From positions 1-33,572 of the forward strand of contig CAIVJW010000087.1 in NCBI GenBank assembly GCA_903906315.1: a stretch of DNA of 33,572 nt, in the 5' to 3' direction. A program made the position numbers and the translations under genes. Positions 1 through 33,572 of the stretch are shown here, piece by piece. The stretch's first letter is position 1; the number at the start of each line of letters is the position of its first letter. The notes under the pieces are model-generated. The model ran no database searches, was not told where the DNA came from, and saw only the letters and a program-made list of their open reading frames with translations. The DNA is from an uncultured delta proteobacterium. Its GTDB lineage: Bacteria > Myxococcota_A > Polyangia > Polyangiales > Polyangiaceae.

Positions 1-290
1 CCACCGCCCGTCGCGCCGCCGCCCGCCGTCCCGGTCCCGGTCCCGGTCCCGGTGCCTGCGCCGCCGCCCGGGTCGTCGCCGCCCTCGCGGTCGTCGCTCT
101 CCTCGCCGCCGCCGGCCGCGTTGCTGCCGCTCGCGGCGCCGTCGCTCGATCGCGTCGCCGAGTCGATCGCGCTGCCGCAGCCGGCCGCGAGCGCCGCGAC
201 GACCACCGCCGCGCCGAGCCCGAGCGAGCTGAAGCGCGCGCCCTTCCGAGGAAAATGGGAGTCGTGAGACCCGGTTTCGATCGTCGTCAT
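1..290 (-). CDS. Putative lipoprotein, N-terminal part (runs off left edge)
   Basis: An open frame reads from ATG at 290 to the window edge without a stop (96 codons seen). The N-terminus has a basic stretch (FPRKGARF), a hydrophobic core (LGLGAAVVVAALAAG) and a clean lipobox LAAGC, so the protein is predicted to be cleaved before Cys and lipidated, ending up on the periplasmic or outer-membrane side. After the cysteine comes a low-complexity linker rich in Gly, Ser, Asp, Glu and Thr, ending in a (GT)n run. This is the usual spacer of myxobacterial lipoproteins before a folded domain that lies outside the window. A good Shine-Dalgarno, GGAGGT (301-296), sits 5 nt before the ATG. The functional domain cannot be seen, so no function is assigned. 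Confidence 0.8.
   Translation of the reverse strand, partial: MTTIETGSHDSHFPRKGARFSSLGLGAAVVVAALAAGCGSAIDSATRSSDGAASGSNAAGGGEESDDREGGDDPGGGAGTGTGTGTGTAGGGATGG
30..53. repeat. Hexanucleotide repeat CCCGGT x4
   Basis: Four perfect tandem copies of CCCGGT lie inside the lipoprotein linker, where they encode alternating Gly-Thr on the minus strand. A 6-nt unit keeps frame, so copy-number change would alter linker length without breaking the gene. Confidence 0.9.
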
Positions 291-301
291 TCGTGACCTC
301 C

Positions 302-610
302 ACGAGGGGTGTTGTCGGTTCTGCGACGCCCCGCTCGCGGGCGATCTGCGTCGCTCGCCGGGGCACGAGCGAATCCGGTGCACGTCGCGTCGCGCGCATT
401 CGTCCCGCCCGCGCCCCTCGCGCCGCGCGCCGCTGCCCAACCGGCGCAAAGTGGCAGTTATCCGGGCGAAGTCGCGTATTCGCCGCGAATACGAATTCCC
501 CGCGGCGCTCGCCCGACGAGCCCGCTTCGCCCCCCGCTTCGCCCCCCGCGGCGATCCGGGACGTAACGCCCGCGCGAGGTCGCCGTGCCCCCTCCGTGGC
601 GAGCCTCGGG
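302..610. other. Intergenic region upstream of the lipoprotein
   Basis: No gene is supported in these roughly 300 bases; long open frames here are artefacts of GC content. The region separates the tfuA stop from the lipoprotein start, both on the minus strand. It contains one notable AT-richer dyad (475-493) and a short duplicated stretch, CGCTTCGCCCC, around 530-555. It presumably holds the lipoprotein promoter. Confidence 0.6.
475..493. promoter_or_regulatory. AT-richer inverted repeat, candidate operator
   Basis: CGTATTCG (475-482) and CGAATACG (486-493) form a perfect 8-bp dyad with a 3-nt spacer in otherwise extremely GC-rich DNA. On the minus strand it lies just upstream of a weak -10-like GATAACT (about 455-462), so it would overlap the -35 zone of a promoter directed at the lipoprotein gene. 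The site is seen in the sequence; its role as an operator is inference. Confidence 0.35.
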
Positions 611-1966
611 CTAGCGGCCCTTGCCGCGGAGCCGCTCGAACAGGAGCTCGCGCAGCGCCTCCTGCCGCAGGCCATCCTCGTCGACGGGGCCCGCCTCGCG
701 CAGGTGCGTCGCCCACGCCGCAGGCCGCGGGCGGCCGAGCCGCTCCTCGAAGTACCACCGCCAGAGCTCGTCCTCTCCGACGCCCGCGTCGTCGAGGCCG
801 GGCGCCTCGAGGCCGTGCGCTCCGAGCACGCGGCGCTTCTCGTCGGCGCGCAGCCGCAAGGCCGCGTAGCGCCCCGTCGCGCAGAGCTCCTCGACGAGGT
901 GCCGCCGCGCGTCGGTCTCGAACATCGCCTCGAGCCAGCGGAGCCGCGCTTCTCCCTCCAGAAACCGCGTCCAGTCGTCGTCGCCCTCGAGGCCGTTCTC
1001 GGCGCGGAACGCGGTGAGGCGCCCTTCGTCCTCGATCCCGCGCTCGGCCCGGAACGCGCGCTCGGCCCGGTCGGCGAGGCCGCGCCCCACGTCCACCCCT
1101 TGCCGCTTCGCCTCCGTCCGCGCGAGCGCGCGCAGCATCGCGCCCGTCCGCGCGCGCGGCCAGGCGTCGCCGTCGAGGCGTAGCTCCTCGGCCAGCGCGC
1201 CCGCGTCGCTGCTCGCGTCCGCGCCGGTCGCCGCGCGCGCGCCCTCGTGCCGCGCGACCTGGTCCCACGCGTCGGTGTGCTCGAACGAGAACGCCACGCG
1301 CTTCGGCCCCGGCGCCTCGGCCCGCAGCTCGGCGAGCCTCTCGAGGAGCGCGATCGCGTCGTCGCGCTTCTGGTTCACGCGCGACCCGCGCACGAACGCC
1401 TTGAAGCCGTCGATCTGGTCGGCGCGCAACCCCGCCTCCCGCCCGCGCGCGATCAGCGCGGGGTAGGACCGCTCCGGGTAGTACGTCTCCTTCGCGAGGC
1501 GCTCGAGCGCGGCCCGCGTCCTGCGCGACACGACGCCGGCCTTCTCGGCCGCGCGCAGCGTCGCGCGCAGGTTCACCATCGCCTCGCTCGTCGCGCGGTA
1601 GCCCGTGTCGGCCGCGCCGTGCGCGACCGCGACCTCGTCGTCGTCCTCGAGCTTGCCCGATCGCGCCGCGCGGAAGATCGCGCCGACGCCCTCCATCCCG
1701 AACGCCTCGAGCTCGGCTGCGCGCAGCGCGCCCATGCTGGAGGCGCCGAGCACGTGCACGCCCTGCGACATCGCCCAGAGGATCTCCTTGTGCCAGACCG
1801 CGGGCACGCGCTCGAAGTAGCCGTCGATGATCCCGACCGCGAACGGCCGCTCGAGCGCCGCGCGGTAGACGTCGCCCTGGCCCGCCGGCGGCCGGTAGTC
1901 CGCGTCGAGCACGCGCCGCGCGTCGTCCGCCGCGAGCGTCGGCCCCGTGAAGACGACGATCCTCAC
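611..1966 (-). CDS. tfuA: TfuA-family protein (YcaO partner, peptide thioamidation)
   Basis: A 451-aa protein starting at GTG 1966, whose GTG overlaps the ycaO stop as GTGA, so the two are translationally coupled. The open frame continues upstream, but the TfuA family begins at RIVVFTGPTL. The N-terminal ~190 residues carry the recognisable TfuA core: FTGPTL, the GIIDGYFERVPAVWHKEIL block, GASSMGALRAAELEAFGM and DDEVAVAHG followed by AMVNLRATL. TfuA proteins act with YcaO enzymes to replace a backbone carbonyl oxygen with sulfur (McrA thioglycine in methanogens, thioamidated RiPPs in bacteria). The proposed role is to deliver sulfide to the YcaO. The remaining ~220 residues are charged, probably helical and not recognised; they may bind the substrate or YcaO. 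Confidence in the family is high. The substrate is unknown. Confidence 0.92.
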   Translation of the reverse strand: MRIVVFTGPTLAADDARRVLDADYRPPAGQGDVYRAALERPFAVGIIDGYFERVPAVWHKEILWAMSQGVHVLGASSMGALRAAELEAFGMEGVGAIFRAARSGKLEDDDEVAVAHGAADTGYRATSEAMVNLRATLRAAEKAGVVSRRTRAALERLAKETYYPERSYPALIARGREAGLRADQIDGFKAFVRGSRVNQKRDDAIALLERLAELRAEAPGPKRVAFSFEHTDAWDQVARHEGARAATGADASSDAGALAEELRLDGDAWPRARTGAMLRALARTEAKRQGVDVGRGLADRAERAFRAERGIEDEGRLTAFRAENGLEGDDDWTRFLEGEARLRWLEAMFETDARRHLVEELCATGRYAALRLRADEKRRVLGAHGLEAPGLDDAGVGEDELWRWYFEERLGRPRPAAWATHLREAGPVDEDGLRQEALRELLFERLRGKGR

Positions 1967-3210
1967 GCGCCCCCCGCGGCCTCGGCGGCCCGCCTCGCGC
2001 GCGGCCCCGGCACGTACCCCGGCGCCTCGTGCACCGATTCGAGCCCCGGCACGATGACCCGCACGACGGGGACGCCGAGCTCGGGCCGCGTGAGATCGAC
2101 GACGATCGCCTGCGGCACGCCCACGGCGCGCAGCCGGTCGAGCAGGAAGCCGAGGTCCTCCTCGAACGTCTCGCGCACGAACGTCGGCGCGCTCGAAAAG
2201 GGCCGGATCCCCTCGCGGGCGATCTCGGCGCGCGTCCGCTCGATCCCTTCCTGGTCGCGCGCCATGCGGTACTTGTCGCGCCCGCTGTCGTCGCGCGACC
2301 CCGCGATGAACGTGAGCCGGCTCTGCGCGGCCTCCGTGAGCGCGCGCAAGAGCGCGACCTCGCGCACCGGGTGACAGCCCATGCCGTGCGTCGGGTACAG
2401 CAGCCGGAGCTTGTTCGTGTCGCGCTCGACGATCACGCACAGGAACGCGGCGACGCCGACGTCGGTCGTCGTGTCCCACACCCCGACCGCGACGCCGGCG
2501 CGGTCGTAGCGCGCGAGCACCTCGCGGCACGCCGGGTCGTCGATGGTGCGGAGATCCACGCGCCGATCCGCCTGCGCGCGCTCACCGGAGTAGACCCACA
2601 GCGTGGTCGCGTCGCGCTCGATGACCTCGCACAGCCCGTGGCTCACGGCCTCGAGCAGGTGGTTGCCGGACGCGAGCCCGTTCGAGCTCATCACGAACGA
2701 CCCGCTGCCCGTCGGCAGCGGCAGCGTGTAGTTCGCGTGCACCATCTCGTAGGGCACCCACGCGCCCTCGCCGTCGTAGAGATCCGTGCCCTCGACCCAC
2801 AGGAGCTTGTGGTTCGCGTGGAACGACCCGATCGACAGGCGCGGCAGCCCCTCGACGGCCACGAGGCGGTGCGAGAACCGCAGCTCGTTCCACGTCGCGA
2901 GCTTGAGCGGGTGCGCCATCCGCTCGGCGTGCCAGAGCTCGGCCGACTCCATCAGCCCCGAGGCGCGCGCCGCGTCGAGGTCGAGCCCCTTGCCCTGCGA
3001 CACCGCGAGCGATCGCGCGTTCGGCCGGCACACCATCACGACCGGCAGGCCGATCGAGTCGAGCCCCGTCACGTTCGCCACCCGGGTGATGCCCATCAGG
3101 CGCGCGAGCCGCCGGATCCGCGCGACCGTCTCCGCCGGCGGGACCACCCGCTGGGTCCCGCCGCCAAAGTGCAGCTTGGTCGTTCGCGCGGACGCCGGCT
3201 TTCGCTTCAT
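1963..3210 (-). CDS. ycaO: YcaO-domain ATP-dependent peptide cyclodehydratase/thioamidase
   Basis: A 415-aa YcaO protein. YcaO enzymes phosphorylate a backbone amide oxygen with ATP; with TfuA the product is a thioamide. Family ATP/Mg motifs are visible: SQGKGLDLDAA (71-81) followed by the acidic pair in GLMESAELWHAE (E88, E91), then SSNGLASGN (175-183) with EAVSHGLCEVIERD (E187, H191, E195, E198), and the Arg/Gln-containing ALTEAAQSR. The C-terminus (ending AAGGA) lacks the PxPxP tail of azoline-forming cyclodehydratases, which fits a TfuA-dependent enzyme. There is no E1-like or ocin-ThiF partner gene nearby. The start is ATG 3210, 14 nt after the stop of the 108-aa gene and without a clear Shine-Dalgarno, so re-initiation from upstream is likely. 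It overlaps tfuA by 4 nt. Confidence 0.94.
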   Translation of the reverse strand: MKRKPASARTTKLHFGGGTQRVVPPAETVARIRRLARLMGITRVANVTGLDSIGLPVVMVCRPNARSLAVSQGKGLDLDAARASGLMESAELWHAERMAHPLKLATWNELRFSHRLVAVEGLPRLSIGSFHANHKLLWVEGTDLYDGEGAWVPYEMVHANYTLPLPTGSGSFVMSSNGLASGNHLLEAVSHGLCEVIERDATTLWVYSGERAQADRRVDLRTIDDPACREVLARYDRAGVAVGVWDTTTDVGVAAFLCVIVERDTNKLRLLYPTHGMGCHPVREVALLRALTEAAQSRLTFIAGSRDDSGRDKYRMARDQEGIERTRAEIAREGIRPFSSAPTFVRETFEEDLGFLLDRLRAVGVPQAIVVDLTRPELGVPVVRVIVPGLESVHEAPGYVPGPRARRAAEAAGGA

Positions 3211-3224
3211 GCGGGCTGGCGGGC

Positions 3225-3551
3225 CTACTTCTTCTCGTCGCCGAATGCGTGGTCGGTGCGCAGGCTGCCGAGGTTCACGACGTAGCAGACGGATCCGATG
3301 CCGACGCCGACGCTCTGCGGGATGAACGCGAGGGTCGTGCCCATGCTGAGCAGCCCCGTCACCGGGCCCGCGTCCTTCACGTCGAGTTCGTACTTCTTCT
3401 GCTTGTAGACGCTCTCCGGCAGCTTGTAGAGCTTGCCGTCGTCGGCGGCGATGACGAGCGTCTTGAGCGGCAGGCTCTTGCCTCCCTCGCCCTTCTTCGG
3501 CGTCGCTGCGGGCTTCGCTGCGGTCTTCTTCGCGGTCTTCTTGGCGGCCAT
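3225..3551 (-). CDS. 108-aa Lys/Ala-tailed small protein, candidate YcaO-TfuA partner or substrate
   Basis: Not recognised as a known family. Residues 1-27 are a basic, low-complexity tail (AAKKTAKKTAAKPAATPKK), like histone H1-type tails. Residues 28-108 look folded: a strand-rich segment (LKTLVIAADDGKLYKLPE), then a hydrophobic Gly/Thr/Ser-rich part (LLSMGTTLAFIPQSVGVGIG) with the only Cys (SVCYVV), and a charged end (FGDEKK). It starts at ATG 3551 behind GAGGAG with 6-nt spacing, and its stop is 14 nt from ycaO. In RiPP loci the precursor usually sits immediately before the modifying enzymes, and this is the only small gene in the block. Being the substrate is an inference. At 108 aa it is long for a precursor, so it could instead be a modified functional protein or an accessory DNA- or RNA-binding protein. 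Confidence 0.75.
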   Translation of the reverse strand: MAAKKTAKKTAAKPAATPKKGEGGKSLPLKTLVIAADDGKLYKLPESVYKQKKYELDVKDAGPVTGLLSMGTTLAFIPQSVGVGIGSVCYVVNLGSLRTDHAFGDEKK

Positions 3552-3581
3552 TCGAGGCTCCTCGGGGTGAGAGTGGACGAC

Positions 3582-3599
3582 CCGCCCGGCGACGGGCGG
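3582..3599 (-). terminator. GC hairpin between SDR gene and YcaO-TfuA cassette
   Basis: CCGCCCG (3582-3588) and CGGGCGG (3593-3599) form a perfect 7-bp stem with a 4-nt loop, 8 nt past the SDR stop and upstream of the 108-aa gene's ribosome binding site. There is no U-tract. It could attenuate read-through into the YcaO-TfuA genes or stabilise an mRNA end. Confidence 0.4.
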
Positions 3600-3606
3600 C
3601 GACGGT

Positions 3607-4482
3607 TCAGGCGAGCGAACGCTTCGCGTAATCGGCGACGCTCGTGAGCGTCATCGGCATCGCCTCGAGCGCCTCCGCGGACGACACCGGCAGCCCGCGC
3701 GCGGTCGACAGCATGAGCGCGCCGAAGGCCTCCTCGACCGCGTTCGTCGCGCCGGCGAGCTGCGCCTCGAGCGCCGCCTCGGGCACGTGCTCGACCTCGA
3801 CCTTCGGGCCGCCGGCCGCCTCGAACGCGCGGATGACGTCGAGGTAGCTCACGGCCTCCGGGCCCCCGAGCGTGAACGTGGCGTTCCTCGCCCCGGGCGC
3901 GTCGACGGCGGCGGCCGCGAAGCGCGCCACGTCGCCGAGCGAGATGAAGCTCGTGGCCTTGTCGCCGGCGCCGAGCACGCGCGCCTTGCCGTGCGCCGCG
4001 TCGAAGCCGAGGGCCGGCGAGAGCCACACCTCCATGAAGTCGGTCGGCTGAAGGATCGTGTACGTCATGCCGCTCTCGCGGATGCGCGCCTCGACCGCGC
4101 GCTTCGCACGCTGGAGCGCGCAGTCGACCGGGAGCGGCGCGAACGAGACGAAGACGAAGTGCTTCACCCCGGCGGCCGCGGCCGCGTCCACGAGCGCGAT
4201 CTGCCCGTCGCGGTCCACGGTGTCGATCGAGTCGCCATCCTGTCGCGACAGCGTGGCGGACGCTGTCGAGACGACGGTGGTCGCGCCCAGACACGCCGCC
4301 GCGAGCGACTCCGGCGCCTTCAGGTCGCCGTGGTGGATCTCCGCCCCGTGGCCCTCGAGCGCGGCCTTCTTCCCGGCCTCCGACGTCGTCCGCGCCAGCG
4401 CGCGCACGGGCTTTCCCGCCGCGCGCAAGAGCCGCGTCACCTCACCACCGAGAAAGCCCGTCGCACCTGCTACCAAGATCAT
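3607..4482 (-). CDS. Atypical SDR, NAD(P)H-binding NmrA-like oxidoreductase
   Basis: A 291-aa protein with the N-terminal Rossmann motif GATGFLGG (residues 6-13) of extended/atypical short-chain dehydrogenases. It also has a second-strand Arg-rich NADP-type stretch (VRALARTT), the GDLKAPESLAAA segment and FVFVSFAPLP. There is no classical YxxxK catalytic pair where a true SDR would have it, as is common in NmrA/atypical-5 members that sense or bind NAD(P) or act on quinones. The start is ATG 4482 with AGAAGGA about 10 nt upstream. It lies 49 nt after the 254-aa unknown gene and 55 nt before the 108-aa gene, so it may be co-transcribed, but its connection to the YcaO-TfuA chemistry is unproven. 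Confidence 0.88.
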   Translation of the reverse strand: MILVAGATGFLGGEVTRLLRAAGKPVRALARTTSEAGKKAALEGHGAEIHHGDLKAPESLAAACLGATTVVSTASATLSRQDGDSIDTVDRDGQIALVDAAAAAGVKHFVFVSFAPLPVDCALQRAKRAVEARIRESGMTYTILQPTDFMEVWLSPALGFDAAHGKARVLGAGDKATSFISLGDVARFAAAAVDAPGARNATFTLGGPEAVSYLDVIRAFEAAGGPKVEVEHVPEAALEAQLAGATNAVEEAFGALMLSTARGLPVSSAEALEAMPMTLTSVADYAKRSLA

Positions 4483-4498
4483 CGATCGATCGTCCTTC

Positions 4499-4517
4499 TC
4501 TCGCGCACGGCGCGAGA
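4499..4517 (-). other. Perfect hairpin in the leader of the SDR gene
   Basis: TCTCGCGC (4499-4506) and GCGCGAGA (4510-4517) pair perfectly over 8 bp with a 3-nt loop, directly abutting the SDR ribosome binding site and just after the stop of the upstream gene. It could be an intercistronic processing or attenuation structure. Confidence 0.4.
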
Positions 4518-4531
4518 TCTCGTTTCCACAG

Positions 4532-5296
4532 CTATCGCGTCCGGGTGAAATACCCCGCCGGCCGCAGCACCTCGCGCGTCTCGCGCAGCGTGCACGCGGC
4601 GATGGACGCGAAGAAAGGGCATTCCTTCATCAGGATCGCGACCGTGTCCTCGACGAGCTTCGTCGGGTTCTTGGTCCGCGGCAGCTTCCACAGCTCGAAG
4701 AACGTGTTCAGGAGGCCCGTCACGTTCTGGTGGCAGCCGAGGTACGTCCAGTCCCGCTGCATGAAATAGGGCACCGCGAACGACAGCTGCATCGTGTAGC
4801 GCGCGAGGTCGTCGCGCCCGATGCGCCGCGTGATGCGGACGTAGTGGTCGCCCTCGTCGCCGGCCTCGGGCGCCGGGAGGTCGAACGCCATCGGGATGCG
4901 CCACACGAGGTTCTGCACCTCGCGCGTGACGAGGTTGTCGAGCGCGACGTACGCGTCCGTGTCGGCGAGGTCCTTCATCACGTTGCCGAGGTTGCCGTCG
5001 GTGTCGTCCTCGGGCATCTGCCAGACGTTCACGAAGGTCACGAACGGGCCGGCGTCCTCGGCGTGGCGCGCGAAGTGCGGGCTGGCCGTGTGGACGTCGG
5101 TGACTCGCGACTCGAGCTCCTTCGGGCCGTCCGCGCGGTAGGCCCCGACGAGCCTCCACCTCGCGGAGTCGAAGCCTCCTTCGTCGAAGAACGTCTGCGC
5201 CCGGCCCACGAACTCGTCGGCGTGCCTCCGCGGCACCAGGATGCTCACGTGCAAGAAGTTCCCGGACCGCGCGCCCGCCGCTGCTCTCTTCGCCAT
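4532..5296 (-). CDS. Unrecognised 254-aa protein
   Basis: Not recognised. ATG 5296 was chosen because GGGAG lies about 8 nt upstream; the open frame continues much further back only because it runs antisense into the rplM region. The protein is soluble, with no signal peptide or membrane segment. It has strand/helix alternation and conserved-looking aromatic clusters: GNFLHVSILVPRR, FVTFVNVWQMPEDD, YVALDNLVTREVQNLVW, HYVRITRRIG, FMQRDWTYLGCHQNVTG and the terminal AGYFTRTR. The opening HVSILVP and later YVRIT strands would suit a ferredoxin-like or dimeric alpha-beta barrel fold, but that is a guess. It is the first gene of the minus-strand block ending in ycaO-tfuA. No enzymatic motif could be identified. 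Confidence 0.8.
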   Translation of the reverse strand: MAKRAAAGARSGNFLHVSILVPRRHADEFVGRAQTFFDEGGFDSARWRLVGAYRADGPKELESRVTDVHTASPHFARHAEDAGPFVTFVNVWQMPEDDTDGNLGNVMKDLADTDAYVALDNLVTREVQNLVWRIPMAFDLPAPEAGDEGDHYVRITRRIGRDDLARYTMQLSFAVPYFMQRDWTYLGCHQNVTGLLNTFFELWKLPRTKNPTKLVEDTVAILMKECPFFASIAACTLRETREVLRPAGYFTRTR

Positions 5297-5554
5297 CCGG
5301 TCTGATCTCCCGAAGCGCGCCTCGCCGCCGTCCGCCGTCCGCCGTCCGGCCGGGTCCGTCCATCGTCGGTACGCACCCCCCGAACGACGGGCGATGCTTT
5401 CATGACCCGGGCTTGCCGGCCAGACCGGTTTGCGGCGACACCAACGCGCCGCCCGGATCTCGCGCGGCGCCTTCGACACGCGGCGTGAAGCCTCGGGAAA
5501 TGCGCTCCCTTTCGGCCTCGAAGCGGCCCATTGCGAAGGTCGCATGACCGCGGC
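5297..5554. other. Divergent intergenic region before rplM
   Basis: No gene is supported here. The left part is the leader of the 254-aa gene and includes three tandem CCGCCGT heptamers (5325-5345). The right part leads into the rplM promoter. Long open frames across it are antisense artefacts. Confidence 0.6.
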
Positions 5555-5583
5555 TTGACACGACCCCCCTCGCCCGGTAGTAC
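5555..5583 (+). promoter_or_regulatory. Promoter of rplM-rpsI
   Basis: A perfect -35 TTGACA (5555-5560) is followed after 17 bp by TAGTAC (5578-5583). The predicted start is near 5590, giving an ~80-nt leader. The perfect -35 fits a strongly expressed housekeeping sigma-70-type promoter for ribosomal protein genes. Confidence 0.7.
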
Positions 5584-5587
5584 TTGC

Positions 5588-5608
5588 GCCCCTTTGTTGG
5601 CGAGGGGC
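5588..5608 (+). promoter_or_regulatory. Hairpin at the 5' end of the rplM leader
   Basis: GCCCCT (5588-5593) pairs with AGGGGC (5603-5608) around a 9-nt loop at the very start of the predicted transcript. Some bacteria have L13 leader structures that autoregulate the operon. Whether this one binds L13 is not known; it may only stabilise the mRNA. Confidence 0.3.
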
Positions 5609-5669
5609 CCCCGCGGCCCCGATCCCCGCGTCGACTACCCGTCGGCGCTTGCCTGTGAGCTCCGCAGCC

Positions 5670-6113
5670 ATGAATCCCCTTCTGAAGTCGTTCACAGCGA
5701 AGCCTGCCGAGGCGCTCGCGCAGCGCGCCTGGTGGGTCATCGACGCCGAGGGCCAGCCGCTCGGCCGCCTCGCCAGCAAGATCGCGATGGTTCTCCGCGG
5801 CAAGACCAAGCCGACCTTCACGCCGAACGTCGATACCGGCGATTTCGTGATCGTCGTCAACGCGAAGAAGGTGAAGCTGACCGGGCGCAAGCTCGTTCAG
5901 AAGCACTACTACCATCACAGCGCGATCCCGGGCGGCTTCAAGGCGGAGCCCTACGCTTCGCTCCTCGAGCGCAAGCCCGAGCTGCCGATCACGAAGGCCG
6001 TGAAGGGGATGCTGCCGAAGAGCATCCTCGGCCGCGAGCTTCTCACCAAGCTCAAGGTCTACGCGGGCCCCGATCACCCGCACGCGGCGCAGCAGCCCCA
6101 ACCCCTTTCGTGA
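5670..6113 (+). CDS. rplM: 50S ribosomal protein L13
   Basis: A 147-aa L13, a structural protein of the large subunit that binds 23S rRNA early in assembly. Diagnostic stretches are [23 protein letters not shown]-type [38 protein letters not shown] and the [17 protein letters not shown] block. ATG 5670 (MNPLLKSF) fits the family; the upstream TTG at 5649 would add seven residues with no support. The Shine-Dalgarno is weak. L13 is followed after 19 nt by rpsI, the near-universal bacterial order. Confidence 0.97.
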
Positions 6114-6132
6114 TCTTTAGCCGAGCCTGACC

Positions 6133-6525
6133 ATGCCTGAAGCCAAGATTTACGCCACCGGCAAGCGCAAGACCGCCGTCGCGCGCGTGTGGATCGCCCC
6201 CGGAACGGGGCTGTACACGATCAACGGGCGCACCTCGGACGACTACTTCGTCCGCGAGACGAACCGCATGATCATGCGCCAGTCGCTCGAGCTGCTCGAG
6301 GTCGCCGACCAGTTCGACGTCATCGCGACGGTCGCCGGCGGTGGGCACAGCGCCCAGGCCGAGGCCGTGCGCCACGGCATCGCGCGCGCCCTCATCGAGG
6401 GCGACGCCGAGCGCCGCCCGACGCTCAAGCGCGCCGGCTTCCTCACGCGCGACGCGCGGAAGAAGGAGCGCAAGAAGTACGGTCAGCCGGGCGCCCGCAA
6501 GCGCTTCCAGTACAGCAAGCGGTAG
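6133..6525 (+). CDS. rpsI: 30S ribosomal protein S9
   Basis: A 130-aa S9. It has the hallmark N-terminal [14 protein letters not shown], the GRTSDDYF region, the Gly-rich [21 protein letters not shown] and the invariant C-terminal tail ending KRFQYSKR, which reaches the P-site tRNA. Translation starts at ATG 6133, 19 nt after the rplM stop, with a modest upstream purine run. The stop is followed only 5 nt later by the hairpin repeat array, which probably ends the operon transcript. Confidence 0.98.
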
Positions 6526-6528
6526 TCT

Positions 6529-6690
6529 CGATGGGGCCGCGAGCGGCCCCAAACCCCCGGCGCCTGGGCGCCGAAGGTCACGAGACACGCTTCGATGGGG
6601 CCGCGAGCGGCCCCGATCCCCCGGCGCCTGGGCGCCGAAGGTCACGAGACACGCTTCGATGGGGCCGCGAGCGGCCCCGCCCCCCCGGCG
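6529..6690. repeat. 64-bp tandem repeat array, 2.5 copies, two hairpins per unit
   Basis: Copies start at 6529, 6593 and 6657. The first two are 64 bp each and differ at only two positions; the third is cut after about 34 bp. Each unit holds hairpin A (GGGGCCG-cgag-CGGCCCC, first copy 6533-6550) and hairpin B (CGGCGCC-tg-GGCGCCG, 6558-6573), then a constant 19-nt tail. A decayed relative of hairpin A is visible at about 6723-6742. The copies abut directly, so this is not a CRISPR. The first hairpin lies 5-8 nt after the rpsI stop and could terminate transcription. The structure resembles REP/BIME-type elements; whether it recurs in the genome cannot be seen. Confidence 0.92.
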
Positions 6691-6962
6691 GCTTTGCCGT
6701 CGAGCGGTGCTTCCCGGGGTGGATGGGCCGCGTGCGGCTCGGAAGGCCGGGCTGTGTTGCTCCCTTCGTTCCGTCTCGGACGATGGCCCCATTCACGGGT
6801 GCGTACGAACCGGCAGCCGCCCAGTGATGAGCGGTATTCCGTGAATACCCTGGGCGGCTACGCTGCTTGGGGTGTTCGTGTTCGTGGGGCTCTCCCCTGA
6901 GGCTGCCGTGACGAGGACCCCCTGACCACCCGCCGCGCGCGAGGTGGGCCTCGGGCTGCGCC
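6691..6962. other. Intergenic region between repeat array and response regulator
   Basis: No gene is supported. It holds a decayed hairpin-A-like copy near 6723-6742 and a large compound inverted repeat at 6815-6859. No convincing promoter for the response regulator was found. Confidence 0.55.
6815..6859. other. Compound two-part inverted repeat
   Basis: The outer arms AGCCGCCCAG (6815-6824) and CTGGGCGGCT (6850-6859) pair over 10 bp. The inner arms GGTATT (6833-6838) and AATACC (6844-6849) stack directly on the right side, with a 5-nt loop and an 8-nt bulge on the left. The result is a 16-bp interrupted stem with an AT-containing tip, about 100 bp before the response regulator. It may be a terminator, an operator or a mobile-element remnant. 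Confidence 0.6.
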
Positions 6963-7394
6963 GTGACCAAACCCATCGAGATCCTGCTGGTCGAAGATGA
7001 CCCGTACGACGCGCAGCTGACCGCGCTGGCGTTTCGCCGTGGGAAGATCGCGACCCGGCTCGTGGTCGTCGAGGACGGGGTGGAGGCGCTCGCGTACCTG
7101 CGCGAGGAGGGCCCGTACGCCGGCAGCCCCCGGCCCGACCTCATCCTGCTCGACGTGAACCTCCCGAAGAAGGGAGGCCGACAGGTGCTCGCCGAGGTGA
7201 AGGACGACCCGGAGCTTCGGCGTATCCCGATCGTCGTCTTCACCGGGTCCGACGCCGACGAGGACGTGCTGTCGAGCTACGACCTGCACGCCAACGCCTA
7301 CGTGCGCAAGCCGACCGACCCCGAGGCGTTCACCGGGGTGCTCCAGGCCATCCACGACTTCTGGCTGCGCGTCGTGACCCTCCCGCCGGCCTGA
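6963..7394 (+). CDS. Single-domain response regulator (Rcp1-like receiver)
   Basis: A 143-aa stand-alone CheY-like receiver. The acidic pocket is EDD (11-13), the phospho-acceptor is D64 in ILLDVNLP, the switch Thr is in VVFTGSD (T94), and Lys116 is in VRKPTD. The loop around residues 50-58 and the NLPKKGG sequence are typical of the Rcp1/phytochrome-associated subgroup. There is no output domain, so it works by protein-protein contact or as a phosphorelay shuttle. The start is GTG 6963, with MTKPIEILLVEDD the natural N-terminus; the ribosome binding site is poor. No kinase is adjacent, although a hybrid kinase lies far downstream at 31391. Confidence 0.93.
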   Translation: MTKPIEILLVEDDPYDAQLTALAFRRGKIATRLVVVEDGVEALAYLREEGPYAGSPRPDLILLDVNLPKKGGRQVLAEVKDDPELRRIPIVVFTGSDADEDVLSSYDLHANAYVRKPTDPEAFTGVLQAIHDFWLRVVTLPPA

Positions 7395-7473
7395 ACGCGG
7401 ATTGCCGCGGGGCGCCGTGCGCGACCGTCTCTTTGCCCAGGGCCCGGGGCATCTGCTAGGCCTCCGCCGGGCG

Positions 7474-8427
7474 ATGAACGACGAAGCGCGCGAGCTCGGG
7501 CGGACGGTGGATCGCTTCGTCGCCCACCTCGTCGGCGAGCGGCGCGCGGCGGCGCACACCGTGGCCGCGTACCGGCGCGACCTCGCCCAGCTCGTCGCGT
7601 TCGCGCGCGAGCGGCGGCCGGAGCTGCGGCTCGCGGGCGAGGTCGACGTGCTCCTGCTGCGTGGCTGGCTAGGGCAGCTCGCGCGCACGCACGCCCCCGC
7701 GTCGATCGCTCGCAAGATCGCCGCGGCCCGCGCCCTCTTTCGCTGGCTCCTGCGACACGGCGAGGTGGCCGAGAGCCCCGCGAGCCTCCTGGCCCTGCCC
7801 AAGGTGCGGCGGTCGCTTCCGACGTTCCTCAACGTCGACGCCGCCGCCGAGGTCGTCGAGACGCCCGACGAGGCGAGCGCCGAGGGGCTGCGCGACCGAG
7901 CGTTGCTCGAGACGCTGTACGGATCCGGGCTGCGCGTGTCGGAGCTCTGCGGCCTCGACCTCGAGCACGTCGAGCTCGACGGCGGCACGGTCCGCGTGCT
8001 CGGCAAGGGCGACAAGGAGCGCCTGGTGCCGCTCGGATCGAAGGCCGTCGAGGCCATCCACCGCTGGCTCGAGCGCCGCGACGAGCTGACCTCCGACCGC
8101 ACGGGCCCCGGCGACGTGCGCGCGCTCTTCCTCTCGGCGCGGGGCCGTCGCCTCGGCGTGCGGCGCGTGCAGACGCTCGTGCACCAATATGGCGCGCTCG
8201 GCGCGGGGCGCGCCGACCTTCACCCGCACGCCCTCCGCCACACCTGCGCCACGCACCTCCTCGAGGGCGGCGCCGACCTGCGAGCCATCCAGACGCTGCT
8301 CGGGCACGCGAGCCTGTCGACGACCCAGCGCTACACCCACGTCTCGGTGGATCACCTCATGAAGGTCTACGACGAGGCGCATCCGCTCGCTCGCTCGGCG
8401 AAGCGCCGCGGCGAGGGGGGCGCGTGA
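7474..8427 (+). CDS. xerC: Tyrosine recombinase, XerC/XerD family
   Basis: A 317-aa enzyme, the usual size for Xer recombinases, which resolve chromosome dimers at dif. Residues 10-100 form the SAM-like core-binding domain (RTVDRFVAHLVGERRAAAHT), and 120-310 the catalytic domain. The catalytic set is complete: R154 (SGLRVSEL), K178 (GKGDKERLVPLG), H252-x-x-R255 (HALRHTCATHLL), H278 (LLGHASL) and nucleophile Tyr287 (QRYTHV). ATG 7474 was chosen over an upstream TTG-type start because it gives the family N-terminus. A possible extended -10, TGCTAGGCC (7454-7462), would leave only ~5 nt of leader. The stop overlaps the next gene as GTGA. The neighbours are housekeeping genes, so a host Xer is more likely than an element integrase. 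Confidence 0.93.
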   Translation: MNDEARELGRTVDRFVAHLVGERRAAAHTVAAYRRDLAQLVAFARERRPELRLAGEVDVLLLRGWLGQLARTHAPASIARKIAAARALFRWLLRHGEVAESPASLLALPKVRRSLPTFLNVDAAAEVVETPDEASAEGLRDRALLETLYGSGLRVSELCGLDLEHVELDGGTVRVLGKGDKERLVPLGSKAVEAIHRWLERRDELTSDRTGPGDVRALFLSARGRRLGVRRVQTLVHQYGALGAGRADLHPHALRHTCATHLLEGGADLRAIQTLLGHASLSTTQRYTHVSVDHLMKVYDEAHPLARSAKRRGEGGA

Positions 8428-10703
8428 CGGCGTCGCGGCGAGTGCTCCGCGACTGGGGGGGGCGCCTGGGGCGCGGCGCGCTCGGGGCGGCGCTCGCGAG
8501 CGTCGTCGCCGCATGGATCGACGCCGGCTGGGCGCGAGGCGCGGCCGGCGACGCGGCGAACGGGCCGGGTCGCTTCAGCGCCTTCCTCGCCGACGCGGGG
8601 TTGATCGCGCCGGTCGCGCTCGTCGTGGGGGGCGCCGCCGTCGTCGCGAGCGTGGTGCTCGACCCGCACGATCCCCCCTCGCCGCGCCGCTTCGTCGCGG
8701 CGCTTCGGCTCCGGGCGGTCGGACGCCCTGCCGACCTCGCCGCGTTCGTGCCGCTCGTCGTGATGGGCGCGTTCGCGTGGACGACCGCCTCCGCGCAGCT
8801 CGCGCGCGCGCTGCTCGCGGCCGACGCCCCCGCGGCGCTCTCCGGCCTGGCGATGGCCTCCGCGAGCCTCGCCGCGGGCCTGTTCGTCGCGCTCCTCGTT
8901 CTCGCGCTCGTGCCGCCGCTGCGCCAGGCGCTCGCGACCGCGAGCGAGCGCCGCCCCGTGTTCGTCGATCCCGTCGTGACCGGCGCGGTCGCCCTCGTGA
9001 TCGCCTCGTCGCTCTTCGCCTACGGCATCCGGCACGGCGGCGTCTCGGGCGAGGGCGGCCTCCTCGGCATCTACGGCGTCTTCAAGCGCCCCGAGCTCGA
9101 CTTGCGGGCGGCCGCGCTCCTGCTCGTCGTGTTCCTCGGCGCCCTGTTGTCGCCCGCCGCGCTCCGGCGCGTGCCCGGCCCCGTCGCGCTCGCGCTCGCG
9201 CTGCTCTCGCTCGGCGCCACGGTCCGCGCCGGCTCCGCGCTCGTCTCCGCGCCTTCGATCGCGCAGGCCCTCGAGCGCGGCGCGCCGCTCGGTAACCCTG
9301 CCTTGAAGGCCCTGCGGCGCGCGACCGACCGGGACCACGACGGCTATAGCGGCTGGTTCGGCGGCGGCGACTGCAACGACGCCGACGCGAACATCAACCC
9401 GCAGGCCCGCGAGATCCCCGACAACGGCGTGGACGAGGACTGCTCGGGCACGGACCTGTCGTCGAAGGCGCTCGCCGCGCTCGCGCCGCCGCCCGCCGCG
9501 GCCACCGCGACCCCCGCCGCGAAGGCCGCGATCCCGGCCGATCTCAACGTCGTGCTGATCACGATCGACACGCTGCGGGCCGACCTCGGCTGCCTCGGCT
9601 ATCCGCGCAAGGTCTCGCCGAACCTCGACGCGCTCGCCGAGCGGGCGACGGTCTTCGAGCGCGCGTACTCGCTCGCGTCGTACACGGGCAAGTCGGTCGG
9701 CCCGATGCTCATCGGCAAGTACGGCAGCGAGACGCACCGCAACTGGGGCCATTTCAACACGTTCACGAAGCAGGACACCTTCGTCGCCGAGCGCCTGCAG
9801 AAGGCCGGCGTCCGCACGATGAGCGTGCAGGCCAACCGCTATTTCGGGCGCTTCGGCGGGCTCGACCGCGGCTTCGAGGTCGTCGACCTGTCGGCGGCGC
9901 CCTGGGAGATCGCCTGGGAGGCCGACGAGGACGTCTCGAGCGCCAAGCTCTCGGACGCCGCCCTCAAGCTCGTCGCCAAGGCCGACAACACGGGCAAGCG
10001 CTTCTTCCTCTGGGTGCACTACCTCGACCCGCACGCCGACTACGCGCGGCACAAGGACATCGAGTCGTTCGGCAACAACCAGCGCGACCTCTACGACGCC
10101 GAGGTGGCCTTCACCGACAAGCACGTCGGCCGCCTCCTCGACGCGATCAAGGCCGCGCCGTGGGGGGATCGCACCGCGATCGTCGTCACGTCCGATCACG
10201 GCGAGGCGTTCGGCGAGCACAAGATGTGGCGCCACGGCTACGAGATCTGGGAGCCGCTCGTCCACGTCCCGCTGATCGTGCACGTGCCGGGCGCGAAGCC
10301 CTCGCGCGCGAGCGTGCGTCGCAGCGCGATCGACCTGGTGCCGACGATCCTCGACCTGATGGGCGTGCCGGGCCCGTCGAAGGCCGACGCGAACGACTTC
10401 CTGTCGGGGACCACGCTCCTGCCCGACGTGCTGCTGCCGCCGGGCGCGAAGGCCGCCGAACGCGACGTGCTCGTCGACATGCCGGGCGGCCCCTATAACG
10501 ACGAACGCCGCGCCCTCTACCACGGCGACCTGAAGCTCATCATCTCCAACGGCGCGCACGGCGAGCTCTACGACCTCGCGAAGGACCCGGGCGAGGAGCA
10601 GGACCTCGCCGACGGGCCGGAGCGCCAGGCGATCCAGCCGTACTACGACGCCACCAAGGCGCGACTCCGAGAGATCAAGGTCACGGGCGAGCGCAAGCAA
10701 TGA
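8424..10703 (+). CDS. Membrane-anchored sulfatase-fold phosphotransferase/hydrolase with MopE-like metal motif
   Basis: A 759-aa three-part protein. Residues ~15-285 contain about seven hydrophobic membrane segments. Residues 302-343 match the MopE-type putative metal-binding motif (DRDHDGYSG, GGGDCNDADANINPQA, EIPDNGVDEDCSG). Residues ~374-740 are an alkaline-phosphatase/sulfatase-superfamily domain: metal Asp382 in ITIDTLRAD, D591-H592 in TSDHGEAFGEH, and a C-terminal LYDLAKDPGEEQDLA tail. At the nucleophile position the sequence reads ASYTGKS with Thr421. There is no C/S-x-P-x-R formylglycine motif, so a Thr-based LtaS/EptA-like head-group transferase or a phosphodiesterase is more likely than a true sulfatase. 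It starts at GTG 8424, overlapping the xerC stop by 4 nt. The substrate is unknown. Confidence 0.88.
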   Translation: MTASRRVLRDWGGRLGRGALGAALASVVAAWIDAGWARGAAGDAANGPGRFSAFLADAGLIAPVALVVGGAAVVASVVLDPHDPPSPRRFVAALRLRAVGRPADLAAFVPLVVMGAFAWTTASAQLARALLAADAPAALSGLAMASASLAAGLFVALLVLALVPPLRQALATASERRPVFVDPVVTGAVALVIASSLFAYGIRHGGVSGEGGLLGIYGVFKRPELDLRAAALLLVVFLGALLSPAALRRVPGPVALALALLSLGATVRAGSALVSAPSIAQALERGAPLGNPALKALRRATDRDHDGYSGWFGGGDCNDADANINPQAREIPDNGVDEDCSGTDLSSKALAALAPPPAAATATPAAKAAIPADLNVVLITIDTLRADLGCLGYPRKVSPNLDALAERATVFERAYSLASYTGKSVGPMLIGKYGSETHRNWGHFNTFTKQDTFVAERLQKAGVRTMSVQANRYFGRFGGLDRGFEVVDLSAAPWEIAWEADEDVSSAKLSDAALKLVAKADNTGKRFFLWVHYLDPHADYARHKDIESFGNNQRDLYDAEVAFTDKHVGRLLDAIKAAPWGDRTAIVVTSDHGEAFGEHKMWRHGYEIWEPLVHVPLIVHVPGAKPSRASVRRSAIDLVPTILDLMGVPGPSKADANDFLSGTTLLPDVLLPPGAKAAERDVLVDMPGGPYNDERRALYHGDLKLIISNGAHGELYDLAKDPGEEQDLADGPERQAIQPYYDATKARLREIKVTGERKQ

Positions 10704-10763
10704 CGCGAGGCTCGCGCATCGGGGCCTTCCCCGGCGCAATCGAGCGTTTCACGGTTGCAATGC

Positions 10764-10784
10764 GGGCGCATCTTACGTGCGCCC
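10764..10784 (+). terminator. Hairpin after the sulfatase-fold gene
   Basis: GGGCGCA (10764-10770) pairs with TGCGCCC (10778-10784) over 7 bp with a 7-nt loop, between the sulfatase-fold stop and the HAD gene. It is followed by C-rich rather than U-rich sequence, so termination efficiency is uncertain. Confidence 0.4.
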
Positions 10785-10814
10785 CCCCGGAACGATGGTT
10801 TACGCTTCCGTGCG

Positions 10815-11522
10815 ATGCTGCCGCCTGCCGTCGTTCTCTTCGACCTCGATGGCACGCTCATCGACAGTCGCGGTGACATCGTGGCCGCGGTCAATCACGC
10901 GCTCACCGCGACCGGTCGCGCGCCCCTGCCTGCGGTCGTGATCGTCCGCTACGTGGGCGACGGAGCGCGCGTGCTGTGCGCGCGCGCCGCGCAGCTTCCG
11001 GAGGGCGACCCCGAGGTGGACACGCTCGTCGGCCGATTCCTCGCGTACTACGGCGAGCACCCGCTGGCGTTCACGCGCTGGCAGCGCGGCGCGCAGGAAG
11101 CGCTCGAGGAGCTCGCCACGATGCCCGACATCCGCCTCGGCATCTGCACGAACAAGCCCCGCGAGGCGACCGACGCCGTGCTCGCGGCGCTGGGCATCCG
11201 CACGCGCTTCCGCGTCGTCGTCGCCGCCGGGGACCTCTCGGAGAAGAAGCCCGCGCCCGGCCCGCTGCTCCACGCGGCGCGCCTGCTCGGCGTGGATCCG
11301 GGCGCGGTCGTCATGGTCGGCGACGGTGTGCAGGACATCGAATGCGCTCGCGCGGCGGGCGCGCGCGCCGTGGCGGTCGAGGGGTTCACGCCGCGCAGGC
11401 GCCTCATGGAGGCCCGCCCCGACGTCCTGCTCGACAGCCTGCGCGATCTGCCCGAGGTGCTGCGTCGCTGGCAGGACTCGACGGTGCGGCTCTCGCCGAT
11501 GCCGCGCGTTCGCGCGGGCTGA
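10815..11522 (+). CDS. gph: HAD-superfamily phosphatase, phosphoglycolate phosphatase-like
   Basis: A 235-aa HAD hydrolase. Motif I is FDLDGTLIDS (D10, D12), motif II ICTNKP (T112), motif III Lys is in LSEKKPAPGP, and motif IV VGDGVQDIECA (D170, D174). The helical C1 cap between motifs I and II and the KPxP-type signature fit Gph, which removes phosphate from 2-phosphoglycolate formed in DNA repair. Close relatives act on other small phosphates, so the exact substrate is uncertain. ATG 10815 is preferred over TTG 10755, because the extension has no family support. A -10-like TACGCT (10801-10806) would place the transcript start only 2 nt before the ATG, and no ribosome binding site is visible. 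Confidence 0.85.
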   Translation: MLPPAVVLFDLDGTLIDSRGDIVAAVNHALTATGRAPLPAVVIVRYVGDGARVLCARAAQLPEGDPEVDTLVGRFLAYYGEHPLAFTRWQRGAQEALEELATMPDIRLGICTNKPREATDAVLAALGIRTRFRVVVAAGDLSEKKPAPGPLLHAARLLGVDPGAVVMVGDGVQDIECARAAGARAVAVEGFTPRRRLMEARPDVLLDSLRDLPEVLRRWQDSTVRLSPMPRVRAG

Positions 11523-11570
11523 ACCCGGCCGCCGGCCACGCCGCCGCTTCGTCTCGCGCGGTCGCTGCGC

Positions 11571-11582
11571 TATGACGGCGCC
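11571..11582 (+). promoter_or_regulatory. Predicted leaderless promoter of hisZ
   Basis: TATGAC (11571-11576) lies exactly 6 nt before the GTG start. A start 7 nt past the hexamer falls on the G of GTG, giving a leaderless mRNA. No Shine-Dalgarno is present. Confidence 0.4.
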
Positions 11583-12875
11583 GTGTCGCCCACCGCCACG
11601 CCGCCTCGAGCGCTCTCCCACTTCCTCCCGGCCGGGATGCGCGATCTGCTCCCCGCGGAGGCGCGGGCGCGACGCGCGCTCGGGCGGCGGGTGATCGAGC
11701 ACTTCGGGCTGCACGGCTTCCACCTGGTGACGCCGCCCGTGTTCGAGCTCGCCGAGGTGCTCGAGCGAGGCCTCGGCACGCTCGACCCGTCGGACGTGCT
11801 GCGCTTCGTCGAGCCCGAGTCCGGCGAGGTCGCCGCGCTGCGGCCCGACATGACGCCGCAGATCGCGCGCATGGTCTCGACGCGGCTCGCGCGCGAGCCC
11901 GGGCCGGTGCGCCTCTGCTACGAGGGCACGATCGTGCGGCGAAGGCAGGGCCGGGCGCGGCGCAACCGGCAGGTGCCGCAGGCGGGCGTCGAGCTCTACG
12001 GCGTCGCCTCGCTCGACGGCGATCTCGAGATGCTGCGCCTCGCGGCCTCGGTCACCGCGGCCGTCGGGCTCGACGACGTCGTCATCGACGTCGGCCACGC
12101 GAGCATCGCCCGCGCGCTCGTCGACGCGGTGCCCGATCGCGCGCTCGCGGCCGATCTCACCGATGCGCTCGTGCACAAGGACGCCTCGCGGCTCGACGCG
12201 CTGCTCTCCTCGCCGCGCGCCTCGAGCGTGCCCGCGCGCGTCGCGACGGCCCTCGGCACGCTGCCCGAGCTGACCGGAGGCGGCCCCGCGGATCCGGGCG
12301 GGGCGCGGGTGTTCGCGCGCGCCTCGGCGCTGCTCTCCGGCACGGCGGCCGAGGGCCCGCTCGCCGAGCTCCGCGCGCTGTGGGACGCGGCGCGCCGCGT
12401 GGGCGGGTCGTCACGGCTCGCGGACGTGATCTCGGTCGACGTCGGCGAGGTGCGGGGCTTCGCCTACTACACGGGCGCGATCTTTCACGTGCTCGCGGCT
12501 GGCCCCGGCGAGCCGATCGCGGCGGGCGGCCGCTACGACGATCTGCTCGGGCGGTTCGACGCCCCGATGCCCGCCGTCGGCTTCGCGCTCCAGCTCGACG
12601 CGGTCGCGTGGGCCCGCGAGGCCGCCGGCGTCGTGGAGCCCGCGGTCGCGCGCGTGGTCGTCGCGACGAGCGCGGGCGCCGAGGACCTCGCCGAGGCGCT
12701 TCGTGATCGCGGCGTCCCGGCCGTCGTGCACGCCCGGGACGCCGACCCGCGCGCGTACGCGGTTGCCTGGGGCTTCACGCACCTCGTGACGGGCGATCCC
12801 GGGGCGGTGGTCGTCGACGGGGTCGTGCCGGGGGTGGAGCCGCCGGCCGCGCTGCGCGATCTCACCGCGCGATGA
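11583..12875 (+). CDS. hisZ: ATP phosphoribosyltransferase regulatory subunit HisZ
   Basis: A 430-aa class II aminoacyl-tRNA-synthetase-like protein. HisZ is a HisRS paralogue that cannot charge tRNA; it forms the complex with short HisG that does the first step of histidine synthesis and gives histidine feedback control. Visible features are an N-terminal PAGMRDLLPAEA, motif-2-like VAALRPDMTPQIAR, YEGTIVRRRQGRAR, the VSVDVGEVRGFAYYTG segment and GGRYDDLLGRF. The length is near that of HisRS/HisZ and the C-terminus is divergent, but I cannot fully rule out a HisRS. The gene order hisZ-purA is common in proteobacteria and supports HisZ. The start GTG 11583 lacks a ribosome binding site and may be leaderless. 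Confidence 0.88.
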   Translation: MSPTATPPRALSHFLPAGMRDLLPAEARARRALGRRVIEHFGLHGFHLVTPPVFELAEVLERGLGTLDPSDVLRFVEPESGEVAALRPDMTPQIARMVSTRLAREPGPVRLCYEGTIVRRRQGRARRNRQVPQAGVELYGVASLDGDLEMLRLAASVTAAVGLDDVVIDVGHASIARALVDAVPDRALAADLTDALVHKDASRLDALLSSPRASSVPARVATALGTLPELTGGGPADPGGARVFARASALLSGTAAEGPLAELRALWDAARRVGGSSRLADVISVDVGEVRGFAYYTGAIFHVLAAGPGEPIAAGGRYDDLLGRFDAPMPAVGFALQLDAVAWAREAAGVVEPAVARVVVATSAGAEDLAEALRDRGVPAVVHARDADPRAYAVAWGFTHLVTGDPGAVVVDGVVPGVEPPAALRDLTAR

Positions 12876-12967
12876 CCGGACGGCCGCTCGCCGCGTCGCC
12901 TCCGGGAGGGTGAAGCGGGCGCCAGCGGGGCAGATGGACTAGCGTGCGCGCGAAGGAGATCGGGACG

Positions 12968-14248
<1,281 letters not shown>

Positions 14249-14279
14249 TCGCAGGCCGCGGCGCGTCGGGTGTCGCGGC

Positions 14280-14320
14280 TGACCGAAGTCATGGCCGGTG
14301 CCCACCGGGCGTCCTAGCTT
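14280..14320 (+). promoter_or_regulatory. Candidate Crp/Fnr-type class II promoter of ric
   Basis: TGAC-cgaa-GTCA (14280-14291) is a perfect dyad with the 4-nt spacer of Fnr/Dnr-type sites. A -10-like TAGCTT lies at 14315-14320. If transcription starts at 14327, the dyad centre (14285.5) lies at -41.5, the canonical class II activator position. No -35 hexamer is evident. A Crp/Fnr regulator is encoded just downstream at 15620-16354. The geometry is read from the sequence; binding is inferred. Confidence 0.5.
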
Positions 14321-14367
14321 CCTCGGGCGAAGCTCGGAGGCGCCGGGCTCGCGGAGGAAACCCGACC

Positions 14368-15057
14368 ATGTTCGATCGCTCCCAGCTCGTCGCCGACATC
14401 GTGCTCGACCACCCCCGCACCGGGCGCGTCTTCGAGAGCCTCCGCATCGACTTCTGCTGCGGCGGCCGGATCCCCCTGGCCGACGCCTGCGCAGCCCATT
14501 CGCTCGACGAGAGCAAGGTGCTGGCCTCGCTCGCGGCCGCGCTCGACGGCGAGCCCACGCGCGAGCGCGATTTCCGGCGCATGAGCACGCTGGCGCTCGT
14601 CGCGTACCTCGTCGAGCGGCACCACGAGTACCTCCGCGAGGTGCTGCCCGAGGTGATCCGCATGGCCGACAAGGTGAGCCGCGTCCACGGCGACAAGAGC
14701 GCGGACGTCGCCGCGATCGGCGAGCACGTGCGCGCCCTCGCCGGGATGCTCGAGCCTCACCTCGTCCGCGAGGAGGACGTGCTCTTCCCTCTCCTCGTGT
14801 CCGCGGGCGAGGCCGGCGTGTCCGCGGAGCTCGCCGCGATGAGCGACGACCACCTCGAGGTCGGCGCCGCGCTCGTCAAGATCCGCGCCCTCACCAACGA
14901 CTTCACGGTGCCGACCTGGGGCTGCACGACGGTGCGTGCGCTGTGGGCGGCGCTCGAGGACGTCGAGCGCGACGTCCACCGCCACGTGCACCTCGAGAAC
15001 AACGTCCTCTTGCCGCGCTTCGCCCCGGGCGACGCCGCGGGCGCCGCGTGCTGCTGA
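14368..15057 (+). CDS. ric: Iron-sulfur cluster repair di-iron protein (ScdA/YtfE/RIC)
   Basis: A 229-aa RIC protein that repairs Fe-S clusters damaged by nitric oxide or peroxide. Residues 1-60 are the ScdA N-terminal domain with the diagnostic DFCCGG (C30-C31). Residues ~75-220 form the hemerythrin-like di-iron helical bundle, with ligands visible in VERHHEYL, EPHLVREEDVLFP, SDDHLEVG and HVHLENNVLLPRF. The ATG has GGAGG (GCGGAGGAAACCCGACC) upstream. It ends in ACC-GCC-like AAGAACC, with two C-terminal cysteines. The next gene overlaps it by 10 nt. Regulation by a Crp/Fnr protein is suggested by the upstream dyad. Confidence 0.95.
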   Translation: MFDRSQLVADIVLDHPRTGRVFESLRIDFCCGGRIPLADACAAHSLDESKVLASLAAALDGEPTRERDFRRMSTLALVAYLVERHHEYLREVLPEVIRMADKVSRVHGDKSADVAAIGEHVRALAGMLEPHLVREEDVLFPLLVSAGEAGVSAELAAMSDDHLEVGAALVKIRALTNDFTVPTWGCTTVRALWAALEDVERDVHRHVHLENNVLLPRFAPGDAAGAACC

Positions 15058-15623
15058 CGATCGGCCAGGCCCCGGCGGGCGCGTCCCCCGGGGCGGAGGA
15101 CGCGGGGCCGGTCGCGCTCCTGCTCGCCTGCCACGCTCGCATCCGCGATTTCGGCGCGCTGGCGCGGCGGATCGCCGGCGCCGTCGACGCGCCCGCGTCG
15201 CACGTCGGGGACGCGGCGCGCGATCTGCATCGCTACCACACGCTCGCCCTGCCGCTGCATCAGGCCGACGAGGACCTCACGGTCCGCCCTCGGCTCGAGG
15301 CCGCCGCGAGCGCGCCCGAGGTCCGCGCCGCGCTCGCCCGCATGGGCGACGAGCACGTCGCGCTCGAGCTCGTCCTCGCCGAGCTCTGCCCCCTCTGGGC
15401 CACCCTGCGCGACGACCCCACGCGCCTCCCCGAGCTCGCGCCGCGCCTCATCGCCCCGACGGACGCGCTGATCGCGCTCTGGGATCAGCACCTCGCGCCC
15501 GAGGAGGCCCTGATCTTCCCCGCGCTGGCCGCCGTGCTCTCCCCGGCCGAAAACGCCGCGATCGCAGCCGAAATTCGCGCGCGTCGCGACGCCGAGCGGG
15601 CGGCCGGCGGCTTCTCGCTCTAG
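15048..15623 (+). CDS. Hemerythrin HHE-domain protein
   Basis: A 191-aa protein predicted to be a hemerythrin-like four-helix bundle that binds a di-iron centre. Candidate ligands occur in order: LACHARIRDF (H29), YHTLALPLHQADEDL (H71, E75), MGDEHVALE (H103, E107) and WDQHLAPEEALIFP (H148, E152). The start is GTG 15048, inside the end of ric (10-nt overlap), so the two genes are translationally coupled and probably share a role, such as handling NO, O2 or iron during nitrosative stress. The long frame further upstream is out of phase with ric and is not coding. The gene converges with the Crp/Fnr gene, whose stop falls within its last codons. Confidence 0.88.
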   Translation: MLLTIGQAPAGASPGAEDAGPVALLLACHARIRDFGALARRIAGAVDAPASHVGDAARDLHRYHTLALPLHQADEDLTVRPRLEAAASAPEVRAALARMGDEHVALELVLAELCPLWATLRDDPTRLPELAPRLIAPTDALIALWDQHLAPEEALIFPALAAVLSPAENAAIAAEIRARRDAERAAGGFSL

Positions 15624-16354
15624 TCGCCGCTCGCCTCGCGCTCGAGGCGCGCGCGGTCCGGCACGAGGAAGCCCTCCGCGGCCGGCACGACCTCGCCCGT
15701 CTTGCGCCATCGGCTCAGCGTGCGGATCGTCGTCTCGGGGCGCGCGCCGATGAGCGACGCGAGCTCCGCGCGCGAGAGGTCGACGGGGATGAGCGTCGTG
15801 CCGTCGCCAAGCTCGTCGCCGAAGCGATCGGCCAGGTGCAGGAGCAGCGTCGCGAGCCGCCGGGTCACCGATCCGGCGCTCATGATGCGGATCTTCTCCT
15901 GGAGCGCGTGCGTGTGCTCGAGCAGAGCCAGGTTCATCGACCGGGCCACCTCGGGCCGCTGTCCCATCGCGGCGAGCACCGGCGAGGCGTCCACGCGACA
16001 GATCTCCGCCCGCTCGGACGACGTCACCGCGTCCGCGGGGTACTGACCGCGCAGGAGCACCGCCGAGTCGCCGATGCTCTCGCGCGGGCCGAACAGGCCG
16101 ACGATCGCCTCGCCCGCGTCGGGCGTCGGCCGCACGATCTTCACGAGCCCGGAGCAGATGAGCGTGAAATGGGTGGCCGCGTCGCCCGTCCGCCACAGCA
16201 CGTCGCCGCGCGCCAGCGTGACGCGCACCGCGCCGTCCACCGAGGCCTTGAACAGCGCGGGATCGAGCTCGCCGAACAGCCTCGACGAACGCAGGATGCG
16301 CTCGACCGGCGCGCGGGTCGAAGCGCTGCCGCCGGTGGATACGCCCGAGGCCAT
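15620..16354 (-). CDS. Crp/Fnr-family transcriptional regulator
   Basis: A 244-aa regulator. Residues ~22-140 form the cyclic-nucleotide-binding-like sensor domain (LARGDVLWRTGDAATHFTLI, then VGLFGPRESIGDSAVLL). Residues ~142-160 form the dimer helix, and ~165-235 the winged HTH. The recognition helix ARPETTIRTLSRW keeps Glu207 and Arg211, the pair that reads TGA half-sites, matching the TGAC-N4-GTCA dyad upstream of ric. The N-terminal cysteine cluster of true Fnr is absent, so it is not an Fe-S oxygen sensor; a heme/NO sensor of Dnr/NnrR type or a ligand-free form is possible. ATG 16354 was chosen at the family N-terminus. An AGGTAGGATC stretch upstream could serve as ribosome binding site or -10. 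It overlaps the hemerythrin gene end by 4 nt. Confidence 0.93.
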   Translation of the reverse strand: MASGVSTGGSASTRAPVERILRSSRLFGELDPALFKASVDGAVRVTLARGDVLWRTGDAATHFTLICSGLVKIVRPTPDAGEAIVGLFGPRESIGDSAVLLRGQYPADAVTSSERAEICRVDASPVLAAMGQRPEVARSMNLALLEHTHALQEKIRIMSAGSVTRRLATLLLHLADRFGDELGDGTTLIPVDLSRAELASLIGARPETTIRTLSRWRKTGEVVPAAEGFLVPDRARLEREASGD

Positions 16355-16698
16355 ATCGGATGATCCTACCTCGCGGGCGGCGCGCGCGGGCTCGCAGAAT
16401 CGAGAGTGAAATGGTCGAGCGCGCGTTCGGGGAGCCCCTTGGTCGATGCGCCGCGGCGCGGCCCCGGATCGGTGGACGGGCGCGTGCGCAGTCCGGCGCG
16501 GACAGGCGATCGCCTCGTCCGTGCGGGACGCAATCACCTGCTCGCGGAGGTCGAACGTGCGCCGGGCGCTCCCTCAGGGCTGCGCGAGCGTCGCAAGCGG
16601 CGGCGAGCTCGACGCGCGAGGGAGCCTCTTCGCGCGCACGTTGGCCCTCTCTCCACCCGTCGCCCAGCCGTCGCGCGTGCCTGCCAGAGCCCGGGGCG
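16355..16698. other. Divergent intergenic region between Crp/Fnr gene and 85-aa gene
   Basis: No gene is supported in about 350 bp. Open frames crossing it have no family features. It must hold the Crp/Fnr promoter; a TAGGAT (16368-16363, minus) 8 nt before the ATG is the only hexamer-like element. No TGA-N6-TCA type dyad for autoregulation was found. Confidence 0.55.
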
Positions 16699-16713
16699 TG
16701 GTAGAATCCGGGC
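16699..16713 (+). promoter_or_regulatory. Extended -10 promoter, predicted leaderless
   Basis: TGGTAGAAT (16699-16707) is an extended -10 (TGn plus TAGAAT) placed exactly 6 nt before the ATG at 16714. The predicted start falls on the A of ATG, and no ribosome binding site is present. Confidence 0.6.
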
Positions 16714-16971
16714 ATGCACAAGCACGCGACGGTGTCCCTCTGGCAGCACGCGGAGGACGGCAGTTACGAGGCGGAGCTCAACGGTTGGAAGCTCCACGTG
16801 CGCTGGGCGCCGGACTCGCCCGATCGCCGCGGCGCGTTCGCCTGGGAGGCCACCGGCCCGAAGGACGAGAAGGCGAAGGCGCCCGGTCCGATCGAGGAGA
16901 TCGAGCACGCAATGGCCGACGCCGAGGCGCACGCCAACAAGGCGAGCCCCGTCACCGCCGAAGCGAGCTGA
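16714..16971 (+). CDS. Unrecognised 85-aa protein
   Basis: Not recognised. The 85 residues begin with a compact strand-like stretch (HATVSLWQHAEDGSYEAELNGWKLHVRW), followed by an acidic/lysine region and a helical, alanine-rich tail (IEEIEHAMADAEAHANKAS). Trp and His are frequent in the N-terminal half. Codon usage matches the neighbouring genes and a strong extended -10 directly precedes the ATG, which supports it as a real gene. It appears monocistronic, bounded on the right by a large hairpin shared with the convergent sdhB. Confidence 0.75.
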   Translation: MHKHATVSLWQHAEDGSYEAELNGWKLHVRWAPDSPDRRGAFAWEATGPKDEKAKAPGPIEEIEHAMADAEAHANKASPVTAEAS

Positions 16972-17008
16972 GAGCCGAGTCGCCGGCTCCGCTTCCGCCC
17001 TCCCGGTA

Positions 17009-17066
17009 GTCCGCCCCCAGCTCCTCTCTCCCGGCATCACCGGAAGGGAGGGGGCTGAGGGCGGAC
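17009..17066. terminator. Long bidirectional hairpin between the 85-aa gene and sdhB
   Basis: GTCCGCCC (17009-17016) pairs with GGGCGGAC (17059-17066). The stem continues inward with one mismatch through CAGCTCC/GGGGCTG, giving roughly 15 bp. It sits between convergent genes and can terminate both, though no U-tract is present on either strand. Confidence 0.7.
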
Positions 17067-17085
17067 GTGCGGAAGGTGGGAGAGG

Positions 17086-17867
17086 TCAGCCCGATCCGCC
17101 GCGGTCCGACTGCGGCCGCTCGTGGATGACCGCGTCGAGGAAGTCGCGGTTCATCCGTGCGATGAACGTGATCGGGATCTGCTTCGGGCAGACGGCCTCG
17201 CACTCGCCGACGCTCGTGCAGTGACCGAAGCCCTCGACGTTCGCCTGCGCGACCATCTTGAGCGCTCGGTCGTGCCGCTCGGGCTGGCCCTGCGGCAGCA
17301 GCCCGAGGTGCCCGATCTTCGCCGACGTGAAGAGCGCCGCCGAGGCGTTCGGGCACATCGCGACGCACGCGCCGCAGCCGATGCACGCCGCCGCGTCCAT
17401 CGACAGCTCCGCGTCCACCTTCGGCACCGGGGTCGCGTTGCCGTCGACCGCGCTGCCCGTCGGCACGGAGATGAAGCCGCCGGCCGCGATGATGCGGTCG
17501 AGCGCGCTGCGGTCGACCGCGAGGTCCTTCACGATCGGGAACGCCGCCGATCGCCAGGGCTCGAGCCAGAGCTCCTCGCCGTCCTGGAAGTGCCGCATGT
17601 GGAGCTGGCAGACCGTCGTCCCGCGGTGCGGGCCGTGCGCGCTGCCGTTCACCATGAAGCCGCACATGCCGCAGATGCCCTCGCGGCAGTCGTGGTCGAA
17701 CGCGATCGGATCGTCGCCCTTGGCGATGAGATCCTGGTTCACGACGTCGAGCATCTCCAGGAAGGACATGTGCTCGCTGACGTTCGGCGCCTTGTACTCC
17801 GCGAAGCGGCCGCCGTCTTTCGCGCTCTTCTGGCGCCACACGTGGAGGGTCAGAGCGAACGTGCGCA

Positions 17868-17868
<1 letters not shown>
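17086..17868 (-). CDS. sdhB: Succinate dehydrogenase/fumarate reductase iron-sulfur subunit
   Basis: A 260-aa SdhB that carries electrons from FAD to the membrane cytochrome. The plant-type 2Fe-2S site is [10 protein letters not shown] (C61, C66, C69) plus C87. The 4Fe-4S cluster is [14 protein letters not shown] (C162, C165, C168, C172), with the rest of the bacterial ferredoxin-like clusters in [14 protein letters not shown] (C217, C223, C227). ATG 17868 shares its A with the sdhA stop (TAATG), so translation is coupled; the longer upstream frame has no family residues. It is the last gene of sdhCAB. Confidence 0.97.
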
Positions 17869-19781
<1,913 letters not shown>

Positions 19782-19797
19782 GTCGGTCTCCTCTTCC

Positions 19798-20472
19798 TTA
19801 CTTGACGAAGCCGGCAAGGACCGCGATCGGAACGGCGGCAAAGGCCGCGGCGACTGCGAACGCGACCACCTTGGCCAGCGTCTTGGCGCGCGCGGAATAG
19901 CTCGGGTGGCTGAGCCCCAGGGACTGCGTGAAGCTGAAGAGCCCGTGCGAGAGGTGCAGGCCCACGAGGCCCATGCACACGACGTAGAGGGCCGCGACCG
20001 CCGGGTTCTGGAAGGCCGTGGTCACGTTGCGAAAGACGTCGCCGTGCGCGTCGAAGCTCGGGTGCGCCTGGCCGGTCGTGAAGTGCAGGATGTGAAAGAC
20101 GAGGAACGCGCCGAGCACGTACCCCGACCAGATCATGAAGCGCGACGCGAGCGTCGCCACGCGGTGCGCCTTCTTCGCGTACGCGATCGGGCGCGCCGCG
20201 TTCTTCAGCGTGTAGAGCTCCAGCGCCGCCTTGACGTGCAGCACGACCGACGCGATGAGCGCCAGCCGGAAGCCCCAGAGCAGCCCCGCCGACGAGTGCA
20301 GGAGCTCGGCGTAGTGGTTGATCTTCTCTTTGCCGGAGAGAATCTGCAGGTTGCCCGCCACGTGGCCGACGAGGAACAGGACGAGGAACGCCCCCGTCAC
20401 CGCCATCACGATCTTCTTGCCGATCGTGGACCCGTAGAACTTCCCGCCCGTGTCCGATGCGGTCGCGCTCAT
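19798..20472 (-). CDS. sdhC: Succinate dehydrogenase cytochrome b subunit (B-type, single polypeptide)
   Basis: A 224-aa membrane anchor with five hydrophobic helices, the single-polypeptide, di-heme type B cytochrome (no sdhD). Candidate heme-ligand histidines are H37 (FLVGHVAGN), H79 ([10 protein letters not shown]), H127/H130 (LVFHILHF) and H173/H176 ([11 protein letters not shown]), all within or next to membrane helices. It transfers electrons to menaquinone in relatives. ATG 20472 has AAGGAAG at 7-nt spacing. It is the first gene of sdhCAB. The promoter lies in the 270-bp divergent region to the VWA gene, but I could not assign it convincingly. Confidence 0.95.
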
Positions 20473-20694
20473 CTCTTCTTCCTTCGGGCGCGCCAGTCCG
20501 CCCCCCCCGGCTGACCGGGTGGCGAGGCCGAGGTGCGGCTTGCCGAGACCGCGACGCGCTTGGCCGGGATGTGTAGTGAAGGACGGACTCGAAGGCCAGC
20601 ATTGCGTGAGTCCCCGTAACCGCAGGTATTTCGCCTGGATGCGCAGGACTTTCGCGCGCCGCAGGAGCCGTGGGCGCGCCTCGCGCGCTGCCGC

Positions 20695-20700
20695 TATACT
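20695..20700 (+). promoter_or_regulatory. -10 element for the VWA gene
   Basis: TATACT, five of six matches to the -10 consensus in very GC-rich surroundings, 42 nt before the ATG. No clear -35 is visible. The predicted leader is ~36 nt with GAGGAGGT (20728-20735) as ribosome binding site. Confidence 0.5.
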
Positions 20701-20742
20701 GCGGCGCTCTCGCTTCGCCTTTCGTCCGAGGAGGTCCCCTTC

Positions 20743-21945
20743 ATGTCCCCGCTCTCGCCTCGCTCCACGCTGTCGGGCGCCGCCCACGCCGGTGCTGCCC
20801 TGCTCCTCGCCTCCGCGGTCGCGGTCTCCGCGTCGGCTGCCTGCGCGCCCGACTCGGGCATCCAGACCACGGGCGCCACGTTCGCGGGCGCGGGCGGCGG
20901 CTCGACGAGCGCGACGGGCAAGGGCGGCGCGGGCGGCGCGGGGACGGGCGGCGACGAGTCGTTCTTCGACGGCGGCACGGCGAAGGACGACGCCGCCCTC
21001 GGCGCGGACGCGGCGTGCGCTGCGACGGCGAACGAGGCCGCGCTCGTGCCCGTGTCGATGTTCATCATGTTCGACAAGTCGGGCTCGATGAAGGACGACA
21101 ACAAGTGGACGAACACGACGGGCGCGCTCGCTTCGTTCTTCGAGGACCCGGCCTCGGCGGGCCTGCGCGTGGGGCTGCGGTTCTTTCCGGACACGGGCTG
21201 CGACAGCGCCACGTGCAGCCTGGCCAAGTGCAGCCTGCCGCAGGTGGTGCCCGCGCCGCTCACCGTCGACCAGGCGCCGCAGGACGCGCAGGAGAAGCTC
21301 CTGCTCGACGCGGTCGCGAGCAAGGGGCCCGGCGGCGACACGCCGATGTCCGCCGCGCTCGGCGGCGCGGAGAAGTGGGCGACCGAGTACCTCGCGGGGC
21401 ACCCCGGCGAGAAGGCCGTCGTGATCCTCGTGACCGACGGCGAGCCGAACGGCTGCGACAACGACATCGCCGCGATCGCCAAGGAGGCCGCGGACGCGCG
21501 CGCGCTCGGCGTCTACACCTACGCCATCGGCCTCGTTGGATCGAACGAGGCGCAGATGGATCAGATCGCCGTGGCGGGCGGGGCGGCGAGCGCGTTCCTC
21601 GTCGGCAACGTCAACGCGGCCGAGGAGCTCATCGCTGCGCTCAAGGCCATCCAGGGCACGGCGGTGTCGTGCGAGTTCAAGATGCCCGCGAGCGACAACG
21701 GCAAGCCGGTCGACCCGACGCAGGTCAACGTCGACTACGTGCCCGGCAACGGCGGCAAGCCCGTCAGCTTCGGCCAGGTCGCGAGCCAGGCCGACTGCAC
21801 CGAGCAGAAGGGCGGCTGGTACTACGACGACGCGAAGCTGCCGACGAAGATCACGCTGTGCCCCTCGACGTGCGCGGCGGTGCAGTCGGACGCCAAGGCG
21901 AAGGTCGAGGTGCTCCTCGGCTGCGCGACGCAGGCGGCGAAGTAG
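20743..21945 (+). CDS. Secreted VWA-domain protein
   Basis: A 400-aa exported protein with a signal peptide (ALLLASAVAVSASAAC; Cys34 could be a weak lipobox) and a Gly/Ser/Thr-rich linker (45-75). The von Willebrand A domain spans ~100-300. The MIDAS metal site is complete: DKSGS (D111, S113, S115), the Thr in GGDTPMSAAL, and the Asp in LVTDGEPNGCD. Many cysteines (TGCDSATCSLAKCSLP, CPSTCAAV) suggest disulfides in the periplasm or outside. VWA domains bind protein ligands through Mg. The likely role is adhesion or cell-surface interaction, but the ligand is unknown. The gene is followed after 20 nt by the ECF sigma gene, so they may be co-transcribed. Confidence 0.85.
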   Translation: MSPLSPRSTLSGAAHAGAALLLASAVAVSASAACAPDSGIQTTGATFAGAGGGSTSATGKGGAGGAGTGGDESFFDGGTAKDDAALGADAACAATANEAALVPVSMFIMFDKSGSMKDDNKWTNTTGALASFFEDPASAGLRVGLRFFPDTGCDSATCSLAKCSLPQVVPAPLTVDQAPQDAQEKLLLDAVASKGPGGDTPMSAALGGAEKWATEYLAGHPGEKAVVILVTDGEPNGCDNDIAAIAKEAADARALGVYTYAIGLVGSNEAQMDQIAVAGGAASAFLVGNVNAAEELIAALKAIQGTAVSCEFKMPASDNGKPVDPTQVNVDYVPGNGGKPVSFGQVASQADCTEQKGGWYYDDAKLPTKITLCPSTCAAVQSDAKAKVEVLLGCATQAAK

Positions 21946-21965
21946 AGCGCGGGGGTGTCGTCCCG

Positions 21966-22883
21966 ATGAACGAGCCGAGCGATGGGGAGCTGTTCGAGGC
22001 CGTGCGCGGGGGCGATCGCGCCGCGCTCGAGCGGCTCCTCGAGCGGCACGAGCCGGCGGTCCTGCGCTTCGGCATGCAGATGTGCGGCGACCCCGAGGAC
22101 GCGCGCGACGTGCTCCAGGAGACGCTCCTCGCGGCGGCCCGCACGGCGCCGGAGTTTCGCGGCGACTCGAGCGTGTCGAGCTGGCTCTACGCGATCGCGC
22201 GGAGCTTCTGCATCAAGAAGAGGCGGCTCCGGAAGGATGCGCCCGCGCGCGTCGAGTCGCTCGAGGGCCTGGCCGCGGGGGAGGCTGCCGGGCTCGCCGA
22301 CGGCTCGCGCGGGCCGGACGAGGCGCTCGCCGCGCGCCGCGTGGGCGCCGCGCTGTCGGAGGCCATCGCCGCGCTCGAGCCCGCGCAGCGCGAGGTGCTC
22401 GTGCTGCGCGACGTCGAGGGGCTCACGGCGCCCGAGGTCGCGTCCGTGCTCGGCCTCAGCGTGGAAGCGGTGAAGAGCCGGCTGCACCGCGCGCGGCTCG
22501 TGGTGCGCGAGCGACTGGCTCCGCTGTTTGCGACCGAGCCGCACGTGGCGTCGCACGCGGCCGCGGCGGCTGTGATGGGGGCGCGCCCGGGCCCGAACCT
22601 TGCGGCGGCCGCGGGGTGTCCGGACGTGCTCGCGATGTTCTCGCAGCACCTCGAGGGCGACATCGGCCCCGCCGTCTGCGCGCAGATGGAACAGCACCTC
22701 GCGACGTGCGTGCGCTGTCGCGGCGCGTGCGACTCGCTCAAGCGCGCGGTTGCCCTGTGCCGCGCGACGCCCGCGCCCGTCGTCCCGCCGGGCGTGCGCG
22801 ACTCGATCCGGCGCGCGGTGAAGGCGCTGCGCGACGAGGCCGCGCCCGGCGTCGTCTCGACGCGCCCGCGGCGATCGACGTAG
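21966..22883 (+). CDS. ECF sigma factor with C-terminal HC2-type zinc finger
   Basis: A 305-aa protein. Sigma region 2 covers ~25-90 (ERHEPAVLRF, DARDVLQETLLAA, FRGDSSVSSWLYAIA) and region 4 ~125-185 (LEPAQREVLVLRDVEGLTAPEVASVLGLSVEAVKSRLHRAR). Residues ~215-262 add a Cys/His segment, H228-x9-C238-x5-H244-x3-C248-x2-C251, plus C218 and C255. This is the HC2 zinc-finger pattern otherwise found in separate anti-sigma factors. An ECF with its own metal-binding tail recalls the CorE-type sigma factors of Myxococcus, but the spacing is different. No separate anti-sigma gene is adjacent, so the tail may be the built-in inhibitor or metal/redox sensor. It starts at ATG 21966, 20 nt after the VWA gene. 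Confidence 0.9.
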   Translation: MNEPSDGELFEAVRGGDRAALERLLERHEPAVLRFGMQMCGDPEDARDVLQETLLAAARTAPEFRGDSSVSSWLYAIARSFCIKKRRLRKDAPARVESLEGLAAGEAAGLADGSRGPDEALAARRVGAALSEAIAALEPAQREVLVLRDVEGLTAPEVASVLGLSVEAVKSRLHRARLVVRERLAPLFATEPHVASHAAAAAVMGARPGPNLAAAAGCPDVLAMFSQHLEGDIGPAVCAQMEQHLATCVRCRGACDSLKRAVALCRATPAPVVPPGVRDSIRRAVKALRDEAAPGVVSTRPRRST

Positions 22884-22887
22884 CGTC

Positions 22888-22967
22888 GCCGGGCGCGCCC
22901 GGCCGTCGGCGTCGACGACCCACAAAACGCGCGAGGCGCGAGACCGGCTGCCCGATCCCGCGCCTCG
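22888..22967. terminator. Two hairpins between convergent sigma and GIDE-like genes
   Basis: A perfect 16-bp palindrome, GCCGGGCGCGCCCGGC (22888-22903), lies 4 nt after the sigma stop. A second hairpin has 9-bp arms CGAGGCGCG (22932-22940) and CGCGCCTCG (22959-22967) with an 18-nt loop. Both can act on either strand between the convergent genes; there are no U-tracts. Confidence 0.6.
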
Positions 22968-22991
22968 ACGGGGCCCGCGCCCCGCAGCGAT

Positions 22992-24233
22992 CTACTTCTT
23001 CTTCGGCGGGGGCGCGGCCGCGGGCTTCGCGGAGGGTGCCGCCGTCGCCGCCGGCGCGCCGCCGGTCGCAGCAGGCTTCGCCGCCGCCGCCCCGGTGCCG
23101 GCCGCCGGTGCGCCGCCCTGCTTCTCGATGACGAGCGAGTAGCTGAACCCGCCCTTGATGCTGTTGAGCACCTTGCCGCCGTCCTTGTCCTTCACGGTGA
23201 TGGTGTAGGTGCCCGCCGTGAGCGGACGGATGAGCTTCACGGCATCGTCCGCCCCGCCGGCCACGTCGCGTCCGACCTGCTTGCCCGAGGCATCCGTGAT
23301 CGTGAGGTCGGGGTAGATCGGGTTCACGAAGTGCGGGTGCGAAACGGCGATGCTGTAGGTCGCGTTCGCGGGGACCGTCCACTTGAAGTTGTCGCCTTCC
23401 GCGCTCGTGAGCTTGTCGTCACACGAAACGACATCGGCGATCGTCGCCGGGCAGCTGCGATCGACGGGCTTGTCGCCCAAGATGCCCATCAGCGCGCCGA
23501 CGACGACCAGCGCGCCGCCGATGCCGAAGCCGAGCTTCATGTTGCGGCCGGTCGCGCCGAGCAGCGCCTCGCGGCCCTTGGCCGAGAGGATGAGCTTGCC
23601 GGTGCCGAGGCCCTTCGGCGTCGCCAGCATGATGCCCTGCGAGCCCTGCTGCATCTGGCCGAGCGCGTAGACGGTAGGCGAGATCTTGACGAGCTTCTCG
23701 GTGCCGACGAACCCCGTGGTCCGCGACTCCGAGTGGATGTGCGGCGTGTTCATCTGCAGCTGGCCGAAGCTCAGCGTGCCGGGGATCATCATCCCGACGC
23801 TGATGGTCGACGTGTGCGTCTTCTCCATGTCGGCGTCGATGGACCCCGACGAGTCGACGATCACGGCGCCCGCGCCGTCGGTGATCTGGAACATCGTGCC
23901 GCGCTCTTCGCGGTGGATGTTGTCGGAGCCCGTCTTCTTCTGCTCGCCCTGCTCGGTGCGCTCGGTCTTCTCCCACTTGCGCTCGACCGTGATCTCGTAG
24001 GCGAGGCACGGCTGTCCGCTCATGGGCGCGACGAGCGGCTGCGCAGCCGGCTGCACCTGGCCCTCCGTCGACACCATCTGCTTGGCGTCGCCGGCCGCCA
24101 TGCCCTGCTGGGCGATCTCCGAGGGCTTCTTGAAGGGGACGGTGCCCATCTTCTTGGCCTTCTGCATCTGCAGGAAGCCGATGATGACGCCCACGAGGCC
24201 GCAGATGGCCAGGAACCAACCGAAGTAGCTCAC
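22992..24233 (-). CDS. GIDE/BAM-like membrane protein with C-terminal beta domain
   Basis: A 413-aa protein. There is one N-terminal membrane helix (4-22), a domain (~55-220) resembling the GIDE/BAM (beside-a-membrane) domain of mitochondrial MULAN/MAPL (LVAPMSGQPCLAYEITVE, RGTMFQITDGAGAVIVD, the LGTGKLILSAKG segment), and a second helix (233-252). A pre-peptidase-C-like beta domain follows (NATYSIAVSHPHFVNP, LTAGTYTITVKDKDGG), then an Ala/Pro/Lys-rich tail. It probably faces the cytoplasm with the first domain and the periplasm with the second, or the reverse. No RING finger is present. GTG 24233 is supported by a near-perfect AAGGAGG (24246-24240). Function unknown; possibly membrane quality control or scaffolding. 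Confidence 0.82.
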   Translation of the reverse strand: MSYFGWFLAICGLVGVIIGFLQMQKAKKMGTVPFKKPSEIAQQGMAAGDAKQMVSTEGQVQPAAQPLVAPMSGQPCLAYEITVERKWEKTERTEQGEQKKTGSDNIHREERGTMFQITDGAGAVIVDSSGSIDADMEKTHTSTISVGMMIPGTLSFGQLQMNTPHIHSESRTTGFVGTEKLVKISPTVYALGQMQQGSQGIMLATPKGLGTGKLILSAKGREALLGATGRNMKLGFGIGGALVVVGALMGILGDKPVDRSCPATIADVVSCDDKLTSAEGDNFKWTVPANATYSIAVSHPHFVNPIYPDLTITDASGKQVGRDVAGGADDAVKLIRPLTAGTYTITVKDKDGGKVLNSIKGGFSYSLVIEKQGGAPAAGTGAAAAKPAATGGAPAATAAPSAKPAAAPPPKKK

Positions 24234-24541
24234 GCTCGTCCTCCTTGAACGGGCCGATTCGGCCCCTTGATTCTCGAACAGCCCTGCCGTGGACTGAGAA
24301 CGGCGGCACGGTACGCGCGTATTCGCTGATCGAGAAGTCCGCCGACGGCGAAGAGTTTGCGTGAAACCGGATCGCGCAAGGACCAGGCGCGCGTGGGTCG
24401 GATCAAACCCGCGCGCGGCGCGAGCGCGGCGGCTTTTCTCGTGGAGAGAAGCCTCCGCTTGTGGCCCCGGGCCCGAGCGCGTTACGCTTGCGGCGTTTCG
24501 CCACCCAACGGCCCTGTTCGCCAGTCCAAGAGGAGTCTCCC
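24234..24541. other. Divergent promoter region
   Basis: No gene in these 308 bp. Towards the GIDE-like gene it contains the inverted repeat at 24251-24265 and a -10-like GAGAAT (24275-24270, minus). Towards the 102-aa gene it contains TACGCT (24483-24488), which predicts a 47-nt leader, and the ribosome binding site AAGAGGAG (24528-24535). Confidence 0.55.
24251..24265. promoter_or_regulatory. 15-bp inverted repeat before the GIDE-like gene's RBS
   Basis: GGGCCGA (24251-24257), one base, TCGGCCC (24259-24265): a perfect 7+1+7 dyad, 4 nt upstream of the AAGGAGG ribosome binding site. It is placed where a repressor or an mRNA hairpin could gate translation. Confidence 0.4.
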
Positions 24542-24850
24542 ATGGGTTTTATGCGCACGGTTCCCTCGTCGTTGAGCGAGCTTCAGAAGTACATGCAGAA
24601 GATCCACGAGAACCGGAGCCACGTGAAGACCGTGCAGGTCAACCTGAGCACGGGTCACCTCGAGGTCGATCTCGATTGGATGGCGAACTCCGCCGGTAAC
24701 CCCGACGTCTTCCTCCCGATCAAGCGCGGCAAGGCGGAGCCGGCGAAGATCCTCGTCGAGCGCATGATGCGCCAGTCGGCGGCCGGCTACGAGCCGAGCC
24801 CCGCGGACGTCAAGGAGCTCTTCGACCTGATCGATCCCGCGGGCCAGTAG
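24542..24850 (+). CDS. Unrecognised 102-aa protein
   Basis: Not recognised. A small soluble protein with an N-terminal helix (SLSELQKYMQKIHENRSH), two short strands (VKTVQVNLSTGHLEVDLDWMANS) and two C-terminal helices (EPAKILVERMMRQSAAGYEPSP, ADVKELFDLIDPAG). The composition is balanced, unlike GC-driven shadow frames, and lysines, Met and Asn are frequent, which supports true coding. ATG 24542 has AAGAGGAG at 6-nt spacing. It stands alone between a divergent gene and a double hairpin. No function can be given. Confidence 0.85.
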   Translation: MGFMRTVPSSLSELQKYMQKIHENRSHVKTVQVNLSTGHLEVDLDWMANSAGNPDVFLPIKRGKAEPAKILVERMMRQSAAGYEPSPADVKELFDLIDPAGQ

Positions 24851-24941
24851 GACCGATCGTCGGACGGGCAACCCGCGCGCTGCGCCCGGCGTTCACGCCG
24901 GCTCGATGCGACAGGGGGCGCGGCCGCGGCAACGCTCGAAC

Positions 24942-24988
24942 GCGCCCCGCAGGCGAGAGCCGCGGGGCGCGGCCGTTTCGAACGGCCG
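24942..24988. terminator. Two abutting strong hairpins between the 102-aa gene and thiD
   Basis: Hairpin 1 (24942-24970): GCGCCCCGC pairs with GCGGGGCGC, extended by GGC/GCC around a GAGA (GNRA) tetraloop with a one-base bulge, for 12 bp in all. Hairpin 2 (24970-24988): CGGCCGTT-tcg-AACGGCCG. They form a bidirectional terminator candidate at a convergent junction. Confidence 0.7.
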
Positions 24989-24994
24989 ACGGGC

Positions 24995-25816
24995 TCAGCG
25001 GCCGCGGCCGGCGAGGCCGGGGACGCGCAGCGTCGGTCCGAGGACGACGGGCGCGCGCAAGGCGGCGTCGAGGCGCGCGCGCGCCCAGCGGACGGCCTCG
25101 ACGATCACGGCGTCGGACGGGCGGCCACGGCCGGCGCGCACGGCGAGGCGGCCCGCGACGAGGGACGCGAGCGCGCAGCCGGTGCCGTGGAAGCGGCCGC
25201 GGGCGATCCGCGGGCGCGCGAGGCGGTGGGTCGCGCGGCGGAGCACGAGCCAGTCGACCGCCTCGGGGCCGTCGCCGTGGCCGCCCTTGATCAGCGCGGC
25301 GCGGGCTCCCTGCGCGACGAGCGCCGCCCCGGCCGCGCGCGCGTCCGACTCGGACGCGACGCTCGCGCCGAGCAGGGCGGCGACCTCGTCGAGGTTCGGC
25401 GTCACGAGCGTGCACGCCGCGGCGAGCGCGCGCATCGCGTCGGCCGCGTCCGCGCCGTCGAGCCGCACGCCGGCGCCGGTGACGCGCGTCGGGACCATCA
25501 CCGGGTCGACGACCGACGGGATCGCCGGGTGCCGCGCGAGCAGGGCCGCGACCGCGCGCGCGTTGTCGGCGGATCCGAGGGCGCCGGTCTTGATGGCGCG
25601 CACGCGGAGATCGGAGAGCAGCTCCTCGGCCTGCGCGAGGACGAGCGCGGTGGCGACCGGCTCGACCGCGCGCACGCCGCGTCGCGACTGCACGGTGATG
25701 GCCGCGCACACGGCGGTGCCCCACGCGCCGGCGCGCGCGAACGCCCGCAGATCGGCGGCGATCCCCGCGCCGCCGGAGGGGTCGAGCCCCGCGATGGTCA
25801 GCGCCGTGGCGAGCAC
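24995..25816 (-). CDS. thiD: Hydroxymethylpyrimidine (phosphate) kinase
   Basis: A 273-aa ThiD of the ribokinase superfamily that phosphorylates HMP and HMP-P in thiamine biosynthesis. The motifs are TIAGLDPSGGAGIAADL (7-23), AITVQSRRGV, the IKTGALG segment (75-81), VVDPVM, LVTPNLDE, LIKGGH and the anion-hole HGTGCALAS (GTGC 211-214). The GTG 25816 start lies inside the 3' end of the GH44 gene (19-nt overlap) with no obvious ribosome binding site, so it may depend on translation of the upstream gene. No other thiamine genes are in the window, and no THI-box was seen, which the overlap would make unlikely. Confidence 0.93.
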   Translation of the reverse strand: MLATALTIAGLDPSGGAGIAADLRAFARAGAWGTAVCAAITVQSRRGVRAVEPVATALVLAQAEELLSDLRVRAIKTGALGSADNARAVAALLARHPAIPSVVDPVMVPTRVTGAGVRLDGADAADAMRALAAACTLVTPNLDEVAALLGASVASESDARAAGAALVAQGARAALIKGGHGDGPEAVDWLVLRRATHRLARPRIARGRFHGTGCALASLVAGRLAVRAGRGRPSDAVIVEAVRWARARLDAALRAPVVLGPTLRVPGLAGRGR

Positions 25817-27633
25817 GCGCGGAGCCTAGGCGCGGCCGAACGGCCGTCGCAACGAGGTCGATCGCGCGCGTGGCGCAGAGCGAACGCGAGGGCGAGGGTG
25901 AGCGCGAGGGGCAAGGGGGTAGGGGCGATCGGGCGCGGCGCCGCGGCGGAGCAGGCGCGGCTCGGGGGCGGCGCGGCCGAGGGCGTCGAGGGCCCGCGCG
26001 GAAGAGCGACGGGCGCGGGCGGCGCGGTCGTCGGGGCGACGCCGTCGACGACGATCATCGCGATCGACGAGGCGGCGAGGCTCAGGACGGCTGCGCCGTC
26101 GACGATGGCGACGTCGGGCCCGCGCACGACCGCGCCGCGCGGCGCGCCGATCCACGTCGCCGCGGGGCCGGTCGCGGGGAAGCCGCCGAGGCTCACCCTC
26201 ACGGTCGTCGAGGCGCCCTCGGCGACCAGCGCGACGGTGAGGCGCGTCGGGCCCACGGCCGCGAACGCCGCGACGCCCGCGCCCGTGACGGCCGCACGGA
26301 CGCTGGTCGCCTCGAAGCGGCCGCCTTTGCCGTCGAAGTCGCGGTAGAGGCGGTACGCGGAGAACGCGGCCTCGTCGGCGGCCGGCGGCGCCCACGCGGT
26401 CGCGAGGTCGAGGCCCTCGCGCCCGAAGAGGCCGAGCACCTCGGCGTAGGTCACGGCGCCGACGGGCTCGTCGTGGTGGTGGAAGTCGTACTCGCCGAGC
26501 GCGGTCTTCGTGCCGGGGTAGTGGCGCGACACCCACTCGCGCATGCGCGGCAGGAGGCGCACGGTGGCGTTCACCCACGAGGGGTCGTGGTAGCTCGGGT
26601 CCCAGAGCGTGCGCGCGTTCTCCGGTGGGCGATCGGCCTGTGGGTAGTAGTGCAGATCGAGCCAGTGCAGCAGGCGCCGGCCGGTCTTCGCCTCGTGGTC
26701 GCGCGCGCGGTCGAGCAGCCACGCGACGAGCTCCTCGCCGCCGTGGCGGGCGCGATCGGGCGAGGCGGCCGTGCAGCCCTTCGAGAGGTCGTCGGCGTCC
26801 GAGCAGAAGTACGCGGGCCAGCCCCACTCGGCGGGGCCGGCGATCTCGGCGGTCGGGTCGGCCTCGAGGATGGCGGTCGCGTAGTCGCGGGTGCGCTGCC
26901 ACAGCTCGTCGTAGCCGAGGCGCTTCGTGCGCACGTCGCGGTGGCTCGTGCTCCAGAGCGACGGCTCGTTGTCGAGCGCGTAGATGCGCCGGCCGTTCGA
27001 CGGGCCGTACTTGCCCACGAGGTACGCGACGAAGCGCCCGACGTACGCGGGATCGGCGGGGACGCTCGTGGCTTCCGGGCCCGCGCAGGCGACCTTGCCC
27101 TTGCCGCCTTTCCGCTTGCCGTCGCCGCAGGCCGGGTCGTACGGATCGAACGCGCCTTGCGAGGGCGCTACGCGGCGCGGGCAGCCGCAGGCGAAGGGGT
27201 GGTCGTAGCGCGGGGGGCCCTTCGGCACCCAGCCGATCGTGGGCACGGTGAAGAGCGAGATCAGGCCGCGGTCGGCCGCGTGGCGCAGAAAGACGTTGGC
27301 CGAGCTCTGCTCCTGCGGGTCCGTCGGCGGGCTCTTGCAGTAGCCCTGATCCTTGGTGAAGCAGCCGGGGACGTTCTCGAAGTACCAGTCGGCGCCCGTG
27401 TTGTGGACGTCGGTCTCGAAGGCGTAGCGGCTCGTCGAGTTGCCGCCCCAGCGCGCGACGGTGACGCCGCCGCCCGCGATCTGCGCGTCGTTCGGGAAGG
27501 CCATGCCGTAGACCAGCGGGGAGATCGGGCGGCGATCCGCGGTCGGGTCGACGGAGACGAGGACCTCGGCCGACGCGGCCGCCGCGGTCGCCAGCGCCGC
27601 TGAGAGGGCGGCGAGGGCGAGGTCGGACCGCAT
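25798..27633 (-). CDS. Secreted glycoside hydrolase family 44 (endoglucanase/xyloglucanase-like)
   Basis: A 611-aa exported enzyme with a signal peptide (1-22, AAAASA|E). It has the GH44 TIM-barrel: GVTVARWGGNSTSRY (57-70), ALDNEPSLWSTSHRDVR with acid/base Glu223, LHWLDLHYYPQ, ALGEYDFHHHD with nucleophile Glu381, and a C-terminal beta domain. GH44 enzymes cleave beta-1,4-glucans such as cellulose derivatives and xyloglucan. After a Pro/Ala linker comes a Cys-containing, hydrophobic and Arg-rich tail (SRACSAAAP, LPLALTLALAFALRHARDR) reminiscent of a MYXO-CTERM sorting signal. However, it continues ~18 residues further and overlaps thiD. ATG 27633 is 6 nt after an extended -10 and lacks a ribosome binding site. 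Confidence 0.9.
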   Translation of the reverse strand: MRSDLALAALSAALATAAAASAEVLVSVDPTADRRPISPLVYGMAFPNDAQIAGGGVTVARWGGNSTSRYAFETDVHNTGADWYFENVPGCFTKDQGYCKSPPTDPQEQSSANVFLRHAADRGLISLFTVPTIGWVPKGPPRYDHPFACGCPRRVAPSQGAFDPYDPACGDGKRKGGKGKVACAGPEATSVPADPAYVGRFVAYLVGKYGPSNGRRIYALDNEPSLWSTSHRDVRTKRLGYDELWQRTRDYATAILEADPTAEIAGPAEWGWPAYFCSDADDLSKGCTAASPDRARHGGEELVAWLLDRARDHEAKTGRRLLHWLDLHYYPQADRPPENARTLWDPSYHDPSWVNATVRLLPRMREWVSRHYPGTKTALGEYDFHHHDEPVGAVTYAEVLGLFGREGLDLATAWAPPAADEAAFSAYRLYRDFDGKGGRFEATSVRAAVTGAGVAAFAAVGPTRLTVALVAEGASTTVRVSLGGFPATGPAATWIGAPRGAVVRGPDVAIVDGAAVLSLAASSIAMIVVDGVAPTTAPPAPVALPRGPSTPSAAPPPSRACSAAAPRPIAPTPLPLALTLALAFALRHARDRPRCDGRSAAPRLRACSPRR

Positions 27634-27648
27634 CGGCGCGCTCTACCA
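27634..27648 (-). promoter_or_regulatory. Extended -10 promoter of the GH44 gene, predicted leaderless
   Basis: On the minus strand TGGTAGAGC (27648-27640) is followed by exactly 6 nt and then the ATG. The spacing is identical to the promoter of the 85-aa gene. No ribosome binding site is visible. Confidence 0.45.
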
Positions 27649-27712
27649 CCGGCGCGACCGGGCCGCCTCGGCCGCGGGCGCGCGCGGCGCGTGGCACGCG
27701 CGGGCCGGAACG

Positions 27713-27721
27713 TGCTATCGA
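27713..27721 (+). promoter_or_regulatory. Extended -10 promoter of the metal transporter gene
   Basis: TGCTATCGA (TGn plus TATCGA). The predicted start near 27728 gives a 17-nt leader carrying AAAGG before the ATG at 27745. Confidence 0.45.
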
Positions 27722-27744
27722 AGCCTCCGTCGAAAGGTGCCCCG

Positions 27745-28491
27745 ATGAGCCTGCTCGCCGTCCTCGCCTTCGGCTTCTTTCTCGGCATGCGCCACGCCAC
27801 GGACGCCGATCACGTCGTGGCCATCTCGACCATCGTGAGCCGCGAGCGATCGATCCGCCTCGCCGGCGTGATGGGCGCGCTCTGGGGGCTCGGCCACACG
27901 CTCACGATCCTCCTGGTCGGCGGCGCGATCCTGCTGCTCGGGGTCGTCATCCCCGCGCGCGTCGGCCTCACGATGGAGTTCTCCGTCGCGGTGATGCTCG
28001 TCGTGCTCGGCGGGCTGAACCTCGCGGGCTTCCTCGGCGACGCGCGGCGGATCGCGCGGGGCGGGGCTCGGCCGCACGGCCATGACGACGACCCCGAGCG
28101 CACGCACGACCACGACCACGGGGCGCTGTCGTCCGCGCTCTTGCGAAGGCTGGGCGCGTTCCAGGTCGCGCGGCCGCTCGTCGTGGGCGTCGTGCACGGC
28201 CTCGCCGGGTCGGCCGCCGTCGCGCTGCTCGTGCTCACCACGATCCGCGAGCCGGCGTTCGCGATGGCGTACCTCGCCATCTTCGGCGTCGGCACGATCG
28301 CCGGGATGATGCTCATCACGTCGGCGATCGCGGTCCCGCTCGCCTACTCGGCGAAGCGGTTCGCGTCGCTCGACCGGCCCATGGCGCTCGTCTCCGGCGC
28401 GCTGAGCGTCGCGTTCGGCCTGTTTCTCATCTACCAGATCGGCTTCGTCGACGGCCTCTTCACCGCCACGCCGCGCTGGTCTCCGCACTGA
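27745..28491 (+). CDS. NiCoT-type nickel/cobalt transporter-like membrane protein
   Basis: A 248-aa, six-helix membrane protein. The second-helix signature RHATDADHVVAI (H17, D22, H23) is the NiCoT motif that binds Ni/Co. Further conserved elements are GLGHTLTI and the VVGVVHGLAGSAAVALLVL block with a second His. A histidine/aspartate-rich loop (111-126: HGHDDDPERTHDHDHG) lies between the third and fourth helices and likely buffers metal at the membrane surface. It could import Ni or Co, or belong to the RcnA/NicO-like efflux branch; the direction cannot be told from sequence. ATG 27745 has AAAGG upstream. No hydrogenase or urease genes are nearby. Confidence 0.85.
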   Translation: MSLLAVLAFGFFLGMRHATDADHVVAISTIVSRERSIRLAGVMGALWGLGHTLTILLVGGAILLLGVVIPARVGLTMEFSVAVMLVVLGGLNLAGFLGDARRIARGGARPHGHDDDPERTHDHDHGALSSALLRRLGAFQVARPLVVGVVHGLAGSAAVALLVLTTIREPAFAMAYLAIFGVGTIAGMMLITSAIAVPLAYSAKRFASLDRPMALVSGALSVAFGLFLIYQIGFVDGLFTATPRWSPH

Positions 28492-28523
28492 CCGCGCCGC
28501 GCGTCCGCCGCGCCGCGCGGCCG

Positions 28524-28538
28524 TGGTATTCAGAAGGC
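28524..28538 (+). promoter_or_regulatory. Extended -10 of the FG-GAP gene, predicted leaderless
   Basis: TGGTATTCA (28524-28532) is followed by exactly 6 nt and GTG at 28539. The hexamer is weaker (TATTCA), but the TGGTA core and the spacing match the promoters at 16699 and 27648. Confidence 0.4.
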
Positions 28539-30041
28539 GTGGTGACGGCCGGCCGATCCCTGGTGCGACGCGCCGCGATCCTCGGCGGCGCGGTCGTCGC
28601 GCTCGCCACGCTGGGCGCCAAGCCGCCCGCGGGGCGAGGGGGCGCGCGCGCGGACGCAGCGCCTTCGGCGTCGGCTTCGGTCGCGCCCGCGGGGTCGGCG
28701 GTCGCCGCTCAGCCCGCGAAGTCGGCGCCTGCGGAGGGCGCGTCGAAGCGGGCGCGCACGGCCATCTCGCGCGTCGCCGAGGCGCTCGCGCGGGGGATCG
28801 ACGACAGCCCCCCGCGCGCGCTCGTCGTCGCCGCGCCGCCCGCGATCGACCCGGCGCTCGCGCCGCGCGCCGCCGAGCTCGCGTCGCTGCTCGCCGCGCA
28901 GCTCGCGGGGCGCCGTGGCGGGGGGAGCCGGGCCGAGGCGCAGCCGATCGCGATCGAGGCCGCGCGCACGGCCGCGCGCGCGCAGGGATCGCTCGTCTAC
29001 GTGCGCGTCGATCTCGGCGCCGGAAAGCTCCGCGCGACCGCCGACGTGTACCCCGCGCCCCGCACGATCTGGGGCCGCACGCGCGACCCGGAGCCGGGCC
29101 CCGTCGCGCACGCCTTCGCCGAGGCGCCGATCGACGCCGAGGTGCGCGCGTACCTGGCGCCCGTCGCGCTCGCGGCCGCGCCCACGGTGACGCGCGCGAG
29201 GAACTTCGAGGGGGACGTGGTGGCCCTCGCGTGCGGCGATCTCGACGGCGACGGCGCGCTCGAGATCGCCGCGGTCAGCCGCCGGCGCGTGAGCACGGTG
29301 CGCCTCGTGGGGGGCAAGGTCGTGCCGCTCCAGTCGAGGGCGTGGGGCGACCTGGTCGGCGTGAGCGCGGCGCCGCTGCGCGAGCCGTACGGGTTCGCGA
29401 CGATCACGATCGCGGCCGGCGCGCCAGGCGAGGGGCCGTCGCCCGAGCTGCACGTGGGCCTCACGGATCGATCGCGCAGCGTGCGGCTGGACGGCGGGCT
29501 GCGCGTCCTGGGGCAGATCGCGGGGATCGCGCTGCCGGACGGCGACGGGACGGCGTGCGCGCGCGTCGGCGGGCTCTTCCTCGGCGGTCCGCTGGCGCCG
29601 TGCGATCCCGCCGGTCCCGCCCCGACGGCGACCGCGCCGATGGGCCGGGAGGTGGATGCGTGGGCGTCGGCCGCGCTGGTGTCGCGGCGCGGCGATCCGT
29701 ACGTGATCACGGCCGCGCGCGATCATGGCGCCTGCGAGCTGCGCGACGAGGCCGGGCGCAGGCAAGGGGTCGATGGCGCGGGGGCGCAGCTCGCGATCGG
29801 CGACCTCGACGGTGACGGCGATCCGGAGCTCCTCGCGAGCCTCGACGTCGCGAGCGCGCTCGACGACGCGGTCGTCGTGCGATCGTGGCTGCGCGATCGG
29901 CCCGGCGGCGGGCGCCTCGTCGAGCGCGCGCGCCTGCCCGCCGCGGCTGGCGTGCACGCGATCGCCGTCTGCCCGCCGGACGGCCCCGGCCCCGCGCCCT
30001 TCGTCGTCGCCACCGCCGACGAGATCTGGGTCGTCCGGTGA
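28539..30041 (+). CDS. Exported FG-GAP/VCBS-repeat protein
   Basis: A 500-aa protein with an Arg-containing export signal (RSLVRRAAILGGAVVALATLGA) and a long Ala/Ser/Pro-rich linker (30-75). An unrecognised region (75-220) follows, then a repeat domain with two clear FG-GAP-type calcium motifs, CGDLDGDGALEIAAVS and IGDLDGDGDPELLASLD. These repeats form beta-propellers; the second half may be such a propeller. The last residues (VVATADEIWVVR) look like a closing propeller strand. The start is GTG 28539 (or 28542). Its stop overlaps the next gene as GTGA, so the FG-GAP protein and the solute-binding protein are made together. The function is unknown; it is extracytoplasmic. Confidence 0.82.
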   Translation: MVTAGRSLVRRAAILGGAVVALATLGAKPPAGRGGARADAAPSASASVAPAGSAVAAQPAKSAPAEGASKRARTAISRVAEALARGIDDSPPRALVVAAPPAIDPALAPRAAELASLLAAQLAGRRGGGSRAEAQPIAIEAARTAARAQGSLVYVRVDLGAGKLRATADVYPAPRTIWGRTRDPEPGPVAHAFAEAPIDAEVRAYLAPVALAAAPTVTRARNFEGDVVALACGDLDGDGALEIAAVSRRRVSTVRLVGGKVVPLQSRAWGDLVGVSAAPLREPYGFATITIAAGAPGEGPSPELHVGLTDRSRSVRLDGGLRVLGQIAGIALPDGDGTACARVGGLFLGGPLAPCDPAGPAPTATAPMGREVDAWASAALVSRRGDPYVITAARDHGACELRDEAGRRQGVDGAGAQLAIGDLDGDGDPELLASLDVASALDDAVVVRSWLRDRPGGGRLVERARLPAAAGVHAIAVCPPDGPGPAPFVVATADEIWVVR

Positions 30042-31384
30042 TCGCGCGCCGCGCGTTCGTCGCGGGGATCGCCGCGTCGGCCGCCGCGGCCGCCCTCCCG
30101 CGCCAGGCCCGCGCCCTCGGCCGCACGCCGGTCGGCGGCCGGCTCGTGCTGCACGTCCCCTGGCCGACGATCTCGATCGATCCGCACGATCTCCGCGACC
30201 CCGCCGCCGCCCTCTTCGGTCACGCCGTCTTCGACTCCGCCTACGCGCTCGACGCCGGGGCCGCGCCGTACCCGACGCTCGCCACCGCGCTGCCCGTCCG
30301 CGAGCAGGGCGGCGCGGTCGTGCGCCTGCGCGAGGGCCTGCGCACCGCGCGCGGCGTGCCCCTCGACGCGCGCGACCTCGCCTTCTCGATCGATCGCGCG
30401 CGCTCGCGCGGGGCGGGCGCGCTGATCGCCGAGCTGGCGCGGCCCGTGGCCGTCCCAGGCGACCCGACCGCGCTCCTCTTCCGCGGCGCCGAGCCCCTCG
30501 CGCTCGCGCGCCTGCTCGCCTCGCCGCTCGTCGCGATCGTGCCGCGTCGGTTCTCGCCCACCGAGCCCGACGGCACGGGCGCCTTCCGCGCGGACGTGTC
30601 CGCTGCGCGCCTCACCCTCTCGCGCAACCTCTTCGCTGCGCGCGGCCCGTCGTTTCTCGAGGGCCTCTCGGTCGCGCGCGCCGACGACCTGCGCACCTCG
30701 CTGCGCGAGTTCGAGGCCGAGGCCGACGACCTCGGCTGGCTCGGCATGGGCCTGCACGAGGCGCGGCGCGGCGCGGTCCGCTTCGACCTCGGCGCCGTCG
30801 CGTGGATCGTGATCGCGACCGGCGCCGAAGCCGGCGCGTTCGGGCAGCCCGGCGTCGCGCAGCGGCTCGCCGACGCCCTCCCGCCCGAGCGCCTCGCCCA
30901 CCTCGGCCTCGGCGCGCTGCCCAAGTCCAGCGGCGATCCCGGCTGGGGCGGCCCGCCCACGGACCTCGTGGTCGACGAGTCGTCGCCGCACCTCATCGAG
31001 GTCGCCCAGGCCGTCGCCCCGATCCTGTCGCGGCCCGGCCACGAGGTCGGCGTCGCCCTCGTGCCCCGCGCCGAGCTCGCGCGCCGCCGCGCCCGGGGCG
31101 CCCCCCTCGCCATCGACCTCGTGCGACCGATCGGGCCGGCGCCCGTGCACGCCCTCCTCGCGCTCGCGACGGCCGACGACCCGGTCCGCGCGCGCGACCT
31201 CGCGCGCCACCCGCCGCGGCTCGTCGGCGAGGTGCGGCCGCGCGCGCTGACGGCCTCGCTCCGGGTCGGCGTGATCGGCGAGGTGCGCGTCGCGGGCGGC
31301 GTCGTGCCCGACGCGACCCTCGCGCGCGCGGCGGTGGGCGAGGGCTGGGACCTCGGCGCGAGCTTCCGCAGGCCGAGGCGCTGA
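30038..31384 (+). CDS. Tat-type exported solute-binding protein, SBP family 5-like
   Basis: A 448-aa protein starting at GTG 30038, overlapping the previous stop (GTGA). The open frame before this is antisense-like Arg-rich noise. The N-terminus is a twin-arginine signal (ARRAFVAGIAASAAAAALPRQARA), so it is predicted to be exported folded. The mature part resembles peptide/nickel-type extracellular solute-binding proteins (PF00496): GGRLVLHVPWPTISIDPHD, YPTLATALPVREQGG, VRLREGLRTARGVPLDARD and TEPDGTGAF. It is shorter than typical family members and the C-terminal half is divergent. No ABC permease or ATPase genes are adjacent, so it is an orphan component or has a non-transport role with the FG-GAP partner. 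Confidence 0.82.
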   Translation: MIARRAFVAGIAASAAAAALPRQARALGRTPVGGRLVLHVPWPTISIDPHDLRDPAAALFGHAVFDSAYALDAGAAPYPTLATALPVREQGGAVVRLREGLRTARGVPLDARDLAFSIDRARSRGAGALIAELARPVAVPGDPTALLFRGAEPLALARLLASPLVAIVPRRFSPTEPDGTGAFRADVSAARLTLSRNLFAARGPSFLEGLSVARADDLRTSLREFEAEADDLGWLGMGLHEARRGAVRFDLGAVAWIVIATGAEAGAFGQPGVAQRLADALPPERLAHLGLGALPKSSGDPGWGGPPTDLVVDESSPHLIEVAQAVAPILSRPGHEVGVALVPRAELARRRARGAPLAIDLVRPIGPAPVHALLALATADDPVRARDLARHPPRLVGEVRPRALTASLRVGVIGEVRVAGGVVPDATLARAAVGEGWDLGASFRRPRR

Positions 31385-31390
31385 TCGTCT

Positions 31391-33292
31391 CTACCTCGCC
31401 AGGCTGCGCTCGACGACTGCCTTGAGGGTCGCCGGCTCGAACGGCTTGTCGAGGCGGGCGTTCGGGACCTCGTCGAGGAACGCGCGCGCCTTGGGCGCGA
31501 AGGCGCCGCCGGTCATGAACACGAAGCGATCGGCGAGCGTGGGCGAGGTCGTGCGGACCTCCTCGTAGAGGTCCATCCCGCTCATCTGCGGCATCATCAG
31601 GTCGCAGAGCACGAGGTCGTACGTCTCGCCCGCGAGGATGAGGTCGAGCGCCTCGCGGCCGCTCTGCACGACCGAGATGTCGTGCCGCGACCCGAGGGCG
31701 CGCCTCACGAACGACCCGACCATCGCCTCGTCGTCGACGACGAGCACCTGCGCGCGCCCTTCCCGCGGCTGCGCCGGCACCACGTCCGACCGGAGGGGGC
31801 GGCCGCTCGGGGCCGCGGGCAGGGCGACGCGGACCTCGGTGCCCTTGCCGACCGCGCTGTCGACCTGGATCTCGCCGCCGAGCGAGCTGACGATGCGGTG
31901 GCTGATCGCGAGGCCGAGGCCCGTGCCCACGCCCACGGGCTTCGTCGTGAAGAACGGCGTGAACAGCCGCCTCAGCACCTCGGGCGGCATGCCCGCGCCC
32001 GTGTCGCGGATGGCGACGACGACCCGCCCCTGATCGTCCTCGAGGATGCGGATGCGGATCTCGTTGGCCACGACGTTGCCGTCCGGCAGCGCCTGCACCG
32101 CGTTCATGACGAGGTTCAGGAAGACCTGCCCGAGCCGCGCCTCGTTGGCGATCACCGCGGGCACCTCGCCGTACTCGCGCACGAGCCGCGCCCGGTGGCG
32201 GATCTCGTTCCACGCGAGCCGCACCGACGACTCCACCACCTTCGGCACGTCGACGGCGGAGGCGGAGGCCTCCTGCGTGCGCGAGAAGATGTTCAGGTCC
32301 CGGACGATGTCGCGCACGCGCCCGGCGGCCTCGAGCGAGTCGCCGAGCTCGTCGCGCAGATCGCCGAGCAGCTCCGCCGGCCCGATCGCGCCGTCTTGCA
32401 GCGCCTCGAGCGCGAGGTGCAGGTTGCCGAGGATCGCGGCGAGCGGGTTGTTGATCTCGTGGGCGACGCCGGCGGCGAGGGTGCCGACCGACACCATCCG
32501 GTCGGAGACCATCAGCTGCTCCTGAAAGCGCCGCTGATCGGTGACGTCGGCGACCATCGCCAGGACGCCCGCGTGCTCGCCCGCGTCGTCGTCGATCGTG
32601 CTGAGCGCGATCGCCGCCCAGAGCTGCGCGCCGTCGGCCCGGCGGAGCTGGCACTCGATGCGCTCGGAGGGCGCGTCGCCGGTGGCCGCCATGCGGTCCT
32701 CGAAGAGCGCCTTGTTGTCCTCGAGGAACGCCGTCGCCGACGCGCCGACGAGCGCGTCCAGCGTCGTCCCGAGGAGCGCGGCCATGCGCCCGTTCGCGTA
32801 GGTCGTGCGCCCGCTCCCGTCGACGATCCAGATCCCTTCGCTCGAGGTCTCGACGATGCGGCGGAACTTTCGCTCGCTCTCGCGCAGGGCCTCCTCGGCC
32901 TTGCGGCGCGCGCGGCGCTCCTCGGCCTCGCCGAGCTCGCGCTCGAGCACCGGCACGAGCCGCGCGAGCCGCCCCTTCAGCAGGAAGTCGTGCGCGCCGG
33001 CCTTCAGCACCTCGACGGCGGTCTCCTCGCCCACGTTGCCCGAGACGACGATGAACGGGATCGCAGCCCCGCTCTCGCGGAAGACCGCGATCGCGTCGAG
33101 GACGTCGAACGACGGCAGCGAGTAGTCGCACAGCACCACGTCGAACGCCTCGCCCCCGAGCGCCTCGCGCAGCTCGGCGGCGGTGACCACGCGCCGCGCG
33201 GTGACCTCGAACCCGCTCTGGCCGAGCTCGCCCGCCATCGTCGCGGCGTCGGCCTCGGAGTCTTCGACGAACAGGACGCGCAGGGGCTTCAT
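31391..33292 (-). CDS. Hybrid sensor histidine kinase REC-PAS-HisKA-HATPase-REC
   Basis: A 633-aa soluble kinase with no membrane segment. Receiver 1 covers 1-120 (D56 in LCDYSLPS, K106 in LLKGRL), and a coiled segment 120-145. The PAS domain covers ~145-255 (YANGRMAALLG, ending ADVTDQRRFQEQL), and the HisKA dimer domain has H278 in AAGVAHEINNPLAA. The HATPase has N397 (LVMNAVQAL), DTGAG (430-434) and GTGLGLAIS. Receiver 2 covers 512-633 (D564 in LCDLMMPQMSG, K616 in LDKPFE). The leading receiver suggests it is itself driven by another kinase, and the trailing one passes phosphate on in a phosphorelay. ATG 33292 has only a weak ribosome binding site. It converges on the solute-binding gene with a 6-nt gap. 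Confidence 0.95.
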   Translation of the reverse strand: MKPLRVLFVEDSEADAATMAGELGQSGFEVTARRVVTAAELREALGGEAFDVVLCDYSLPSFDVLDAIAVFRESGAAIPFIVVSGNVGEETAVEVLKAGAHDFLLKGRLARLVPVLERELGEAEERRARRKAEEALRESERKFRRIVETSSEGIWIVDGSGRTTYANGRMAALLGTTLDALVGASATAFLEDNKALFEDRMAATGDAPSERIECQLRRADGAQLWAAIALSTIDDDAGEHAGVLAMVADVTDQRRFQEQLMVSDRMVSVGTLAAGVAHEINNPLAAILGNLHLALEALQDGAIGPAELLGDLRDELGDSLEAAGRVRDIVRDLNIFSRTQEASASAVDVPKVVESSVRLAWNEIRHRARLVREYGEVPAVIANEARLGQVFLNLVMNAVQALPDGNVVANEIRIRILEDDQGRVVVAIRDTGAGMPPEVLRRLFTPFFTTKPVGVGTGLGLAISHRIVSSLGGEIQVDSAVGKGTEVRVALPAAPSGRPLRSDVVPAQPREGRAQVLVVDDEAMVGSFVRRALGSRHDISVVQSGREALDLILAGETYDLVLCDLMMPQMSGMDLYEEVRTTSPTLADRFVFMTGGAFAPKARAFLDEVPNARLDKPFEPATLKAVVERSLAR

Positions 33293-33399
33293 GCGGATTC
33301 TCGGAAGGCCCTGGCGCGGCAGCGCGCCGGGAGGAGGGGCTCGAACATCGTGAATCGGAGCTCACGCCGAGCAGCGCCGCGACGAGCTCTCCGCGGACG

Positions 33400-33572
33400 C
33401 TACACCCCGGCGCTGCCCCCAACAAGGGCGGCTGCGGTTGCCGCGAGCGCCACGAGGACGGCGCCCGGCGCGCCCCGAGACCCCGGCGGCCGCACGCGGA
33501 GGCGGCGCGCCGCGCGCTCGATCAGGGGACGCACGAGGCGGCGGCCGCGCGGGCGGCCTGCACGCGATCGGC
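33400..33572 (-). CDS. C-terminal end of an unknown protein (starts beyond right edge)
   Basis: A minus-strand frame open to the window edge ends at TAG 33402-33400. The ~57 visible residues are Arg-rich (GRRLVRPLIERAARRL) and then hydrophobic (AVLVALAATAAALVGG), like a C-terminal membrane helix. Third positions are mostly G/C, as in real genes here, but in DNA this rich in GC that is weak evidence. It is upstream of and co-oriented with the kinase gene, 107 nt away. Confidence 0.4.
   Translation of the reverse strand, partial: RSRAGRPRGRRLVRPLIERAARRLRVRPPGSRGAPGAVLVALAATAAALVGGSAGV

Follow-up and report, generated by a model that had tools for sequence, protein, structure and literature searches.

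The stretch of DNA analysed here (33,572 nucleotides, called the window throughout) carries a minus-strand cassette in which p255, an NmrA-like gene, the gene for a 108-aa protein, ycaO and tfuA follow one another in that order (Table 1). It belongs to a genome of 8.8 Mb in 455 contigs, in which the cassette YcaO is the sole YcaO above the Pfam cut-off, and the relatives with the same loci are Polyangia-type myxobacteria, including Sorangium, Polyangium and Byssovorax. The first-pass annotation, made from the sequence alone, had picked out the 108-aa protein as an atypical YcaO substrate because it was the only small ORF, had a good ribosome binding site and directly preceded ycaO. These particulars hold up: no other small ORF lies between nmrA and ycaO, the GAGGAG is placed better than any candidate ahead of ycaO, and the gene, which starts with ATG, is separated by 14 bp from the ycaO ATG at 3210. 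The single Cys of the protein is likewise confirmed, as residue 89. ycaO and tfuA overlap by 4 bp, the start codon of tfuA being a GTG at 1966, and a scan for sigma-70-like promoters gave no candidate. Homologues of the small ORF occupy the same place in other genomes, and changes at codon position 3 exceed those at position 2 in most of the homologue pairs compared; on both counts, the ORF is more than a product of chance.

Table 1. Genes and features of the cassette, with their positions in the window.
Feature	Position	Strand	Basis
p255, tandem dimeric alpha/beta-barrel protein, 254 aa, recurrent companion	4532..5296	-	AlphaFold and Foldseek
NmrA-like NAD(P)-binding protein, recurrent companion	3607..4482	-	PF05368, E 5e-29
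Shine-Dalgarno GAGGAG of the small gene	3558..3563	-	6 nt ahead of ATG
Putative YcaO-TfuA substrate protein, 108 aa	3225..3551	-	Slot upstream of ycaO in homologues; Pfam and NCBIfam blank
Leader-like hairpin of the 108-aa protein, residues 31-45 (TLVIAADDGKLYKLP)	3417..3461	-	Predicted strands and motif recurrence
C89-Y-V-V-N-L94 motif, candidate modification site	3270..3287	-	Cys conservation
YcaO (ATP-dependent backbone amide activation)	1963..3210	-	PF02624, E 2.5e-87
TfuA	611..1966	-	PF07812, E 5.6e-48

We used the distribution of the small gene across related genomes as a measure of its association with ycaO. A first homologue search returned ten copies in nine genomes, nine of them directly before a ycaO and the tenth a tandem copy beside a ycaO fragment, at the same locus as another of the ten. 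A profile of the small domain, built from 30 sequences, was run on the same 108 genomes of the taxonomic family in which a YcaO search had found 26 positive. The domain is present in 21 of the 108; 26 of its 27 copies are within 300 bp of a ycaO and the remaining one is a tandem copy 2 kb away, so that all 27 stand at ycaO loci. Counted by genome, it occurs in 21 of the 26 YcaO-positive genomes and in none of the 82 without a close YcaO (Fisher 5e-18, uncorrected for shared ancestry, the genomes in this and the later co-occurrence test not being phylogenetically independent). Chance co-location of the small gene and ycaO was rejected in view of this exclusive linkage, and the G360 match of a phylum-wide profile was discarded as a false positive, being weak, in an ORF of about 420 aa and not at a ycaO. 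As a separate observation, the cassette is duplicated at one locus (L013, G002:C277, 5669-7962): the small gene and the p255-like gene each occur twice, with 87 bp left of a ycaO (7474-7560) in between.

Two outcomes had been named beforehand as counting against a substrate, namely homologues widespread without ycaO and a match to an unrelated known family. Neither was seen: the linkage is as described above, and no Pfam or NCBIfam model matches the protein at E 1, the Nif11 and NHLP leader models included. Both results favour a YcaO-TfuA substrate over a classical short peptide. From its occurrence, within this bacterial family, only beside YcaO, we conclude that the 108-aa protein is very probably modified by YcaO-TfuA, and by these database comparisons it appears to represent a previously uncatalogued protein family.

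The enzymes themselves qualify as a YcaO-TfuA system, with the diagnostic PF02624 and PF07812 domains encoded by overlapping genes, and the two genes form a tandem pair in nearly every relative with enough flanking DNA. YcaO scores 232.4 bits against TIGR03266 (McrA thioamidation), below the equivalog cut-off of 365 bits, and TfuA scores 209.7 bits against NF033432, below its equivalog cut-off of 235.2 bits. The best solved relative of the YcaO is MJ1094 (structure 6pe3, E 5e-36). TfuA also has a C-terminal extension of about 240 residues (window 611-1360), conserved in many relatives, not all, and without a Pfam match. YcaO enzymes phosphorylate the backbone amide oxygen and, with TfuA and a sulfur source, form a thioamide; they often cyclise Cys, and often have discrete partner proteins.

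Conservation within the 108-aa protein is concentrated in two elements, the hairpin motif DDGKLYKL (residues 37-44) and the C-terminal C-Y-x-x-N-L (89-94). In a ten-sequence alignment Cys89 and Gly71 are invariant, and Gly39, Tyr42, Leu67, Asn93 and Leu94 are nearly so. The conserved parts being a hairpin that resembles a leader and, towards the C-terminus, a Cys/Asn motif, the putative site falls near the C-terminus, as in RiPP precursors, and the modified residue most likely lies within or next to C-Y-x-x-N-L. The first-pass annotation had instead placed an internal core in a Gly/Thr/Ser-rich stretch and proposed aligning homologues for a conserved Gly/Ser block. Only part of this survives: in block 65-86, G71, L74, A75, I77 and P78 are kept and the Ser/Thr residues are not, so the block was dropped as a core; the GVGIG loop is missing from the Sorangium homologues. 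The histone-like basic tail was also abandoned as a functional element, since the Lys/Ala tail is absent in L005 and L010 and short or different in other homologues.

An AlphaFold model (30 sequences) of moderate quality, with a mean pLDDT of 69 (about 80 in its better parts) and a pTM of 0.42, predicts strands at 31-35 and 41-45, two helices, and strands at 74-77 and 89-92, giving a small domain with the element order beta-beta-alpha-alpha-beta-beta. Compared with solved folds, this domain model gave no Foldseek match at E 0.001 and a best VIA-align Z of 2.8. An RRE (PqqD-like) domain would have a winged helix-turn-helix fold; against this stand the predicted element order given above and a comparison in which no structure of any kind matched with confidence. 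A likeness to beta-propellers was taken as generic because the PDB sequence matches cover only short blade-like hairpins, and a ThiS-type carrier was rejected because the protein ends in GDEKK, with no C-terminal Gly-Gly, and the ends of the homologues are variable.

In Polyangia, the proteins found in this slot range from 78 aa to nearly 500 aa and consist of one or more copies of the domain. The motif Cys is present in 30 of 34 terminal or single domains and in 0 of 13 internal ones; the sequences were hand-listed and include several close relatives, and the collapsed count still gives 1e-5. Cys is a mark of the terminal domain copy. The exceptions are L039, which has no Cys, and three others in which it is shifted by two residues. 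Asn-Leu is found in terminal and internal domains alike and may be structural. The N-terminal part of L142, L145 and L101 resembles the p255 barrel domain by eye; a Pfam search of L101 did not confirm this.

Another way to view the slot is through its occupants in other phyla. ORFs adjoining ycaO were collected at 80 loci from many phyla, and they share a motif, (V/I)RGADGxLY, whose counterpart in the window is VIAADDGKLY. The hairpin motif is also found before ycaO in Chloroflexi, Verrucomicrobia and Alphaproteobacteria. A Polyangia-only profile has its best matches elsewhere in ycaO-slot ORFs of Pseudovibrio, Telmatospirillum and Acidobacteriota, and a hairpin-motif profile finds precursors with which it was not seeded (L037, L038, L043, L046, L056 and L061), five upstream of ycaO and one after tfuA. 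In the YcaO tree the window clade is sister to a variable-core clade. There, tails of variable sequence, many of them built of repeats, come after the hairpin motif, for example DHASARVFVDPG in L031 and L033, D-x-x-A-G-R-M in L037 and L043, FASSW in L044, PCFAY in L058 and DIIVS-type repeats in L030, whereas in the window clade the C-terminus is the conserved motif. Variable, often repeated tails behind a hairpin motif amount to a leader-plus-core architecture, which is typical of precursors. In a distant relative, L166 (1126-1497 in ycaO orientation, G428:C501), what appears by eye to be a Nif11-type precursor stands directly before a divergent YcaO, with ELTDELLAGVAGG at the leader end and then a Gly-rich core. 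Together, the tails and this precursor indicate that the slot next to ycaO encodes the substrate, and the window gene has two features expected of a RiPP precursor gene: it lies in the precursor slot and carries a conserved recognition-type motif.

Several further loci deserve separate mention. Repeat peptides GDHxASRxVIxPG/EAGDYDAGRMAI precede ycaO-tfuA at Kiloniellales loci L031, L033, L034, L037 and L043, four of which have a Crp-like regulator after tfuA, and a cyclase-AAA-TPR gene lies upstream in L037 and L043; these peptides are likely multi-core thioamide precursors. Several of the divergent YcaO-TfuA pairs had no recognisable substrate nearby. In Granulosicoccus, a DUF3095 protein (Pfam E 3e-110 in L080; L090 alike by eye) is immediately upstream of ycaO-tfuA in L080 (4855-5928) and L090 (5009-5965), and no substrate was recognised at either locus. 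An acetyltransferase-like ORF (GNAT by eye) is directly ahead of ycaO-tfuA in Paracoccus L047, L068 and L078, whose clade has no recognisable precursor.

The leader-plus-core layout, the repeated cores of the sister clade and the Nif11-like slot protein of the distant L166 could also mean that the window protein is the precursor of a secreted thioamidated RiPP; it would then lose its leader and yield, for export, a C-terminal peptide around CYVVNL. We consider this less likely, given that the C-terminal motif belongs to a conserved domain and is not hypervariable, that the companions are signalling genes, and that the conserved neighbours of the Cys-type loci, within about 7 kb, include no recurrent exporter or protease gene. 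This last result is in line with modification of a protein.

The companion genes point towards signalling. A gene of about 1200 aa encoding a Ser/Thr kinase-AAA_16-TPR protein heads or adjoins the cassette in most Polyangia loci and is also found in Pseudovibrio. At the window locus the kinase does not adjoin the cassette, its orthologue being on another contig; of the well over a hundred kinase-like matches in this genome, a single one covers the operon kinase over its full length (1038 bits, next 114). Full-length orthologues are present in 18 family genomes, the window's included, and 18 of 18 carry YcaO (hypergeometric 1e-14), where the full-length cut-off was set after the results were seen and one of the 18 (G002) is interrupted by a contig end. 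In the variable-core clade the usual neighbour is a class III cyclase-AAA-TPR protein instead of the kinase: Pfam finds Guanylate_cyc in 10 of 19 and AAA_16 in 13 of 19 of the scanned neighbours, and eleven loci have a Crp-like cNMP-binding regulator downstream of tfuA, nine of them directly after it.

NmrA-like homologues recur at several other loci, Pseudovibrio included, and p255 has homologues at the corresponding loci of G002 (two copies), G022 and G465, and probably also of G042, where the contig breaks off, with a single-domain version just upstream of the small gene in G058. p255 is predicted by AlphaFold to consist of two dimeric alpha/beta-barrel domains; its best Foldseek match is 2pgc (1e-9), followed by sulfur oxygenase reductases at about 2e-6, a likeness of fold that implies no activity. 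An anti-phage defence system was considered and rejected, PADLOC being blank for the five window proteins and matching the linked kinase and cyclase through generic domains only. NACHT/nSTAND- and HerA-like large ATPase genes do follow tfuA in Polyangia loci L137, L141, L143, L144, L146 and L148, where a link to a conflict system is possible, and in L018 an FHA plus sigma-54 activator (13552-15432) lies beside the STK-AAA gene, similar genes being found at several Polyangia loci.

Starting from what was directly computed, namely the reality of the gene, its exclusive linkage, the shared motif, the terminal-only Cys and the kinase linkage, we infer that the 108-aa protein is probably a dedicated substrate of the adjacent YcaO-TfuA within a signal-controlled module, with putative thioamide chemistry, site and signalling role as follows. 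YcaO-TfuA would probably recognise the hairpin DDGKLYKL of a protein made up of a dispensable basic N-terminal tail and a small domain with the predicted order beta-beta-alpha-alpha-beta-beta. Going by other members of the two enzyme families, ATP-dependent activation of a backbone amide by YcaO and delivery of sulfur by TfuA would lead to a thioamide, the C-terminal C-Y-x-x-N-L being the candidate target region. In the window clade the product would probably be kept as a protein, and the module would comprise the NmrA-like protein, the barrel protein and, in relatives, the STK-AAA-TPR kinase, with the modified protein as its intracellular output under kinase or cyclase control.

The conserved Cys of the terminal motif, together with the general tendency of YcaO enzymes to cyclise Cys, would fit the installation of an azoline at C89 in place of a thioamide, but we judge this improbable, as TfuA is present, the best family matches are the McrA thioglycine pair, no E1-like or dehydrogenase partner adjoins the cassette, and L039 has no Cys. 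Less probable again is an accessory protein (an RRE-like recognition domain or a ThiS-like sulfur carrier) that aids the modification of another protein, since, although a small folded domain in a protein of about 100 aa, the commonness of discrete YcaO partners and the ThiS-type carriers known for thioamide-forming YcaOs (PMC13063428) would suit it, the ThiS-type C-terminal Gly-Gly is lacking, the same hairpin bears repeated cores in relatives, multidomain versions have a single terminal Cys, and the cassette holds no other candidate substrate.

A dedicated substrate of this kind would add an uncatalogued family across several phyla, would supply a recognition motif common to its members along with a delimited candidate site, and would tie YcaO-TfuA enzymes to kinase or cyclic-nucleotide signalling; what the TfuA-associated YcaOs of myxobacteria act on could then be put to a direct test. 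More tentatively, there might be a widespread signalling module in which STAND-like sensors (AAA and TPR joined to a Ser/Thr kinase or an adenylate cyclase) control thioamidation by YcaO-TfuA, the target being a small dedicated protein or a repeat peptide. If so, signal transduction in several bacterial phyla would have backbone thioamidation as a regulated output, and the set would not be a natural-product cluster.

To our knowledge, the characterised YcaO-TfuA substrates are few, being McrA and a few RiPP classes. Our literature search found no description of the substrate family, of the shared hairpin motif or of the link to kinase- or cyclase-AAA-TPR proteins. Genome mining has counted the TfuA-associated YcaOs of Corallococcus and others (PMC8120280), and some of the peptides described here may be listed among the unnamed candidates of that survey.

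The McrA thioglycine system provides the closest models for the cassette YcaO and TfuA, and its substrate too is a protein and not a short peptide. However, both equivalog cut-offs are missed, and the putative cassette substrate is a small protein that is unrelated to methyl-CoM reductase alpha and is encoded next door. With the thioviridamide group, the thiovarsolins and Std, the cassette has in common a small gene beside ycaO-tfuA. The repeated cores of the window's relatives resemble VarA (PMC6511847), and the Std YcaO-TfuA thioamidates an Asn (PMC13174530), a residue also conserved in the C-terminal motif of the window protein. Unlike the loci of these thioamidated RiPPs, the cassette is not regularly accompanied by their kinds of tailoring enzyme, or by an exporter or a protease; it has instead a conserved C-terminal domain, predicted to be folded, and kinase or cyclase companions. 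The Nif11 and NHLP families are similar in that, next to ycaO, variable cores come after a small leader domain, but their leader sequence is unrelated to the window protein. Finally, the E. coli YcaO, which thioamidates the folded ribosomal protein uL16 (PMC13063428), has neither TfuA nor an adjacent substrate gene, in contrast to the window cassette; what the two would share is the backbone modification of a folded, functional protein.
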